From: Cytophagales bacterium
Lineage (GTDB): Bacteria > Bacteroidota > Bacteroidia > Cytophagales > Spirosomataceae
DNA: 64,000 nucleotides
NCBI GenBank assembly: GCA_013298215.1
Contig: JAAFKE010000006.1
Coordinates: forward strand, 35,285-99,284
Reading direction: 5' to 3'
Part shown: piece by piece, positions 1 through 64,000 of the stretch
Layout: each line of letters starts with the position of its first letter
Numbering within the stretch: position 1 is the stretch's first letter
The notes under the pieces: model-generated
What the model was told of the DNA's origin: nothing
The model's database searches: none
What the model saw: only the letters and a program-made list of their open reading frames with translations
Translations under genes and position numbers: made by a program

Positions 1-127
1 CGTAGTCTACCACGCCAATCTGCGTCGCATCTACATTGCCTTGGTTGGTCACTTTAATAGCAAACGTAATCATGCCGCCTGGCTGAACACTCGAAGAACC
101 CGTCACTACCTTTGTTAAGGCTAAGTC
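1..127 (-). repeat. DUF11 module repeat, copy 1
   Basis: These 127 bases recur without a mismatch at 472-598, a spacing of 471 bp (157 codons), in the same reading frame of the adhesin. They encode the start of a DUF11 module (FDLALTKVVTGSSSVQPG and onward). Identity at the base level, including third positions, indicates recent duplication or gene conversion. Confidence 0.9.
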
Positions 128-1768
128 AAATACTGGTCTTAGTGTCACTGTGAACTCGGCTGGATCGTGGTCGTCTTCATCGCCGCCGTTCTTGCCGTCG
201 CCTGTTATGTCGTTGTCAGTTACAAATCTATCTTGATCGACTGCGTCTGGAGTAGAATCTACGTCCGTCGCGGGATCACCTCTGCCGTCTTTGGCTTCGC
301 TGATCTCGGCCTTGTTTAATTTCACGCCTGGCGTGGCGGCAGCATCTACCATGAAAGTAATGTTCACGGTGGTGTCTCTACCTGCCCTCAATAAGGCCAG
401 CTTAGTACCCAATGTCGCCTTGCCGCCAGCAAAAGTCCATCTCGAATCGCTCAAGGTCAAGCCCGCTGGTACGTAGTCTACCACGCCAATCTGCGTCGCA
501 TCTACATTGCCTTGGTTGGTCACTTTAATAGCAAACGTAATCATGCCGCCTGGCTGAACACTCGAAGAACCCGTCACTACCTTTGTTAAGGCTAAGTCGA
601 AGATTGGCCCAGGCTGCACAATGATGTCGCAGCATCCTGTGGCTGGACACGTATTTACGGTAGTCGTAAAACCATAACGTCCTGGCCCTTTTATGGTCAA
701 GACTCCTGCAGATACCGAAGCACTGTCGCCCAATGCTCTATTGCCGTTGCGCGTCCAAGTTACAGTCCCCAAGTTTGAGTACTGCGCTGGAACGGTTACG
801 GTGTATTCTTCTCCCTTATACCAAAGTACTGGAACAGAAAAACAGGCCGAAGCCATATCATCCTCGCCCAAGACTCCGTTTCCAGGACTCGAGTCGCCAT
901 CAACGCTACCTGCACCCATCGATCTAATTTCGGCAATGTTAAAAAACACACCCCTTTCTATCACAGTGGCAATCAGCTCAAGCTTGGCCGAATCGCCTGC
1001 GGCGAGCGACGGGATAGACCACAGACCCACATTACCAGTGGGTGAGAAAGTTGTGCCAGCGGCAGCAATATTGCCTGTGAGGGTAGCGCCAGCTATCGAT
1101 AAACTATCTTTTACAATGATATTAGCAACTCTGGTCGTTCCTTCGTTTTTAACGAAAATAGTGTACCTAACAGAGCCATTCAGCGCTGGAGTGGCATTGT
1201 TAATAGATTTTCTGAGAGATAAGTCTACGTTCTGCACTTGAGCGATCGAAGACAGCGCCGCTCCGAGCACCAACAAGGCACTCATCAGTGTCCTATTGAG
1301 GACACTGATACACTTTCTGTGAAGGACACCATTGGTCTTTTCTCGCTGACAATCATCATCAAAATAAGGTGGAGGTGTACCATTTTTGCTTCCGTGCAGA
1401 CCCTCGGTAACTGCTGGCTTTGACACCCAACAACCACGTACTGAGTCATAGAAACTACTCAAAGAGCGTTCTGCGACCATCTCTTCTTCGGCGTAGTATA
1501 AATGGTTCATGACATTTAACTTTACTGGTTTATAAACATTTATTAAGGCAATTTTACTATATGTTGGAGGAGTTTTTGCGTCCTTATGGCTGCGCCCAGA
1601 AGACGAAGCACCGTCAAGGTTGTTTCGGCTAAAAGTAGCTTGGCTGAAGCACAGCTGCTGTAGGTAGTCCCAAAAGAGGATCAATTTTGAGACCCTCTCG
1701 CGTCTATGTTGACTGGTCAGTGGAGGTAGAATCTCTTGCCTCTCTCTTTGGGTAAAGTGTTCTTTCAT
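1..1768 (-). CDS. Large DUF11-repeat surface adhesin, 5' part (runs off the left edge)
   Basis: Read on the minus strand, one frame stays open from about position 1801 to the window edge. It encodes a hydrophobic signal-like segment (MSALLVLGAALSSIAQ, starting at 1285) followed by beta-rich DUF11-type modules with Asp/Gly-rich linkers (DGDSSPGNG, DNDITGDGKNGGDEDD). This is typical of very large secreted or cell-surface adhesins of Bacteroidota. The start is uncertain: in-frame ATGs lie at 1795, 1768, 1510 and 1285. The frame is open for about 165 codons ahead of the signal-like segment, so either the protein has an unusually long N-terminal extension or translation starts at 1285 or 1510. The C-terminus is outside the window, so anchoring or T9SS export cannot be judged. 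The family assignment rests on the repeat pattern seen; a ligand cannot be named. Confidence 0.8.
   Translation of the reverse strand, partial: MKEHFTQRERQEILPPLTSQHRRERVSKLILFWDYLQQLCFSQATFSRNNLDGASSSGRSHKDAKTPPTYSKIALINVYKPVKLNVMNHLYYAEEEMVAERSLSSFYDSVRGCWVSKPAVTEGLHGSKNGTPPPYFDDDCQREKTNGVLHRKCISVLNRTLMSALLVLGAALSSIAQVQNVDLSLRKSINNATPALNGSVRYTIFVKNEGTTRVANIIVKDSLSIAGATLTGNIAAAGTTFSPTGNVGLWSIPSLAAGDSAKLELIATVIERGVFFNIAEIRSMGAGSVDGDSSPGNGVLGEDDMASACFSVPVLWYKGEEYTVTVPAQYSNLGTVTWTRNGNRALGDSASVSAGVLTIKGPGRYGFTTTVNTCPATGCCDIIVQPGPIFDLALTKVVTGSSSVQPGGMITFAIKVTNQGNVDATQIGVVDYVPAGLTLSDSRWTFAGGKATLGTKLALLRAGRDTTVNITFMVDAAATPGVKLNKAEISEAKDGRGDPATDVDSTPDAVDQDRFVTDNDITGDGKNGGDEDDHDPAEFTVTLRPVFDLALTKVVTGSSSVQPGGMITFAIKVTNQGNVDATQIGVVDY
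472..598 (-). repeat. DUF11 module repeat, copy 2
   Basis: Second exact copy of the 127-base unit at 1-127. The sequence diverges directly after the shared CTAAGTC. Upstream in the coding direction it is preceded by a different, Cys-containing linker (CPATGCC). Confidence 0.9.
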
Positions 1769-1801
1769 TTTAATTGAGGATTGATTAATCAACATGGGAT
1801 C

Positions 1802-2219
1802 TCTAAGACATAGTTTAGGTGTCGTTCAGAATTTAGACCCCAGACCATCTTAGAAGTAATCGCAACGAATGCGGTCGGTAGCAGTAATTCCATACAAAAA
1901 GCATCCAAAATTATGCCAAAGACACTGATTAGTGGACTATAATTCAAATATTAAGTTCATATTACTGTAATTCAAGTAGTTACATTAAAAATAATTCATC
2001 TACGCTAAACACAAAAACGCACACATGACCGCTAATATAGGGTATTTATCTAATAATCAAGCCCTTTTGTCTTACTAACTAAAATCGTGCCAAAAATTCT
2101 AAGATGTTTTTATTTTTCAAACTACTACCGAAATAATGTAGTCGTAAGTAGGCCCCCAGACCCCGCTGATACCTTGAAAAAATCCCAAATTAGGGGTGAG
2201 AAAAGACGGAACGGGCGAC
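1802..2219. other. Intergenic region between adhesin and TolB-like gene
   Basis: AT-rich 418 bp with many stops in all frames. It holds a possible promoter for the minus-strand adhesin (separate entry). I see no convincing terminator for the minus-strand gene that starts at 5423 and ends at 2220, and no RNA gene. Confidence 0.5.
1917..1948 (-). promoter_or_regulatory. Candidate Bacteroidota promoter for the adhesin
   Basis: On the minus strand there is TTTG, a 20-nt spacer, then TGTCTTTG, one mismatch from the -7 consensus TAnnTTTG. It lies 120-150 nt upstream of the most distal in-frame start codons (1795, 1768), which fits transcription of the long-extension form. Confidence 0.4.
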
Positions 2220-5200
2220 CTAAAAGTCGTAGCCGAGCGATAAATAAGGAATGGCTTTGGTGCTGGTATTGTTGTCTAAACCCCAAGCATAGTCGAGTTT
2301 TGCGTAAAAACCAAACAGCATTGTGCGCGCACCCAGCCCGTAGCCAACCAAAAACGGATTACGAAAGGTCGTAACGGTGGCGCTCCAAGAATCTTCTTTT
2401 AAGATGGTGGTGTTTAGGCTATTGGAGCGACTAAAGGGACTCTTGCCAGTCCAAGCCGTACCTACATCGGTAAAGGCTACAAATTGAAAATTTCTCAAAA
2501 AATTTGACGTAATAGGCCCCCGATAAAAGTATTTTACGAGTGGTATTCGGACCTCGGCGTTGAACACCAGGTGGTTCGTACCCGCCAATTTATTGATCGG
2601 AAAACCACGCATCGGAGCGGCAAATTCCAGAAAAAACAGGTCGCGATTATCAATCACCACGTTCGTTATAGGGTTAACTCCAACGGCCAGAGCGTCACCT
2701 TTATCTTTAAATTCTTGGCGCTTTCCGATCCAGTTTTCTACGCCACCCAGCACACTTTGCTTGGGTGATGGCCCACCCGACCGCGCAAAAGAAAAGCGCA
2801 GCGCCAGAATAATATCTCGGTGAATTTTTTGGTAATGGCGGGCATCAATTGCAATTCTATTAAAGCCATCGTCGCTGTTTGTTAGTCCTCCATACCGATC
2901 GTAACGCACCTTCAAGCGCGTTCCTTCGATCATATTCATGCCATTAATGTGGGTGTTGTCCATCACAAATTCGCCGCGTGCACCCGCATAGGAAGATACA
3001 TCATCGGGTACTGAAAGCGAGCTAACATCGAGCAAGCGGGTTTCGGCAAAAAAGGGAGAAATCGTAAAACGGCTTGTTTCACTCAACGGATAAGACGCAT
3101 TGAAAGTGATCCGATTGAAACGGTATTTTTGGGTAACCGACTGATCATCTACGTAAATAGAACTGCGTTCTATCTTCATGCCATAGTCTATGCGGTGCGC
3201 CAAATTGCTGTACTCAACCCACAAATCGGTGTTACGAAAATTGAAATTAACGAACGCCCCCGCCTTAACGATGTGTTTTTCGAGTAGGTCGTTCATCGTT
3301 ATGGACTGCTGAAAACCAAAGCCCCGGATCGGATCTACGCGCACATCGGACTGCGTGTCGTTAGAAATAAACAAACCTTTGTAGTCGAAGGGCCCTTTCA
3401 CTGTGATGTTTTCGCGCCGACGCATGCGACTCGGCATGGCCGCAATGGTGGAGTTGATGCTCTTCTTAGATTTGCTTTCGTAGGCTTTTAGTATGTCGGC
3501 ATCGAACTCGTAGTTTTCGGTATCTACCTCGCCTGGCTCCAACTTGGTGGCCAGCGCGGGCGCGGCTTGCACGGCCAATGGCTGCACAAGCACTGGGGCG
3601 TTTTTCTTTTTAGAGATTTTTGGGGTTGTCTTCGACGGATCGAGACGCGGTGCAACGGGCGAGTTTAATGACTGATTTACATCAAAAACGGGGGTAAAAC
3701 CAACGGTCTCAAACCCATTTTGGTAGATCAAATATAGCATCGAACCACTCTGTAAATTGAGGTCGAAATCTTGAATGTTGTGGCTAAAATTGGTTAACTC
3801 TCGCACCGCTTTGGTGTCAATATCGAGGCGGTACAGGTTCGTAATTCCTTTTACATCCGACAAAAAATACACTGCGCGGTCGTCGAAAGCCAGCGGCCGG
3901 CTCGGCGTGCCAAGCGAGTCGATGAGTCGCCTAACTGTGGTGGCTCGGTAGCCACCTTCGTGAAAAAACAAACCAAACTTGTCTTTGATGGTCCGGTACG
4001 AACCTCGGTCAAGGCCCAAGGTGTCTTTGAGGCGGTTGGAGGTAAAAACAAATTGCTGGCTCGACTGCCCCACGAAGCGCGGGTACAGGTCGTCGTACAG
4101 ATCGTTGGTAATCTGGGCGGTAGCGCCCCGCCCTACGTTGAAGTAATAAATATCGTTTTGGCCGTTTTTCTCGGCACTCATCACCAGAAAGGTTCCATCG
4201 TCGGCTATGTCAAAATCAACGATTTGGTTTAGGTTGCGTATCTCGCGCTCGATTTTAAGTTTGGGCTTTCCCTCCTCAAAATTGTTGTATATATATAAGG
4301 TAAGCTTTCCACGGTCGTCGATCACCACTGCCAGCGAATTGTTGCGCTGCCACGCCACCAGCGGAGTTTGAAGGTTGCGTTCTTTAGCCGTTATTTCGTA
4401 GCCTCCCTTGGTAACATTGATTTTTTTCTTGTCCGACAACCGTATCACGTCGATGCTGTACTTGCCCTGCTTGATGTTCGAATACGCAACCCACTTGTTG
4501 TCGTTGCTCAAGCGGGTTCTTTTAAGGATCGAATTTTGCTTATTGACTGGCACATCCAAAAGATGATCGTCGGCATTGACTTTATAATTTTGGGTAATGT
4601 AGGCATCTTGATTGATATAAAAATCCTGCCAGTCTTTCAAAAACCGCGTATACGAAACCCCGAGCGTACTGGCTATGCTCGTTTGTTCGGTGCGGATGAT
4701 GCGCGTCAGGTTCAGGATGTTCGAGATATTGTCGCGCCCGTAGCGTTCGGCAATGTAGTTCCAGATCGACAGGCCCACGATGGTGGCCGCCCTTCCGGTT
4801 GTAAACGAGGGTTTGCGCGGGAAACCCCCTTTAATCATGTTCCGAAACTGATCGTCGGCTTCTCCCGTCCAACCTTCGGCAATGTAGGCGGCTATGCCCG
4901 ACATAAACCAGTCTGGCACCGACAGCAGTAGCGAGCTTTGAAGTGCGTCTTTGAGGCTGCCCCCGTAGAGCATATCGTACACAAAAAGCGTGGTTATTTC
5001 TTGAATGAGCTGTTTTTTGAAACTAATCTGGTCGCCAGCAAAGGCAATTTCTACCCGAGATTTGGCCAGTGCAATGTCCTTATCTTTCAAATCGCCGAGC
5101 GATGCCATGCCCATATTGCTTTGGCTGAGGTCTTGGGGCGAGTTGTACAAAAATACTTTTATGCGGCTGTAGGGCGTGTAGCCAAGTATTTCGGTGATTC

Positions 5201-5423
5201 GGTCAAAATCGGATTCGGCGTAGAGCGCAGCTATGTTGGCCAAAGCACCGCCTTCTTGGTAGTGGTAAATCTCAAAATTGGCCGTTCTGAGAATTTTCCA
5301 TTCAAAGCGTCGATACTGGATTCGGTTTTTGCCGAACGTTTCTTGGGAAGGGTAGTTTTGGGCAGTCGCGCAAAATCCAAAAACGAGGAGTGTGAGTGTG
5401 AGTATATGTTTTGTGCTGCCCAT
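2220..5423 (-). CDS. TolB-like beta-propeller / outer-membrane surface-antigen fusion protein
   Basis: 1067-residue exported protein with a signal peptide (LTLTLLVFGFCATAQ). An N-terminal part resembles a peptidase-MA-like zinc-less domain (about residues 30-270). The middle part (about 290-600) has repeated WD40/PD40-type blades such as DIYYFNVGRG and LYRLDIDTKA. A basic linker follows, then a C-terminal beta-barrel of the bacterial surface antigen (BamA/TamA barrel) type ending in the aromatic LSLGYDF. Proteins with this layout are common in Bacteroidota and are usually annotated as TolB-like translocation proteins; their role is not established. It follows the FAD oxidoreductase gene by 39 bp in a probable cmk-led transcription unit. 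The ATG at 5423 fits the signal peptide. Confidence 0.8.
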   Translation of the reverse strand: MGSTKHILTLTLLVFGFCATAQNYPSQETFGKNRIQYRRFEWKILRTANFEIYHYQEGGALANIAALYAESDFDRITEILGYTPYSRIKVFLYNSPQDLSQSNMGMASLGDLKDKDIALAKSRVEIAFAGDQISFKKQLIQEITTLFVYDMLYGGSLKDALQSSLLLSVPDWFMSGIAAYIAEGWTGEADDQFRNMIKGGFPRKPSFTTGRAATIVGLSIWNYIAERYGRDNISNILNLTRIIRTEQTSIASTLGVSYTRFLKDWQDFYINQDAYITQNYKVNADDHLLDVPVNKQNSILKRTRLSNDNKWVAYSNIKQGKYSIDVIRLSDKKKINVTKGGYEITAKERNLQTPLVAWQRNNSLAVVIDDRGKLTLYIYNNFEEGKPKLKIEREIRNLNQIVDFDIADDGTFLVMSAEKNGQNDIYYFNVGRGATAQITNDLYDDLYPRFVGQSSQQFVFTSNRLKDTLGLDRGSYRTIKDKFGLFFHEGGYRATTVRRLIDSLGTPSRPLAFDDRAVYFLSDVKGITNLYRLDIDTKAVRELTNFSHNIQDFDLNLQSGSMLYLIYQNGFETVGFTPVFDVNQSLNSPVAPRLDPSKTTPKISKKKNAPVLVQPLAVQAAPALATKLEPGEVDTENYEFDADILKAYESKSKKSINSTIAAMPSRMRRRENITVKGPFDYKGLFISNDTQSDVRVDPIRGFGFQQSITMNDLLEKHIVKAGAFVNFNFRNTDLWVEYSNLAHRIDYGMKIERSSIYVDDQSVTQKYRFNRITFNASYPLSETSRFTISPFFAETRLLDVSSLSVPDDVSSYAGARGEFVMDNTHINGMNMIEGTRLKVRYDRYGGLTNSDDGFNRIAIDARHYQKIHRDIILALRFSFARSGGPSPKQSVLGGVENWIGKRQEFKDKGDALAVGVNPITNVVIDNRDLFFLEFAAPMRGFPINKLAGTNHLVFNAEVRIPLVKYFYRGPITSNFLRNFQFVAFTDVGTAWTGKSPFSRSNSLNTTILKEDSWSATVTTFRNPFLVGYGLGARTMLFGFYAKLDYAWGLDNNTSTKAIPYLSLGYDF

Positions 5424-5462
5424 ATTTTGTTTGTTAAAATTGACCCGCTAATCTGGCCCCGC

Positions 5463-6542
5463 TTACGTACCGAAATATAACGAAAAATGGTTCTCAATAT
5501 TTACCTCGGGGCTTAATTCTTTGCCCTCCTCCAAACATGCCACCATCTGAGCCGCAAAATAAGGTGCCAGCGTTACGCCCTTTGTGCCAAGTCCGTTGAA
5601 AATACCGAGCGTTCGGTGGGCGGGATGCAGGCCCAAAATCGGCCGCCGGTCTTTGGTGGCGGGCCGCAAACCTGCCTCTTGGCCCACAACTTGGTAGGGA
5701 GCTTTCAGAAACATTGCGAGTTTACTTTCCACATACGCACGTCCGTCGGCGGTAGTTTGCCAGTCGAGGTCATGCCATGAGTAGGTCGCGCCGATTCGAC
5801 AAAGCCCGCTGGCCGACGGAATAACCCACACGCCCTGGTTCACGATCTCTTCGATGCCGTACCCGTCGATCTGGACGGTCAGAATCTGGCCTTTCACGGG
5901 GTTGTAGGGCAGCCAGTCGAAAAACGGATTCTCGCGGGCTTGAACACCCTCACAAAATATAACTTTTCTAAATTTACTCCCACTCCATTCTACGCCTAAA
6001 TCACTAACGCTCAAACTATTATAATCAAACTCAGTTTCTACATATTGACTTTTTTCAATAAAATAAGTCTTCATTTTTTTGAGCATCTCGGGTACATCTA
6101 TCCACCCTGAGCGCGTCACTTCGAGGCCCCCGAACGGATTATGCACCCAATTGGTATATTTGCGGTGGTCGGGCGCGGCGGCCGTGTACTTGCCGATGGT
6201 CTCGTCGGCGGTCTGCGACAGGTACTGGTTTTGTTCTTGAACGGAGCGGAAGGGTCGGTATATATTTTTGTCATGCACGAGTTTGGTTCTAAACTTTTGC
6301 TGCACGTTTTCGTAAAAATGGTGGGCAAACGGAAACAACTCGTCGGCCAACCAGGTCTTTACCAATTTTTTACCAGTGAGTGGGTTGAATATGCCCGCCG
6401 ATATTTTTGAGGCCGAGGGCAAAGTAGCAGAATTGACGATCAGCACTTTTTTGCCTCTTTGGTCGAGCATCCAAGCCAGCACCGATCCAGCAATGCCCTG
6501 GCCCACAATCAGGTAGTCGAACTCAGTGGCTTGCTGGGGCAT
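5463..6542 (-). CDS. FAD-dependent oxidoreductase (DAO family)
   Basis: 359 residues. The N-terminal dinucleotide-binding motif YLIVGQGIAGSVLAWML (GxGxxG) and the following acidic-type strand (KKVLIVN) mark a FAD-binding fold. The DAO-type C-terminal part has GLRPATKDRRPILGLHP and GIFNGLGTKGVTLAPYFA, as in glycine/D-amino-acid oxidase-like enzymes. No substrate can be read from sequence; the nearest general shape is the oxidase module of MnmC or ThiO-like enzymes. The start overlaps the 3' end of cmk by 20 bp, so the two are probably translationally coupled. Confidence 0.85.
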   Translation of the reverse strand: MPQQATEFDYLIVGQGIAGSVLAWMLDQRGKKVLIVNSATLPSASKISAGIFNPLTGKKLVKTWLADELFPFAHHFYENVQQKFRTKLVHDKNIYRPFRSVQEQNQYLSQTADETIGKYTAAAPDHRKYTNWVHNPFGGLEVTRSGWIDVPEMLKKMKTYFIEKSQYVETEFDYNSLSVSDLGVEWSGSKFRKVIFCEGVQARENPFFDWLPYNPVKGQILTVQIDGYGIEEIVNQGVWVIPSASGLCRIGATYSWHDLDWQTTADGRAYVESKLAMFLKAPYQVVGQEAGLRPATKDRRPILGLHPAHRTLGIFNGLGTKGVTLAPYFAAQMVACLEEGKELSPEVNIENHFSLYFGT

Positions 6543-7230
6543 GGTGCGTTTTTAGGGCAAGGGTGGCGCGGGCCAGTTCAATAAGTTTTTCGATTTGGCC
6601 GTCGAGCGTCATATACGACGTATCGATGAGCAGCGCGTCGTCGGCTTGGCGCAAGGGGCTGTCTTGGCGGGTGGTGTCTATGTGGTCGCGCTTGCGAATG
6701 TTGTCCAGAATTTCGTCCAAGTCGAGCGCGTCGCCCTTGGCCAAAAGCTCAGTCTGTCGGCGTTCGGCCCTAATCTGGGGCTGGGCAGTCATAAAAACTT
6801 TTAGTTCGGCATCAGGAAAAACCACCGTTCCAATATCGCGGCCGTCCATGACAACGCCCCTGGCCTTGGCCATGCGCTGCTGCTGCGCCACCATGGCGCG
6901 TCGCACCTCCGATATGGCACTAACCTGGCTCACTTGGTTGGCAATGTACATTTTCCTTATCTCGCTTTCTACATTAAGGCCGTTCAGATAGGTCTCGTTT
7001 TGACTGGTGGCGGGGTTCCATTGGAAAACAATGTGAATGTTTTCGAGCGCTTTGGCAACAGCCTTGGGGTTGGTAATGGCCACGTGGTTTTGGTGAAAGT
7101 ACAACGTCACGGCGCGGTACATGGCCCCCGTGTCTATGTAGGCGTAGCCCAGCTGCGCGGCCACGCCCTTGGCCGTAGTACTTTTGCCGCAACTCGAATA
7201 CCCATCAACGGCGATAATTATTTTGTGCAT
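6523..7230 (-). CDS. cmk: Cytidylate kinase
   Basis: 235 residues, the usual length. It phosphorylates CMP and dCMP with ATP in cytosolic pyrimidine nucleotide metabolism. The P-loop GYSSCGKST is at residues 9-17, followed by GYAYIDTGAMYRAVTLY. The CMP-binding and lid segments MDGRDIGTVVFPDA and RRQTELLAKG are present. It is the first gene of a minus-strand unit, overlapping the FAD oxidoreductase gene. The plus-strand gene at 7326 is divergent. Confidence 0.96.
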   Translation of the reverse strand: MHKIIIAVDGYSSCGKSTTAKGVAAQLGYAYIDTGAMYRAVTLYFHQNHVAITNPKAVAKALENIHIVFQWNPATSQNETYLNGLNVESEIRKMYIANQVSQVSAISEVRRAMVAQQQRMAKARGVVMDGRDIGTVVFPDAELKVFMTAQPQIRAERRQTELLAKGDALDLDEILDNIRKRDHIDTTRQDSPLRQADDALLIDTSYMTLDGQIEKLIELARATLALKTHHAPASH

Positions 7231-7325
7231 AGATAAATTTTAGGTTGAAGTCGGGCTACAAAGAAACGCAAAAATGAAATATTTTACCGACATTTGGTTA
7301 TTCAAACTTCAAAACAACTACTACA

Positions 7326-7622
7326 ATGAGTGTAAATGCAAAACATTTGGCCACCTTCGTACTGGGTGCAGCCGCAGGCGTAGCCCTCAACAAATACCTA
7401 CAAACCGAAGACGGAGAAAAACTCGTGGACGACCTTAAAGCCAAAGGCGCAGAGCTAAAAAGCGAGGCTGAGGGCGCAATAGACCAAGCCCCCGAGTATT
7501 TTGAGCAGCTAAAAACAAAAATGACCGAGCTGCTGCAAACCAATTTCCCAGAGGCCGAAAAGATGCTCCAAGATTTATTGTCGAGCCACAAACCAGACAA
7601 GCCAGCAACCCCCGAAAGTTAG
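7326..7622 (+). CDS. YtxH-like small protein
   Basis: 98 residues. A short N-terminal hydrophobic stretch, ATFVLGAAAGVALNKYL, is followed by a charged, helix-rich region (EKLVDDLKAKGAELKSEAEG) of the YtxH/gas-vesicle-protein-like type. Such proteins are small, often membrane-tethered and associated with general stress; the function here is not known. It is 15 bp upstream of pfkB and probably cotranscribed. Confidence 0.75.
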   Translation: MSVNAKHLATFVLGAAAGVALNKYLQTEDGEKLVDDLKAKGAELKSEAEGAIDQAPEYFEQLKTKMTELLQTNFPEAEKMLQDLLSSHKPDKPATPES

Positions 7623-7637
7623 TAAAAAAGACCCGCA

Positions 7638-8594
7638 ATGCCCCAGCACCAAATCGTGACGCTGACGCTCAACCCCGCCATTGATAAAAGCACGGTGGTA
7701 GACCAGTTTGTACCAGAACAAAAACTACGCTGCGCCGCGCCGCGCTTCGACGCGGGCGGCGGCGGCATAAACGTCTCGCGTGGGATTAAAAAATTGGGGG
7801 GCAGCTCGTTGGCAATTTTCACGGCGGGCGGTGCGTCGGGACAACTACTCAGCAACCTGGTTGAGGCCGAAGGCATTGATTATCAGGCAATAGAAACCAA
7901 AGAGTGGACGAGAGAAAACTTCACCGTAACCGAGCAACTGACCAACGCCCAGTACCGTTTTGGAATGCCCGGCACACCAATGAGCCAATCAGAAATTGAT
8001 GCTTGCTTAGATGCCCTCCGCGCCAAAGCACCCGCATACGTGGTGGGGAGCGGTAGTTTGCCGCCAGGCGTACCCGACGATTTTTATGCCCAAGTGGCGG
8101 CCATTACCAAAAAAATGGGCGCGCGCTTCATTTTAGATACCTCGGGCGCACCCCTGCAAGCAGCCTGCAACGAGGGCGTGTTTTTGCTCAAACCCAACAT
8201 CGGAGAGCTCTGCAAGTTGGTGGGGGTGGATAATTTGGACACCAACCAAGTGGACGACGCCGCCCGACAGGTCATTGGCCAGGGAGGCTGCGAGGTAGTA
8301 GTGGTGTCGTTGGGGCCGATGGGTGCAATTTGGGTCACAAAAAACGCCTGCGAACACATTCCTGCCCCGCCCGTAAAAAAACTCAGTACCGTAGGTGCTG
8401 GCGACAGCATGGTGGCGGGTATGACCTGGAGTTTGGCCCAAAATAAAAGTTTCGGCGAAATGGCGCGCATGGGTGTGGCCTGCGGATCTGCCGCCACCAT
8501 GAACACGGGCACGCAGCTTTTCAGGCCCGAAGACGCGCAAAAACTGCTCAGTTGGCTCAATCAGTACGCTCAAAAGTACCAATTGCCAACCTAA
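7638..8594 (+). CDS. pfkB: 6-phosphofructokinase, PfkB (ribokinase) family
   Basis: 318 residues. It resembles E. coli Pfk-2 closely in several blocks: TLTLNPAIDK at the N-terminus, FDAGGGGINVSRGIKKLGG, and the C-terminal STVGAGDSMVAG, whose Asp is the catalytic base in the PfkB family. Expected reaction: ATP-dependent phosphorylation of fructose-6-phosphate; a related sugar phosphate such as tagatose-6-phosphate or fructose-1-phosphate cannot be excluded. It lies after the YtxH-like gene and converges with rnc, with only 3 bp between the stop codons and no room for a classical terminator. Confidence 0.9.
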   Translation: MPQHQIVTLTLNPAIDKSTVVDQFVPEQKLRCAAPRFDAGGGGINVSRGIKKLGGSSLAIFTAGGASGQLLSNLVEAEGIDYQAIETKEWTRENFTVTEQLTNAQYRFGMPGTPMSQSEIDACLDALRAKAPAYVVGSGSLPPGVPDDFYAQVAAITKKMGARFILDTSGAPLQAACNEGVFLLKPNIGELCKLVGVDNLDTNQVDDAARQVIGQGGCEVVVVSLGPMGAIWVTKNACEHIPAPPVKKLSTVGAGDSMVAGMTWSLAQNKSFGEMARMGVACGSAATMNTGTQLFRPEDAQKLLSWLNQYAQKYQLPT

Positions 8595-8597
8595 CCG

Positions 8598-9371
8598 TTA
8601 GGTCGTTTTCAGCTCCAAAAGGGCACACCCTTTTTCGGCGGCCGACTGTTCGGCTTTTTTCTTAGAATACCCGCTTCCCACGGCAAAAGCCTCTTCGTTG
8701 AGGGTCATCTGGCAAATAAATTCCTTGAAGTGGCGCGTTCCTTTTTCTTCAATAATTTCGAAAGCAGCCCGCTTGCCCTCGCGCTGTGCCCACTCAATGA
8801 CTTTGCTTTTGTAGTTGGTATTGTTGCTAATAACGGCCTCTAAGTCGTAGTGCGTCATCAAGTTTTTGGTAATAAAAGTCCGCGTGAAGCGAAACCCCTT
8901 GTCCAAATAAACCGCGCCCACCAGTGCTTCGAGCGCGTCACCGTACATCGAAGAGCTGTGGCCTCCGCCGCGTCGGCCACTGTCAAACTCAATGAGTTTA
9001 TCCAGTCCTATCTTTCGGGCTATCCCGTTGAGCGTTTCGCGGTTCACGATCCGGGAGCGAATTTCGGTCAAAAAACCCTCGTCTTTGTAAGGAAACTTCT
9101 TGAACAGGTACTCGGCAATGACCATGCCCAACACCGAGTCACCGAGGTATTCTAAGCGTTCGTTAGATTCTCGAAACCCTTTTATTCCCGTGTCTTTTGA
9201 GGCCGACGTGTGCAAAAACGCCAACGTGTAGAGATCGATATTGGCGGGTTTTTCGCCAATTATGCTTTCTACGGCTCTTTTGAGGCGTTTTTCGGGGTTT
9301 TCATTCGATCGAAAGAACCCCAAAATAGGCTCAAAAACTGTATTTACTGTGTTGGTAAGAGCAGCTTGCAC
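8598..9371 (-). CDS. rnc: Ribonuclease III
   Basis: 257 residues. It cleaves double-stranded RNA in rRNA maturation and RNA turnover. The signature NERLEYLGDSVLGMVIAEYL carries the acidic metal-binding residues, and a second acidic site is at YGDALEALVGAVYLDKG. A double-stranded-RNA-binding domain follows (about residues 185-255, ending GYSKKKAEQSAAEKGCALL). An N-terminal extension of about 25 residues precedes the catalytic domain, as in other Bacteroidota. Third gene of acpP-fabF-rnc, 4 bp after fabF. Confidence 0.96.
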   Translation of the reverse strand: MQAALTNTVNTVFEPILGFFRSNENPEKRLKRAVESIIGEKPANIDLYTLAFLHTSASKDTGIKGFRESNERLEYLGDSVLGMVIAEYLFKKFPYKDEGFLTEIRSRIVNRETLNGIARKIGLDKLIEFDSGRRGGGHSSSMYGDALEALVGAVYLDKGFRFTRTFITKNLMTHYDLEAVISNNTNYKSKVIEWAQREGKRAAFEIIEEKGTRHFKEFICQMTLNEEAFAVGSGYSKKKAEQSAAEKGCALLELKTT

Positions 9372-9375
9372 GTGG

Positions 9376-10629
9376 TTATTCTTCTATTTTTCTAAAAATT
9401 ATCGACGCGTTGTGGCCTCCAAAACCAAATCCGTTGCTGAGAACCGTTCGGATCGATCGCGGTTGGGCTTTGTTGAGGGTCAGGTTTATGCGGGGATTTA
9501 CGTCGTCGTCGGGCGTAAAAAAATTGATGGTCGGCGGGGCTATCTGGTTTTCCATGGCCAAAATACAAGCCACGGCCTCCACCGCACCCGCCGCGCCGAG
9601 CAAGTGACCCGTCATGGATTTGGTAGAACTAATGTTCATATTGAAAGTGTGCTCGCCAAATATTTTTTCGATGGCCTTCAACTCCTGCGGGTCTCCGAGG
9701 GGGGTGGAAGTTCCGTGGGTATTGATGTAGTCGATCTCGGTGGGGTCGATCCCGGCATCGTCGAGGGCATCTTCCATCGACAAAAAAGCGCCGTAGCCAT
9801 CGGGGTGTGGGGCGGTTATGTGGTAGGCATCCGACGACATTCCGCCGCCGATTAGCTCGCAGTATATTTTTGCGCCGCGTGCTTTGGCGTGTTCGTATTC
9901 TTCTAAAATAATGGACGCACCGCCCTCGCCCAGCACGAAACCGTCGCGGTCTTTGTCGTAGGGTCTCGACGCAGTTTTGGGGTCGTCGTTGCGTTCAGAC
10001 AACGCCCTGAGCGCGTTGAAACCACCCACGCCCGCCTGGGTAACGGCGGCTTCGGAACCGCCCGTGACGCAGGCCACAATGCGACCTAATCGAATATAAT
10101 TGAAGGCATCAATAATGGCATTGTTGGTTGATGAACAAGCCGAAACCGTTACGTAGTTGGGCCCGCGAAAACCGTGTCGGATCGAGATCACGCCCGAAAC
10201 GCTGTCGGCGATCATCTTGGGTATAAAAAAAGGGTTCATCCGGGGCAGGCCGTCGCCTTTGCCAAAAGCCACCATTTCGTCCTCAAACGTTTTGAGCCCA
10301 CCGATGCCCGAACCCCAAATTACGCCTACCTTATTATGGTTTAGTTTTTCGAGGTCGAACCCCGCGTCTTTGATGGCCTCGTCGGCCACTACCACGCCGT
10401 ATTGGGCAAACCAATCCATTTTACGAGCTTCTTGGCGAGGAATGTACTGGGTAACGTCGAAGTTTTTGACTTCGCAGGCGAACTTGGTTTTAAACTTCTC
10501 GGGGTCGAACCGGGTGATGGTATCGCAACCACTCACCCCATTGACTAAGCCGTTCCAAAATGCCTGTGCGGTGTTTCCGATGGGAGTCAGCGCGCCAATG
10601 CCCGTTACTACTACTCTTTTAAAACTCAT
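9376..10629 (-). CDS. fabF: 3-oxoacyl-[acyl-carrier-protein] synthase II
   Basis: 417 residues, full length. It condenses malonyl-ACP with acyl-ACP in fatty acid elongation. The thiolase-fold catalytic triad is visible: Cys165 in TVSACSSTNNA, His in INTHGTSTPLGDPQE and His in KSMTGHLLGAAGA. The C-terminal glycine-rich SNGFGFGGHNAS is typical. It lies directly between acpP (29 bp upstream) and rnc. Confidence 0.97.
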   Translation of the reverse strand: MSFKRVVVTGIGALTPIGNTAQAFWNGLVNGVSGCDTITRFDPEKFKTKFACEVKNFDVTQYIPRQEARKMDWFAQYGVVVADEAIKDAGFDLEKLNHNKVGVIWGSGIGGLKTFEDEMVAFGKGDGLPRMNPFFIPKMIADSVSGVISIRHGFRGPNYVTVSACSSTNNAIIDAFNYIRLGRIVACVTGGSEAAVTQAGVGGFNALRALSERNDDPKTASRPYDKDRDGFVLGEGGASIILEEYEHAKARGAKIYCELIGGGMSSDAYHITAPHPDGYGAFLSMEDALDDAGIDPTEIDYINTHGTSTPLGDPQELKAIEKIFGEHTFNMNISSTKSMTGHLLGAAGAVEAVACILAMENQIAPPTINFFTPDDDVNPRINLTLNKAQPRSIRTVLSNGFGFGGHNASIIFRKIEE

Positions 10630-10658
10630 AAAATGGATCGTGAAAAGAACAATAAATC

Positions 10659-10895
10659 TTACTTCGCGTGCTCTTCCAGGTAAGAAACTGCCTGGCCAAC
10701 CGTTCCGATGTTTTCGGCTTGGTCATCGGGAATTGAAACATTGAACTCTTTTTCAAATTCCATAATTAGCTCAACTGTATCCAACGAATCAGCACCCAAA
10801 TCGGTAGTGAAACTTGCCTCTGGTGTTACCTCTGACTCATCAACGCCTAATTTTTCTACGATGATTTTTTTTACTTTCTCTGCAATTGCTGACAT
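10659..10895 (-). CDS. acpP: Acyl carrier protein
   Basis: 78 residues, acidic. The phosphopantetheine attachment site is Ser37 in [15 protein letters not shown]. It carries growing acyl chains in fatty acid and lipid A synthesis. It is the first gene of acpP-fabF-rnc, with a recognisable promoter directly upstream. Confidence 0.98.
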
Positions 10896-10927
10896 TTTTT
10901 TGGGAAATTTTGGTTTATAAAACTCCG

Positions 10928-10959
10928 CAAAGTAATGACTTTAAAGTTAGATTGTCAAA
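10928..10959 (-). promoter_or_regulatory. Bacteroidota-type promoter of acpP-fabF-rnc
   Basis: Minus strand: TTTG (10959-10956), 20-nt spacer, TTACTTTG (10935-10928), one mismatch from TAnnTTTG. The predicted start of transcription is about 10920, only some 25 nt ahead of the acpP ATG. Confidence 0.65.
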
Positions 10960-11065
10960 CAATATTTTTCTGAAGCCCGCGCCCAGCCACCCGCGCGATT
11001 GGCGTTGGTTATTGGGCTTTGATGCAGATAGGATGTTTGGTAATCAGGGTATTATAAAGTTTAAT

Positions 11066-11096
11066 TTTGAACCTTCCCAGTAATTTGGTATTTTTG
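11066..11096 (+). promoter_or_regulatory. Bacteroidota-type promoter of kdsA
   Basis: TTTG at 11066-11069, exactly 19 nt spacer, then TATTTTTG at 11089-11096, a full match to TAnnTTTG. Transcription would begin near 11103, about 78 nt before the kdsA start codon. Confidence 0.7.
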
Positions 11097-11180
11097 GAAT
11101 GTACCCAACCGTAAACGTTATCTTATCGAAGGTTTCTTTTTGGTTTCATGGGTTCTTTCTAAGCTCGCTTATCGACTCAA

Positions 11181-11990
11181 ATGGACATTCATAGACTAAA
11201 ATACGGCCACACCAACCGCTTCTTTTTAATGGCTGGCCCCTGCGCCATCGAAAGCCGCGACATGGCCCTGCGCATTGCCGAGCGGATCAGTGGCATAGCC
11301 GAAAAACTTCAGATACCGTTTATCTTTAAAGGTTCGTACCGAAAGGCAAACCGCACCAAATTAGATTCATTTACGGGCATTGGCGACGAGGCCGCGCTCA
11401 AAATTCTGGGCGAAGTGGGCAGTACCTTCGACCTGCCAACTGTCACCGACATTCACGAGGCCCACGAGGCCGCCATGGCAGCTCAGTACGTGGACGTGTT
11501 GCAAATTCCCGCGTTTTTGTGCCGCCAAACCGACCTGCTGGTGGCGGCCGCGCAAACCAACAAGGTTGTGAACGTAAAAAAAGGCCAGTTTCTTTCGGGG
11601 GCTTCGATGGGTTTTGCCGTCGAAAAAATAAAATCGATCAACGCCAACGCCACCGTTTTTTTGACCGATCGCGGCAATTCTTTCGGCTACGGCGACTTGG
11701 TGGTAGATTACCGCAACATACCCGAAATGCAAGCGTTTGGTGTGCCAGTGGTGATGGACTGCACCCACTCGCTGCAACAACCCAACCAGGCATCGGGCGT
11801 TACGGGGGGCAAACCCGCCCTCATTGCCACCATTGCCAAAGCGGCCATTGCGGTGGGGGCAGACGGGCTTTTTATCGAAACCCACCCCGACCCAGCAACG
11901 GCCAAATCTGACGGCGCAAATATGTTGCCGCTCGACCAATTGGAGGCACTTTTAGTAAAACTATTGCGCATCCGAGAGGCAATTGGGTAA
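11181..11990 (+). CDS. kdsA: 3-deoxy-8-phosphooctulonate synthase (Kdo-8-P synthase)
   Basis: 269 residues. It condenses phosphoenolpyruvate with arabinose-5-phosphate to Kdo-8-phosphate, feeding the LPS inner core. Family blocks seen: FLMAGPCAIESRDMALRIA, FKGSYRKANRTKLDSFTG, LQIPAFLCRQTDLLVAAA, VFLTDRGNSFGYGDLVVDYR and a C-terminal FIETHPDPATAKSDGANMLP. The substrate-producing isomerase KdsD is also in the window (35681), so both enzymes leading to Kdo-8-P are present. It has its own promoter and is divergent from acpP. Confidence 0.97.
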   Translation: MDIHRLKYGHTNRFFLMAGPCAIESRDMALRIAERISGIAEKLQIPFIFKGSYRKANRTKLDSFTGIGDEAALKILGEVGSTFDLPTVTDIHEAHEAAMAAQYVDVLQIPAFLCRQTDLLVAAAQTNKVVNVKKGQFLSGASMGFAVEKIKSINANATVFLTDRGNSFGYGDLVVDYRNIPEMQAFGVPVVMDCTHSLQQPNQASGVTGGKPALIATIAKAAIAVGADGLFIETHPDPATAKSDGANMLPLDQLEALLVKLLRIREAIG

Positions 11991-12100
11991 CTGGGCACTG
12001 TTAGGGTAACTAAAAAAAATATTAAAATTGGTAATAAAATAACAATTCAAATGTTTTGGTGGCGACTACTTTTTGAATTTTTTAACCTTTAACATAACAG

Positions 12101-13225
12101 ATGAACGAGAATTTTTTTAGGAGACAAACTGCATCGTCTTTGATAAAAGCAAAAATTGTAGCTGAGTATTTTCCTCAATACTGCCGTATAATTTTAAAAA
12201 AGCCCCAAGAACAAATTGTATATATGGATTTATTTTCAGGTCCTGGAATTTATGAAGATGGGAAACATTCAACTCCCCTTCTAATAGCAAAATCTTGTGC
12301 TAACGATGACATGCTAAAATCAAAAGTACAATTGGCATTTAACGACAACCATTTTTCGAATGAGTTAAGGAAAAATTTTTCTGATTTTTTTTCAGATGAT
12401 ACATTTACATTTCCCCCAAGATTTGGAAACCTCACAGTTGGCGAAGACAACGCAATTTTTGATTACCTCACCAAATCACCTATAAAACCTAATCCAAAAC
12501 CGACATTACTATTTTTTGACCCCTGGGGATACAAAAGCATAAACATATCTGCGTTAGCTAAATTTCTTGAAAACTGGGGTAATGAAATATTTTTATTCAT
12601 AAACATAAAACGAATCCACGCGGCGGTAGAAAATAACAAGTTTGATGACTTGATGCTATCTTTATTTCCAACGACAATAGACAAAATTAGACGTGATAGA
12701 AAATATAAATCTACTGTTTATGAAAAGCTGAATTTGATAATGGACAATTTGGCAAACGAGTTTTGCAATCTAATCAAAGGTACAGTATACCATTGTTCAT
12801 TCAAGTTTCAAGAAGAAGATAGTCTTGCAACAAGTCATTTTATAATACACTTTACAAAGCACCATAAAGGGTATGAATTGGTAAAACAAATTTACTATGA
12901 TTTCGATAACATTGGAGCAAATTTAGAAAAAGATGGAGTCTATACTTTTGACGCTAAAAATATGGGGAATTCAGGTATTACCTTTGGTGATATGAATGTT
13001 ACAGCACTTTCAGCAGACCTTGAAGAAAAGTATAGTGGTAAAATAGTTACAGCACAAAAACTATTTGAAGAACATCAAAAAACCACAAAGTACTGTGGTT
13101 CTCACTATGCAAAAACACTGAGATATATGTTTGAAAAGGGACAAATCTATGCTAAATTCACAGACGATAAAACACATAAGGTCAGCGTATTAATTAATGA
13201 AAATTGCATTTTAACATTTAAATAA
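12101..13225 (+). CDS. tcmP: Three-Cys-motif partner protein (TcmP family)
   Basis: 374 residues. The N-terminal half has a methyltransferase-like Rossmann pattern: YMDLFSGPGIYEDG at about residues 41-54 resembles a SAM-binding motif I, and FFDPWGYK at about 138-145 resembles motif IV. The C-terminal about 60 residues (AQKLFEEHQKTTKYCGSHYA onward) look like a winged-helix or similar small domain. This pattern matches the TcmP family, defined by its consistent neighbour with a three-cysteine motif; that neighbour is the next gene, whose ATG directly follows this stop (TAAATG). The gene is clearly more AT-rich than kdsA upstream and the TonB gene downstream, suggesting acquisition by transfer. 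The biochemical role of TcmP is not established; methyltransferase activity is inference. Confidence 0.82.
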   Translation: MNENFFRRQTASSLIKAKIVAEYFPQYCRIILKKPQEQIVYMDLFSGPGIYEDGKHSTPLLIAKSCANDDMLKSKVQLAFNDNHFSNELRKNFSDFFSDDTFTFPPRFGNLTVGEDNAIFDYLTKSPIKPNPKPTLLFFDPWGYKSINISALAKFLENWGNEIFLFINIKRIHAAVENNKFDDLMLSLFPTTIDKIRRDRKYKSTVYEKLNLIMDNLANEFCNLIKGTVYHCSFKFQEEDSLATSHFIIHFTKHHKGYELVKQIYYDFDNIGANLEKDGVYTFDAKNMGNSGITFGDMNVTALSADLEEKYSGKIVTAQKLFEEHQKTTKYCGSHYAKTLRYMFEKGQIYAKFTDDKTHKVSVLINENCILTFK

Positions 13226-13939
13226 ATGGCGCAATCAAGCATAGAATGGACACAGCAAACTTGGAATCCTACGACTGGATGCAATAAAATTTCACAAGGT
13301 TGTAAGTTTTGCTACGCTGATGTAATGACCAAAAGATTAAAGGGAATGGGCCAGGAAAAATATAAAAATGGTTTTGAACTAACTATACACCCAAAAACAC
13401 TGAACGACCCCAGAAAATGGCGGCCATCAATAATTTTCGTAAATTCAATGAGTGATTTATTCCATGAAGGGGTTCCCGTTGAGTATATACAAGATGTGTT
13501 TAAGGTAATGAATGAATGCCCACAACATCAATTTCAAGTTCTTACAAAACGTGCCGAGAGGTTAGAGCAACTTTCTCCTTTTCTTAACTGGACTGAAAAT
13601 ATTTGGGCGGGCGTATCAGTAGAAAATCAAGAAACAATGTTTCGTATTTCTCATTTGCAGAGAACAAGTGCATTTATTAAATTTTTATCATGTGAACCTC
13701 TTTTGCAAAATCTACCCAATATGAATTTAATGTCCATCGACTGGGTTATTGTTGGTGGTGAATCTGGTTTTAAGGCAAGACCAATGCAGGAAGCATGGGT
13801 CTTAGATATAAAAGAGCAATGTGAAGTAGCCCAAGTCCCATTCTTTTTCAAACAATGGGGAGGTAAAAACAAAAAAGAAGCAGGACGACTTTTGCAAGGA
13901 AAGACATATGATGAAATGCCAAACTTCACTACTATATAG
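13226..13939 (+). CDS. Three-Cys-motif protein, DUF5131 / phage Gp37-Gp68 family
   Basis: 237 residues. Three N-terminal cysteines sit at 19, 26 and 29 (TGCNKISQGCKFCYA; C-x6-C-x2-C), preceded by IEWTQQTWNPTTG. Downstream blocks such as PSIIFVNSMSDLFHEGVP, FQVLTKRAERL and WVIVGGESGFKARPM, with VPFFFKQWGG near the end, are typical of the DUF5131 family found in phages and mobile regions. The spacing recalls, but is not, the canonical radical-SAM CxxxCxxC. It starts immediately after tcmP, so the pair is one operon. AT-rich like its partner. Function unknown; a joint nucleic-acid or cofactor chemistry is plausible but unproven. Confidence 0.85.
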   Translation: MAQSSIEWTQQTWNPTTGCNKISQGCKFCYADVMTKRLKGMGQEKYKNGFELTIHPKTLNDPRKWRPSIIFVNSMSDLFHEGVPVEYIQDVFKVMNECPQHQFQVLTKRAERLEQLSPFLNWTENIWAGVSVENQETMFRISHLQRTSAFIKFLSCEPLLQNLPNMNLMSIDWVIVGGESGFKARPMQEAWVLDIKEQCEVAQVPFFFKQWGGKNKKEAGRLLQGKTYDEMPNFTTI

Positions 13940-14112
13940 CATATATTGGCAGTTGTGTTTTTATTTTTTATACACTTTAAACGGACAAAAGTAGATGCCG
14001 CTAACACAGCATTAGTTACGGGCTAACAAGTTCCAAAGCCCACCACAAGCCCCAAACCAAAAGCCCCCCCAATTTAGTACGCCTACAAAACTTTACTTTT
14101 AAACTTTACTCA

Positions 14113-16515
14113 ATGGCAGCCAGAAAACTTCTACTACTCAGTCTTATTGTGGTGACACTGCCTTTTGGGCGCACCACTGCCCAGAGCCGACAAATATCAG
14201 GCACCATCCGCGATTATTATTCCCAACAAATAGTACCGCAGGCGAACGTGCAGGTCAAGCAGTTGGTGAGCCGCATCGTGAACGGTGCGCCCATGAACGT
14301 GCAGGTGCTCTACACCTCCACGCTGGCCAATGCCCAGGGGGTTTATACCGTAAAAGCCCCCCCCGACAATTACGTGGTGGAGGTGTCGGCGGTGGGATAC
14401 ATAAAAAAAGCGCGCTTCATAAACCTGCGAAAAGATAGCCAACTCGATTTTGAACTCTCCGAACAGATCAATCAGTTGGACGACGTGGAGATTTCGACCC
14501 AGAAGGCCGAAGGAAACGTGAAGAGCACGGAAATGAGTACGATAAAACTCAACGTGCAGTTGCTCAAAAAACTGCCCGTGGTCTTTGGCGAGAGCGACAT
14601 TATAAGAGCATTGACGCTGCAACCGGGCGTAACGACCGCCGGCGAGGGCGCGGGCGGGTTCAGTGTGCGCGGCGGACGGACAGACCAGAACTTGGTGCTT
14701 TTAGACGACGCTCCCATTTTTAATACCTCCCACCTACTCGGTATTTTTACGAGCGTGAACGCCGAGGCCGTCCAGAACGCAACGCTCTACAAAGGCGGCA
14801 TACCAGCACGCTACGGCGGGCGGCTGTCGTCGATCTTGACGATGACCACCAAAACCAGTACCGACGAGCGGCGGATGTCGGCGGGCGTTGGCCCAGTGAG
14901 CAGCAATTTGTTGGCCCATTTACCCTTCAAAAACAAAAAAGGCTCTTTTATGCTGGCGGGCAGGGCTGCCTACCCAAACTTTATGCTGGGTGCGTTTCCG
15001 AAGCGTTTGCAGGGCAGTAGGGCGTTTTTTTATGACCTCAACGCCTCGCTGCAATACCGCTTTACGCCCAAACATAGCCTCACAATGACGGCCTACCAGA
15101 GCTACGACGACTTTAAATTTCCCGAAGACACCTCCTACTTCTGGCAGTCGCGCATTGCCACGGCCCAGTGGAACACCGTGTTGAGCAGTAAGTTTTCGGT
15201 ATCGGCCAAGGCTATTTTGAGCCACTACACCTACGGAGTACGGGGTTTGACCAAGGACTTCGAGTACGAGCTATCGTCGCGGTTGCGCCACCACGAGGCC
15301 CGAACCGACTTTTTGTATCAGCCCTCCGATGCCCATAAAATAGAAGGAGGCGCAAGCCTGATTTTTTACCGTTTCTCGCCCGGTAGCATCGAGCCCACAA
15401 CGGGGCAGTCGGCCATTGTGAGCCGCTCGCTGGCCGACGAACGCGCCAGGGAGCTGTCGGCCTACCTTAGCTACGACTGGCGGGTGTCGGCTCGAATAGC
15501 TTTGCAGGTGGGCGCGCGCTACGCGGGTTTCAGCAACGTGGGGCCGACCCAAGTTTTTGAATATGCACCCGACCAACCCCGCAGCCGCGAGAGCATCATC
15601 GACACGTTGCAATTTGGTAGCGGCCAAACCAATTTTAGTTTCGGGGGCTTCGAACCGCGCGCGTCGCTCAAAATTGAAGTCTCCGATCGGCAGTCGTTCA
15701 AAATGAGTTACAACCGCACGCGCCAGTTTCTGCACCTCATTAGCAACACCACCGCCATATCGCCGATCGACTACTGGAAACTGAGCAATCGGTACGTTCC
15801 GCCCCAAATGGCCGATCAATTTTCGCTGGGCTACTACCAGAATTTCAAAGACAACGCCATTCAGACATCGGTAGAGGGCTTCTATAAACGAAACAACCAA
15901 TTGGTAGAGTACAAAGACGGCGCATCTTTGCTGCTCAACGAGCACCTGGAAACCGAGCTGCTCAACGCCACGGGCTATTCTTACGGGGTGGAGGTGAGCG
16001 CCGTTAAAACAAAGGGGCGCGTCACGGGGAGTTTGAGCTACACGTGGTCGCGGTCGTTGGTGGCGGTGCGGCCCCAGTTTCTGGCCGAGCAGGTCAATCA
16101 GGGCAACTATTTTCCGTCGCTTTTCGACAAACCGCACAACTTCACGCTATCGGGGCAGTGGTTTTTGGGCTCGGGGTGGACTTTTGCGGGTAATTTTCTC
16201 TACCAAACGGGCCGCCCAATTACGTATCCCGACGGCCAGTATTCGATTAACGAAAACTTGATTTTTAATTTTTCGGCACGCAACTTAGACCGCCTACCCG
16301 ACTACCACCGCCTCGACGTGTCGTTCTCGCGCGATAGCCGACGCAACAAAACCCAAAAGAAATACAACGTCCTCAATATTTCGTTTTATAACTTGTACGC
16401 CCGCAAAAACCCCTATTCCATCTTTTTTAGACAATACGTTGGCAATCCGAAGTCGTACCAATTGGCGGTTTTGGGAACCGTCATCCCGTCTATCACCCTC
16501 ACATTTCATTGGTAA
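14113..16515 (+). CDS. TonB-dependent outer-membrane receptor with carboxypeptidase-regulatory-like N-terminus
   Basis: 800 residues with a signal peptide (LLLLSLIVVTLPFGRTTAQ). A CarboxypepD-reg-like domain (SRQISGTIRDYYSQQIVPQA to about residue 115) precedes a plug domain (FGESDIIRALTLQPGV, GGFSVRGGRTDQNLVLLDDA). A beta-barrel fills the rest and ends in LTFHW, an aromatic C-terminus. Such receptors import a ligand across the outer membrane using TonB-ExbBD energy. The next gene is a DUF4249 lipoprotein 9 bp downstream, a standard pairing in Bacteroidota analogous to SusC/SusD. The substrate is unknown. Confidence 0.9.
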   Translation: MAARKLLLLSLIVVTLPFGRTTAQSRQISGTIRDYYSQQIVPQANVQVKQLVSRIVNGAPMNVQVLYTSTLANAQGVYTVKAPPDNYVVEVSAVGYIKKARFINLRKDSQLDFELSEQINQLDDVEISTQKAEGNVKSTEMSTIKLNVQLLKKLPVVFGESDIIRALTLQPGVTTAGEGAGGFSVRGGRTDQNLVLLDDAPIFNTSHLLGIFTSVNAEAVQNATLYKGGIPARYGGRLSSILTMTTKTSTDERRMSAGVGPVSSNLLAHLPFKNKKGSFMLAGRAAYPNFMLGAFPKRLQGSRAFFYDLNASLQYRFTPKHSLTMTAYQSYDDFKFPEDTSYFWQSRIATAQWNTVLSSKFSVSAKAILSHYTYGVRGLTKDFEYELSSRLRHHEARTDFLYQPSDAHKIEGGASLIFYRFSPGSIEPTTGQSAIVSRSLADERARELSAYLSYDWRVSARIALQVGARYAGFSNVGPTQVFEYAPDQPRSRESIIDTLQFGSGQTNFSFGGFEPRASLKIEVSDRQSFKMSYNRTRQFLHLISNTTAISPIDYWKLSNRYVPPQMADQFSLGYYQNFKDNAIQTSVEGFYKRNNQLVEYKDGASLLLNEHLETELLNATGYSYGVEVSAVKTKGRVTGSLSYTWSRSLVAVRPQFLAEQVNQGNYFPSLFDKPHNFTLSGQWFLGSGWTFAGNFLYQTGRPITYPDGQYSINENLIFNFSARNLDRLPDYHRLDVSFSRDSRRNKTQKKYNVLNISFYNLYARKNPYSIFFRQYVGNPKSYQLAVLGTVIPSITLTFHW

Positions 16516-16524
16516 ACAGCAGTC

Positions 16525-17550
16525 ATGAAAAAAAAACTTAGTTTCTATCTTTCGTTCCTGGTCTTGGGCCTGACGGCCTGCTTGGACGAGGTGAGAATAC
16601 CCATCAACCAAAAAACAGAACAGCTGGTGGTGGAGGGGCTCATTACCAACGATGCCAGCCTGTATTCGATTCGATTGTCGGCAACAACTCAGTTTGGCGA
16701 CATCACGGAGCGCGTGCCGGTGCGGGGGGCACTGGTGTCGGTGGCCGACAACGAGAACCGTACCATTTTTTTTAGGGCAAACCCCGAACAGGCGGGGCTA
16801 TACCAACCCATCGACCGCAATTTTGTGGGCAAAGCCGGCAACACCTACACCCTTACAATCAAGCTAACCGACGGGCGCACCTACACCTCAACCCCCGAGC
16901 GAATGCCGCTGGATGTTCCCATTGCGGGGCTCAGTGCCGAGTTTCAACAAAAGGACGCATCGGGCCGCGCCCTCGAACTCGGCTACCGCGTGAGGTTAGA
17001 CCTGCAAGACCAAAAAAATGTGGAAAACTACTACCGCTGGACCGCTTGGGGAGTTTATACCCGCCGATCTACGGGTGTGCCGATTGGTTTTGGTGGGGCC
17101 ATCTGTTGCAGCACGTGTTGGGTTGTGAAAGAAGACAAGGGACTCAACTTGTTTTCGGATGCCAACCTCGATGGCTCACTAATTAAAAACCGACCCGTTT
17201 ATTTTTCGCCTTTTTATTACTACGGCAAACACTACGTGGAGGTAACGCAGTACGCCATTTCGCGGAGTGCGTACCAATTTTGGCAAAAATTTAAGAGCCA
17301 ACTCAACCGCTCGGGTACGATCTTCGACCCGCTGCCAGCGGCAGTGTTGGGCAACGTGAGCAATGCCGCCAACCCCGCCGACATTGCGCTGGGGTATTTT
17401 GAGGTGGCATCGCTGTCTAAAAAACGATTGGTGATCCCTGGCGACACCCTGGCCAGCAAGATAGACTATCCCCGTTCGTTCGTTCGGGAGGGCGACTGCT
17501 TGCAGTATCCGTTTTCGGTGTACGCCGACCAGCCACTACCAGGCTGGTAA
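16525..17550 (+). CDS. DUF4249 surface lipoprotein partner of the TonB receptor
   Basis: 341 residues. The lipoprotein signal is LSFYLSFLVLGLTACLDE with the acylated Cys at residue 19. The body carries the DUF4249 pattern: TEQLVVEGLITND near the start, NTYTLTIKLTDGRTYTSTPE, and a C-terminal YFEVASLSKK. Another oddity is a Cys pair in GAICCSTCWVV. It probably sits on the outer leaflet beside the receptor encoded 9 bp upstream and may help bind ligand. The following Kelch lipoprotein gene is 34 bp downstream. Confidence 0.85.
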   Translation: MKKKLSFYLSFLVLGLTACLDEVRIPINQKTEQLVVEGLITNDASLYSIRLSATTQFGDITERVPVRGALVSVADNENRTIFFRANPEQAGLYQPIDRNFVGKAGNTYTLTIKLTDGRTYTSTPERMPLDVPIAGLSAEFQQKDASGRALELGYRVRLDLQDQKNVENYYRWTAWGVYTRRSTGVPIGFGGAICCSTCWVVKEDKGLNLFSDANLDGSLIKNRPVYFSPFYYYGKHYVEVTQYAISRSAYQFWQKFKSQLNRSGTIFDPLPAAVLGNVSNAANPADIALGYFEVASLSKKRLVIPGDTLASKIDYPRSFVREGDCLQYPFSVYADQPLPGW

Positions 17551-17584
17551 GTAATGATGTTGAATTTTGAAACGCAACAACCCA

Positions 17585-18889
17585 ATGAAAAAAAACATCT
17601 TTAAAATTATACTTGCGCTGCTGCTCTTGGCGGGGGGCTGCACAAACGAGGCCGCACAAGAGATTTTTAAAAAGCCGTCGGTAGAGATTATTTCGGCCTA
17701 CGCCATTTCCGAGACCGCTGCCGAAGCAAGCGTCGATGTGTCGGACGTGATTCAGGAAATTGGTACGATTGGCGTAGTGTGGGGCGAAAAATCCAACCCC
17801 ACCACCACCGACCGCCAGCTTACAGCCAACAAAATAACGACGTCTCAGTTGGTCAATTTTGTTTTGCCCAACCTTCAATCGGGCAAAACTTACTTTTTGC
17901 GGGCTTTTTATGTGGTGGACGGCGAGACGGTTTATGGATCAGAACTCTCGTTCTTGCAAACGATCTCGGGCGAGTGGCGGCGACTTTCGTCGCCGCCACT
18001 CAATGCCGACGAATATATCTACGCTGGCAACACCATTTATACCCTTACGAGCCAGTCGATGCGGTGTTTTAAGGTGAACAAAACCACTGGTTTGTGCCTG
18101 CCACAAGACTACTACCGGGAGTTTGGCGAATGGAACCCATCCTTTTTTGGCCGCCCACCCGCGCCACCCAAACCCGAGCCGCTTCTATACAGCCCCATTC
18201 TTTGTGGTTTCGATGGCCTGACGCTCTACGGCGGCGGCTACACCTTCATAACCCGCGACCGGGTGGTGTACCAACGTGCCATGTTCATTCTCGAGTCGAA
18301 CGGCCGCTGGGAACCTTACCCAGGAGCCGAGGCGGCCACCAGCTCGTTTGGCATCGGCAAGTTTCCGTATGTATTAGAAAACCTGCCGAACGGTAAAATG
18401 TGGCGGTTCAATTTTTCTAATCTGTCGTGGACTGATCTCGGACGCTGCCCGTTCAACAAGCCAGCCCGGTATGTGAGTCTGGACATCGGAGAGCGGGGCT
18501 TTATGCTGGTAGAACCACAAAACTGGCAAGACCCCGTGCGAGAACTGTACGAATACCTGCCCGTAGAAAACAAGTGGGTGCGCCGGGCTGACTTTCCAGG
18601 CGAAAACCGCCGCCGATCTACGTCTTTTTCGATTGGCAACCGTGCTTTTTTTGGCATGGGGCAGTCGGCCACCGACTACCGTGGCCTGCGCGATTTGTGG
18701 GAATACGACGCTACGGCCGACAGTTGGAAAAAAGCGGCCGACTTCCCTGGAAGCGGCACCGTGAACACCATGGCCGTTGGCTACAACACCACGGCCAACA
18801 TTGGCTTTGGCCAACAAGCCCGCCGAACCTCGGTGAACGCCGAAGACTACCGAACCTCAACCGATTTTTGGCAGTTTAGGCCCAGATAA
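17585..18889 (+). CDS. Kelch-repeat lipoprotein with an N-terminal fibronectin-like domain
   Basis: The ATG at 17585 gives MKKNIFKIILALLLLAGGCTNEA, a clear lipoprotein signal; an upstream TTG at 17567 would add only six residues before it and is unlikely. Residues about 30-125 look like an Ig/FN3-type domain (IGTIGVVWGEKSNPTTTD, LQSGKTYFLRAFYVVDGETVYG). The remainder has Kelch-type blades with paired Trp and Gly, such as RELYEYLPVENKWVRRADFP and RDLWEYDATADSWKKAADFP. It is the third gene of the TonB receptor/DUF4249 unit and so probably a surface component of that system. It ends TDFWQFRPR. Confidence 0.8.
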   Translation: MKKNIFKIILALLLLAGGCTNEAAQEIFKKPSVEIISAYAISETAAEASVDVSDVIQEIGTIGVVWGEKSNPTTTDRQLTANKITTSQLVNFVLPNLQSGKTYFLRAFYVVDGETVYGSELSFLQTISGEWRRLSSPPLNADEYIYAGNTIYTLTSQSMRCFKVNKTTGLCLPQDYYREFGEWNPSFFGRPPAPPKPEPLLYSPILCGFDGLTLYGGGYTFITRDRVVYQRAMFILESNGRWEPYPGAEAATSSFGIGKFPYVLENLPNGKMWRFNFSNLSWTDLGRCPFNKPARYVSLDIGERGFMLVEPQNWQDPVRELYEYLPVENKWVRRADFPGENRRRSTSFSIGNRAFFGMGQSATDYRGLRDLWEYDATADSWKKAADFPGSGTVNTMAVGYNTTANIGFGQQARRTSVNAEDYRTSTDFWQFRPR

Positions 18890-19076
18890 AGGTTTCAAAA
18901 CGTTTTTACCCTGAAAAAGATCGGCACGAAAAACGGCCTTTTTAGAATTTATAATGGCCTCTTGAACGTAACCACCCTTTTTTTTAACAATTTTGCGGCA
19001 TCAGAACCATGCAGTAGTTGTGCGTCATTTTAAAAAACATCCTTGATACGACGATTGCCAAATATTAGACATTTTT

Positions 19077-19562
19077 ATGGATAAAGAACTCAAATTTAGA
19101 CTTGCAACAAAAGACGACTTGTTAGACATTGTTAGGATGTTAGCAGATGACAATCTTGGAGCGACAAGAGAGAAATTCACTGAGGTTCTTTCTGACAATT
19201 ATATAAAAGCATTTAACATCATTAACTCTGACAATAACCAAGAATTAACCATTGTAGAGCTGAACGGAGACAAAGTAGCGACTTTCCATTTAACATTTAT
19301 ACAATACTTGACACATCAAGGCGGACTTAGAGCCCAGATTGAAGCTGTTAGAACAGATTCAAATTATCGTGGACGAGGTATTGGAAGAAAGGTATTTGAT
19401 TACGCAATTGAAAGAGCAAAAGAAAAGGGTTGTATCTTATTGCAATTGACAACGGACAAAAAAAGACCTGATGCGTTACGATTTTATGAAACAATTGGGT
19501 TTGTTGCGACACACGAAGGGATGAAACTTAAACTGCAAAAACTGCAAACTAACCAACTGTAA
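19077..19562 (+). CDS. GNAT-family N-acetyltransferase (first copy)
   Basis: 161 residues. The acetyl-CoA binding motif A is visible as VRTDSNYRGRGIGRKVFDYA (R/Q-x-x-G-x-G/A), followed by motif B LQLTTDKKRPDALRFYETIGF. The N-terminus KFRLATKDDLLDIVRMLADD is typical of stand-alone GNATs acting on small molecules or amines; the substrate is unknown. AT-rich relative to the Kelch gene before it. Directly downstream is a palindromic attC-like element, and GTTGTGCG lies upstream at 19017-19024, so it may be a mobile cassette. A different GNAT gene stands in the same arrangement at 57588. Confidence 0.9.
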   Translation: MDKELKFRLATKDDLLDIVRMLADDNLGATREKFTEVLSDNYIKAFNIINSDNNQELTIVELNGDKVATFHLTFIQYLTHQGGLRAQIEAVRTDSNYRGRGIGRKVFDYAIERAKEKGCILLQLTTDKKRPDALRFYETIGFVATHEGMKLKLQKLQTNQL

Positions 19563-19609
19563 TTTGTCAGAAATAAATAAGAACGACTAATCGCAGAAAT
19601 AAAAACGAA

Positions 19610-19807
19610 CGCACAACATGGTATTGCCAATAGTGGGGCTGACGGAATTAATTGAGCAGTAGTAATCCTATTTGGCTTCGGTTCGGGCAGACGAATTACT
19701 TATGAGCATTAGGTTTTTAACTTCGGCATTTGTACTTTTATTGTGCTTTGGGTGCGGGCTGACGTTTTTCAAATTCCCCACCATCGGCAATACCCCGACG
19801 TTGGGCG
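19610..19807. repeat. Imperfect palindromic attC-like element A
   Basis: The left end, from CGCACAACATGGTATTGCC at 19610, is matched in inverted orientation by the right end, whose reverse complement begins CGCCCAACGTCGGGG and runs on through TATTGCCGATGGTGGGG (19807-19776). About 24 of 29 aligned positions agree, with a two-base bulge. The outer cores read GCACAAC and GTTGGGC, the latter fitting the integron attC core GTTRRRY. It lies directly after a GNAT gene. Related elements are at 20774 and 58121. attC identity is inference. Confidence 0.6.
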
Positions 19808-19830
19808 AAAATTTTGAGCGACCCACCTAA
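19702..19830 (+). CDS. Possible 42-residue lipoprotein-like ORF inside element A
   Basis: ATG at 19702 and TAA at 19828-19830. The translation begins MSIRFLTSAFVLLLCFGCG, which looks like a short lipoprotein signal with lipobox LCFGC, followed by about 23 polar residues. It overlaps the right arm of element A. It may be a truncated gene start or a chance ORF; there is no other support. Confidence 0.25.
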   Translation: MSIRFLTSAFVLLLCFGCGLTFFKFPTIGNTPTLGENFERPT

Positions 19831-19895
19831 ATCAACAATTACAGTCAATTTGAAGAGAAAAATCGTAAATTTGCTTAGACAATTTCAAAAATAAA

Positions 19896-20768
19896 ATGAG
19901 CAAGAAATTAATTCGATTTGATTGGGCTATAAAAAGACTTTTAAGAAACAAAGCCAACTTTGTTGTTTTAGAAGGGTTTTTAAGTGAGCTTCTATTTGAC
20001 AATATTAAAATTGAGCAAATTTTAGAAAGCGAAAGTAATCAAGAAACTGAGGATGATAAGTTCAATCGGGTAGATGTTTTGACTCAAAATTCAAAAAACG
20101 AATTAATAATTATTGAAATTCAAAGCACCTATGAAATTGATTATTTTCACAGAATGGCATATGGTGTTTCAAAAAGCATTACTGAAAACATAAAACTTGG
20201 ACAAAAGTATTCGGAAATCAAAAAAATTATTTCAATTAATATTGTTTACTTTGACTTAGGACAAGGACAAGACTATATCTACAAAGGGAAGACTGATTTT
20301 ATTGGACTTCACCAAAAAGACTTGTTAGGTCTTTCTGAAAAACAAAGGATAACATTTTTGAAAGAAAAAATTTCAGATATTTTTCCAGAGTTTTACCTTT
20401 TGAAAGTCAATCAATTTAACGACAACGCCAAAGACACCTTAGACGAATGGATTTACTTCTTGAAAAACAGCGAAGTAAAAGACGAGTTCAAAGCCAAAGG
20501 ACTAAAAGAAGCAGGCGAAGTTTTGGACATTATGCGACTTGAAAAGGAAGACGAATATGGCTACAATCGTTATTTGGATAGTTTGCATCTAAAAGCAAGT
20601 GAAATTTTTACTTTGCAGACAGAAGCAGAATTTAAGGCGAAAGACGAAAGGAGTATTGAAATTACAAGAAAATTAATACTAAATGGAGCTGACAACAATC
20701 TTATAACTCTTTCAACAGACTTAACAATTGAACAAATTGAAGAATTAAGAACAGAACTAAAAAAATAA
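19896..20768 (+). CDS. PD-(D/E)XK nuclease-family transposase-like protein (PDDEXK_2 / Rpn-like), first copy
   Basis: 290 residues. The nuclease core reads FNRVDVLTQNSKNELIIIEIQS: Asp60, then Glu74-x-Gln76, the E-x-Q variant of the (D/E)XK motif typical of PDDEXK_2. The N-terminus FDWAIKRLLRNKANFVVLEGFL, with the mid-region YFHRMAYGVSKSI, is family-typical. The C-terminus is a charged helical tail (RSIEITRKLILNGADNNLI). Relatives promote recombination or are annotated as putative transposases; function here is unproven. AT-rich, flanked by palindromic elements A (upstream) and B (downstream). A distant homologue is at 58272. Confidence 0.85.
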   Translation: MSKKLIRFDWAIKRLLRNKANFVVLEGFLSELLFDNIKIEQILESESNQETEDDKFNRVDVLTQNSKNELIIIEIQSTYEIDYFHRMAYGVSKSITENIKLGQKYSEIKKIISINIVYFDLGQGQDYIYKGKTDFIGLHQKDLLGLSEKQRITFLKEKISDIFPEFYLLKVNQFNDNAKDTLDEWIYFLKNSEVKDEFKAKGLKEAGEVLDIMRLEKEDEYGYNRYLDSLHLKASEIFTLQTEAEFKAKDERSIEITRKLILNGADNNLITLSTDLTIEQIEELRTELKK

Positions 20769-20773
20769 ATCTT

Positions 20774-21000
20774 CGCCCAACATGGGGTTTTGTGCAAGTG
20801 GGGCAGGCGGAATAACAATCGGCTTTTTGTTCTCTACTTTACTTCGGTCTCGGCTTGACAAGCATCGCTGAACATTTGTAATAAACTTGTACCGCACGGG
20901 CGGCCCCGATTTGTTTTCAATCATCAGCGGTTACGGGCAGACGGAACGGTTCGCCGCTGCGATTCTATTTCCCCGCCTGCACAAAGCCCTGTTCGTTGTG
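20774..21000. repeat. Imperfect palindromic attC-like element B
   Basis: The left end, CGCCCAACATGGGGTTTTGT (20774-20793) continuing GCAAGTGGGGCAGGCGG, is matched inverted by the right end (reverse complement from 20998 reads CAACGAACAGGGCTTTGTGC). The shared part is AACA(T)GGG, TTTGTGCA and GGCGG. The left core GCCCAAC fits RYYYAAC; the right end has GTTGTG at 20995-21000. The element starts five bases after the PDDEXK_2 stop codon and fills the gap to the exonuclease gene. It resembles element A in sequence and position. Confidence 0.55.
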
Positions 21001-21022
21001 ATAACACCCGTAATTTGAAACC

Positions 21023-21841
21023 ATGCACACCTTAAAACTTAAAAAACCCCTCGCTTTTTTTGACCTCGAAACCACCGGCCTCAGCATTCAGAAAGGCCGG
21101 ATCGTGGAACTCAGCGTGGTGAAGGCCCTCGTAAACGGCGAAATAACGGTCAAAACCACCAAGGTAAATCCCGAGATGCCCATTCCCACCGAGACCAGCA
21201 TGATTCACGGTATTTATGACGACGACGTGAAAGACTGCCCTACTTTTAAGAGTTTTGCCAAAACGTTGGCGCAGTTCTTGGAGGGTTGCGACCTGGCGGG
21301 TTTCAACTCCAACCGGTTCGATGTGCCGATGTTGGTGGAGGAATTTTTACGGGCGGGCGTGGATTTTGACATCAAAAACCGCCGACTTGTGGATGCGCAA
21401 CGGATTTTTCACCTCATGGAGCCCCGCAATTTGGGCGCAGCCTACAAGTTTTACTGCGGCAAAAACCTCGAAAACGCCCACAGCGCCGAAGCCGACACAA
21501 TGGCAACCTTCGAAATACTAAACGCCCAAGTGCACCGCTACGAAGGCATAGTAATGAAAGACGACAAAGGCCAAGACTACCAACCCATTCAGAACGACGT
21601 GCAGGTGCTGCACAACCTGACATCGGGCAAAATTGTGGACTTTGCGGGCAGAATGACCCTCAACAAAGACAACGAAGAGGTTTTTAACTTTGGCAAACAC
21701 AGTGGCAAACGCGTGGCCGACGTGCTTAAACAAGAACCTGGCTACTACGACTGGATGATGAAGGGCGATTTTACGCTCGATACCAAGCGAAAACTGACCG
21801 AAATCAAAATGAGATCGGCCTTTCAGGGCAAGCTGTTTTGA
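21023..21841 (+). CDS. DnaQ-like 3'-5' exonuclease with C-terminal DUF3820-type domain
   Basis: 272 residues. DEDD exonuclease motifs: FFDLETTGLS (DxE, motif I), GFNSNRFDVPMLVEEF (motif II) and HSAEADTMATFEIL (H-x4-D, motif III). After about residue 210 a second domain, FNFGKHSGKRVADVLKQEPG onward, resembles the small DUF3820/ExoX-C module. It hydrolyses 3' ends of DNA, or RNA, and is a candidate proofreading or repair exonuclease; a specific partner is not evident. The nuoK promoter overlaps its stop codon. Confidence 0.88.
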   Translation: MHTLKLKKPLAFFDLETTGLSIQKGRIVELSVVKALVNGEITVKTTKVNPEMPIPTETSMIHGIYDDDVKDCPTFKSFAKTLAQFLEGCDLAGFNSNRFDVPMLVEEFLRAGVDFDIKNRRLVDAQRIFHLMEPRNLGAAYKFYCGKNLENAHSAEADTMATFEILNAQVHRYEGIVMKDDKGQDYQPIQNDVQVLHNLTSGKIVDFAGRMTLNKDNEEVFNFGKHSGKRVADVLKQEPGYYDWMMKGDFTLDTKRKLTEIKMRSAFQGKLF

Positions 21842-21867
21842 GTGAACCCGATTTATACATAACTTTG
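21837..21867 (+). promoter_or_regulatory. Bacteroidota-type promoter of nuoKLMN
   Basis: TTTG at 21837-21840 (the last bases of the exonuclease gene), exactly 19 nt, then TAACTTTG at 21860-21867, a full match to TAnnTTTG. Predicted transcription start is about 21874, leaving a 35-nt leader before nuoK. Confidence 0.7.
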
Positions 21868-21908
21868 CGCCTGCATTTTATACAACGATTCTCTAACGAC
21901 CGAAAAGT

Positions 21909-22253
21909 ATGTTTTCAGAAGCAACTGCCGCCATCCCCGATGTCATCCAGCAAGTCAAAATTCAACATTATATATTTTTGGCCACCGCACTCTTTGTGAT
22001 TGGCATTGTGGGCGTGCTAACGCGCCGAAACGCCATCGTCATTTTTATGTCGGTTGAGCTGATGCTAAACTCAGTCAATTTGCTGCTCATTACCTTCTCG
22101 GCCTACCGCTCCGACCCCGCTGGCCAGGTATTCGTATTTTTTATTATGGCCGTGGCCGCCGCCGAAGTGGCCGTGGGCTTGGCCATTATTGTGATGATAT
22201 ACCGAAACACCCGAACGATCGACGTTGGTTTCTTGAACAAATTGAAGTTTTGA
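21909..22253 (+). CDS. nuoK: NADH-quinone oxidoreductase subunit K
   Basis: 114 residues with three membrane helices ([58 protein letters not shown]). Conserved Glu residues in helices 2 and 3 ([20 protein letters not shown]) belong to the proton path of complex I. First of four consecutive membrane-arm genes; nuoA-J are not in the window, so the complex is encoded in at least two places or a rearranged operon. Confidence 0.96.
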
Positions 22254-22348
22254 TTGGCAAGCAAACGATGCGTGAACACATCCGTTTCGGCAAAAGCCTA
22301 TCAATCAATTACTGATAAACTTTACATTAGCAACTTCGTACACTAAAT

Positions 22349-24259
22349 ATGTCATTTCTCGTACTCATTCCTCTACTGCCGCTGCTGGGTTTTTTAATTA
22401 ACGGCATTGGTTTCCGTCGAATCCCTAAAAACTTGGTGGGCATTATCGGCTCGGCGGGGCCAGTGGCGGCCTTTGCGTTGTCGGTTTATGCTTTTATCAG
22501 TTTCCAAGCGCAGGGCAGCGCGCCCATTCACGTGCACCTGTTCGACTGGATTACGGTCGGTACTTTGAACATTCCTTTCGCCTTTCAGATCGACCAACTC
22601 TCGTTGCTGATGTTGCTCATTATCACGGGCGTGGGGTCGCTGATCCACATCTATTCGGTTGGATACATGCACCACGACGAAGGGTTCGGCAAGTTTTTCG
22701 CCTTCCTCAACCTGTTTTTGTTTTTTATGTTGCTGCTGGTCATGGGGTCCAACTTCGTGATTATGTTCATTGGCTGGGAAGGCGTGGGGCTCTGTTCGTA
22801 CTTGTTGATCGGTTTTTGGAACAAAAACACCAACTACAACAACGCCGCCCGTAAGGCATTTATCATGAACCGCATCGGCGACTTAGGGTATTTGCTCGGT
22901 ATTTTCTTGATTATCCAACAGTTTGGGGCAGTTGAGTACGCGGTGGTGTTTGAAAAAGCCGCCACCATGGCCGTCGATAGTCCCGCCATTGTGGCCATCA
23001 CGATGCTGCTTTTTGTGGGTGCGATGGGTAAATCGGCCCAAATACCGCTCTACACCTGGCTGCCCGATGCCATGGCTGGCCCAACGCCAGTTTCGGCACT
23101 CATTCACGCGGCCACCATGGTCACGGCGGGCATCTACATGGTTATTCGTTCCAACGTTTTTTACTCCCTCGCCCCCGACACGCTCGACCTCATTGCCATC
23201 GTTGGCCTTGCCACCGCCCTTTTAGGAGCGTCTATCGGCTTGTTTCAGAACGACATTAAAAAAGTACTGGCCTACTCTACCGTGTCTCAGTTGGGTTATA
23301 TGTTTTTAGGACTTGGCGTAATGGCCTACTCACCGTCGTTTTTCCACGTGATGACGCACGCCTTTTTCAAGGCGTTGTTGTTTCTGGGGGCGGGAAGCGT
23401 CATCCACGCCATGTCAGACGAGCAAGACATCCGAAAAATGGGCGGCTTGCGGCACAAGCTCCCCGTCACGTTTGCCACTTTTGTGGTTGCCACCATTGCC
23501 ATTTCGGGTATTCCACCCTTTTCGGGTTTTTTCTCCAAAGACGACATCCTGGCCAACGTTTACCAGCACAGCAAAATCATGTGGGGGCTGGGCGTTTTGG
23601 GGTCGGTTATGACCTCTTTTTATATGTTTCGTCTGTTGTTTCTGACGTTCTTTGGAACCTTCCGAGGCACAAAACAGCAAGAACACCACCTGCACGAGTC
23701 GCCGTTGAGCATGACCCTCCCGCTGGTGGTCTTGGCGGTGTTGTCGGCCGTTGGTGGTTTTCTCAACGTACCCGAGGCGTTGTTTGGCAGCATGAAACTG
23801 TCGGGTTTTATGGCGCCGCTCTATGAACTGGCCGCCAAAGCAAACCCAGTGGCTTTTGCCCACCAGCACCTGAGCCACACCCAAGAATACGTCCTTATGG
23901 GCGTGTCGGTGGGAGCGGCATTGCTGGCAGCGTTGGGGGCCTACGTAGTTTTTGTGGTCAAAAAATCAGTCCCTGCTGCCGACGGACAAGAGACGGGTCT
24001 GCAAAAATTGGTGTACAATAAATACTACGTCGATGAAGCCTACGATGCCATTTTTGTGAAGTCAATGCGCACCGCCTCCGACCTTGCCTACAGTTTTGGT
24101 GAGTTTATGATAGACTTGGTGGTGAACGGCACGGGCAAAGTTGTTAAAAACGCTGCCGCCAAGCTGCGTTTGCTTCAAAACGGGGCAACGAGTTTTTACG
24201 TTTTTATGATGGTGCTGGGAATAACAGTCATCATGTTGTGGAATTTTTGGATTAAATAG
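22349..24259 (+). CDS. nuoL: NADH-quinone oxidoreductase subunit L
   Basis: 636 residues, an antiporter-like proton-pumping subunit. Family blocks: FAFQIDQLSLLMLLIITGVG, FIGWEGVGLCSYLLIGFWN, AMGKSAQIPLYTWLPDAMAG and PTPVSALIHAATMVTAGIYM. A long C-terminal region ends in a last transmembrane helix (FYVFMMVLGITVIMLWNFW), the lateral-helix end of NuoL. It is followed 15 bp later by nuoM. Confidence 0.97.
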   Translation: MSFLVLIPLLPLLGFLINGIGFRRIPKNLVGIIGSAGPVAAFALSVYAFISFQAQGSAPIHVHLFDWITVGTLNIPFAFQIDQLSLLMLLIITGVGSLIHIYSVGYMHHDEGFGKFFAFLNLFLFFMLLLVMGSNFVIMFIGWEGVGLCSYLLIGFWNKNTNYNNAARKAFIMNRIGDLGYLLGIFLIIQQFGAVEYAVVFEKAATMAVDSPAIVAITMLLFVGAMGKSAQIPLYTWLPDAMAGPTPVSALIHAATMVTAGIYMVIRSNVFYSLAPDTLDLIAIVGLATALLGASIGLFQNDIKKVLAYSTVSQLGYMFLGLGVMAYSPSFFHVMTHAFFKALLFLGAGSVIHAMSDEQDIRKMGGLRHKLPVTFATFVVATIAISGIPPFSGFFSKDDILANVYQHSKIMWGLGVLGSVMTSFYMFRLLFLTFFGTFRGTKQQEHHLHESPLSMTLPLVVLAVLSAVGGFLNVPEALFGSMKLSGFMAPLYELAAKANPVAFAHQHLSHTQEYVLMGVSVGAALLAALGAYVVFVVKKSVPAADGQETGLQKLVYNKYYVDEAYDAIFVKSMRTASDLAYSFGEFMIDLVVNGTGKVVKNAAAKLRLLQNGATSFYVFMMVLGITVIMLWNFWIK

Positions 24260-24274
24260 CTTGATAATCGCTTT

Positions 24275-25723
24275 ATGCTCACACTACTCCTACTAATAAT
24301 TCCGTTGCTGGCTGGCGGCTTGGTTTTGGTCACCAAAAACAACAGTGCCAAACAAATTGCGCTGTTGGCCGCCCTCATCGAACTGGCCACGGCCTGCGTT
24401 GCTTTTGTGCAGTTCAAGGCCAATGCCAGCACCCAGTTTGGTTTCAGCTACGCCTGGATTCCGTCGGCGGGCATCACCTTCAGCGCGGGCATCGACGGCA
24501 TCAACCTGTTGCTGGTCATGCTCACGGCCTTTTTAGTGCCGCTCATTATCCTCTCCACGTTTAGGCAGCTCTATAAAAACGCATCGGTTTTCTACGCCCT
24601 CATTTTGTTCATGCAAGGTGCACTCATTGGGGTTTTCACGGCCACCGACGCATTTTTGTTCTACTTCTTTTTCGAGGCCGCGCTGATTCCCGTCTATTTT
24701 TTGGCGGCTATCTGGGGCGGAGAAAACCGCGTGAAAGTAACCTTCAAGTTTTTTATATACACCATCTTTGGAAGTTTGTTTATGTTGGTGGCCTTGGTAT
24801 ATTTATATTCTCAAACGCCTGGCACGCACACCGCACAAATTACTGCTTTTTACCAACTGGGGCTGGGTAGCTACACCCAAGGCTTGATCTTTTGGGCTTT
24901 CTTTATCGCCTTCGCCATCAAAATGCCCCTGTTCCCTTTTCATACCTGGCAGCCCGACACCTACACCGAGTCGCCAACGCCCGCCACCATGTTGCTGTCT
25001 GGCATTATGCTCAAAATGGGTGTCTACGGGCTCATTCGCTTCATACTTCCTATTGTGCCAATTGGCCTCCAAACCTGGGGGAACGCCGCCATCGTGCTGT
25101 CGGTGATCGGTATTATTTACGGGTCTATCATCGCCGTTCAGCAACGCGACATGAAACGTCTGGTGGCCTACTCGTCGTTTGCCCACGTGGGTTTAATGGC
25201 CGCTGGTGTGTTTTCTAAAAACATCAATGGTTTGCAAGGCGCACTCATCCAGATGCTCGCCCACGGAATAAACGTGGTTGGGTTGTTTTTTGTGATCGAG
25301 ATCATTTTTTCGCGCACCAAAACCCGCAACATCGAACAACTCGGGGGCATCACCCAGCGCGCGCCCTACCTCACCGTTTATTTTATGATCCTCATGCTGG
25401 GTAGCGTAGCGCTGCCACTCACCAACGGCTTTGTGGGCGAGTTCCTGCTGCTGTCGGGCGTTTATGACTACAACAAGTGGCTGGGCGCGGTGGCGGGTAT
25501 CACCATTATTCTGGGGGCGGTCTACATGCTGCGGATGTTCCAGCGGGCCATGTTTGGCAGTAAATCGTCGTTTACGGAGCATATTTCTGACCTAAGTTTC
25601 AGCGAAAAAATGGTTCTGTTCCCGCTGGCCTTCATGGTTTTTTGGATTGGTCTGTACCCAAACTCGTTTTTGGCGCTCACCCAACCCGCAGTGCTTAACT
25701 TATTAAATTCGATTCATTATTAA
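24275..25723 (+). CDS. nuoM: NADH-quinone oxidoreductase subunit M
   Basis: 482 residues, an antiporter-like membrane subunit of complex I. Conserved parts: FFFEAALIPVYFLAAIWGGE, IKMPLFPFHTWQPDTYTESP, KRLVAYSSFAHVGLMAAG and PLTNGFVGEFLLLSGVY. Thirteen to fourteen hydrophobic segments span the protein. Gap of 15 bp to both nuoL and nuoN, so all are one transcription unit. Confidence 0.97.
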   Translation: MLTLLLLIIPLLAGGLVLVTKNNSAKQIALLAALIELATACVAFVQFKANASTQFGFSYAWIPSAGITFSAGIDGINLLLVMLTAFLVPLIILSTFRQLYKNASVFYALILFMQGALIGVFTATDAFLFYFFFEAALIPVYFLAAIWGGENRVKVTFKFFIYTIFGSLFMLVALVYLYSQTPGTHTAQITAFYQLGLGSYTQGLIFWAFFIAFAIKMPLFPFHTWQPDTYTESPTPATMLLSGIMLKMGVYGLIRFILPIVPIGLQTWGNAAIVLSVIGIIYGSIIAVQQRDMKRLVAYSSFAHVGLMAAGVFSKNINGLQGALIQMLAHGINVVGLFFVIEIIFSRTKTRNIEQLGGITQRAPYLTVYFMILMLGSVALPLTNGFVGEFLLLSGVYDYNKWLGAVAGITIILGAVYMLRMFQRAMFGSKSSFTEHISDLSFSEKMVLFPLAFMVFWIGLYPNSFLALTQPAVLNLLNSIHY

Positions 25724-25738
25724 TCCAATATTGGACTT

Positions 25739-27121
25739 ATGTTGCCAATCGTGCTCTTATCCGTTTTCGGAATCGTTGTGTTGTTTCTCGGTTTTTCAAA
25801 ATCGAAAAACATCCTGTTGCCCGCCACCCTACTTTTTTTATTGGTAACACTCATTGCCAATTTTGTGGACTGGAACCACCAATACCTGTATTTCAATGAT
25901 ATGCTGTGGGGCAACAACGCCTCCATGGTTTTTTCGGGCATTGTGCTGCTGTCGGCCTTTTTTGTGGTTGCCCTCACCCGTGGTTTCGAGCAAGAAGGCG
26001 AGGCCGCCCAACCCGCCGAATACTACGGCATCATGCTGTTTTCGTTGGTGGGAGCCATCATGATGATTAGCTACGAAAACCTCATTATTCTTTTTGTTGG
26101 GGTCGAAATCTTGTCGGTCTCTATCTACATTCTCACTGGCAGCGACAAACGCAACCTGCGCTCCAACGAAGCCGCCCTCAAGTATTTTTTAATGGGCGCA
26201 TTTGCCACTGGCATTATGCTCTTCGGCATGGCCTTGATGTACGGAGCCACGGGGTCGTTTGTGATCTCAGATATAAGCGAGATCATTGGCACACGCGCCT
26301 GGAACGAGCAATCTCAGCTACTTTACGCTGGCCTGCTCATGCTCCTCGTTGGTCTGCTGTTCAAAGTCTCGGCCGCTCCGTTCCACTTTTGGACTCCCGA
26401 TGTGTACGATGGCGCACCCACCATCTTTACGGCCTATATGTCCACGATCGTGAAAACGGCGGGGTTTGCGGCCCTGTACCGTTTGCTGGCGGGCTCGTTG
26501 GCGAGTTTGCAAGACTATTGGTTTGCCACCTTGGCCACCATCACCGTTCTTACGCTTTTGGCGGGCAACGTAACGGCGGTTTACCAGACCAGTTTCAAGC
26601 GAATGTTGGCCTACTCGAGCATTTCGCACGCTGGGTATCTGCTCATTGCGCTCACGTCGCTCACGGCAAAATCACAGAGTTCAATTTTATTTTATTCATT
26701 GGCCTACTCACTCTCTACCGTCAGCGCGTTTGGCGTGCTTATACTCGTGAGCCAACAACAGGCGAGCAACAACTACGATGCCTTCAACGGATTGGCCAAA
26801 AAAAATCCATTTTTGGCATTCGTGCTGGCGGTTTCTATGCTGTCGTTGGCGGGCATACCACTCACCGCTGGCTTCATGGGCAAGCTGTTTGTGTTTACTG
26901 ATGCCGCCCAAAAAGGCACAATCTGGCTGCTCGTTGTGGCAATATTGGCCTCGGCCATTGGTATTTACTATTATTTCAGGGTGCTAATAGCCGCCTACTT
27001 CAAAGAAGGAGACCTGGCCACCATCAGAATAGCCCCGTTCTACAAAGTCGTTTTGATAATTGTAACCACCCTTACCATCGTACTTGGGCTGTTTCCTGAC
27101 TTAGTCCTCCAATTAGTTTAG
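25739..27121 (+). CDS. nuoN: NADH-quinone oxidoreductase subunit N
   Basis: 460 residues, the third antiporter-like subunit of complex I. Typical blocks: FVGVEILSVSIYILTGSDKR, KVSAAPFHFWTPDVYDGAPT, KRMLAYSSISHAGYLLIAL and PLTAGFMGKLFVFTDA. It is the last gene of nuoKLMN. No rho-independent terminator is seen after it; the following small lipoprotein gene has its own promoter. Confidence 0.97.
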   Translation: MLPIVLLSVFGIVVLFLGFSKSKNILLPATLLFLLVTLIANFVDWNHQYLYFNDMLWGNNASMVFSGIVLLSAFFVVALTRGFEQEGEAAQPAEYYGIMLFSLVGAIMMISYENLIILFVGVEILSVSIYILTGSDKRNLRSNEAALKYFLMGAFATGIMLFGMALMYGATGSFVISDISEIIGTRAWNEQSQLLYAGLLMLLVGLLFKVSAAPFHFWTPDVYDGAPTIFTAYMSTIVKTAGFAALYRLLAGSLASLQDYWFATLATITVLTLLAGNVTAVYQTSFKRMLAYSSISHAGYLLIALTSLTAKSQSSILFYSLAYSLSTVSAFGVLILVSQQQASNNYDAFNGLAKKNPFLAFVLAVSMLSLAGIPLTAGFMGKLFVFTDAAQKGTIWLLVVAILASAIGIYYYFRVLIAAYFKEGDLATIRIAPFYKVVLIIVTTLTIVLGLFPDLVLQLV

Positions 27122-27190
27122 GACAATTTCAATACTATAAGTTGTGTTACTATGAATTTTAATATTTCTTTAATTTATTTTTAAGAAATA

Positions 27191-27222
27191 CTTGCATAAC
27201 CAGAAACAGCGCAATATCTTTG
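27191..27222 (+). promoter_or_regulatory. Bacteroidota-type promoter of the small lipoprotein gene
   Basis: CTTG at 27191-27194 (three of four bases of the -33 box), 20-nt spacer, then TATCTTTG at 27215-27222, a full match to TAnnTTTG. Predicted start near 27229; the leader to the ATG at 27254 is about 25 nt. Confidence 0.65.
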
Positions 27223-27253
27223 CAACGTCATTAAAATAAAAACTCCCAAGACA

Positions 27254-27430
27254 ATGAAAAAAGTATTAGCAATTGCATTCGTATTCGGCATGGTAGCATT
27301 AACTTCATGCGGTGGCAAGAAAGCCGAAGAAACAACAACTGACACTACTGCCGTAGCTGCCCCAGACACTATGTCTATGGACACTACTGCCGTTGATACA
27401 GCTGCCGTTGATACAGCTGCTACTAAGTAA
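27254..27430 (+). CDS. Small acidic Thr/Asp-rich lipoprotein
   Basis: 58 residues. The signal is MKKVLAIAFVFGMVALTSCG, with lipobox LTSC and the acylated Cys at 19. The mature part is low-complexity, built from DTTAV and DTAAV units with short direct repeats in the DNA (GTTGATACAGCTGCC twice). It has its own promoter and a strong terminator, so it is a monocistronic, probably highly expressed gene. Short lipoproteins of this type are frequent in Bacteroidota and have no assigned role. Confidence 0.85.
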   Translation: MKKVLAIAFVFGMVALTSCGGKKAEETTTDTTAVAAPDTMSMDTTAVDTAAVDTAATK

Positions 27431-27451
27431 TCTTAGTTAGTACGTGCAAAT

Positions 27452-27483
27452 AAAAAAAGCCCCACTCGCGTGGGGCTTTTTTT
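27452..27483 (+). terminator. Rho-independent terminator after the small lipoprotein gene
   Basis: A7 tract, then GCCCCAC, short loop TCGC, GTGGGGC and T7. The stem is fully paired, and the flanking A and T tracts make it usable in both directions; it also separates the convergent OMP gene at 27528. Confidence 0.92.
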
Positions 27484-27527
27484 GTGCATAGCAGCCAAGA
27501 TTCGATTGGTCGACGTACCAAAAAATA

Positions 27528-28724
27528 CTACTTTTTGAGAACGTATTGCAACGACAACGACGGTGCGAAACTCAAGTTGAGACCCGCCGTAGCGCTGCGG
27601 GCGGTTGTACCGAGGTTCACACTGCTGGTGTGGGTGATGCCGCCGATACTGCCCTCAATTATAAAACGTTCGTCAATCAAATAAGCAACGCCAACCAATG
27701 CACTCACCGAAAGCACGTTCGATTTGTCTAAAAAAGTTGTAGCTCCTGCCGCATTTTTGTACTCGATCTCCGACCGTGTGATGCCCGCTCCCACCGACAC
27801 AAAGGGTGTAAACTGGTTGGCCGATGAGTAATATTTCAAGCTCAGTCCAGTAGAGTAGCCGCGTTCGAGGTAATTGCCCGTCGAAGATGCCGTTATGGTT
27901 CTGCTTCGGTCCTTGCGGTCGCCGAATGAACCAGTAAAAGACAAGCTCAACACGGTGCGGTCGGCCACAAAATACCCCACAGAGGGCGTAATAAACCAGG
28001 CCGTTCGGTCGTCTCCGTCGCTCGAAATAGCACTGCCAGTGGGCGCACTGAGGTCGTTGTTGTTGCTTTGGCCGCCCACCGAAAAACCGCCACCCACCAC
28101 AACGCCCCCCCGCGACAGTTGCCCAGAGCTGCTTTTTTCGGTTACTGGTTTTGCACCAGCCCAGTAGGTCACGCCCACGCCCACAGTTCGGAAGGTAACG
28201 GGCCAACTGCGCGAGGTAAGTTGGGCATCAATCGACCAGTTGGTTCCCACAAAATAAACAATACCCGCCTGAAATTGCGGAAAAACTTCATAGTTCGACG
28301 CATCTACCGTGCGGGTGTCGGTGGCACTCGAGGTGGTAATTTTCTGGCTAAAACGGCTGAAACCTACCCCACCGCCCGCGTAGCCCCAAAGGCGGTATTT
28401 GCCAAAATAGTACCGGGCAAAAGCCGACGCGCCAATGGTATTATTGCCCAAACGGTTGATTTCTGCGTTGGATGCCTTATTTTTGGTATTCTCGGAAATA
28501 GTGCCGTATGACAATGATCCGCCCACGGCCAGTTGGTCGCTGACAAAAAAGCCAGCCTGCGTGCCTACCGAAAAATTTGTGTTGCTGAGTGTGCCCGTTA
28601 GGTTATTAACATCGCGCTTGGTGGAATTGAGACCCAAATTGCCCGACAAAAAAGAGCGCGCAATCTGCGATTGGGCATTAAAACCCAAAAGTGCAATTAA
28701 AATGGCAATTGAAAACTTATTCAT
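27528..28724 (-). CDS. Outer-membrane protein with two tandem small beta-barrel domains
   Basis: 398 residues with a signal peptide (FSIAILIALLGFNAQSQ). The sequence is glycine- and aromatic-rich with alternating strands, and falls into two similar halves. Residues about 25-190 (FLSGNLGLNSTKRD, AGFFVSDQLAVGGSLSYG) and 210-398 (GVVVGGGFSVGGQSN, VGYFVADRTVLSLSFTGSFG) each resemble an OmpW/OmpA-like eight-stranded barrel (outer membrane protein beta-barrel family). The C-terminus LSFAPSLSLQYVLKK does not end in Phe. The function is unknown. Convergent with the small lipoprotein gene, divergent from the acyltransferase. Confidence 0.8.
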   Translation of the reverse strand: MNKFSIAILIALLGFNAQSQIARSFLSGNLGLNSTKRDVNNLTGTLSNTNFSVGTQAGFFVSDQLAVGGSLSYGTISENTKNKASNAEINRLGNNTIGASAFARYYFGKYRLWGYAGGGVGFSRFSQKITTSSATDTRTVDASNYEVFPQFQAGIVYFVGTNWSIDAQLTSRSWPVTFRTVGVGVTYWAGAKPVTEKSSSGQLSRGGVVVGGGFSVGGQSNNNDLSAPTGSAISSDGDDRTAWFITPSVGYFVADRTVLSLSFTGSFGDRKDRSRTITASSTGNYLERGYSTGLSLKYYSSANQFTPFVSVGAGITRSEIEYKNAAGATTFLDKSNVLSVSALVGVAYLIDERFIIEGSIGGITHTSSVNLGTTARSATAGLNLSFAPSLSLQYVLKK

Positions 28725-28855
28725 AATTAGGTTGGTTTGATAAATGATCGAATCTCAATGAAATACACGCATCAAGACCATTTTGTTTACATTGTTTGAC
28801 TAATGTACGAACGAAAAGTGACTGATAGATTAACAAATAATAAAAAAAACGGTGA

Positions 28856-29749
28856 ATGATTTACTACTTAACTGCCTCGGTATACTACATTTTTTTGGTC
28901 CCCATTTCATTATTACCACTTTGGATGCTTTATAAAATATCGGACGGCCTGGCTTGGTTGCTGTATAGGGTTGTAAAATACCGAAAAAGAGTAATTGAGG
29001 AAGGAATGCGGCGGTCGTTTCCTGGCAAAACCGATGCCGAGATCCAAGCCGATACGTACCGTTTTTACCAGCACCTGTCCGATCTGCTGGTAGAAAGTAT
29101 CAAGAATTTTACCATCAAAAAAGAGGATGCCCTACCCCGCCTACACTGCAAAAACCCCGAACTAATCGACGCGTTTGCCAAACAGGGGCGCAGCATTATC
29201 ATTGCGGCGGGGCATTACAACAATTTTGAGTTTGTAGTTTACGCCATCAGTCAGCTCATTAAACACACACCCAGAGGGCTTTATATGCCACTGGCGAACC
29301 GTTTCTTCGACCAAAAAATAGCGCAGAGCCGCAGTGCGTTGGGGTTTCAGCTGGTTCCGAAACAAAAATTGAAAAAATTCTTTGAGATCGATCCCTCCCA
29401 AAACCCCGTGGCCTTGTTGTTTGCCATGGACCAAGCACCCACCGACCCCGCAAAAGCCCACTGGATGATGTTCCTCAACCAAGAAACGGGCGTGCAGTTT
29501 GGCACCGAAAAATATGCCAAAACCTACGACTTACCAGTGGTTTATGGGCGCATACACAAAGAAAAAAGGGGCGTATATAGTTTTGAGTTTGAGCTCATTA
29601 CGGCCAACCCGCGCCAAGAACCTGCTGGCATGATTACCGAAAGAATGACGCGCCTGCTCGAGGCCGACATTGTGGCCAAACCCGCCTATTGGCTCTGGAG
29701 CCACCGCCGCTGGAAGCACGCACGCCCCCCGCAAATGGTGCTGAATTAG
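28856..29749 (+). CDS. Lipid A biosynthesis acyltransferase (LpxL/HtrB family)
   Basis: 297 residues. An N-terminal membrane segment (YYIFLVPISLLPLWMLYKI) is followed by the acyltransferase core with the catalytic motif AAGHYNNFEF (H-x4-E at about residues 120-124). Further blocks are DQAPTDPAKAHWMMFLNQET and a C-terminal AYWLWSHRRWKHARP, all typical of LpxL-type late acyltransferases adding secondary acyl chains to lipid A at the inner membrane. It fits the kdsA and kdsD genes elsewhere in the window. Convergent with the hypothetical gene 13 bp downstream. Confidence 0.9.
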   Translation: MIYYLTASVYYIFLVPISLLPLWMLYKISDGLAWLLYRVVKYRKRVIEEGMRRSFPGKTDAEIQADTYRFYQHLSDLLVESIKNFTIKKEDALPRLHCKNPELIDAFAKQGRSIIIAAGHYNNFEFVVYAISQLIKHTPRGLYMPLANRFFDQKIAQSRSALGFQLVPKQKLKKFFEIDPSQNPVALLFAMDQAPTDPAKAHWMMFLNQETGVQFGTEKYAKTYDLPVVYGRIHKEKRGVYSFEFELITANPRQEPAGMITERMTRLLEADIVAKPAYWLWSHRRWKHARPPQMVLN

Positions 29750-29762
29750 CGAGAATACGGCC

Positions 29763-30587
29763 TTATTTTAGTAACAATAAAAATTTTATGTTGCCGCTGT
29801 TCCACACTTTTCTAAACCCATTCTGGTTCAAAAACAACGCTGCCTCCGCCCCATTAACTTGGTATTCTTCGGGTATTTGGAGCGGCAAGCGGTGCGGATA
29901 GTACCGCGTTTGGGTAGCCATATTCAACCAAAAATACTGAGGATCAGTTACTTCTGAATCTACAAAACCAATTTTTCGGTAGCCGCGTCCGTCCGACCAG
30001 TCGCGGTCGGCGTAGGTCATTAGGTCGTCGGGCTGGTGGTTTTTTATGAAATGCTGGATCAATTTATCGAGCCCACCCACCACCGTGTGGTGGCACTTAT
30101 TGGCAAAGCGCAGGAGCTCGAACGACCGATACGCCTGCCCGCCGCGCAGGCACCTACGCGCACCGCTGAAAGTGGCCACCGCCACCAGGTCGTCTTGCAG
30201 AAACAGTCCGTAGCGCACTTTGCCCAGCACCGACCCTTGGAGGTGGTTGGTTGCTAAAAAAAGATCGGCGGTTGCCTTGTCTATTCGGCGTACCCGTGTT
30301 TTGCGCCCGTGAATCCGTTTCGACTGCCCCAAGAGTGCCAAAATACGGGATTGAACAATGTCTCGGTGCCTTTGCCAACAGTCGCGGTGCAACCGAACGT
30401 GCAGTAGTTCGTCGGCTGGGGCTTGGCCGCTCGCCCCGTCCGAAACGAGGTGAACGGCCAACCGCTTTGCAGCCCACGTAACCACCAAACAGGTATCGGT
30501 CCTGTACAAGTGGGCGTTGGCAGACTGGTTTTGGGTTTCGAGCCAGGCCCACACGCCGGCTTCAAAGTCAGTCAATGCGAAGGGCAT
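29763..30587 (-). CDS. Hypothetical protein with a phage-type Hom-endonuclease-associated domain
   Basis: 274 residues; no enzyme family is certain. The middle part (FLATNHLQGSVLGKVRYGLF, VAVATFSGARR, RSFELLRFANKCHHTVVGGL, DLMTYADRDWSDGRGYRKIG, FWLNMATQTRYYP) follows a pattern I know from phage- and homing-endonuclease-associated proteins of unknown activity. There the NHLQG-like motif and a GNAT-like layout recur. The N-terminal about 110 residues are Arg/His-rich. It is the last gene of a minus-strand operon after ricT (18 bp). The residue pattern argues for an active fold, but I cannot name a reaction. Confidence 0.6.
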   Translation of the reverse strand: MPFALTDFEAGVWAWLETQNQSANAHLYRTDTCLVVTWAAKRLAVHLVSDGASGQAPADELLHVRLHRDCWQRHRDIVQSRILALLGQSKRIHGRKTRVRRIDKATADLFLATNHLQGSVLGKVRYGLFLQDDLVAVATFSGARRCLRGGQAYRSFELLRFANKCHHTVVGGLDKLIQHFIKNHQPDDLMTYADRDWSDGRGYRKIGFVDSEVTDPQYFWLNMATQTRYYPHRLPLQIPEEYQVNGAEAALFLNQNGFRKVWNSGNIKFLLLLK

Positions 30588-30605
30588 TTTACCGTTGTTT
30601 CAGAC

Positions 30606-32039
30606 CTAAACGGCTGGTTTGTCGCCACCACCGTCGGGGCGGGGCTTTCTATTTTTGTTCCAACGGTTGTTCTTTTTCTTGTTGTTAGCAACATTGCCCG
30701 TTGCGGCTTCTGGACTGGTGGTTGCAGCGCTGGGCACAGAGACACTAACCAACGGTTTGGGCTCAGACGCTGGGGCTGCCGCCGCCTGGGCCTTGGCAAC
30801 TGGCTGGTTGCGGTTGTTGCGCTGGTTGTCGTTGGTTTTTTTTGTAGCGTTGGGCTGGTTTGGGCGCGGTGCGGTGCTTTTGGCGTTGGCGGGTTGCTCG
30901 CGGTTTGCGGGGCGGTTGCTACCACTGCCTTTCTTATTATTGCGGTTTCGTTTGTCAAACCGATCCAAATCAGTGTTGGGTGCGTTGGCAACTTTGGGCT
31001 CTTTTACCAACACCACCTCCAATTCTTCCAACGAATCGGGCAGGATTCCTTGCTTATTCATGTCTAAAATCTCGCGCACGCGCACGGCGGGAATCGGGTG
31101 CCAATTGCTCATGTCCGACTCGTAGCCAAACCACAAAATTTTGCGAAAGATATCCGTTTTCAACAAAACAGCCTTTCCCTTGGCCGTTTTTAGGGGTTCG
31201 TCCACGGCAGGAATCTCGCGCAGGGCATCGACATACGTTTCGAGTTCGTAGTTTAGGCAGCATTTTAGCCGCCCACACTGCCCCGATAACTTGGTAGGAT
31301 TGAGCGACAGGTTCTGGTAGCGCGCCGCCGAGGTTGTTATGTTTTTAAAATCGGTGAGCCAAGTTGAGCAGCAAAGCTCGCGGCCGCAAGCCCCAATACC
31401 TCCAATGCGGCCAGCCTCCTGGCGCAGGTTGATCTGCTTCATCTCGACCCGAATCTTGAACTCGGAAGCCAGTAATTTGATGAGCTCCCGAAAATCGACG
31501 CGGTCTTCGGACGAGTAATAAAAAACTGCCTTGGTATTGTCAGACTGGTACTCAACGTCCGACACTTTCATATTTACCTTTTGCTGGCGCACGATCTCGC
31601 GCGTTCGGTACATCGTCGGCAGGTCTCGGGCAATGGCCTGGGTGTGTTTTTCGAGGTCTTTGTTGGTCGCTATTCGGTAGATACCCTTGAGTTCTTCGTT
31701 GTTTTTGATGTTTTTGCGTTGAATTTGCAAACGCACCAACTCGCCCTGCAACGACACCATGCCCACGTGCGACCCAGTAGGCATTTCTACGACCACAAAG
31801 TCGCCAGTCGTTAGGTTTATGTTGTTGGTGTTGCGGTAGTATTCTTTGCGCCCACCTTTAAACTTAACCTCCACCACGTCGAAACGCTCCGCCACCGGAA
31901 CGTCCATGTTAGAAAGCCAATCGAAGACGTTCATTTTGTTGCAGCCACCAGTGCCACAAGTACCGTTACTTTTGCAACCGGCCACTTCGCCCGCCACTGT
32001 GGTGCCGCAGCCGCCCGTTGTGCATGATTTACACGACAT
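30606..32039 (-). CDS. ricT: PSP1/RicT (YaaT)-family protein with Cys-rich N-terminus
   Basis: 477 residues. The N-terminus has six cysteines in the first 33 residues (MSCKSCTTGGCG and further on). The PSP1 domain (about 90-330) includes YYSSEDRVDFRELIKLLASEF, RIGGIGACGRELCCSTWL and SGQCGRLKCCLNYELE, with conserved Cys that bind an iron-sulfur cluster in RicT complexes. The C-terminal about 130 residues are low-complexity Asn/Pro/Ala/Lys-rich. In Firmicutes RicT affects RNA processing with RicA and RicF; Bacteroidota homologues are less studied. It lies in the operon recQ-purD-ricT. Confidence 0.88.
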   Translation of the reverse strand: MSCKSCTTGGCGTTVAGEVAGCKSNGTCGTGGCNKMNVFDWLSNMDVPVAERFDVVEVKFKGGRKEYYRNTNNINLTTGDFVVVEMPTGSHVGMVSLQGELVRLQIQRKNIKNNEELKGIYRIATNKDLEKHTQAIARDLPTMYRTREIVRQQKVNMKVSDVEYQSDNTKAVFYYSSEDRVDFRELIKLLASEFKIRVEMKQINLRQEAGRIGGIGACGRELCCSTWLTDFKNITTSAARYQNLSLNPTKLSGQCGRLKCCLNYELETYVDALREIPAVDEPLKTAKGKAVLLKTDIFRKILWFGYESDMSNWHPIPAVRVREILDMNKQGILPDSLEELEVVLVKEPKVANAPNTDLDRFDKRNRNNKKGSGSNRPANREQPANAKSTAPRPNQPNATKKTNDNQRNNRNQPVAKAQAAAAPASEPKPLVSVSVPSAATTSPEAATGNVANNKKKNNRWNKNRKPRPDGGGDKPAV

Positions 32040-32050
32040 AATTTTAGTTA

Positions 32051-33340
32051 TTAATCTTTCAGCCTGATTAAATCGAGGCCGATGTCTTTTCGATAATATT
32101 TTCCCTTAAACTGCACAATTCCTGCCGCCTTTTGGGATTTTCTAATTGCATTTTCGAGCGAATTGGCCATGCCTGTCACGGCCACGACCCGTCCACCGTT
32201 GGTTAAAACGACGTTTTGTCCATTTAATTTTGTACCCGCATGAAAAGCCAGCACCTCGTCGAGCTTACCTAATTCTGTGATGGTGTCTCCTTTGGGGTAT
32301 TCGCCAGGATATCCTTTGGCCACCACCACGGTAGCAACGGCAGTTTGAGCCGACACACTCAGTTCTGCGTTGGCCAGGTTTTGGGTGGCCGCCGCTTGAA
32401 GCAACGCCACAAAATCTGACTGTATTCGGGGCAGCACCACCTCGGTTTCGGGGTCGCCCATTCGGCAATTGTACTCAATCACTTGGGGTTCGCCTTTTAC
32501 GTTCATCAAACCCACAAAAATAAAACCAACGTAAGCAATACCCTCGGCTTGCAGGCCCGCAAGGGTTGGTTTCACTACCTTTTCTTCTACTTTTTTGAGG
32601 AAAGCTGCGTCGGCAAATGCCACCGGCGATACCGCCCCCATGCCACCCGTGTTGGGGCCCAAATCGCCCTCACCGATTCGTTTGTAGTCTTTGGCTTCGG
32701 GCAGCATCTTGTAGCTAACGCCGTCGGTCAGCACAAAAACCGACAGCTCAATTCCCTTCAGAAACTGCTCTACCACCACCTTACTGCCCGCTTCGCCAAA
32801 TTTGTGGGCCACGAGCATATCGAGTAGCGTTTCTTTGGCCTGTTGGTGCGTTTCGGCAATAACCACGCCCTTTCCTGCGGCCAAGCCGTCGGCTTTGAGA
32901 ACAACGGGCAGGGTATGGGCGCTTAAATAAGTAAACCCTTCGGCCATGGTTTGGGCGGTAAACGTGCGCGACGCCGCCGTTGGGATTCCGTACTTTTGCA
33001 TAAAAGTTTTGGAAAAATCCTTACTCCCCTCCAATTGTGCGCCCCTGGCATCGGGCCCCACCACCAGCACGTGTTGCAGGGCCGGCTTGGACTTAAAAAA
33101 ATCGACGATGCCGTTCACCAGCGGCTCCTCGGGGCCAACCAACACCAGACCGATGTTGTGTTCAGAAACAGCCCGCTCAATGGCCTCAAAATCGTTGTAG
33201 GATATTGGTAAATTAATGCCAATGGCGGCCGTGCCAGCATTGCCTGGGGCCACGTAGAGTTTTTCGCAAAGGGGGCTTTGGGCTATCTTCCACGCAAAGG
33301 CGTGTTCGCGGCCACCCGACCCAAGTATTAATATGTGCAT
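32051..33340 (-). CDS. purD: Phosphoribosylamine-glycine ligase
   Basis: 429 residues. It joins glycine to phosphoribosylamine using ATP in purine synthesis. ATP-grasp features: ILGSGGREHAFAWKIAQSP at the start, KADGLAAGKGVVIAE, FIFVGLMNVKGEPQVIEYNC and RMGDPETEVVLPRIQSD. Standard length. It lies 5 bp after recQ and 11 bp before ricT. Confidence 0.97.
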   Translation of the reverse strand: MHILILGSGGREHAFAWKIAQSPLCEKLYVAPGNAGTAAIGINLPISYNDFEAIERAVSEHNIGLVLVGPEEPLVNGIVDFFKSKPALQHVLVVGPDARGAQLEGSKDFSKTFMQKYGIPTAASRTFTAQTMAEGFTYLSAHTLPVVLKADGLAAGKGVVIAETHQQAKETLLDMLVAHKFGEAGSKVVVEQFLKGIELSVFVLTDGVSYKMLPEAKDYKRIGEGDLGPNTGGMGAVSPVAFADAAFLKKVEEKVVKPTLAGLQAEGIAYVGFIFVGLMNVKGEPQVIEYNCRMGDPETEVVLPRIQSDFVALLQAAATQNLANAELSVSAQTAVATVVVAKGYPGEYPKGDTITELGKLDEVLAFHAGTKLNGQNVVLTNGGRVVAVTGMANSLENAIRKSQKAAGIVQFKGKYYRKDIGLDLIRLKD

Positions 33341-33345
33341 AAACG

Positions 33346-35556
33346 TTAGTTTGCTACCTCCGACAGGAACTTAATGCGCATCAAACGCAGCTCCTCCTCC
33401 GTAATGTCGTCGCCGTGGAAAGCCCCCATGGCCACGCCAATACTGTCGGTTTCGGTAGTCATAAAATAATCAAAAATATCATTTTGGCGGTCGCCGTCCA
33501 TGATCTGGTTAATGTAATAGTCTAAGTTCAGTTTTGTTCCCGAATAGCAAATGTGTTCAATCTCCTCGATGAGCTCGTCCATGGCCAAAGATTTGCATTC
33601 GGCTATTTCGTCCAAATCGACTTTCCGATCGATTTGCTGAATGATATAAATTTTTACTTTCGATTTATTAACCGCCGACTTAACGACCACGTCCTGCGCC
33701 GTTTCAATGTCGTTTTCTTTCACGTATTTGGTAATCGTATCCAAAAACGGGTGGCCAAACTTTTGTACTTTGCCCATTCCTACCCCGTTTATTTGCGCCA
33801 TTTCTTGGAGCGTGGTGGGGTAGGTTGTCGCCATTTCTTCGAGCGACGGATCCTGAAAGAGTACGTAAGGTGGGAGATTTTTTTCTTTCGCTAATTTTTT
33901 ACGCAGCGCTTTGAGCAGTGCCAGCAGGGCTTCGTCGTAGGCTCCCGCCCCATTTGCGCCACCCACCGAGTCGTCATCGTCGGTTTTGTTGTCTTCGGCT
34001 ACGTCGTAGTGGTGGTCGTTCGACATCGAGATTGGGTACGGATCGGCCATGTATTTTTCGCCTTTCTCGCTCATTTTCAGGATACCATAGTTTTCGGCAT
34101 CTTTAAACAAATAGCCAAAAACAGTCATGTGCCGCACCACCGTCTGCCAAAACTCAACTGTTTCGTTGTATGCCCTTCCTGCCCCAAAAACCGCCAGTTT
34201 GTCGTGCTCATAACTGGTCACGTATTGGTTGTCGGTGGCCGTTAGTAAATCGGCAATGTGTTCGCAATCAAAACGCTCTTCGGTTAGTTTAACGGCTTTA
34301 AGGGCCAAAACTGCCTCGTCTTGCACCTTAAATTTAGGGGTGGGTTTCAGGCAATTATCGCAAAAACCGCAGTCTTTATCGGAATATTCACCAAAATAAC
34401 TCAATAATTGTCGGCGGCGGCAGGCGCCCAAATTGGCGTAGGCCACCATCTCGTTGAGCAGGTGCTTGGCGTTGTCGCGCTCGGTTACGGTTTTATCTTT
34501 GTTAAACTTTTCTAATTTTACAATATCGTCGATGCTGTAAAACATAATACAGTTGCCTTCCAGACCGTCGCGCCCGCCCCGGCCTGTTTCTTGGTAGTAG
34601 CCCTCGAGCGATTTGGGTGCGTCATAATGGATCACAAAGCGAACATCGGGCTTGTCGATTCCCATTCCGAAGGCAATGGTGGCGCAAATCACGTCCGACT
34701 CCTCGTTGAGGAAAGCATCCTGGTTGTGCATCCGCGTTTGCGCGTCTAAGCCTGCGTGGTAGGGCAATGCCTTAATGTCGTTCACGACCAAAAACTCGGC
34801 TACCTCCTCCACCGTTTTGCGGCTTAGGCAATAAATAATCCCCGATTTGCCCTTGTTGTGTTTTATGTACCGAATGAGCTGTTTTTTAACGTCGGTAATA
34901 TTGTTTTTTGCGCGAATTTCGTAGTACAAATTTTTCCGATTAAACGACGACTTAAACAGCCGCGCGTCCTCCATTCGCAGGTTTTTAATGATGTCTTGCT
35001 GAACCTTGGGCGTGGCCGTGGCCGTGAGGGCAATAACGGGCAGCTCGCCGATGGCATCTATAATACCACGAATGCGCCGGTATTCTGGCCTAAAATCGTG
35101 TCCCCATTCCGAGATACAGTGCGCCTCGTCGATGGCCACGAAGGAGATTTTGGTGCGCTGCAAAAACTCTAAGTTCTCTTCCTTGGTGAGCGATTCTGGT
35201 GCAATATAGAGCAGGCGTAGCTCGCCGCTGAGTGCGTCTTTTTTTACCCGGTTAATCTCCCCTTTGCTCAACGTTGAGTTCAAAAATTGGGCATTGACTC
35301 CGAATGCGTTTAGCTGATCTACCTGGTTTTTCATCAGGGCAATGAGCGGCGAAATCACAATGGCCATGCCATCCAAAGAAATAGCGGGTAGTTGATAACA
35401 CAGCGACTTGCCCGCGCCAGTGGGCATGATAACGAACGTGTCGTTGCCAGCCATCAAATTGTGAACAATGGCCTCCTGCTCGCCGCGATACTGGTTATAA
35501 CCAAAAACTTCCCTGAGTTTTTCTTTTAACGCCTGCTGAATGGATACTTCTACCAT
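33346..35556 (-). CDS. recQ: ATP-dependent DNA helicase RecQ
   Basis: 736 residues. Superfamily 2 helicase motifs: FVIMPTGAGKSLCYQLPAIS (Walker A), FVAIDEAHCISEWGHDFRPE (DEAH and the RecQ aromatic-rich loop), ALTATATPKVQQDI and YYQETGRGGRDG (motif VI). Zinc-binding Cys are in CRRRQLLSYF and DCGFCDNC, then a winged-helix RQC region. An HRDC domain lies at about 535-615 (LLALLKALRKKLAKEKNLPP). An extra C-terminal about 110 residues follow. It unwinds DNA in recombinational repair. First gene of the unit with purD and ricT. Confidence 0.96.
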   Translation of the reverse strand: MVEVSIQQALKEKLREVFGYNQYRGEQEAIVHNLMAGNDTFVIMPTGAGKSLCYQLPAISLDGMAIVISPLIALMKNQVDQLNAFGVNAQFLNSTLSKGEINRVKKDALSGELRLLYIAPESLTKEENLEFLQRTKISFVAIDEAHCISEWGHDFRPEYRRIRGIIDAIGELPVIALTATATPKVQQDIIKNLRMEDARLFKSSFNRKNLYYEIRAKNNITDVKKQLIRYIKHNKGKSGIIYCLSRKTVEEVAEFLVVNDIKALPYHAGLDAQTRMHNQDAFLNEESDVICATIAFGMGIDKPDVRFVIHYDAPKSLEGYYQETGRGGRDGLEGNCIMFYSIDDIVKLEKFNKDKTVTERDNAKHLLNEMVAYANLGACRRRQLLSYFGEYSDKDCGFCDNCLKPTPKFKVQDEAVLALKAVKLTEERFDCEHIADLLTATDNQYVTSYEHDKLAVFGAGRAYNETVEFWQTVVRHMTVFGYLFKDAENYGILKMSEKGEKYMADPYPISMSNDHHYDVAEDNKTDDDDSVGGANGAGAYDEALLALLKALRKKLAKEKNLPPYVLFQDPSLEEMATTYPTTLQEMAQINGVGMGKVQKFGHPFLDTITKYVKENDIETAQDVVVKSAVNKSKVKIYIIQQIDRKVDLDEIAECKSLAMDELIEEIEHICYSGTKLNLDYYINQIMDGDRQNDIFDYFMTTETDSIGVAMGAFHGDDITEEELRLMRIKFLSEVAN

Positions 35557-35645
35557 AATGTAATGAATGAACGAAAACTGCGTTTCTCGGTTTAGTGGTT
35601 TTATAGGTAATGCGAACTACATTCGCGCCATTGGGCGTTTTGACT

Positions 35646-35653
35646 TAACTTTG
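35646..35653 (+). promoter_or_regulatory. Bacteroidota -7 box ahead of kdsD
   Basis: TAACTTTG is a full match to TAnnTTTG; the expected upstream region has TTCG with a 20-nt spacer, a weak -33 box. Predicted transcription start near 35660 leaves about 20 nt before the TTG start codon, which supports that unusual start. Confidence 0.5.
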
Positions 35654-35680
35654 TCGCTCAATCAAAATTAGAACAGAAAG

Positions 35681-36661
35681 TTGAAAATAGAAAGACACAT
35701 TGGGTTGGATAGCCAGGAAATTGCGAGAAAAGTTTTGTTTCAAGAATCCGAAGCCATTGCGAAGGTAGCACAATTAATTGATCTTTCGTTTGAAAAATGT
35801 GTGCAATCTATTTTGCGCGCCACTGGCAGGGTGGTCGTTACGGGTATTGGCAAAAGTGCTTTAATTGGCCAAAAGATCGTGGCTACTCTCAACTCTACGG
35901 GTACGCCAGCCCTTTTTATGCACGCCGCCGATGCTATTCACGGCGACCTGGGCATGATCCAAGCCGACGATGTAGTGCTTTGTATTTCTAAAAGTGGCGA
36001 CACGCCCGAAATTAAGGTGCTCGTTCCGCTGCTCAAACGGCAGGGCGTGGTGCTGATCGCGCTGGTGAGCAATGTGGATTCTTACCTGGCCCAAAAATCG
36101 GATTTTGTGCTGGCCGCCCACGTGGAGCGCGAAGCCGATCCACTCAATTTGGCCCCCACCACCAGTACTACCGTGGCCCTGGCCCTGGGCGATGCCCTGG
36201 CTATTTGCCTCCTCCAAGCGCGGGGTTTCACGAGGCAGGATTTTGCGCGGTTTCATCCTGGGGGAGCTTTGGGCAAAAAACTGTACTTAAAAGTAAGCGA
36301 CATTTACCCCCAAAATGCCCTCCCGGTGGTCGGAATAGATGCCACCATCAAGGAGGTTATTCTCGAGATGACCACCAAAAGATTGGGTGCCACGGCGGTG
36401 GTGGCCCACGACCAAACCGTGGCGGGCATTATTACCGACGGCGACCTGCGCCGAATGTTGAACCTCCACCAAGACCCGCGCCCGCTCCGCGCCAGCGATA
36501 TTATGACGCGCCACCCGCTGGGCATAGCACCGACCGAGTACGCCACCAACGCCCTCGAGATGATGCAGACAAAAAACATTTCGCAACTTGTGGTCGTCGA
36601 AAACCAAAAACCGCTCGGCTTCGTACATTTACACGATTTATTGAAAGAAGGACTCGTTTAG
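35681..36661 (+). CDS. kdsD: Arabinose-5-phosphate isomerase (KdsD/KpsF)
   Basis: 326 residues. An N-terminal SIS domain (VVTGIGKSALIGQKIVATLN, HAADAIHGDLGMIQADDVVL, ISKSGDTPEIKVLVPLLKRQ) is followed by two CBS domains (KEVILEMTTKRLGATAVVAH; DIMTRHPLGIAPTEYATNAL). It converts ribulose-5-phosphate to arabinose-5-phosphate, the KdsA substrate in Kdo synthesis. The start is TTG at 35681: an in-frame stop lies at 35669-35671, no ATG lies between, and the family N-terminus matches from this point. Divergent from recQ. Confidence 0.93.
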   Translation: MKIERHIGLDSQEIARKVLFQESEAIAKVAQLIDLSFEKCVQSILRATGRVVVTGIGKSALIGQKIVATLNSTGTPALFMHAADAIHGDLGMIQADDVVLCISKSGDTPEIKVLVPLLKRQGVVLIALVSNVDSYLAQKSDFVLAAHVEREADPLNLAPTTSTTVALALGDALAICLLQARGFTRQDFARFHPGGALGKKLYLKVSDIYPQNALPVVGIDATIKEVILEMTTKRLGATAVVAHDQTVAGIITDGDLRRMLNLHQDPRPLRASDIMTRHPLGIAPTEYATNALEMMQTKNISQLVVVENQKPLGFVHLHDLLKEGLV

Positions 36662-36810
36662 TTTCTCAATTTGGTTAAATCATGAAGTTTGACCCAGAAG
36701 AATAAAATTAGCATTTATGCAATTTTGCCAACAAAAAAGCTGAATAAAAATCAAAAATCCAAATTATATTTGGTGTTTTGGTGACACGTAAAAAAAAAGT
36801 GTAAAAAAAA

Positions 36811-36843
36811 TTTGCACAACCAGTTCTAATCATTGTATATTTA
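36811..36843 (+). promoter_or_regulatory. Candidate promoter of the sigma factor gene
   Basis: TTTG at 36811-36814, 21-nt spacer, then TATATTTA at 36836-36843 (one mismatch from TAnnTTTG). A leader of about 90 nt would follow. Confidence 0.4.
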
Positions 36844-36942
36844 CGTCTAACACAAAAGAGAACGAACTTTTTTTTCAACAATAAACAATAGGAGGCACAC
36901 TATCGAGCGACAGATCTACGTTAACTAAATGGTAAGTAAAAA

Positions 36943-37545
36943 ATGGAAAAGCACCAAGTTAGCGACTGCGATCTGATTTCCGCGTATGTTCATAGTGGAA
37001 ACGAAAAAGCCTTTGCAAAGTTAGTTCAGCGTCACAAATCCAAGGTCTACACGACCATCTATCTGATTGTAAAGGACACCTACATTGCCGAAGACCTCAT
37101 GCAAGACACGTTCATAAAGGCCGTGGAAACGTTGAAGTCTGGCAGGTATAACGAGGAGGGAAAGTTCCTGCCGTGGGTAGTGAGGATCGCGCACAATTTG
37201 GCCATTGATTACTTCCGAAGAGACAAACGCTATCCGACAGTGGTGTTTGAAGATGGTACGAATGTGTTCAATACCCTTGACTTTGCCGAAGACTCGATCG
37301 AGTCCACTCAGATACGCCAAGAAACCCACGAACACCTCCGCGAACTGATTCAAAGACTGCCCGAAAGCCAACGGCAAGTGCTCATTATGAGGCACTACGA
37401 AGACATGAGCTTCCAAGAAATTGCCGATTCGACGGGTGTGAGCATCAACACTGCTCTCGGTAGAATGCGTTATGCGCTCATCAATTTGAGAAAGCAACTT
37501 TCTAACCGAATGCCCCAATATGACACAAACCTTTACTCAAGATGA
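36943..37545 (+). CDS. ECF-type RNA polymerase sigma-70 factor
   Basis: 200 residues. Region 2: AFAKLVQRHKSKVYTTIYLI, DTYIAEDLMQDTFIKAVETL and FLPWVVRIAHNLAIDYFRRD. Region 4: LIQRLPESQRQVLIMRHYED with MSFQEIADSTGVSINTALGR and the helix-turn-helix end. It directs RNA polymerase to a subset of promoters. No anti-sigma transmembrane gene is adjacent; instead a small soluble ORF overlaps its end by 26 bp, a layout often seen for Bacteroidota RpoE-like factors. Confidence 0.93.
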   Translation: MEKHQVSDCDLISAYVHSGNEKAFAKLVQRHKSKVYTTIYLIVKDTYIAEDLMQDTFIKAVETLKSGRYNEEGKFLPWVVRIAHNLAIDYFRRDKRYPTVVFEDGTNVFNTLDFAEDSIESTQIRQETHEHLRELIQRLPESQRQVLIMRHYEDMSFQEIADSTGVSINTALGRMRYALINLRKQLSNRMPQYDTNLYSR

Positions 37546-37765
37546 TGTAGTTAGGTACATCTACAACGAAACATCAACCAGCGAGAACGCGCAGATCGAA
37601 ACTGCGCTCGTGGCCGATGACACCCTGCTCGGTTTCTACCTGAGTGCCATTGAACTGGGAAGTTTGATGAACAAGATCAGACGGGAGCCGCGCCCGCAGA
37701 GCATCGAAAACATCTTAGAATATTCGAGAAATCACAAACCGAGGCCTCTATCAGCATTTGTCTGA
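37520..37765 (+). CDS. Small protein encoded in overlap with the ECF sigma factor
   Basis: 81 residues, soluble and acidic at the N-terminus (MTQTFTQDDVVRYIYNETST), with a basic C-terminal end (RREPRPQSIENILEYSRNHK). Its ATG lies 26 bp inside the sigma gene in another frame, implying coupled synthesis. There are no transmembrane segments and no zinc anti-sigma motif. It could be a regulator of the sigma factor; this is inference from position only. Confidence 0.7.
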   Translation: MTQTFTQDDVVRYIYNETSTSENAQIETALVADDTLLGFYLSAIELGSLMNKIRREPRPQSIENILEYSRNHKPRPLSAFV

Positions 37766-37787
37766 GCGGGGTCTCGGTTTATGTTTA

Positions 37788-37812
37788 TACCCAAACCTAA
37801 AAAATTTGGGTA
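37788..37812. other. Small inverted repeat downstream of the sigma operon
   Basis: TACCCAAA and TTTGGGTA pair across a 9-nt A-rich loop. No T tract follows, so it is not a classical terminator. The stronger terminator-like stem-loop is 33 bp further on. Confidence 0.4.
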
Positions 37813-37844
37813 GCAAAACGCGGCACTGACCAGTAGCCGCTCAT

Positions 37845-37882
37845 AAAATGTTGCGCAAACGCAATTGCACGCAACATTTTTT
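37845..37882 (+). terminator. Terminator-like stem-loop after the sigma operon
   Basis: Perfect 11-bp arms AAAATGTTGCG and CGCAACATTTT around a 14-nt loop, ending in T6. It would stop sigma-operon transcription. The -33 box of the next promoter lies inside its loop. Confidence 0.7.
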
Positions 37883-37894
37883 GCCTTACATTTG
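37864..37894 (+). promoter_or_regulatory. Promoter of the TPP riboswitch and TonB receptor
   Basis: ATTG at 37864-37867 (three of four -33 bases), exactly 19 nt, then TACATTTG at 37887-37894 (full TAnnTTTG match). The start near 37901 is just ahead of the riboswitch aptamer. Confidence 0.65.
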
Positions 37895-37911
37895 CGCAGC
37901 TGATCTCAATA

Positions 37912-37985
37912 AAGGGGTGCCTTAATACAACGGGCTGAGATTATACCCATTGAACCTGACACGGATAATGCCGACGAAGGGAACC
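37912..37985 (+). ncRNA. TPP (THI-box) riboswitch
   Basis: All conserved aptamer segments are present in order: GGGGTGCC, GGGCTGAGA, ACCC, TTGAACCTGA, CGGATAATGCC and GAAGGGAA. It binds thiamine pyrophosphate and lowers expression of the downstream gene when the vitamin is plentiful. No obvious intrinsic terminator follows. The first ATG (38011) lies within a small CCAA-TGCG-TTGG hairpin, so control could be at translation. The regulated gene is a TonB-dependent receptor. Confidence 0.95.
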
Positions 37986-38115
37986 GAGAACGACCGCAGA
38001 TCAAACACCAATGCGTTGGACGACTGGCCTGTGGTACACTCAAAAAGACACTGATTATTTTTCAACCACGGAACGGGCGCAGCCCCTCAGTCTGTTCACC
38101 AAACTGTTTCGTGTT

Positions 38116-40281
38116 ATGAGGTGCAACCTCCAGAATTTTCTATTTGCAACGCATCTGGCCTCGTGCCTCGGTGCAAACGCCCAAAAATTGCCCGTCGATT
38201 CGCTCCGCAACGCGCAGTTGGACGAGGTGGTGGTTCGATCGACCCGCGCCAATGCAAAATCGGCGATGGCCTTTACGAATGTGCTCCAAGGCGAACTTCG
38301 CAAACAAAACCTGGGGCAGGATATTCCTTTTTTGCTCAACAATACGCCGTCGGTGGTGGTCAATTCGGACGCGGGCGCGGGCGTTGGCTACACTGGCATA
38401 CGGGTGCGCGGCAGCGATGCCACCCGCGTGAACGTGACCATCAACGGAGTGCCGCTCAACGATGCTGAGTCGCAGGGGGTGTATTGGGTCAATATGCCCG
38501 ACTTTGCTTCGTCGGTGCAAAGTATCCAGATTCAGCGCGGCGTGGGAACTTCTACTAATGGAGCGGGGGCTTTTGGGGCCACCCTCAACGTGCAAACCAA
38601 CGCCTACCAAGCCGAAGCCTACGCCGAAACCAACGCCACGGTAGGGTCGTTTAATACCCGAAAAATAAACGCCATATTTGGTACGGGCCTGATAAAAAAC
38701 AAGTTTGTGGTCGATGCCCGTTTGTCTAAAATAACATCCGATGGCTACATAGACAGGGGGGCTACCGATCTTAAATCTTTCTACGTATCGGGTGGGTATT
38801 ACGGCACCAAAAGCTATGTCCGTCTCAATGTGTTTTCGGGCAAAGAGATCACCTACCAATCGTGGGAGGGCGTGCCAGAAAGCCTGCTCAAAACCAATCG
38901 TACCTTCAATGTTTATACCTACCCAAACCAGGTGGACGACTACCAGCAGGATCATTACCAATTGATTTCGTCGCACCAGCTGGGCAGCCAATGGCAGCTG
39001 AACGCCACACTTCACTATACGAAAGGACGCGGGTTTTATGAGCAGTTCAAAGAAAATGACCAACTGGGTAATTATGGCCTTGATGACGTTGTAATTGGCA
39101 CAAAAACTATTGACAGGAGCGATATTGTGCGCCGACGGTGGGTGGACAATGATTTCTACGGCGCGGTTTGGTCGTTGGATTATGAAGGCACGGGAAAGCT
39201 AAAAACCAGTTTTGGCGGCGGCTGGAACCGCTACGACGGCAAGCATTTTGGGGAGGTGATTTGGGCGCAGTTTGCCAGCACGGGCAACATCAGACACCGC
39301 TACTACGACAACGATGCCAGCAAAACCGATCTGAACGTTTACGGGAAGACTTTTTACCAAATAAACCAGCAACTTAACGTGTTTGCCGACTTGCAGGTGA
39401 GGAGCGTAAACTACACTTTTTTGGGGTTTGACAACACGCTCAAAAATGTAGATCAGGTGGCGAGCCTGACTTTCTTTAACCCCAAGTTTGGGCTTACCTA
39501 CGACCTCAATACCGACGCGTCTTTGTATGCCTCCTACAGCATTGGAAACAAAGAACCCAACCGAAACGACTACACCGAATCGTCGCCGAGGAGCAGACCC
39601 AGGGCCGAGCATTTGGCAGATTTGGAGATCGGATACAAACTGAAAAAGAAACGCGTTTCGGCGGGTATTGGCGGCTACTTGATGAACTACCGCGACCAGC
39701 TCGTTCAGACGGGGCAGCTGAACGACGTGGGAGCGAGCACCCGGGTGAACGTGCCCGAGAGCTACCGTGCGGGTGTAGAACTCGAACTAAGCGTGGCGAT
39801 CAGCAAAAAACTCCGCTGGGCTGCCAACGCCACGTTTAGCCGAAACAAAATACAGAATTTTACGGAGTATCTTGACAATTACGACACTGGGAACCAAGAG
39901 ATTAGGCCATTTTTGCAGACCGATATTGCGTTTTCGCCAAATACGATTGCGAGCAGTCAGTTTGTTTTGGCTGCCCACAAAACCGTCGAACTAATGCTTT
40001 TTAGCAAGTACGTGGGTGCGCAGTTCATGGACAATACCTCGAACGATGCGCGAAAACTGAATGCTTTTTTTGTGAACGACGTGCGGGCTACGTGGTCGCT
40101 GCACCCAAAATGGGTGAACAACATTACGTTTAGTTTGCTGGTAAACAACGTTCTAAACCACCTCTACGAACCCAATGGCTACACGTACAGCTACGTTTCG
40201 GAGGGAAAAACAACGACTGAGAATTTTTATTACCCGCAGGCAGGCACTAATTTTTTGGCGGCGGTGAGGCTGAAATTTTGA
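38116..40281 (+). CDS. TPP-regulated TonB-dependent outer-membrane receptor, probable thiamine uptake
   Basis: About 721 residues from the ATG at 38116, which gives a signal-like N-terminus (MRCNLQNFLFATHLASCLG, then ANAQ); an in-frame ATG at 38011 would add 35 residues lacking signal character. A plug domain (LNNTPSVVVNSDAGAGVGYT, GVPLNDAESQGVYWVNMPDF) precedes a barrel with conserved YASYSIGNKEPNRNDYTE and ends in AAVRLKF (terminal Phe). The riboswitch directly upstream indicates thiamine or a related compound as ligand, as known for TPP-controlled outer-membrane receptors of Bacteroidetes. No pnuT-like transporter or thiamine kinase gene follows; the next gene is convergent. Confidence 0.9.
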   Translation: MRCNLQNFLFATHLASCLGANAQKLPVDSLRNAQLDEVVVRSTRANAKSAMAFTNVLQGELRKQNLGQDIPFLLNNTPSVVVNSDAGAGVGYTGIRVRGSDATRVNVTINGVPLNDAESQGVYWVNMPDFASSVQSIQIQRGVGTSTNGAGAFGATLNVQTNAYQAEAYAETNATVGSFNTRKINAIFGTGLIKNKFVVDARLSKITSDGYIDRGATDLKSFYVSGGYYGTKSYVRLNVFSGKEITYQSWEGVPESLLKTNRTFNVYTYPNQVDDYQQDHYQLISSHQLGSQWQLNATLHYTKGRGFYEQFKENDQLGNYGLDDVVIGTKTIDRSDIVRRRWVDNDFYGAVWSLDYEGTGKLKTSFGGGWNRYDGKHFGEVIWAQFASTGNIRHRYYDNDASKTDLNVYGKTFYQINQQLNVFADLQVRSVNYTFLGFDNTLKNVDQVASLTFFNPKFGLTYDLNTDASLYASYSIGNKEPNRNDYTESSPRSRPRAEHLADLEIGYKLKKKRVSAGIGGYLMNYRDQLVQTGQLNDVGASTRVNVPESYRAGVELELSVAISKKLRWAANATFSRNKIQNFTEYLDNYDTGNQEIRPFLQTDIAFSPNTIASSQFVLAAHKTVELMLFSKYVGAQFMDNTSNDARKLNAFFVNDVRATWSLHPKWVNNITFSLLVNNVLNHLYEPNGYTYSYVSEGKTTTENFYYPQAGTNFLAAVRLKF

Positions 40282-40286
40282 GGGAA

Positions 40287-40625
40287 TTAGTCCAAAAACA
40301 TTCCCAAAAAACTTGATACGACCGATAACACAAAACTAAAAATAAGTGCCGACAAAATACTGCTGACCGTGAAACCCGACACCAGATAGGCCGCCAAATA
40401 CACGATGATAACGTTGATGACCAACAAAAATAAACCCAACGTAAGGAGCGTGATCGGAAGGGTGAGTATTTTTAGGACGGGTTTTACGAAAGTATTCAAC
40501 AGCCCCAGTACTATGGCCACGATAATGGCCGTTTTAATGTTGGCAACCTGAATACCAGGCAAAACGTTGGCGGCTATCATGACGGCTATTGTACTGATTA
40601 CCAATCTAACAAGAAGTCCAAGCAT
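40287..40625 (-). CDS. Phage-holin-family-IV-like membrane protein
   Basis: 112 residues with four hydrophobic segments (LVRLVISTIAVMIAANVLPG; AIIVAIVLGLLNTFVKPVLK; LGLFLLVINVIIVYLAAYLV; SALIFSFVLSVVSSFLGMFL). The NTFVKPVL motif is typical of the Phage_holin_4_2/YvlD-type family. These are chromosomal inner-membrane proteins of unknown role; nothing else phage-like is nearby. Last gene of a minus-strand unit after hisIE. Confidence 0.85.
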   Translation of the reverse strand: MLGLLVRLVISTIAVMIAANVLPGIQVANIKTAIIVAIVLGLLNTFVKPVLKILTLPITLLTLGLFLLVINVIIVYLAAYLVSGFTVSSILSALIFSFVLSVVSSFLGMFLD

Positions 40626-40646
40626 AGGGAGAAGTGTTTAAAAAAA

Positions 40647-41246
40647 TTATTTGTGTCGCTGGCGAAGTACGGCAATTATTTCGTCTAAGTCAATATTGCG
40701 GTGTTCTAAAAGGATTAGGTAGTGAAAAAGCAGGTCGGCGGCTTCGTCTTTGAAGAGCGCGTCGTTGCTGTCTTTGGCTTCTATGACGAGCTCGACGGCC
40801 TCCTCGCCCACCTTTTGGGCTATTTTGTTCGTGCCTCGTTCAAACAATTTGCTGGTGTACGAACCTTCGGACGGATTGAGCTTGCGGTGGCGGATAACGC
40901 CCTGCAAATAGTTTAGAAAGGAGGCTTGGCCCGCGTTTTTTTCTTCAAAACAGGTGTCTGCGCCAGTGTGGCAAACGGGGCCCACGGGGTTGGCCTTCAC
41001 AAGGATCGTGTCGCCGTCGCAATCTATCCGCACCTCAACGACGTGCATAAAATTGCTCGACGTTTCCCCTTTGGTCCAAAGGCGGTTTTTGGAACGGCTA
41101 AAAAAAGTAACCACGCCCTCGGCCAGGGTTTTCTGGTAGGCATCGGCGTTCATGTAGCCCAGCATCAGCACCTTGCACGTTACGGCATCTTGAACAACCG
41201 CTGGCACGAGGCCATCGGGCGATTTGTCGAAATTAATATTGCTCAA
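40647..41246 (-). CDS. hisIE: Bifunctional phosphoribosyl-AMP cyclohydrolase / phosphoribosyl-ATP pyrophosphatase
   Basis: Histidine synthesis, steps two and three. HisI part: DGLVPAVVQDAVTCKVLMLG, VTFFSRSKNRLWTKGETS, with the metal-binding CDGDTILVKANPVGPVCHTG and its following ADTCF. HisE part from about 115: KLNPSEGSYTSKLFERGTNK, KVGEEAVELVIEAKDSNDAL, ADLLFHYLILLEHR. The chosen start is TTG at 41246, giving LSNINFDKSPDGL, the usual family N-terminus; the same frame could begin at TTG 41300, overlapping the M15 peptidase gene. There is no other his gene nearby. Confidence 0.93.
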   Translation of the reverse strand: MSNINFDKSPDGLVPAVVQDAVTCKVLMLGYMNADAYQKTLAEGVVTFFSRSKNRLWTKGETSSNFMHVVEVRIDCDGDTILVKANPVGPVCHTGADTCFEEKNAGQASFLNYLQGVIRHRKLNPSEGSYTSKLFERGTNKIAQKVGEEAVELVIEAKDSNDALFKDEAADLLFHYLILLEHRNIDLDEIIAVLRQRHK

Positions 41247-41292
41247 TTTATTTGTTGGTAGTATGCGTTTTAACGCGGGACATTTGCCCGCA

Positions 41293-42015
41293 TTATTCAA
41301 TAAATCCGTAGCGTTTTTTGGCTTTTTCGCGGGCCAGCGCGTTGAAATGCCACCACTCCGACGTGATGGAGTCGTAGCCTGCCGTCTTCATGGCCCGCCG
41401 CAACAGCAGTCGGTTGTTCACCTGTTTTTGGGTGAGCTTGCCCGTTTTTAGCATTTCGGTTTCTTTTGTTGGGTAGGCCAGCAGGCCATTGTAGTCGAAG
41501 GGCGTGCCCATGTCGAGTGCCTGGCCGGCGGCATCGGCAATGGTCAAATCTACGGCACAACCAAAATTATGGACTGACCCCAGCGCGGGATCGGCCACAA
41601 AGTCCTCGCGTTTTTTGGGTGGAATGTGGCTCATATAATCCCAAAAAAGCTGCGTCACAGTGCGCGGGCGGGCGGCATCGTACACCAGCAAGTGCAGCTC
41701 GGGATTGCTTTTTTTCAACTCACGGTTGGCCCGCGCCAGCTTTTGGGCGGCCATTGGTTGCAAGTACGCCCGTTGCAGGTCGCCGTACACGTCGCGTTTC
41801 AAAAAATTATCGGTGGTACTATATTTAAGATCGACTTCAATATCGGCGTCAATTGTCTGAATATCAACCAGTCCACGCGCAATGAGCTTTTGTTCCAATA
41901 CCCCAATTTTAGGCGAGAAACTTGACCTTTGAACCTGACCGTGTGCATTATGAAACCAAAAAATGCAGAGTGGCAACAAAGCGGCCACTGCTACAGTATT
42001 TTTGATGTTCTTCAT
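41293..42015 (-). CDS. D-alanyl-D-alanine dipeptidase (M15 family, VanX/DdpX-like)
   Basis: 240 residues from the ATG at 42015, with a signal peptide (TVAVAALLPLCIFWFHNAHG). The zinc-site residues of M15D enzymes are visible: SVHNFGCAVDLTI (H-x6-D) and SEWWHFN (E-x-x-H). The substrate-binding Arg is in YDAARPRTV. It cleaves D-Ala-D-Ala in the periplasm, for cell-wall dipeptide recycling. A longer reading to 42132 would run antiparallel-free through tpiA in another frame and lacks the signal; the ATGA overlap with tpiA supports 42015. Confidence 0.92.
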   Translation of the reverse strand: MKNIKNTVAVAALLPLCIFWFHNAHGQVQRSSFSPKIGVLEQKLIARGLVDIQTIDADIEVDLKYSTTDNFLKRDVYGDLQRAYLQPMAAQKLARANRELKKSNPELHLLVYDAARPRTVTQLFWDYMSHIPPKKREDFVADPALGSVHNFGCAVDLTIADAAGQALDMGTPFDYNGLLAYPTKETEMLKTGKLTQKQVNNRLLLRRAMKTAGYDSITSEWWHFNALAREKAKKRYGFIE

Positions 42016-42779
42016 GCAACCATGGCTTTTATGATGTTGGCAAACTCGCGCGATTTGAGCGACGCGCCGCCAATCAGCCCGCCGTCCACGTCGGGACAGG
42101 CAAAGAGCTCGGCGGCATTTTTTTCGTTGCAACTCCCGCCGTACAAAATCGTCGCGTTGTCGGCGGTGTCCTCACCGTATTTGGCCGCAATGTGCTGGCG
42201 CAGCACCGCGTGCATTTCTTGGGCTTGGGCCGAGCTGGCCGTCAGCCCCGTTCCGATGGCCCAGATGGGTTCGTAGGCAAACACGATCTTTCCAAAATCT
42301 TGGGGCGATAGATGGAAAGTGCTTTCAGTGATTTGGTTGGTCACAAAATCAAAATGGTCGTTGGCTTGGCGTTGTTGGAGCGACTCGCCGCAGCAAAAAA
42401 TGGGGATAATTCCGTTGGCCAAGGCCATATCTATTTTTTGAGCCAACTGCGCGTTGGTTTCGTGAAAATACTGCCGACGCTCGCTGTGGCCAACCAGCAC
42501 GTAGGGCACGTCCATGGACGCAAGCATGGGAGCCGAAATCTCGCCAGTGAAAGCCCCCGCCGCCAAATTATGGCAGTTTTGCGCGCCCAGGGCCACGTTC
42601 GGTGCCAGGTTGGTAAACTTTTGCAATATCGGCAAGTACAACGCTGGCACACACAGCACCACGCCCACGTTGCCACGCACTTCGTCGTTCACCATGTTTA
42701 CTACTTCAGATGCCAGCGCGAGTGCCTCGGCTTGGGTCTTGTTCATTTTCCAATTTCCGGCAACAATTTTCTTGCGCAT
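42012..42779 (-). CDS. tpiA: Triosephosphate isomerase
   Basis: 255 residues. It interconverts dihydroxyacetone phosphate and glyceraldehyde-3-phosphate. Signature residues: GNWKMNKT near the N-terminus (Asn, Lys), VGHSERRQYF (catalytic His), FAYEPIWAIGTG (catalytic Glu) and a C-terminal DGGLIGGASLKS phosphate loop. First gene of tpiA-M15 peptidase-hisIE-holin-like, with an ATGA overlap to the next gene. Confidence 0.98.
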   Translation of the reverse strand: MRKKIVAGNWKMNKTQAEALALASEVVNMVNDEVRGNVGVVLCVPALYLPILQKFTNLAPNVALGAQNCHNLAAGAFTGEISAPMLASMDVPYVLVGHSERRQYFHETNAQLAQKIDMALANGIIPIFCCGESLQQRQANDHFDFVTNQITESTFHLSPQDFGKIVFAYEPIWAIGTGLTASSAQAQEMHAVLRQHIAAKYGEDTADNATILYGGSCNEKNAAELFACPDVDGGLIGGASLKSREFANIIKAMVA

Positions 42780-42944
42780 CGTACATTAAATATTAGCAGT
42801 GAAAGTCTCGTTTTGTGAATACAAGCGTAAAAATCGGTTTTCTACGGGTATCACCCAAACAATTCGTTCACTTTGGCAATTATTAATCTCAAATTAGTGT
42901 TTTAAAAGGGAATTTTACAATTTGTGGTAAAAATTGCGATTAAA

Positions 42945-44216
42945 ATGATGAAACATTTGGCGGTTAAAATACTAATTGGAATGGGTGTTTGGGGTGTATT
43001 TTCCCCAGATACCTCTGCCCAGATTAGCAAAAAGAACGCCGAGAAATTTGGTTTTTTTTTAGAAGGAAACCGCCGTTTTACGAAAATTCCGTTCCAGCTG
43101 CACGCCAATCTGATTGTTGTGCCCATTAAAATAAATAACTCCGACACCCTCCGCTTCATTTTAGATACTGGCGTTAGCACAACCATCGTAACCGACCCCG
43201 CCGCCGTGCAGAAACAAAACCTGCACTTTACCCGCCAAGTGAAACTCGCGGGCGCGGGCGAAGGAACTCCGATAACGGCCTCGGTGGCTATCGGCAACAC
43301 CATCAGAATGGGCGTGATGCGCGCCAATTTTCAGAATATTGTGGTGCTAAACGAAGATGCCCTCAAACTCTCGGAGTACGTGGGCGTGCCGATTCACGGC
43401 ATTTTTGGGTACGATATTTTCAATAATTTTGTGGTTACGATCGACTTTGGCGAGCGAAATATTTACCTTTTTGAGCCAGGCTCCTACAAATACCGCAAAT
43501 GGAAAGGCGACAAATACCCGATCAGCGTCGAAGAAACTAAACCCTACGTGGCCATGCTGGCGGTGGTTGATAAGGGCCGAGAAACACCCATCAAAGTGCT
43601 CATAGACACGGGCGCTGGCCACGCACTTTTGCTGGATCGGTCGGCGGTGGATGCCGTAAAAATACCCGAAAAACAACTCAAAGCGCAACTCGGACGCGGC
43701 CTGAACGGTGTGATAAACGGAAGCCTGGGGCGGATAGAAAAGATAAAATTTGGCCGCCACGAACTCCGAGACGTACTCACGTCGTTTCCCGACAGTCTGT
43801 CGTTTGGCATGAAAGTGTCGCCCATCAACGAGCGGCAGGGCAACATTGGCTGCGAATTGTTGCGCAGGTTCAGGGTCACTTTCAACTACAACGAACGCTA
43901 CTTGGTGCTGAAACCCATCCGACAAACGCTCAAAGAAACCTTTGAACACGACATGAGTGGCGTGGAACTGCGGGCGCGGGGCATCGACCTGCGCGAGTAT
44001 GTGATAGACAACGTCATGGGCGACTCGCCCGCCAGCCGCGCGGGTTTGCAGAAAGACGATGTGATCGTTTACATCAACAACCAGCAAGCCAACGAACTCA
44101 ATATTAGCCAAATCTATAAAATGCTCCAACGCAAAGAGGGCGACGAAATACTGCTGCTGCTGCGCCGCGAGGGGAGCGTTTTTTTTACTAAATTTCAGCT
44201 CAAGCGCATGATCTGA
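42945..44216 (+). CDS. Bilobed retropepsin-like aspartyl protease with C-terminal PDZ domain
   Basis: About 423 residues. The ATG at 42945 or 42948 yields MKHLAVKILIGMGVWGVFSP and an exported protein; a GTG at 42924 is less likely. Two catalytic motifs, FILDTGVSTT and VLIDTGAGHALLLD, form one active site of an aspartyl protease. A PDZ domain (about 335-415; DSPASRAGLQKDDVIVYINN) follows. This architecture is common in Bacteroidota; the targets are unknown, probably periplasmic or surface proteins. Divergent from tpiA. Confidence 0.87.
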   Translation: MMKHLAVKILIGMGVWGVFSPDTSAQISKKNAEKFGFFLEGNRRFTKIPFQLHANLIVVPIKINNSDTLRFILDTGVSTTIVTDPAAVQKQNLHFTRQVKLAGAGEGTPITASVAIGNTIRMGVMRANFQNIVVLNEDALKLSEYVGVPIHGIFGYDIFNNFVVTIDFGERNIYLFEPGSYKYRKWKGDKYPISVEETKPYVAMLAVVDKGRETPIKVLIDTGAGHALLLDRSAVDAVKIPEKQLKAQLGRGLNGVINGSLGRIEKIKFGRHELRDVLTSFPDSLSFGMKVSPINERQGNIGCELLRRFRVTFNYNERYLVLKPIRQTLKETFEHDMSGVELRARGIDLREYVIDNVMGDSPASRAGLQKDDVIVYINNQQANELNISQIYKMLQRKEGDEILLLLRREGSVFFTKFQLKRMI

Positions 44217-44279
44217 CCCGCCGCAGATTGCTCCGTAGCACTTATTGCCGTACTTTTACGGCCAAAGAACCCCACAAAA

Positions 44280-45071
44280 GTGAGTCCTACGTTTTCGGTT
44301 ATTATTGCTTATTACAAAAACCTGCCCAATCTCGAAGTTATTCTGCTGGGTTTGGAACGGCAGACTTTCAGGTCTTTTGAGGTGATTGTTTCGGAAGACG
44401 ACGACGACGCGGCTACCCGCACATTTGTGCAAAACTACCAAAACAAGGGTACTTTGCGCATCAAACACGTTTGGCAGGCCGACCTTGGTTTTCGCAAAAA
44501 CCGCGCCCTGAACCAGTCACTCAGGGTTTCGAGCGGCGAAATTATTGCGTTCTTAGACGGCGACTGCGTGCCGCACCCGTGTTTTTTGGAGCAATATGCC
44601 CACTTAGTGACCAAAAATGTGGCCTGCTTTGGCCGCCGGGTGTTTTTGAACAAAACTTTCAGCCAGCAACTCCTGCAAACCAAAGACGTAGGTAAACTTA
44701 GGCTCTCGAACTTGGTTTTCAACACCGACGAGGGGCTCAAATACGGGGTATATTTACCCTACGCGTGGGCAAACACCCGCCCGCGAACGGGCATTTACGG
44801 CTGCAATTGGGCAATTCTGAAAACTCATTTGGTGGCCATAAACGGCTTCGACGAAGACTACGTGCTGGCGGGTGTGGGCGAGGATGCCGACGTAGAGTGG
44901 CGTTTGGCCAAAATTGGCGTGCGCCTGCGCTCCGTCCGAAACAAAGCCATCGTTTATCATCTATACCACAAACCCAATTATAGCGAGGCCGAAGTGGATA
45001 TAAACTGGGCGCTGTACCGACAAAAACTGGCCGTCGGCCAGTTTTTGTGCGCCAATGGGCTTGTGAAGTAA
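44280..45071 (+). CDS. Family 2 glycosyltransferase
   Basis: 263 residues. GT-A fold: FSVIIAYYKNLPNLEVILLG, then EVIVSEDDDDAATRTF and the metal-binding IIAFLDGDCVPHPCFLEQYA (DxD). A galactosyltransferase-like C-terminal part carries GCNWAILKTHLVAINGFDED and GEDADVEWRLAKIGVRLRSV. The start codon is GTG at 44280. It transfers a sugar to a polysaccharide or lipid acceptor; the flippase gene 165 bp downstream suggests a surface glycan. Confidence 0.88.
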   Translation: MSPTFSVIIAYYKNLPNLEVILLGLERQTFRSFEVIVSEDDDDAATRTFVQNYQNKGTLRIKHVWQADLGFRKNRALNQSLRVSSGEIIAFLDGDCVPHPCFLEQYAHLVTKNVACFGRRVFLNKTFSQQLLQTKDVGKLRLSNLVFNTDEGLKYGVYLPYAWANTRPRTGIYGCNWAILKTHLVAINGFDEDYVLAGVGEDADVEWRLAKIGVRLRSVRNKAIVYHLYHKPNYSEAEVDINWALYRQKLAVGQFLCANGLVK

Positions 45072-45236
45072 TAATTTTGAATTTTGAATGATTGAATAAG
45101 TATCTATCAGTTAAATGGTTACGAAATAAAGAATGGCGATTATTTAGTTACGCTTACTTAGAACAGGGGAATAAACTTTGTATCGTACACCCGCAAACAA
45201 CATAAAAAAGCCACCGCACAAAGCACCAGTAAACAG

Positions 45237-46754
45237 ATGAGTGTTCTCAAAAAATTGGCCAGCGAAACGGCCCTCTACGGCGTGAGCAGCATTGTTGGGC
45301 GGTTCATAAACTACCTATTAGTGCCGTTGCACACCTACGTTTTTGGCAAACCCAGCGACCTGGGCCCCACCGTAGATTTGTTTGCATTTGTGGCCGTGAT
45401 GAACATCGTTTATACCTTTGGCATGGAAACGGGCTTTTTTAGGTACGCCACCCGCACTGGCGACCTAAAAAAGTACTATAATCTCACGCTCACTGCCGTT
45501 TTGGGCTTCGGCGTGGTGCTGTCGGCGTTGGTTGTTTTGCTGGCCCCAAACATTGTGCAGTGGCTCAACTACCCTGGCAAAGCGCACATTATTTACTGGT
45601 TGGCCGCTATTATGTTCATAGACGCGGTGGTGGCTATTCCCTTTGCGCGGTTGCGGCTCGAGCGCAAGGCCAAACGGTTTGTAGGCATCAAGCTCATTAA
45701 TATTTTTGCGGGAATAGCCCTCAACGTTTTCTTTTTGGTTTTTTGCCGGGGCATCAGCGACGGGCTCTTTTTGCGCAACCTACAACCATTCGTCGGCCTG
45801 TTTTTTAACCCCAACTGGACGGTGGAGTACATCTTTTTGGCCAACCTAATTGCCAACTCACTGTTTTTGTTTTTGATGCGTGACCTGTTTCGGGATTTTA
45901 GTTTTAGTTTCGACAAGCCGCTGTTTGTGGAGCTCTGGCGGTATTCGTATCCGATTATGATTTTGGGCTTAATCGGCATGATAAACACCATGACCGACCG
46001 AATGTTTCTAAAATTTTTACTTCCCGAGGGTTTTTACGCCAACCGCTCCGCCGCCGACGCGCTCAGTATTTACGGCCAATGCTATAAAATTTCGATGCTC
46101 GTCATGCTGGCCATCCAGTCGTTCAAGTTTGCCGCCGACCCGTTTTTTTTCTCCAACGCCGAAGACAAAAACGCCCCCAACCTGCTGGCACTCGTCCAAA
46201 AGTGGTTCATTGTGGTGTGCGTGGTTTTGTGGGTAGTTTTGAGCCTCAACAACGACTTGATCGGCGTGCTTTTTTTGAGAAAAGCCATCTACCGCGAGGG
46301 GCTGGCGGTGGTGCCACTGCTCTCTATGGCGCACCTGTTCATAGGTATTTACTACAACCTTGCGTTTTGGTTTAAGCTCTCCGACCGCACCAATTTTGGC
46401 ACGCTCATCTCGGGCATCGGGGCGGTCATTACCATCGTTCTCAACGTTGTGCTCATCCCGCGCTTTGGCTACGTGGGTTGCGCGTGGGCCTTTTTGGTGT
46501 CGAGCGTGGTGATGTGCGTGGTTTGCTACCTTTTGGGCCAGCGGCACTACCCCGTGCCGTACCACCTGTGGTCGGCGGCGGGCTACATTGGCAGTGCCGC
46601 TGTGCTTATTTACCTCAATTCTTTCATCAAAATTTCTAATCTGTGGGTGGCCGTGCCGTTTCACGGCGCACTTTGTTTGCTGTTTTTGGTCGGCATTGTG
46701 CTGGTAGAAGGCCGTGAGCTGGGCTTGGGGCGTTTGCTGAGAAAACTACCGTGA
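45237..46754 (+). CDS. Polysaccharide flippase (Wzx-like, MOP superfamily)
   Basis: 505 residues with about 12-14 hydrophobic helices. The N-terminus SETALYGVSSIVGRFINYLL, the central YSYPIMILGLIGMINTMTDR (Pro in a helix) and a C-terminal YVGCAWAFLVSSVVMCVVCY match Wzx/oligosaccharide flippases. It translocates lipid-linked sugars across the inner membrane. A glycosyltransferase gene lies just before it; no polymerase gene is present here. Confidence 0.9.
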   Translation: MSVLKKLASETALYGVSSIVGRFINYLLVPLHTYVFGKPSDLGPTVDLFAFVAVMNIVYTFGMETGFFRYATRTGDLKKYYNLTLTAVLGFGVVLSALVVLLAPNIVQWLNYPGKAHIIYWLAAIMFIDAVVAIPFARLRLERKAKRFVGIKLINIFAGIALNVFFLVFCRGISDGLFLRNLQPFVGLFFNPNWTVEYIFLANLIANSLFLFLMRDLFRDFSFSFDKPLFVELWRYSYPIMILGLIGMINTMTDRMFLKFLLPEGFYANRSAADALSIYGQCYKISMLVMLAIQSFKFAADPFFFSNAEDKNAPNLLALVQKWFIVVCVVLWVVLSLNNDLIGVLFLRKAIYREGLAVVPLLSMAHLFIGIYYNLAFWFKLSDRTNFGTLISGIGAVITIVLNVVLIPRFGYVGCAWAFLVSSVVMCVVCYLLGQRHYPVPYHLWSAAGYIGSAAVLIYLNSFIKISNLWVAVPFHGALCLLFLVGIVLVEGRELGLGRLLRKLP

Positions 46755-46759
46755 GGTGT

Positions 46760-47824
46760 TTATTCAATTTCAATCACCACGTCGCGGGTGAGCGGGTGCG
46801 CCACGCAGGTCAGAATGTAGCCCGCCTTCATTTCTGAGTCGGTGAGGCCATCTTCCTCGTCCAACTTTATTTTTCCCGACGTGCATTTGGCCAAACAAGC
46901 CGTACACATACCCGCCTGGCAAGAGTACGGCAGGTCGATATCGAGATCGAGGGCCGCTTCCAGGATTGTTTGGTGCGGAGCCACGTCAAATTTATACTCG
47001 CTACCTTCGTATAGTACAGTTATTTCTTGGGTTTTTAGGCTACCGTCGTCGTCGTCCGTTACGTCTCCCGCAGCGGCGGCGGCGCTCACAAAGCTCTCCG
47101 TCATCACGTGGTCGGCGGGTGCGTTCAAGATGGCCAGCGCGCGCTTTGCCTCGTCCATAAGGCCTTCGGGGCCGCAAATATAAAAAGTAGCCGCTTGGGC
47201 ATCGAACCGCTCGGTGGCCTCCAATATTCGGAGTATGTGCGTTTTGTTGAGCCGCCCGCTTATTCCATCCCAACCGCCCTGGGGCTGGCTGAGGGCGTGG
47301 TGTACGTCGAAACGGCTACCGTATTTTTGTTGGAGCAGTTCGAGTTGAGCCTTAAAAATAATAGTGTCTTCATTGCGGCTGCCGTACAAGAGTGTCACGC
47401 GGCTTTCGGGTTCTACCATCAGCACCGACTTGGCGATCGACATCAGGGGCGTTATGCCGCTACCAGCCCCCATCAGCACCACGTGGCGCGTCTGGGTGTC
47501 GTCGGGGGTGAGCGTAAACCTGCCCATGGGAGCCATGGTTTCCATAAAATCGCCTTCTTTGACGTGGTCGTTGAGCCAATTAGAAACCAAGCCACCAGGC
47601 ACACGCTTAACTGTAACGGCGGGCGACACATCGACGTGCGGCGAACTTGACATTGAGTAGGACCGACGCACTTTCTGGCCGTCGATCACTGGCATAAGCG
47701 TTAGAAACTGGCCAGGCTCGTATTTTATCATTTCCGAGAGCGGATGCCAAAAATGAATCGTGACGGTATCGGGCGTTTCTCGAACTACTTCTTTAACTTT
47801 TAGGTGATAGTATTTGACTGACAT
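46760..47824 (-). CDS. NAD(P)H:ferredoxin-type oxidoreductase with 2Fe-2S domain (PaaE/Hmp-like)
   Basis: 354 residues in three parts: an FAD domain (KVRRSYSMSSSPHVD, about 1-105), an NAD(P)-binding domain (VVLMGAGSGITPLMSIAKSV and ICGPEGLMDEAKRAL) and a C-terminal plant-type 2Fe-2S ferredoxin domain (DLPYSCQAGMCTACLAKCTS and ILTCVAHPL). It passes electrons from NAD(P)H to a monooxygenase or other acceptor; no oxygenase gene is adjacent, so the partner is unknown. Divergent from the gene at 48312. Confidence 0.9.
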   Translation of the reverse strand: MSVKYYHLKVKEVVRETPDTVTIHFWHPLSEMIKYEPGQFLTLMPVIDGQKVRRSYSMSSSPHVDVSPAVTVKRVPGGLVSNWLNDHVKEGDFMETMAPMGRFTLTPDDTQTRHVVLMGAGSGITPLMSIAKSVLMVEPESRVTLLYGSRNEDTIIFKAQLELLQQKYGSRFDVHHALSQPQGGWDGISGRLNKTHILRILEATERFDAQAATFYICGPEGLMDEAKRALAILNAPADHVMTESFVSAAAAAGDVTDDDDGSLKTQEITVLYEGSEYKFDVAPHQTILEAALDLDIDLPYSCQAGMCTACLAKCTSGKIKLDEEDGLTDSEMKAGYILTCVAHPLTRDVVIEIE

Positions 47825-48311
47825 TGTTCAACAGAATGATCTAAATTTAATTTCTACACTGATAACCATTTGCGGCCCGATCTGGTTTACAAAAGGTTGC
47901 TTGCGGTCGGTTATTTTGAGAATTAAGTATCGGTTGTGGTTTTCAGGTTGCCAAAAGTCAAGTCCGTAAAGTATATTTTTCGATAGGAAATAATTCCACA
48001 ATCATTATGCCAAAATAAAAATATCATTTTATTTTGGCACTTTTAGCAGAACAGAAAGCACTAAACCACTGACTAACAATTATTTAACTACCAAATTATT
48101 AAATAAAAATATCTGTAGGCACACATACAAAATAAGTAGCATAGTTTTTGCCCTATTGTATGCTTAGAAAGGTATATTATTCAGCAGATTTGGTATTGTT
48201 GCGGCCGTTATCATCTCCCAAAAACGCGGGTTCTTATCTAACAATATACGTGTATAATTTCATTAAAAACCATTAAATTGCCCATTCTTAAACTTTATAC
48301 TGATTGTGTAT
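47825..48311. other. Divergent intergenic region between reductase and T9SS protein genes
   Basis: 487 bp, AT-rich, without a coding ORF. It contains a perfect 13-bp inverted repeat (separate entry). I see no clean TTTG/TAnnTTTG promoter for either gene. Confidence 0.5.
48008..48039. repeat. Perfect 13-bp inverted repeat in a divergent promoter region
   Basis: TGCCAAAATAAAA, a 6-nt loop, then TTTTATTTTGGCA. The genes on both sides run away from it, so termination is not needed here. A regulator-binding site or an RNA hairpin is more likely. Regulator unknown. Confidence 0.55.
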
Positions 48312-51300
48312 ATGAGAAAGTGTTTTACCCCGCTTTCGATTCTTTATCTATGTTTTTGTATTACCATATCGAACATCGGAAGAGCTGAAAATCCTAAAAA
48401 AATCACCCGTTTTGCCCCAAAAATCCTTACCCCGCCCGACGACGACAAGCGTTACTTAGCACTCCAACTCCTAAACTATGGTGGCGACGAATTCTTTGGC
48501 CTCGAGGACATTCGAAAGGCTGCCGCATATGGTTGTAATTCGCTGCAACTGAGCATAGCCTGGGACCAAGTCTATGTGAGCTCCAGCAGCCCCGCTTTCT
48601 GGAACAAGTACGACAACCAGATTCGGCAGGCACTGGCTTTAAACATGAAAATTGCCATTCGAATCATGGTGGGACGCGATGTGGCACAGACGGAAGGATT
48701 TTGGAAACCCGAAGATGCCATCAGAGACGGCCTCGGACGCGTGGCACGCTACAATGCACAAACCTATTTTAGTCTCGCTCACCAGCCGTCCATCGACCGC
48801 GCTAAGGGTTTTGTGCGGGAAGTTGTGCAACGATACGCCTACCTAAGAGAACAAAACAACCTCATTTGCGTGTCGGTAGTACATACTTCTGAGCAAGAAT
48901 CTGGCCATGGTAGCGCAAATTACAACTCCGAAAATAAGTTGGTCAAGACCGTTTTTGACTACTCTGAGCCAAACAAAGCTGGTTTCAGAAGTTGGCTTTT
49001 CAACAAATACGCTGGTAATATTAAGAGTCTAAACAAAAGTTGGTCGAGCGACTACTCGCGCTTCGACGACATTCAGCCGCCCTACAACAACGGCGAAATT
49101 GAGAATAGTTTTGCTTTTGTGGCGGGCCGCGACTGGTACGTTTACCAACACAGCAAATTGAAATCTTATACCGACCAAATGATCGACAACATCAAGTCGA
49201 TCGATTCTAACATTAGGGTCATAAACGAATACGGTTCGGTGTGGGACAATGCCAGCCAGGTTAGAATATCGTTGGGATTCAAGAACTTAGCCCAAAAAGC
49301 CGATGGTGTTAAAATCAACAACTCCTATAATTATCCGCACCGTTTTTCTACTGATATTGTACGGAGCAACATTGGGCCTGGTAAATGGGTGGGCAGCGAG
49401 GTTTTTTATAACGACCAGGGGCAAGCCCAAATGAGTGATTATTACGACCAGATCAACCAACAATTTGAACACGGAGCCAAGCTGATTACGTTTGTTTTCG
49501 GCGGGGGAGTGCCTCAGATAGAGTCTGCCAAGAATGTGCTGCTGGATATGTCCAAGAAATGGCTCACTGTTCCTTTCAAGCCCATCAGCACCTCCAGCAC
49601 AGTTAGTTACAAAATGTCCGAATTAGTTTTCAAGAACTACGTACACTCGGGCGTTTATGGCCGCTGGAAAGACGCTTACGACAACGACCAAAAACCCGTC
49701 GAAATAAAACTAATTGAAGATTGGCTCGGCGAGGAGGGCAACTTGCCTCCGCGGCTAAATCGGGTTATTGACCCCCAAAGTGCGACGCTAAAAAGAGTCT
49801 ATTCGCTGCAAATATCAGACGAAACATTCTCGGACGATGGCGTGATCGTGTCTTACCGCGTGTCGGGGCTGCCCGAGGGACTGTCGTATAACAACAAAAA
49901 AATATCGGGCCGCCCCACCCAAACGGGCGAGTTTACAATTCGGGTAGAGGGGGTGGACGATTTTGGCGCAACGGCAACCACCGAGTTTAGATTGACCGTG
50001 AAACGCCCAACCCAGGGACGGATACAACCGAGTCTGTACCGTTCGGGCGATTTTAGGACGCGGCAGTTTATCCAAAACCTAAACAACAACGACATCCTGT
50101 ACGCCAACTTAATGCCCTTCGATGTGAATATTTTTGCCGACGTGCAAGACGACACCGATGTACGGCTGGTGGTTTTCGACCTGAGCGGCCAAGTTGAGCA
50201 GCGATCGCTCGAAACCCAAGCACCTTTCGCGCTTTGGGGCGACAACAGCGGGCGCACACTCGCACCTGGCGACTACAAGTTGGATATAACCGCCTACGCC
50301 ACCGACCAAGAATCGGACGACATAATAGCGACCCAGACGCTTTCTTTTAAAGTGTTGGCAAAAAAAACCAACCAACTACCCGTACTCCAAAACAAGATTT
50401 TAGACCAAAAAACAACCGTAGGACGGGCATTTAGTTTCTTGATTCCCAGCAATACTTTTACTGATCCCGACGGACAAATAAAAAGCATCAGCGTGGTCAA
50501 TTTACCCGCTGGAATGCGCCTTTCGGGCACTCAGATCAGTGGCACTCCCACCCGAGTAGGTAGTACAATCGTGCGGGTAACGGCAACCGACGACGACAAT
50601 GCCAGCATCGAAACCCAGTTTACAATCACCGTACAAGAATCGATTCAGGCGCCAGTGGTCGTAAAACCCATCGAAGACCAGGTGGCCATATTAGGTCAGC
50701 TCTTCGATTTCACGATCCCAGAAGGCACCTTTACAGACTCTGACGGACAGATAGTAAAAATCCAGGTCGCGGGTCTGCCACCAGGGATACGCTCGGTATT
50801 TTACAGGATCGTGGGCGTGCCAACGCAAGAGGGTAGTTATGTGGTTCGGGTGCGGGTGTTTGATAACCAGGGGATTCCTGCCGAGGCATCCTTCAAAATT
50901 AGGGTGATGAAGTCAGAGATGGACTTTGATCTGCTGAGGGCTGGTAACGCCAACGAGCGCGGCTATTTGGGAACCATTTTTATGAATAGCAAACTGTTCA
51001 GGAAGTCACTGCCAGCGCGGATAAATATTTATTCGTCGAGCAACAAGCAGATAGACCGCGTGGTGTTTGATATGACTGGGCCTGTGAACCAAAAATTTGA
51101 AGACAACGCCTACCCATTCGGAGTGTTTGGTGACAGCGGCGGCTTTGAACCCAAAGCAGGAGCGTACCAAATCATTGCTACTGCCTACTTTAAGGGTGTG
51201 GTCGTAGAAGCTGGATTTGTGCGGTTCGAAATTGTGGACAGCGGGAACATACCCACCAGGTTTGGTGCCAGTACTGAAACCCCCGAAACACCACTGTCGA

Positions 51301-51557
51301 GCTGGGAGGTGTACCCAAACCCTTTCCAAGACTTCGTGAATGTAAATCTCCCAGTTGAAGTAAGTACAAAAAAACTAATTTGTCATCTCATAAACCCCAT
51401 GGGGCAACAAACGGCAATTCCGGCCAACCTCATGTCCATCAACGGACAGGTACTCACGGTGGCGTTGCATCCACTCGGCCTAAAAACTGGTGTATACTTC
51501 CTGAAAGTCGATGACCAAGAGGAAACGTATAAATTGTTAAAAATAAAAAAAGAGTGA
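48312..51557 (+). CDS. Secreted glycosidase-like protein with putative-Ig domains and T9SS sorting domain
   Basis: About 1081 residues from the ATG at 48312, with a signal (LSILYLCFCITISNIGRAE). The N-terminal about 430 residues look like a TIM-barrel hydrolase (GH42/GH5-like): YGCNSLQLSIAWDQVYVSSS, VVHTSEQESGHGS and RVINEYGSVWD carry candidate catalytic Glu. Three putative-Ig (He_PIG/cadherin-like) modules follow, around LPEGLSYNNKKISGRPTQTG, LPAGMRLSGTQISGTPTRVG and LPPGIRSVFYRIVGVPTQEG. The last about 80 residues are a type A T9SS sorting domain (SSWEVYPNPFQDFVNV, YFLKVDDQEETYKLLKIKKE). A paralogue follows at 51653. Glycosidase activity is inference. Confidence 0.8.
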   Translation: MRKCFTPLSILYLCFCITISNIGRAENPKKITRFAPKILTPPDDDKRYLALQLLNYGGDEFFGLEDIRKAAAYGCNSLQLSIAWDQVYVSSSSPAFWNKYDNQIRQALALNMKIAIRIMVGRDVAQTEGFWKPEDAIRDGLGRVARYNAQTYFSLAHQPSIDRAKGFVREVVQRYAYLREQNNLICVSVVHTSEQESGHGSANYNSENKLVKTVFDYSEPNKAGFRSWLFNKYAGNIKSLNKSWSSDYSRFDDIQPPYNNGEIENSFAFVAGRDWYVYQHSKLKSYTDQMIDNIKSIDSNIRVINEYGSVWDNASQVRISLGFKNLAQKADGVKINNSYNYPHRFSTDIVRSNIGPGKWVGSEVFYNDQGQAQMSDYYDQINQQFEHGAKLITFVFGGGVPQIESAKNVLLDMSKKWLTVPFKPISTSSTVSYKMSELVFKNYVHSGVYGRWKDAYDNDQKPVEIKLIEDWLGEEGNLPPRLNRVIDPQSATLKRVYSLQISDETFSDDGVIVSYRVSGLPEGLSYNNKKISGRPTQTGEFTIRVEGVDDFGATATTEFRLTVKRPTQGRIQPSLYRSGDFRTRQFIQNLNNNDILYANLMPFDVNIFADVQDDTDVRLVVFDLSGQVEQRSLETQAPFALWGDNSGRTLAPGDYKLDITAYATDQESDDIIATQTLSFKVLAKKTNQLPVLQNKILDQKTTVGRAFSFLIPSNTFTDPDGQIKSISVVNLPAGMRLSGTQISGTPTRVGSTIVRVTATDDDNASIETQFTITVQESIQAPVVVKPIEDQVAILGQLFDFTIPEGTFTDSDGQIVKIQVAGLPPGIRSVFYRIVGVPTQEGSYVVRVRVFDNQGIPAEASFKIRVMKSEMDFDLLRAGNANERGYLGTIFMNSKLFRKSLPARINIYSSSNKQIDRVVFDMTGPVNQKFEDNAYPFGVFGDSGGFEPKAGAYQIIATAYFKGVVVEAGFVRFEIVDSGNIPTRFGASTETPETPLSSWEVYPNPFQDFVNVNLPVEVSTKKLICHLINPMGQQTAIPANLMSINGQVLTVALHPLGLKTGVYFLKVDDQEETYKLLKIKKE

Positions 51558-51568
51558 TGTGTAAAGTA

Positions 51569-51599
51569 TTTTAGAATGCACAGTTTTGGGTTACTTTTG
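51569..51599 (+). promoter_or_regulatory. Candidate promoter of the second T9SS protein gene
   Basis: TTTT at 51569-51572, 19-nt spacer, TACTTTTG at 51592-51599 (full TAnnTTTG match). Predicted start near 51605, inside the left arm of the preceding terminator stem, so the new transcript would lack most of that arm. Confidence 0.5.
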
Positions 51600-51600
51600 T

Positions 51601-51633
51601 GTCGGATACCGAATCGTGGTATCCGACTTTTTT
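51601..51633 (+). terminator. Rho-independent terminator after the first T9SS protein gene
   Basis: GTCGGATACC and GGTATCCGAC form a perfect 10-bp stem with a 7-nt loop, followed by T6. It lies 43 bp after the stop codon at 51557. Confidence 0.9.
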
Positions 51634-51652
51634 ATTTAGCACCAGTTGACCA

Positions 51653-53908
51653 ATGAAAAATCTCCTGTTTTTATTTTGTTTCTGCTGCAGTTTTTTAGTT
51701 GGTAGTGCGCAAGCACCCAGACCCGACCAACAACGCTATTTGGCACTGAGTATGCTCAATTTGGGCGAAGAACCTGGCTACGGACTCGATATTATTGAGC
51801 GCACCGCCAATTTGGGGTTCAACGCGGTTATCATTACCGTAGCCTGGGATCGGGTTTATAGAACCCAAAGCAGCGTTGCGTTTTGGGACAATACCGACCG
51901 CCAACTCGAACTTTGCAAAAGATTGGGGCTCAAGGTGGGGTTAAGAATCTACGTCGGACGCGACCACAGTGCTATTAATGGTTTTTGGCGAGACGAAGAA
52001 TGCACCAAAGACCCCACCGGGTTGTCGCTGCGCGAGATTTATAACAAAACAATGTTTAGCCTTGCCCACAAACCGTCGGTCGATAAAGCCAGGCGTTTTG
52101 TAGCCGAAGTCTGCACCCGCTACAACAAGTACCAACAATCTGGGCAGGTCTTGTGGGCAATGGTGGTGCAAACGCCCACCCAAGAAAACGGGTATCACTA
52201 CAACAATCTGCCCCCCAGCAACGATTACGCCAAACGCCAAGCGACAGTCTATGATTATTCTGACCCAATGGTGCAAGAATTTAGGAACTGGTGCAAAACC
52301 ACCTACGACAAAATAAACCGACTGAACGCCAAGTGGGGATCTGATTTCAACAACTTTGAGGAGGTCTATCCGCCCATTAACACTGGCGACCCCATGCAAA
52401 CTTTCTTTGCCAGGCGCGGCAAAGACTGGTACGTGTTTAGGCACACGATCCTCAAAAAGTATTGCGAAGACATGGCCAAAACCATCCGCGACGTGAACCC
52501 AAACGTGGCCGTAATAAACGAGTTTGGCTCCGTTTTCGATCAATCCAGTGGTTTGCGTGGTACCTATGCGTTCCAAGATTTATGCGCAAATACCGATGGA
52601 ATAAAAGTAAACGATGACCAAAACTTTGACCATCGCTGGTCGCTGGACCTTATCCGAAGCAACGTACCCGCCAGCAAATGGGTGATGAACGAGGTGTTTT
52701 TTGACGGCTTTAGCACCAGTGCCGACTACATCGGGCAGTTTGACGAAAACTATGAACACGGTGCCCAGCTCATCACCTTTGTGCTTGCCTCGATGCCCCA
52801 AGTGGAGCGAGTTGCCGCAGTGATACCAGTGGTAGCGGCCAAGTGGCTCACCAAGCCCAACGTACTTATTGTGCCCAAAGCAACGATGTCGTACCGACTG
52901 TCAAGAATTTTGGATTCTGACTACCTAAAAAGTGGCATATACGCCGAGTGGTTGCAAAAAACGGGAACGGGCGGCAGTGCGCACGTGGATGTAAAATTGG
53001 TAGAAGACCTCATTAATTTCGACTATAAAGCCCTCAACAATCCGCCGATCGTCGAACGCCCCCTCTCCGATGCAATAGCCATCGTTGGCCAGCCGTTTCA
53101 ATACACCGTTCCCAGCGATCTGTTCAACGATCCCGACGGCTACATTGCCAAGGTTGAGGCCCGAAACGTGCCCGCTTGGTTGCGCTTTACGTTGAGCGAG
53201 TTTTCGGGAACACCCACTACGGCGGGAATCTTTAAAATTCCACTGCGCGGGGTGGACGACGAAGGCGCGGGAGTAGAAGTTATCCTAACATTGCGGGTAG
53301 AACCCGCCCAATTTGAGTTCGAGCTGCGCCAGGCTGGCCCGCCTGGGGTCAGAAAAATTTTACAAACACTCCGCAACAACGACGTCGTCACGGGGCTGAA
53401 AGCAACCGATAAGCTCAACGTGGCGGTGAGCGCCAATTTCCCCTTCGACTCGGCAACCCTCGACCTGCAAGGGCCGTTGAAACTCGGAAGGGTGGTGACT
53501 AAATTTCCATTTTTGCTGCTCGACGGCGACGATGGCCTACCCGCTACCGCTGGAAGTTACACCTTTTTGGCAACTGGTTATTTGAAGAAAAAGATGGTGA
53601 ACTCGGCAACCGTAAACTTTAAAATAGTGGCCGATCAATCCATCGACGACTGGGTAGTGTACCCAAATCCAGTGGAACAAATATGCGTTTTGAAGTTTCC
53701 AGCCGCCGAAAATCCCGCCGCTTGGGACTATGCGCTCACCACGGCTGGCGGCATAAAACAACCACTGGCCACCAAAAACAACAGCTTCAAAGAATCGACG
53801 GCCTACCTCGACCTCCAAAGTTTGAACCTACCAGCGGGCGTGTACTTTCTGAGCGTGACCCACAAAGACAAAAAAACGGAAAAAGTCATTAAACTATTCA
53901 AGAAATAA
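51653..53908 (+). CDS. Secreted glycosidase-like T9SS protein, paralogue of the preceding gene
   Basis: 751 residues with a signal (NLLFLFCFCCSFLVGSAQ). The N-terminal domain aligns with the preceding protein block by block: RYLALSMLNLGEEPGYGLDI, LGFNAVIITVAWDRVYRTQS, MFSLAHKPSVDKARRFVAEV and VAVINEFGSVFD. One putative-Ig module follows (VPAWLRFTLSEFSGTPTTAG), then a type A T9SS domain (DDWVVYPNPVEQICVL; GVYFLSVTHKDKKTEKVIKL). The shorter length reflects two fewer Ig modules. It is probably a cell-surface or secreted carbohydrate-active protein; the substrate is unknown. Confidence 0.8.
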   Translation: MKNLLFLFCFCCSFLVGSAQAPRPDQQRYLALSMLNLGEEPGYGLDIIERTANLGFNAVIITVAWDRVYRTQSSVAFWDNTDRQLELCKRLGLKVGLRIYVGRDHSAINGFWRDEECTKDPTGLSLREIYNKTMFSLAHKPSVDKARRFVAEVCTRYNKYQQSGQVLWAMVVQTPTQENGYHYNNLPPSNDYAKRQATVYDYSDPMVQEFRNWCKTTYDKINRLNAKWGSDFNNFEEVYPPINTGDPMQTFFARRGKDWYVFRHTILKKYCEDMAKTIRDVNPNVAVINEFGSVFDQSSGLRGTYAFQDLCANTDGIKVNDDQNFDHRWSLDLIRSNVPASKWVMNEVFFDGFSTSADYIGQFDENYEHGAQLITFVLASMPQVERVAAVIPVVAAKWLTKPNVLIVPKATMSYRLSRILDSDYLKSGIYAEWLQKTGTGGSAHVDVKLVEDLINFDYKALNNPPIVERPLSDAIAIVGQPFQYTVPSDLFNDPDGYIAKVEARNVPAWLRFTLSEFSGTPTTAGIFKIPLRGVDDEGAGVEVILTLRVEPAQFEFELRQAGPPGVRKILQTLRNNDVVTGLKATDKLNVAVSANFPFDSATLDLQGPLKLGRVVTKFPFLLLDGDDGLPATAGSYTFLATGYLKKKMVNSATVNFKIVADQSIDDWVVYPNPVEQICVLKFPAAENPAAWDYALTTAGGIKQPLATKNNSFKESTAYLDLQSLNLPAGVYFLSVTHKDKKTEKVIKLFKK

Positions 53909-53914
53909 AAACTG

Positions 53915-54979
53915 TTGGACTACCCCGACTTTGCCCCCAAACTCATTGACTGGTACAACCACCACCAGCGCGATTTGCCCTGGCGGCACACCAAAAACCC
54001 GTACTTTATCTGGCTGTCGGAGGTTATTTTGCAGCAAACCCGCGTGGCGCAGGGCCTGCCCTACTACGTGCGTTTTACCGAAAAATATCCAACAATTTTT
54101 GACCTTGCCGCCGCCGATGAGCAAGAACTCATGCGCCTGTGGCAAGGTCTGGGCTACTACTCACGCGCCCGAAACCTGCACGCCACCGCCAAGCTGGTGG
54201 TGGCTCAATTAGACGGAAAATTTCCCGAGCGCTACGCCGACCTCATCAAACTCAAAGGAATTGGGCCATACACGGCGGCGGCCATAGCGTCGTTTGCCTT
54301 TGGTGAGCGCGTGGCCGTGGTAGACGGCAACGTGTACCGAGTTTTGGCGCGTATTTTTGGGGTAGATCAAGACATAACCAGCACCGAGGGCAAAAAAACA
54401 TTTCAGTCCTTGGCAAATGTACTGATCTCGCCCCACAATCCGAGTGTTTATAATCAGGCCATTATGGAGTTTGGGGCCGTACAATGCAGCCCCGCCTCGC
54501 CCGATTGCCTGCTGTGCCCGTTTCAAGAGCAGTGCGTGGCCAACGCTACGGGACAACAAAACAAACTTCCCGTAAAAGCAAAAAAAGCCCCGCCCCGAAA
54601 ACGCTTTTTTCATTATTTTGTGGTTGAACAAAACGGTAAATTGGCCCTAAAACAACGGACTCAAAAAGACATTTGGCAGGAGCTATACGATTTTTATCTG
54701 CTTGAGCCCGCCGCGCCCGCCGCCAGTTTGGACGAACTCGACCCAAACGACGCGCTTCGGGCTTTGCTGCAAAATGCCAGCAAAATTTCAAGATCGGATG
54801 GCTTCGTTCACCTGCTTACGCACCAAACAATAGAGGCCATTTTTTGGCGGGTGACGGTGGAGGGCGAAAAAGAAATAACTTTGCCCGAAGGGCTGGTCTT
54901 TTATTCGGCAACGCAGATAGAACAGCTACCAAAACCCGTTTTAATTGGTAATTATCTGGTCGCAAATTATACGTTTTGA
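53915..54979 (+). CDS. mutY: A/G-specific adenine glycosylase
   Basis: 354 residues. It removes adenine mispaired with 8-oxoguanine. Visible: PWRHTKNPYFIWLSEVILQQ, the helix-hairpin-helix LKGIGPYTAAAIASFAFGE, catalytic Asp in VAVVDGNVYRVLARIFGV, and the iron-sulfur Cys run in CSPASPDCLLCPFQEQC. A C-terminal NUDIX-like 8-oxoG recognition part follows. The start is TTG at 53915: an in-frame stop lies at 53906-53908, and the family N-terminus fits. Confidence 0.95.
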   Translation: MDYPDFAPKLIDWYNHHQRDLPWRHTKNPYFIWLSEVILQQTRVAQGLPYYVRFTEKYPTIFDLAAADEQELMRLWQGLGYYSRARNLHATAKLVVAQLDGKFPERYADLIKLKGIGPYTAAAIASFAFGERVAVVDGNVYRVLARIFGVDQDITSTEGKKTFQSLANVLISPHNPSVYNQAIMEFGAVQCSPASPDCLLCPFQEQCVANATGQQNKLPVKAKKAPPRKRFFHYFVVEQNGKLALKQRTQKDIWQELYDFYLLEPAAPAASLDELDPNDALRALLQNASKISRSDGFVHLLTHQTIEAIFWRVTVEGEKEITLPEGLVFYSATQIEQLPKPVLIGNYLVANYTF

Positions 54980-55040
54980 CCAAAAAATGGTAACTTCATC
55001 CCACTAAACAAATCATCTCAAATCTGTAAACAAAAACAAA

Positions 55041-55520
55041 ATGGCTGGCGTAAACAAAGTAATTCTGGTGGGTCATCTGGGCAGCGACCCCGAAATGAAG
55101 TATTTCGATGGCGGCTCAGTGGTGGCAAAGTTCAATATTGCCACATCAGAGGCCTATAACGACAAAAACGGGCAGCGCGTTGAGCAAACCGAATGGCACA
55201 AAATTGAACTGTGGGACAATTTGGCCAAGATTGCCGAGCAATACCTAAAAAAAGGCAACCAGGTGTACGTGGAGGGCCGGATACGCACCGAAACTTGGCA
55301 AGACAAAGAGGGGGTTCAGCGGTCTGGCATAAAAATACGCGCCAACTCGATGACTCTTTTGGGGTCGCGGCAAAGTAACAGCGGCAATGCCGACAATGAG
55401 GGCAGCGGAAACCCATCTGCCGCCGTGGCCGCCGCTCCCCGCCCTGCCCCACCCCGCGCGCCCGAACCAGCGCCGTTTCCGACCGAGGGCGGAGCCGATA
55501 CCGACGATTTGCCGTTCTAA
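55041..55520 (+). CDS. ssb: Single-stranded DNA-binding protein
   Basis: 159 residues. The OB-fold is complete (NKVILVGHLGSDPEMKYFDG, TEWHKIELWDNLAKIAEQYL, GNQVYVEGRIRTETWQDKEG). A Pro/Ala-rich linker leads to the acidic tail DTDDLPF, which binds repair and replication partners. It follows mutY by 61 bp and precedes an unknown gene by 62 bp. Confidence 0.97.
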   Translation: MAGVNKVILVGHLGSDPEMKYFDGGSVVAKFNIATSEAYNDKNGQRVEQTEWHKIELWDNLAKIAEQYLKKGNQVYVEGRIRTETWQDKEGVQRSGIKIRANSMTLLGSRQSNSGNADNEGSGNPSAAVAAAPRPAPPRAPEPAPFPTEGGADTDDLPF

Positions 55521-55582
55521 GAAATATGTTCAGTGGCGCGTAAAATCCGCCACTGAAACCCGTCTACCCGTTTTCTACCACC

Positions 55583-56161
55583 ATGCACAAGGCCGCCTAC
55601 CAATATATTTTTCAACACGACGTTATCTACAACCTCCGCGAGACCATTTCGTTCGGGGAGGACGGCCCGCCAGTTTTGCCGCAGACCAACGTAAACGCTG
55701 TCCAAGAGGCAGCTCCGCCGAGCGGCTCGTATGCTGCGCCCCCAGCCGCCGCGCCGCCCGCCGTGCAGGTGGTGGCACCGCTGCCGCAGCTCAACCACAA
55801 GGTATTGGTTTTGGTCGATGACCCCGACTACCAGCCACTTTCGCCGAGCGATGCCATCTTTTTGAACAAAATACTGCAAGCCGTTCACCTCAATACCGAC
55901 GGCGTGGACATTCTCAATTTGGGAGGCGCCAAGCGGATGGACTTCCGCCCGCTGCTGTCGGGCAAGCAGATTCACCACTTTATTTCGTTTGGTGTGCCGT
56001 TCTTGAGCCTCAATCTCGAAATTTTAATGGACCGCTATCAACCCAAAAACATTACTGGCATCAACTTCCTGTTGGCCGAATCGCTGGCGGTGATTCAGGA
56101 GGATGTCATTCATAAAAAAAGACTGTGGGCATCGCTCCAAAAAATGTTCCTCAGCAAATAA
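55583..56161 (+). CDS. Uncharacterised protein after ssb, possible HolD (psi)-like fold
   Basis: 192 residues; no family is certain. The N-terminus (MHKAAYQYIFQHDVIYNLRE) is followed by an Ala/Pro linker and a compact alpha/beta domain: HKVLVLVDDPDYQPLSPSDA, FLNKILQAVHLNTDGVDILN, then IHHFISFGVPFLSLNLEILM. That order resembles E. coli HolD, with a beta-strand, acidic turn, helix, and a later hydrophobic strand and Gly. HolD contacts the SSB tail, and ssb lies just upstream. The resemblance is by eye and weak; the residue identity is low. Confidence 0.6.
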   Translation: MHKAAYQYIFQHDVIYNLRETISFGEDGPPVLPQTNVNAVQEAAPPSGSYAAPPAAAPPAVQVVAPLPQLNHKVLVLVDDPDYQPLSPSDAIFLNKILQAVHLNTDGVDILNLGGAKRMDFRPLLSGKQIHHFISFGVPFLSLNLEILMDRYQPKNITGINFLLAESLAVIQEDVIHKKRLWASLQKMFLSK

Positions 56162-56205
56162 CCTTACTTCAATAACCACGCTCACTCCTCCCAGCCCCCT
56201 CTTCA

Positions 56206-57543
56206 ATGCAACCTCCCGATGCGCCGCAGCCTCAATCGTCACTAAAAAAAATAATAAACACCGGGCAACTGTGGGCCATAGCGGTGGGCTTGGTTATTTC
56301 GGGCGAGTATTTTGGCTGGAACCAAGGTTGGGCAACGGCGGGCACAATCGGCTTTTTGGTGGCCACGCTCGTGGTCACGGTCATGTACGTAACCTTTATT
56401 TTTAGCTACACCGAACTCACCGCCGCCATTCCCGACGCGGGCGGGCCCTTTGCGTATGCCTACCGTGCGTTTGGGCCAGCGGGCGGGTTTGTGGCGGGTT
56501 TTGCCACCCTCGTCGATTTTTTGATGGCGCCCCCCGCCATTGCGTTTGCACTGGGAGCATACACCAACTTTCTCGTTCCCGCGCTACCCGTTTTGGGGGT
56601 TGCGTTGCTCACCTACGTAGCTTTCATTGGCATTAACCTGCTGGGAATCAAGGAATCAGCCAATTTTTCGGTCATCGTCACGGTGCTCTCCGTGGGCGAG
56701 CTGCTGTTATTCATGGGCGTGATCGTACCCTACTTTAAGGTCGAAAACTTCGTGGCCCACAACGAGACCTACACCGTGGGAGGTATTTTTGAGGCCATAC
56801 CCTTTGCTATTTGGTTTTATTTGGCCATCGAGGGCGTGGCCATGGTTGCCGAAGAGGTAAAAGACCCGCGCCAAACGATTCCGAAAGGGTACATTCTGAG
56901 CATTTTGACGCTCGTTTTTTTGGCCCTGGGCGTTATGGTACTTTCGGGAGGCGTGGGCGACTGGCGTTTGCTGGCGCGGATCGATTACCCATTGCCCGAA
57001 ACCATTTCGCTTGCCCTGGGCAAAAATAGTCCTTGGGCAAAGGCATTCGCGAGTTTGGGGTTGTTTGGGCTGATCGCCTCGTTTCATTGCAACACAATTG
57101 GGTACTCGCGCCAAATTTACGCACTGGCGCGGAGCGGCTTTTTGCCCAAGTTTTTGGCCGATGTCAATGTTCGCTTTCAGACTCCGCACTGGGCGTTGGT
57201 GGCGGGTGGAGTGGTAGGTTTTTTGGCACTATTTACGGGCACAACCGCCGAAATAATTATTCTCTCTGCTCTCGGCGCGGTTGTCATGTACGTGGTTAGT
57301 ATGCTGAGTTTGTTCAAGTTGCGCCGCACCGAACCCCACGCCGACCGACCTTTTGTGGCCCCATTTTATCCGTACTTTCCCATTATTGCGTTGGTGTTGT
57401 CGCTGGTTAGTATGGTTGCTATTGTTTATTACAACCCAGGTTTGAGCGCACTGTTTTTTGTGCCGCTGGGGGTTTCGCTCCTAATCTTTCAACTTTGGGG
57501 GCGGAAGCACGTAAAGCCTATCCTTAAAGACCAAGATGTGTAG
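56206..57543 (+). CDS. Ethanolamine-permease-like amino acid/amine transporter (APC superfamily)
   Basis: 445 residues with about 12 membrane helices. The N-terminal VISGEYFGWNQGWATAGTIG and AIPDAGGPFAYAYRAFGPAG fit the ethanolamine permease (Eat) branch of the APC superfamily; FYLAIEGVAMVAEEVKDPRQ is another family-typical block. It imports ethanolamine or a related amine with cations. No eut (ethanolamine ammonia-lyase) genes are nearby. The stop codon overlaps a GTTGGCG that may border the next AT-rich cassette. Confidence 0.85.
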   Translation: MQPPDAPQPQSSLKKIINTGQLWAIAVGLVISGEYFGWNQGWATAGTIGFLVATLVVTVMYVTFIFSYTELTAAIPDAGGPFAYAYRAFGPAGGFVAGFATLVDFLMAPPAIAFALGAYTNFLVPALPVLGVALLTYVAFIGINLLGIKESANFSVIVTVLSVGELLLFMGVIVPYFKVENFVAHNETYTVGGIFEAIPFAIWFYLAIEGVAMVAEEVKDPRQTIPKGYILSILTLVFLALGVMVLSGGVGDWRLLARIDYPLPETISLALGKNSPWAKAFASLGLFGLIASFHCNTIGYSRQIYALARSGFLPKFLADVNVRFQTPHWALVAGGVVGFLALFTGTTAEIIILSALGAVVMYVVSMLSLFKLRRTEPHADRPFVAPFYPYFPIIALVLSLVSMVAIVYYNPGLSALFFVPLGVSLLIFQLWGRKHVKPILKDQDV

Positions 57544-57587
57544 TTGGCGGTGATTTTAAAAAGACAATTATATACCCAAAAACAAAA

Positions 57588-58109
57588 ATGACCTTTCAAA
57601 TTCAAAATAGTGATATCAACGACATAGATGAAATATTTCGTCTGTATAAAGTGGCAACGGACTTTCAAAAAACAAAAAAGCTCTCGGTTAGTTGGCCAGA
57701 ATTTGACCGAAGCCTTGTTGAATCTGAAATTGCAGAAAAAAGACAATGGAAGATGCTTGCTGACAACAAAATAGCTTGTGTTTGGGCCACAACTTTCGAT
57801 GACCCAGAAATTTGGGAAGAAAGAAACATTGATCCATCGGTTTATATCCACAGAATTGCTACAAATCCCGATTTTCGGGGCCAAGACCTCGTTGGACGAA
57901 TTGTGACTTGGGTAAAAGTTTTTGCGGCAGAAAACAATAAAAAATTTGTGCGGATGGACACTGTCGGTGACAACCCAGGTTTAATCAATCATTACACAAA
58001 ATGTGGTTTTGACTTTTTAGGTTTGTTCAAACTTAAAAATACGGAAGGGCTACCCGCACATTATGAAAACGCAACTGTGAGTTTGTTCCAAATAACATTG
58101 AATTACTGA
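57588..58109 (+). CDS. GNAT-family N-acetyltransferase (second copy)
   Basis: 173 residues. The acetyl-CoA binding motif is RIATNPDFRGQDLVGRIVTW, followed by KFVRMDTVGDNPGLINHYTK and CGFDFLGLFKL. It is distinct in sequence from the GNAT at 19077 but sits in the same setting: AT-rich, followed by a related palindromic-type element and a PDDEXK_2 gene. The substrate is unknown. Confidence 0.88.
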   Translation: MTFQIQNSDINDIDEIFRLYKVATDFQKTKKLSVSWPEFDRSLVESEIAEKRQWKMLADNKIACVWATTFDDPEIWEERNIDPSVYIHRIATNPDFRGQDLVGRIVTWVKVFAAENNKKFVRMDTVGDNPGLINHYTKCGFDFLGLFKLKNTEGLPAHYENATVSLFQITLNY

Positions 58110-58120
58110 TAAAAGCGGCA

Positions 58121-58176
58121 GGCAGCATGGTATTACCAATTATTAGGCTGACACGGTAAGCCGCTGCGCGTTGTAA
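58121..58176. repeat. Element C, related to attC-like elements A and B (short form)
   Basis: From 58121, GGCAGCATGGTATTACCAAT and the following TATTAGGCTGACACGG align with the left end of element A (GCACAACATGGTATTGCCAA and its continuation TAGTGGGGCTGACGG). It ends with GCGCGTTGTAA at 58166-58176. The long central part of A and B is missing. It lies 11 bp after the second GNAT stop codon. Confidence 0.45.
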
Positions 58177-58271
58177 TTCTAATTAACTTTTGTGCTAAAT
58201 TTGAGATTCAGTTTTTCAAAGCAAAGAGAAGCTAATGAAGCGAGTTCAACTGAAAATAGTAACTTTAATTT

Positions 58272-59132
58272 ATGGAAACATTATACACAGACGATCAAAT
58301 ATTTATCCCGATAATTTCGGACTACGGCTTTAAAGCTACTTTTGGCAATGAAGCAAATACACTTTTCTTGCGCAAATCTTTACAGGCACTTATCAAGTCT
58401 GACATTCCAATAAAAGAGGTAAAATTTGACAAAAATACCTTCGAGGGCGTAACTAAAGACAGTAGAAGCGGTATTTTTGATTTAGCTTGCACTGACGAAA
58501 ATGGCAACCATTTTATTGTAGAAATGCAGTACGGCAATACCCCAAACTTCGTACAGCGCATGAAATTCTATAGTTTGCATAAGTTTAATGCTATGGTCAA
58601 GAAAGGTAAATTCGACTATTCTATACTTGAAAAAATATATTGTGTGGGCATTTTGGCTAACAACATCAATCCTTACGAACATTTTCATAACGTGTCAAAT
58701 ATCCGAAATGAACAGGGAGAACTAATTGATGACCAGATGGCGTTCATAACAGTAGAACTTGATAAATTTATATTGCAAGAGGTTGATTGTCAGACAGATT
58801 TGCAAAAACTAATCTACACGATGAAAACGATACATACAGTTACCCAACCGACACAATTTCCTCAATTCTGGAATGAGGAGTGGCTAAAAGTTGCTATCGA
58901 TGAGTTGGACAGTCGCAGAATGACACCCGACGAAAAGGCATCATTAGAGATTTTGATTGCTCGTAACGCTGAGGCTGTAAATGCCGAAAACAGAAGAATT
59001 AAGCAGGAGAAAGAAAAGTTTGTCACTAATCTTTTACAACAAACTGATTTTGACGCAAATAAAATTGCTATGCTTACTGATGTTCCAGTAGATTTTGTAC
59101 TATCTGTTCAACAACAACTTCCTACCAATTGA
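58272..59132 (+). CDS. PD-(D/E)XK nuclease-family transposase-like protein (PDDEXK_2 / Rpn-like), second copy
   Basis: 286 residues. It begins IFIPIISDYGFKATFGNEAN, typical of PDDEXK_2. The nuclease core is SGIFDLACTDENGNHFIVEM with Asp70 and Glu84-x-Gln86. RMKFYSLHKFNAMVKKGKFD and a C-terminal charged helix (NAENRRIKQEKEKFVTNLL) follow. The sequence is far from the copy at 19896, so this is not a recent duplicate. AT-rich. Such proteins are often numerous in a genome and may promote recombination; activity is not proven. Confidence 0.88.
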   Translation: METLYTDDQIFIPIISDYGFKATFGNEANTLFLRKSLQALIKSDIPIKEVKFDKNTFEGVTKDSRSGIFDLACTDENGNHFIVEMQYGNTPNFVQRMKFYSLHKFNAMVKKGKFDYSILEKIYCVGILANNINPYEHFHNVSNIRNEQGELIDDQMAFITVELDKFILQEVDCQTDLQKLIYTMKTIHTVTQPTQFPQFWNEEWLKVAIDELDSRRMTPDEKASLEILIARNAEAVNAENRRIKQEKEKFVTNLLQQTDFDANKIAMLTDVPVDFVLSVQQQLPTN

Positions 59133-59225
59133 CACTTAGTTGGACTTTTTCGCTCATGGACTGAGTGCTGAGGCTGACCATAAGTACTTCAATTCCTCCC
59201 CAACCAACAATACCCTTTCCGTAAA

Positions 59226-60566
59226 ATGCAACGACGAAAATTCATAAAAAACGCCTCTACTTTGGCGCTGGGTGGGTCTTTGGCACCCGAACTTTTGGCG
59301 CAAAATGCCGAACGCACCAACCAAAAAGCCAGAATTGCTTTCATTGGCGTGGGTTTGCGGGGGCGAAACCACGTACAAAATACCTTCGATTTTCCGTTTG
59401 CCGAAATTACCGCCATTTGCGACATTGACCCCAGTGCCGTTGCAATAACCCAAAAAATGCTGCGCGACGCTGGAAAAAAAGAGGCCGCAGTCTATGGAAA
59501 AACCCCGCGCGACTACGAAAATATGCTGCTCCGCGACGACATTGACGGCGTGGTGATTGCCACCCCGTGGGAGTGGCACGTGCCAATGGCCGTGGCAACC
59601 ATGAAAGCTGGCAAGTACGCGGGCGTGGAGGTGTCGGCCACGGTTACGCTCCAAGAGTCGTGGGATTTGGTGAATACTTTCGAGAAAACGGGGTCTCACT
59701 GCATGATTTTAGAAAACGTGTGCTACCGCCGCGACGTGATGGCGGTGCTAAACATGGTCAGAAAAAACCTCTTTGGCGAGCTTACCCACCTGCAATGCGG
59801 CTACCAACACGATCTTCGGTTTGTGAAGTTCAACGACGGCAAGCAGCCCTACGGTGGGGGCGTGGAATTTGGCGAAAAAGGCTTTTCGGAGGCCAAGTGG
59901 CGCACCCAGCACTCCATAGACCGCAACGGAGATCTGTACCCTACGCACGGCCTGGGGCCAGTGGCCGAAATGATAAACATAAATCGGGGCAACCAGTTTT
60001 TGTACCTTACTTCCATGGCTTCAAAAGGACTTGGGCTGCATAACTACATCGTCGAAAAGGGCGGAAAAGACCATCCCAACGCCAAGGTAAAATTCAAATT
60101 GGGCGACATTGTGCAAACCATGATTAAATGTGCCAACGGCGAGACCATCCTCATAACGCACGATACCAACTCGCCCCGCCCCTATTCGCTCGGTTTTAGG
60201 GTGCAGGGCGACCAGGGTTTGTGGATGGACGATGGCAACCAGATTTACGTTGATAAAAAAAGTCCGCACGACCGCTGGGAAGCCGACAAGGCATACATGG
60301 ACGCGTATGACCACCCGTTTTGGCAAAAAGACGGGGCGCTGGCCGCTGGTGCTGGCCACGGTGGCATGGATTATTTTGTACTCAGAGACTTTCTGACGGC
60401 CGTGCAAACCAAAACCGCCCCACCGATCGACGTGTACGATGCCGCCGCGTGGTCGGCCATCAGCCCAATTTCAGAAATGTCGATTGCGCGCGGGTCTGAA
60501 CCAGTGGCGATACCCGATTTTACGCGTGGTAAATGGAAAACCCGCAAACCCGTTTTTGGACTCTAA
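59226..60566 (+). CDS. Gfo/Idh/MocA-family oxidoreductase, GH109-like, with Tat signal
   Basis: 446 residues. A twin-arginine signal MQRRKFIKNASTLALGGSL precedes a Rossmann domain (RIAFIGVGLRGRNHVQNTFD, then ITAICDIDPSAV). The catalytic-type region VVIATPWEWHVPMAVATMKA and ENVCYRRDVMAVLNMVRKNL with the following FGELTHLQCGYQHDLR matches the GH109 branch (NAD-dependent alpha-N-acetylgalactosaminidases). It is probably exported in folded form and acts on an amino sugar glycoside; activity is inferred. It is 15 bp ahead of a GHMP sugar kinase gene, so the two are one unit. Confidence 0.85.
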   Translation: MQRRKFIKNASTLALGGSLAPELLAQNAERTNQKARIAFIGVGLRGRNHVQNTFDFPFAEITAICDIDPSAVAITQKMLRDAGKKEAAVYGKTPRDYENMLLRDDIDGVVIATPWEWHVPMAVATMKAGKYAGVEVSATVTLQESWDLVNTFEKTGSHCMILENVCYRRDVMAVLNMVRKNLFGELTHLQCGYQHDLRFVKFNDGKQPYGGGVEFGEKGFSEAKWRTQHSIDRNGDLYPTHGLGPVAEMININRGNQFLYLTSMASKGLGLHNYIVEKGGKDHPNAKVKFKLGDIVQTMIKCANGETILITHDTNSPRPYSLGFRVQGDQGLWMDDGNQIYVDKKSPHDRWEADKAYMDAYDHPFWQKDGALAAGAGHGGMDYFVLRDFLTAVQTKTAPPIDVYDAAAWSAISPISEMSIARGSEPVAIPDFTRGKWKTRKPVFGL

Positions 60567-60581
60567 ACCCAGGCAGATTCA

Positions 60582-61661
60582 TTGAACGCTCCGATCACGA
60601 TTTCTACGCCAGGCCGAATCTGCCTCTTTGGCGAACACCAAGACTACCTCGGCCTGCCCGTTATTGCGGCGGCCATCTCGCTCCGCGTTCGGGTATCGGG
60701 TAGGGTCAAAGACGGCGGCCAAATTTATATCGACCTCCCCGACGTGGGGCAAGAAATTAAATTCGGTATTTCTAACGAGCGACTGGCTTACGAAAAACCT
60801 CGTGATTATTTCAGAAGTGCCTACAACGTGTTGTTAGGCAAAGGGTTGCGTTTTTCAAACGGACTGGAATGCCATGTTCGCGGCAATATTCCGATCAATT
60901 CGGGTACTTCCAGCTCGTCGGCACTGGTGGTCAGTTGGCTTCATTTCTTGTCGTTCATGGCCGATAATCCGCGTACATTCTCCCCCACCGAACTGGCCCA
61001 AATGGCCTTTGAGGCCGAGGTAACTGAGTTTAACGAACCTGGCGGCATGATGGACCATTTGGCCACGGCCGTGGGGAAGATCGGGTATTTTGAGTTTGAG
61101 CCCGCCCTGAGTTCGGAAGTTTTGGGTGCCAACTTGGGCAGCTTCGTGCTGGCCGATTCGCTCGAGCCCAAAGATACGATTGGGGTGCTGAAACGCGCCA
61201 AGTACGGGCGTTTGGAGATCATTGATCGCATAAAAAAAGTACACCCGCAGTTTTCGTTGGCCGACACCTCGGAATCTCAATTGCCCGATTTATCGCCCCG
61301 TCTAAGCCCCGAGGCCCTGCATTTACTAACCGAAACAGTTCGTAACCGCGATATTTTGCGCCAAGCCCTGCATTTGTTTCGTACCAATGCCATGACCGAC
61401 GCGCAACTGGGGGATTTGCTCACCCAACACCACCAGATATTGCGCGATGCCCTCGGTGTTTCGACCCCAAAAATAGAAAAGATGATGCACGCCGCCTTGG
61501 ATGCGGGTGCGCTGGGCGGCAAAATAAACGGGTCAGGTGGGGGCGGCTGTATGTTTGTGTACGCGCCCCACAACGCCCAGCACGTGGCCAACGCCATTGC
61601 AAAAACTGGCGCAAAGTGTTATATTGTCGAGATTACCAACGGGACGATCAACCAAACTTAG
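60582..61661 (+). CDS. GHMP-family sugar kinase (galactokinase-like)
   Basis: 359 residues. Galactokinase-type N-terminus TPGRICLFGEHQDYLGLPVI, the ATP loop INSGTSSSSALVVSWLHFLS, the catalytic-region FNEPGGMMDHLATAVGKIG and a C-terminal GGKINGSGGGGCMFVYAPHN. It phosphorylates a hexose or similar sugar. The start is TTG at 60582, since no suitable ATG precedes the conserved PGR motif. It overlaps the convergent aminotransferase gene by 14 bp. Confidence 0.88.
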   Translation: MNAPITISTPGRICLFGEHQDYLGLPVIAAAISLRVRVSGRVKDGGQIYIDLPDVGQEIKFGISNERLAYEKPRDYFRSAYNVLLGKGLRFSNGLECHVRGNIPINSGTSSSSALVVSWLHFLSFMADNPRTFSPTELAQMAFEAEVTEFNEPGGMMDHLATAVGKIGYFEFEPALSSEVLGANLGSFVLADSLEPKDTIGVLKRAKYGRLEIIDRIKKVHPQFSLADTSESQLPDLSPRLSPEALHLLTETVRNRDILRQALHLFRTNAMTDAQLGDLLTQHHQILRDALGVSTPKIEKMMHAALDAGALGGKINGSGGGGCMFVYAPHNAQHVANAIAKTGAKCYIVEITNGTINQT

Positions 61662-62730
61662 CCAACTCGGCCACCAAGCCCTCCACCTGCTCGGATGAGG
61701 TGGCAGGGAAATTGGCGATTCTGATCTGGCTGTCTTTGAAAGCACCGTAACCACTGCTAACAACCAAGTTTTGTTTTTTAAGGGCTGCCATTACTTCGGC
61801 GGCTGGTACTTTGGTGTTGGCAACCACCACCGTTGCGGAGCGGTGTTCGGGGCTGGTAACGAAAGGATCGAAATTGGTGCTGTTTTCCAGGAACTTGTAC
61901 AGTATTTTGGCCTTCGAGTCGGTTTCTTTTCGGAGTTTACCAGCGCCAATTTTATTGAGATCGGCCGCAATTTTTCCTAAAATGTATATGGCCAGCACGT
62001 TTGGGGTGGCGGGAGTCTCAAATTTCTGGTAGTTTTTCCAGAGCGTGGGCAAGTTGTGGTGCGCGCCAATGTGGGTATCGTCGTATTTTTGGAGACGCTC
62101 GGCTTTTTCCAAACACTTGTCGTTGGCAATCCAAACCCCCAAACCAGCGGGTAGCCCAAAGGCTTTTTGCACCGAAAAAAAGGCCGAATCTATTACCTTA
62201 AAGTCAAGATCAGGATACGGGGCCGACGACACCATATCGACCACAAAGAGTTTTTTGGCGTTGCTTCGTTTCAATTTGTGCATATCGGCCTCCCGCATCT
62301 GCACGCCCGCGCTGGTTTCGTTGTGGGTCAGGCACACGAGCTCGGCATATTCTGGTATTTCTACGTCGTTGTAAGAAAAACCTTGGCCGAAGGACTTCTC
62401 CAAAATGTGGGCGTATTTGTGCGTACTTTGGGCGTATTCGTAAAATTTTCTCGAAAACGAACCATTCACCAAATGGAAACTTTCGTGTTCGACGCAGTTT
62501 AGCAGCACGCGCTCCCAGATTTCGGAGGCCGACCCCAGAAAAAATATACCGTGGCTGGCAGGAATATTCATCAGAGCCCGCAGTTGCTCGTCGGTGTGTT
62601 TATAAATATCCCTAAACTGCTGGCTTCGGTGCGATATAGACCCCACTTGCTCGTCCATTGCCGAGCGCAAATGCGCCTCAAAAGTGGGGTATAGTTCGGC
62701 GGGGCCAGCCGTAAAAAAGGTCTTTTTCAT
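61648..62730 (-). CDS. Class V aminotransferase, phosphoserine-aminotransferase-like
   Basis: 360 residues. SerC-like features: FFTAGPAELYPTFEAHLRSA at the start, HRSQQFRDIYKHTDEQLRAL, CLTHNETSAGVQMREADMH and the PLP-binding Lys in FFSVQKAFGLPAGLGVWI. It probably makes phosphoserine from phosphohydroxypyruvate, or has a related amino-transfer role; length and N-terminus fit SerC rather than cysteine desulfurases. No other serine-pathway gene is visible. Confidence 0.85.
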   Translation of the reverse strand: MKKTFFTAGPAELYPTFEAHLRSAMDEQVGSISHRSQQFRDIYKHTDEQLRALMNIPASHGIFFLGSASEIWERVLLNCVEHESFHLVNGSFSRKFYEYAQSTHKYAHILEKSFGQGFSYNDVEIPEYAELVCLTHNETSAGVQMREADMHKLKRSNAKKLFVVDMVSSAPYPDLDFKVIDSAFFSVQKAFGLPAGLGVWIANDKCLEKAERLQKYDDTHIGAHHNLPTLWKNYQKFETPATPNVLAIYILGKIAADLNKIGAGKLRKETDSKAKILYKFLENSTNFDPFVTSPEHRSATVVVANTKVPAAEVMAALKKQNLVVSSGYGAFKDSQIRIANFPATSSEQVEGLVAELAKFG

Positions 62731-62819
62731 CGCGATAGATCAGGAAAATAAATGGTACGGCATTGTCCACCAACACAATTTGGGGCTTGACCACCACTCC
62801 AAAAGTAGAAATTTAACGG

Positions 62820-63851
62820 TCATTTTGCAAACCATTTTTGCAAAACTGCCTCGGCGGGTTTGCCCTGGGGCGTGTAGTCGTCGGGGCTGCGTTGGAGCAT
62901 ATCGGGGCGGAGAAACCACTTCCAGGCCAACCCGCCCGCAAACCAAGGTTTATGCCACACATTTCGGAACAAACTTTCGTAGGCTTGGGCTTGCTGGCGG
63001 TCGTTTTGGGCCGCTCCTTTGTACGACTCCCACGGGCGCACCGCCGCTCCCTCTATGTTTCGGTACCCAAATTCGGTGAACAGAACGGGTTTTTGGGTGC
63101 TTTTGGCAAATTTTTCAATTTTTAAAAGGTGAACCTTCCAGCCTTTGTCCAAGTCGCGGGGGGTGGGGTTCGTATTTTCGGTCAGTGGAAAATACGCGTC
63201 TATGCCAATAAAATCTAAATCCTGCCACAGTGGATTTTGAGTATATTTATCCCAATTGTCGGCGTAGGTGAGCTTGCCGTGGTAAATTTTGCGCACTTTC
63301 AAAATCAAGTCGTGCCAAAAGGCGGGGCGTTTCAGCACAAAATTATCCATCTCCGTGGCAATGCAATACAAGTCGGCCTGCGTAGAATCGGCAATGTGGG
63401 CGTAGCGCAGCACGTAACGGGCAAAGTCTTTTTCAAAAATCTGCCAATCGGGTTCTGTTTTGAGGTCAAAGTCGCCCGTGTAAGTGCCTTTTTGCACCCA
63501 AACGTGGGGTTTGAGCATCGTTTTTAGCCCTGCTTTGTGGGCCAGCTCGATGGTTTTTGCCGCCCCTACCGAGGTTTCGCCCCACCACTGCCAGTTAGAA
63601 TCGAAGTAAAAGTGCGGGTCATTTTCTTTGCAAAAACCATACGGAACCACCGCCACCCACTCCGCATTTATTTTGCGAAGGGTCTCGAAGGCCGTTTCGT
63701 CGATGACCTTGTGCGGAGCCACGCTACAAACACCTTTTATTTTGGGCCCCTCAAAAACGGGACTGGGTGCATCGGCCGCATAAAACAAGCCCGTGGTTGC
63801 CGCCAAAACCAAGCACCCGAGCAACCCACCACTTTTGGCGTTCAGTTTCAT
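62820..63851 (-). CDS. GH113-like glycoside hydrolase (possible beta-mannanase)
   Basis: 343 residues with an N-terminal export-type signal (GGLLGCLVLAATTGLFYA). TIM-barrel pattern: INAEWVAVVPYGFCKENDPH, KAGLKTMLKPHVWVQKGTYT, IATEMDNFVL (candidate acid/base Glu), LDFIGIDAYFPLTEN and PVLFTEFGYRNIEG (candidate nucleophile Glu). This fits the GH113/GTA-TIM family. The ATG overlaps the stop of the gene beyond it (ATGA), so the two are cotranscribed. The exact substrate is not shown by sequence. Confidence 0.82.
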   Translation of the reverse strand: MKLNAKSGGLLGCLVLAATTGLFYAADAPSPVFEGPKIKGVCSVAPHKVIDETAFETLRKINAEWVAVVPYGFCKENDPHFYFDSNWQWWGETSVGAAKTIELAHKAGLKTMLKPHVWVQKGTYTGDFDLKTEPDWQIFEKDFARYVLRYAHIADSTQADLYCIATEMDNFVLKRPAFWHDLILKVRKIYHGKLTYADNWDKYTQNPLWQDLDFIGIDAYFPLTENTNPTPRDLDKGWKVHLLKIEKFAKSTQKPVLFTEFGYRNIEGAAVRPWESYKGAAQNDRQQAQAYESLFRNVWHKPWFAGGLAWKWFLRPDMLQRSPDDYTPQGKPAEAVLQKWFAK

Positions 63852-64000
63852 GGCACCAAACTGTCCATTGTTTTTTGCGTTTTCTCAAAGTCGAAGCCAG
63901 CCAAAACGCTTTGCATCTGCCCCGAAATGGCATCGTTCATCAAATTTCCGATACTACCCTCGTGGGTGTGGGCCAGCGCACGCGGGGCTGCATAAGTGCC
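63848..64000 (-). CDS. C-terminal fragment, probable argininosuccinate lyase
   Basis: Fifty residues run in from the right edge and end at TGA 63850-63848, overlapping the ATG of the GH113-like gene. The segment ALAHTHEGSIGNLMNDAISG resembles the C-terminal THEGSIGN block I know from Bacteroidota ArgH. The remainder is not in the window, so this is a tentative call. Confidence 0.5.
   Translation of the reverse strand, partial: GTYAAPRALAHTHEGSIGNLMNDAISGQMQSVLAGFDFEKTQKTMDSLVP

Follow-up and report, generated by a model that had tools for sequence, protein, structure and literature searches.

Genes that are each followed by a long palindrome may be gene cassettes or may merely lie beside repeats, and this is the question raised by a locus in the genome of a Cytophagales bacterium. 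The stretch analysed, referred to as the window, is 64,000 nucleotides long. A sequence-only reading of it had pointed to two consecutive gene-plus-palindrome units and had described them as looking like integron cassettes, possibly of a CALIN-like array or of a Bacteroidota element of similar design. We here address whether the units are cassettes, which recombinase would move them and how that system relates to integrons.

Two probable gene cassettes in the window

Both units were recovered at approximately the positions first given, and all features described in this section lie on the + strand. The left flank of the insertion, ending ...GGCATCAGAACCATGCAGTA, occupies positions 18990..19016, and its junctions were read directly. 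Cassette 1 (19017..19800), delimited by the G of its left GTT and that of the following GTT, starts with GTTGTGCGT, which is the left core of site A reverse-complemented. Its cargo is a GNAT acetyltransferase gene of 161 aa (19077..19562; Pfam PF00583, 58.3 bits), followed by the attC-like site A (19609..19807). The outer stem of site A reads GGTATTGCCAATAGTGGGG / CCCCACCATCGGCAATACC in the window, and between its left core CGCACAAC and its right core GTTGGGC lie an AT spacer, an inner stem of 19-20 bp and the right spacer CCGAC. Cassette 2 (19800..20995) runs from GTTGGGCGAA at 19800 to the G of GTTGTGATAAC at 20995, and here too the start matches the reverse-complemented left core of the cassette's own site B, TTCGCCCAAC. 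It carries a PDDEXK_2 / Rpn-family nuclease gene of 290 aa (19896..20768; Pfam PF12784, 83.6 bits; TIGR01784) and the attC-like site B (20773..21002). The GNAT and PDDEXK_2 assignments of the sequence-only reading were upheld by the Pfam matches, and the units are AT-rich as it had noted, with 37% G+C in cassette 1 and 34% in cassette 2, whereas the flanking genes have 54% and 50%. The motif GTTGTGCG, which it had placed upstream of the GNAT gene, is present at 19017 and was obtained in 14 of 20,000 shuffles of the intergenic stretch. The gene behind site B encodes an exonuclease (RNase_T; 21023..21841), identified by Pfam and by its orthologues in the family; it is a flanking gene outside the element, with the cassettes inserted in front of it.

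A short GC-rich repeat (TGTACCGCACGGGCGGCCCCG and variants) was observed in the loops of several sites and also elsewhere. It lies at about 20890-20920 of the window, within site B, at 6616-6862 of locus L017, at 6331-6606 of L019 and near the start of L021. The repeat seems to be a separate interspersed element that apparently resides in hairpin loops.

The palindromes as attC-like sites

Minimum-free-energy z-scores of -0.30 for site A and -0.39 for site B did not separate the two palindromes from shuffled sequences, and an Rfam search gave no match. Searches with A and B did recover homologous sites on other contigs of the same genome. In 10 aligned copies changes on both sides were seen in 13 of 19 inner-stem pairs, and with 97 sites covariation extended to 18 of the 19. 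The covariance model built from these 97 sites, R3, contains sites of other genera only and no sequence from this genome. In those parts of this genome that were fetched, it detected 13 sites on the forward strand, among them site A (E 3.3e-22) and site B (E 3.2e-14). The palindromes are above chance by their recurrence, by covariation and by the independent model, and not by their free energy.

Cassette boundaries and anatomy of the sites

The start of each cassette is tied to the site at its other end. Read as its reverse complement, GTTGTGCG at 19017 gives the left core of site A and GTTGGGCGAA at 19800 that of site B; the rule is that a cassette begins with the left core of its own site in reverse-complemented form. 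Among neighbouring site pairs, 60 of 69 match at 6-7 of 7 variable positions, while agreement with the right core of the same site, or with random cores, is at about 3 of 7; over the 69 pairs 434 matches were observed, and the maximum reached in 10,000 permutations was 257. Since the cassette starts mirror their own left cores, the last bases of a site belong to the next cassette, and the full outer stem would be present only in the circular cassette. The rule is the hallmark of integron cassettes, and in IntI cassettes the pairing spans 9-11 consecutive nucleotides (PMC2727003). Here the two cassette ends, followed position by position, pair over 10 nt, fail at position 11 and pair over 4 nt more, giving a 15-nt complementarity. 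At position 11 the start and the end of the cassette present A versus C in 55 of 66 cases and A versus G in 8. In a very small comparison, two readable IntI cassettes paired over 13 and 7 nt without such a mismatch.

A second fixed mismatch is found in the inner stem, at a position that reads A.C in 85 of 88 sites and forms no standard pair in 94 of 96. Each of these A.C mismatches corresponds to a G.T wobble on the opposite, bottom strand, and in 52 of 67 sites it is this strand that has the more stable core hairpin. The AAC/GTT cores are nearly invariant among aligned sites, the sides of the central spacer are unequal, most often 3-4 nt longer on the right, and the sites as a whole are hairpins of about 70 to 285 nt, in which no regular extrahelical base was made out. 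The 69 cassettes have a median length of 874 bp, and in 61 of 66 the longest frame has the orientation of the site. Because the sequence is free to vary while pairing is kept and the mismatches are fixed, the site is probably recognised as a folded single strand. In attC the active strand is the bottom strand (PMC2727003), and the same is predicted for the sites described here.

Two extremes of size were observed. Locus L116 of Rufibacter sp. has sites of about 70 nt, the ordinary length of attC, behind the same type of recombinase, most others being 130-200 nt. In L071 and L086, both from family genome G087, three repeats of gene-less 99-nt cassettes (GTTGGCGGCAAGTTTTTTCGGGGATTTTTG...) were found, which are minimal cassettes.

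A recombinase platform on another contig

The sequence-only reading had seen no integrase, and this is correct for the window; it does not hold for the genome. Contig C31 encodes an intact tyrosine recombinase of 361 aa (L014, 6318-7403). About 155 nt past its stop codon lies an attI-like site, AAAACTTTCGTATATTTAAGAG^TTAGCGGC, which ends in GTATATTTAAGAG^TT and is followed by a cassette array with four sites up to the contig end. The cargo of this array comprises an erythromycin-esterase-like gene, a radical SAM/PhyH/ATP-grasp unit and two genes without a Pfam match. The unit is one multi-gene cassette (L014, 9173-12773) with a radical SAM protein, a PhyH dioxygenase and an MvdD-like ATP-grasp protein, and it was taken as a graspetide-like operon because of the MvdD pre-ATP-grasp domain. 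Contig C34 (L016, 2000-3640) holds a truncated recombinase, the same attI-like sequence in intact form and an array of its own, and is a second, decayed platform.

The same order of recombinase, attI-like site and array, all on one strand, was found in other genera of the family and on a Chryseobacterium plasmid, and in several genera the first cassette is preceded by the attI-like consensus ...TATATT(T)A(A/G)(A/G)GAG^TT. In loci of named genomes that had been fetched by the recombinase alone, 48 of 51 sites lie downstream of the recombinase gene and 48 of these 48 are on its strand, although more upstream than downstream sequence was searched in such loci. Sites were present in 15 of 20 Bacteroidota loci with more than 2 kb of downstream sequence. 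The cargo of the system includes acetyltransferases, the graspetide-like operon, and restriction and other defence-like genes.

When 77 proteins from the cassettes of L067-L086 were scanned, the defence genes observed as cargo included a restriction enzyme and Septu-like (PtuA/PtuB), CARF-type and mCpol-type genes. The Chryseobacterium plasmid (L087, NZ_CP041688.1) carries a palindromic element of about 180 bp, GTTGGGAAAAATCGCCC...GAGCTGGCCGTTA, at 13133-13310, 15230-15405 and 17615-17790. It sits exactly at the GTT of attI and at the GTT of several sites, and resembles a cassette devoid of a gene or an element that parasitises the crossover point.

Identity of the recombinase

The array-linked recombinases have a tyrosine-recombinase domain with conserved catalytic motifs. 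What defines IntI is an extra domain around patch III (PMC9668308), and this IntI-specific insertion, present in IntI1-3, was absent in 14 of 14 array-linked recombinases. Against the curated IntI model TIGR02249 a score of 159.1 bits was obtained at a cut-off of 265, with the match split in two. In the phylogenetic tree IntI forms one clade (support 100/100) and the array-linked recombinases fall in a separate Bacteroidota clade (94/98), the order between the clades being not settled. A search of this genome for IntI gave none at E 1e-30. The C-terminus xSPLDxL is common to the array-linked recombinases and IntI. Judged by its sequence the recombinase is not IntI, and the label 'site-specific tyrosine recombinase/integron integrase' that NCBI gives to a homologue is the name of a protein model and not the description of a system.

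In a structure model of a relative the nearest solved folds are those of Xer recombinases and of IntI4, in a whole-model comparison that barely tests the N-terminal part. This part holds an extra domain for which a small beta-beta-alpha-beta-beta fold is predicted, and a fold search with it placed the SMARCAL1 HARP domain (4o66) at rank 4 with E 0.71, a weak match. By profile, PF07443 (HARP) scored above the Pfam cut-off in the recombinases of L076, L105 and L121 and was sub-threshold or absent in the others, that of this genome included. PF07443 is the HARP domain of SMARCAL1, which is an annealing helicase active at forks. From these three proteins and the weak fold match, the array-linked recombinase is tentatively assigned an N-terminal HARP-like domain.

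Insertion point and mobility

Orthologues of the exonuclease gene behind site B occur in 100 of 101 genomes of the family. At the 29 closest of these loci no attC-like site was found, so the insertion in the window looks local. The sequence-only reading had named three outcomes that would speak against its cassette interpretation, namely palindromes fixed in place in all relatives, palindromes that never border different genes and chance inverted repeats. The sites border many different genes, are lacking at these closest loci and are not chance repeats. The genus is represented by this genome alone, and at the orthologous exonuclease loci the intergenic sequence is too diverged for an empty site to be read at the nucleotide level. 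The predicted empty site is CAGTAG^TTGTGATAACACCCG (that is, CAGTAGTTGTGATAAC), and both cassettes would have been inserted in tandem at the secondary site CAGTAG^TTGTG before the exonuclease gene. Homologues of the GNAT gene in 10 other genomes have no adjoining R2 site and therefore do not demonstrate the same cassette elsewhere.

Replacement of arrays is evident from genome comparison. In two genome pairs the stretch of recombinase and attI is about 88-93% identical, homology ends at the crossover, at ...CAGATG^TTGT in one pair and at ...TACGCTCG^TT in the other, and the first cassettes past this point are unrelated within both pairs. One cassette with its site, 88% identical, was found at different array positions in L077 and L084. 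Polymorphic insertions are seen between related species, whose arrays differ beyond G^TT while the platform is conserved. From these homology breakpoints and the solitary insertions we infer that crossover takes place at G^TT.

Distribution and previous descriptions

By model R1, sites occur in 69 of 101 family genomes. Across the phylum, model R2 gave sites in 119 of 296 genomes and in 71 of 140 genera. For this count scoring was limited to the few best candidates of each genome, and true attC of genomes of other classes with IntI may be included. In a small control 0 of 19 non-Bacteroidota genomes had sites. A true IntI above cut-off was detected in 84 of the 296 sampled phylum genomes and, within the same class, in one only among the genomes listed. 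Two metagenome-assembled genomes filed as Spirochaetota (L121, 7124-7960) and Firmicutes (L106, 7137-7860) each combine a HARP-type recombinase of this kind with an attI-like start and a single cassette. The ends of the two cassettes are paired over 21 and 19 nt, respectively, and position 11 again shows the A.C mismatch. The range of the system may extend beyond Bacteroidota, binning errors being possible for both of these genomes.

In Bacteroidetes proper, integrases without cassettes had earlier been found and then, with IntegronFinder 2.0, one complete integron, that of Salinibacter ruber (PMC9024848). Searches of the open-access literature on integrons of Bacteroidota, Cytophagales and Flavobacterium and on HARP recombinases gave no description of the system; preprints and subscription papers were outside this scope, and an earlier description is possible. 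The cassette logic itself is that of integrons.

Proposed mechanism and alternative explanations

The two units of the window are very probably gene cassettes that belong to an integron-like system of capture and shuffling; they would have entered a secondary site in tandem, and the working platform of the system lies on C31. What the sequences establish is the platform, the arrays, the boundary rule, the hairpin with its fixed A.C mismatches and the replacement of arrays from G^TT onwards. In the proposed mechanism a cassette would be excised as a circle. One strand of its site, more likely the non-coding one, would fold into a hairpin whose outer stem is perfect, and the recombinase would then cut at G^TT. 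The cassette would be joined to double-stranded attI, to another site or, occasionally, to a loose GTT-like site as in the window. Action in trans is assumed since the recombinase and the window cassettes are on different contigs. The HARP-like N-terminal domain may read the folded strand in the role of the IntI-specific domain, and this is the least certain step.

That the units are classical integron cassettes, with attC recombined by a bona fide IntI and present here as a CALIN, would agree with the AAC...GTT cores, the palindromic sites, the boundary rule and the attI-like insertion point, and equally with the C-terminus shared with IntI and the true IntI of 84 of 296 phylum genomes. This genome, however, has no IntI at E 1e-30, and the array-linked recombinases have no IntI insertion, reach 159 of 265 bits and stand outside the IntI clade with its support of 100/100, which makes this explanation very improbable. 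The design named in the sequence-only reading is upheld by the cassettes with their cores and boundary rule, by the arrays and their platform and by the polymorphic insertions, while membership among the IntI integrons is not supported: the recombinase is without the IntI-specific domain and outside its clade, and the anatomy of the sites differs. The system would function like an integron without being an IntI integron.

The same cassette system could also operate by Xer-like action on double-stranded sites, the hairpins serving, for example, transcription termination or protection of mRNA ends. An enzyme nearest to Xer recombinases in fold and in NCBIfam score, and devoid of the domain that IntI uses on folded DNA, would fit this, but A.C mismatches fixed among covarying pairs are hard to explain in such a case, as are an outer-stem pairing regained only in the circular form and spacers of unequal length; we regard it as improbable, if somewhat less so than a classical integron. 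An Xer/dif module in the strict sense was rejected, since a short two-arm dif-type site at both ends is not what was found: one side has a long hairpin and the other a 15-nt cassette start. Dispersed palindromic repeats of REP or MITE type, or terminators, situated by unrelated AT-rich genes without cassette recombination, would account for palindromes dispersed 3' of genes and for the second, GC-rich repeat in some loops. A REP or MITE unit should be independent of the far end of the gene, and instead the left cores match that far end; the boundary rule spans whole genes, the order of recombinase, attI and array on one strand is fixed and polymorphism starts at one nucleotide position, so that such repeats are the least credible explanation of all. 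Terminators, REP/MITE elements and dif modules alike leave the boundary rule, the fixed order and the polymorphism unexplained.

Comparison with known systems

The integron-like system shares with integrons (IntI/attI/attC, including sedentary chromosomal integrons and CALIN) a recombinase gene with an attI-like site and an array, tandem cassettes of mostly one gene with the site downstream of the gene, and AAC/GTT cores with a cassette start complementary to its own left core and a G^TT crossover. Hairpin sites, the asymmetric central spacer and solitary insertions elsewhere are also common to both. It differs in its recombinase, which has no IntI-specific insertion, does not fall in the IntI clade and bears a HARP-like domain at its N-terminus, and in that recombinase gene and array point in the same direction. 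Its sites differ as well, by the 15-nt end complementarity with A.C at position 11 and by an inner stem of about 20 bp with a second A.C. With the Xer recombinases (XerC, XerD, XerA) it has in common the nearest solved folds of the catalytic part and the NCBIfam relatives, whereas hairpin sites of about 70 to 285 nt, cassette arrays behind an attI-like site and an extra N-terminal domain set it apart from Xer/dif. Unlike in SMARCAL1, the HARP-like domain is fused here to a tyrosine recombinase and not to an SNF2 helicase.

We lean towards the view that this is a second integron lineage, in which tyrosine recombinases without the IntI domain shuffle cassettes by way of folded single-strand sites, with a HARP-like fork-reading domain and A.C mismatches. 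Such a lineage would be common across Bacteroidota and perhaps be present in Spirochaetota and Bacillota, and would have originated independently of IntI, or else at a time when IntI had yet to acquire its domain. The system also points to a large cassette pool in a phylum with one named complete integron (Bacteroidetes proper). Integrons are thought to depend on the IntI-specific domain for folded attC, and the selection of this domain before attC existed has been described as a chicken-and-egg paradox (PMC4792948). A widespread system of the same logic without the IntI domain makes this paradox testable and gives an independent comparison for the integrons of IntI.
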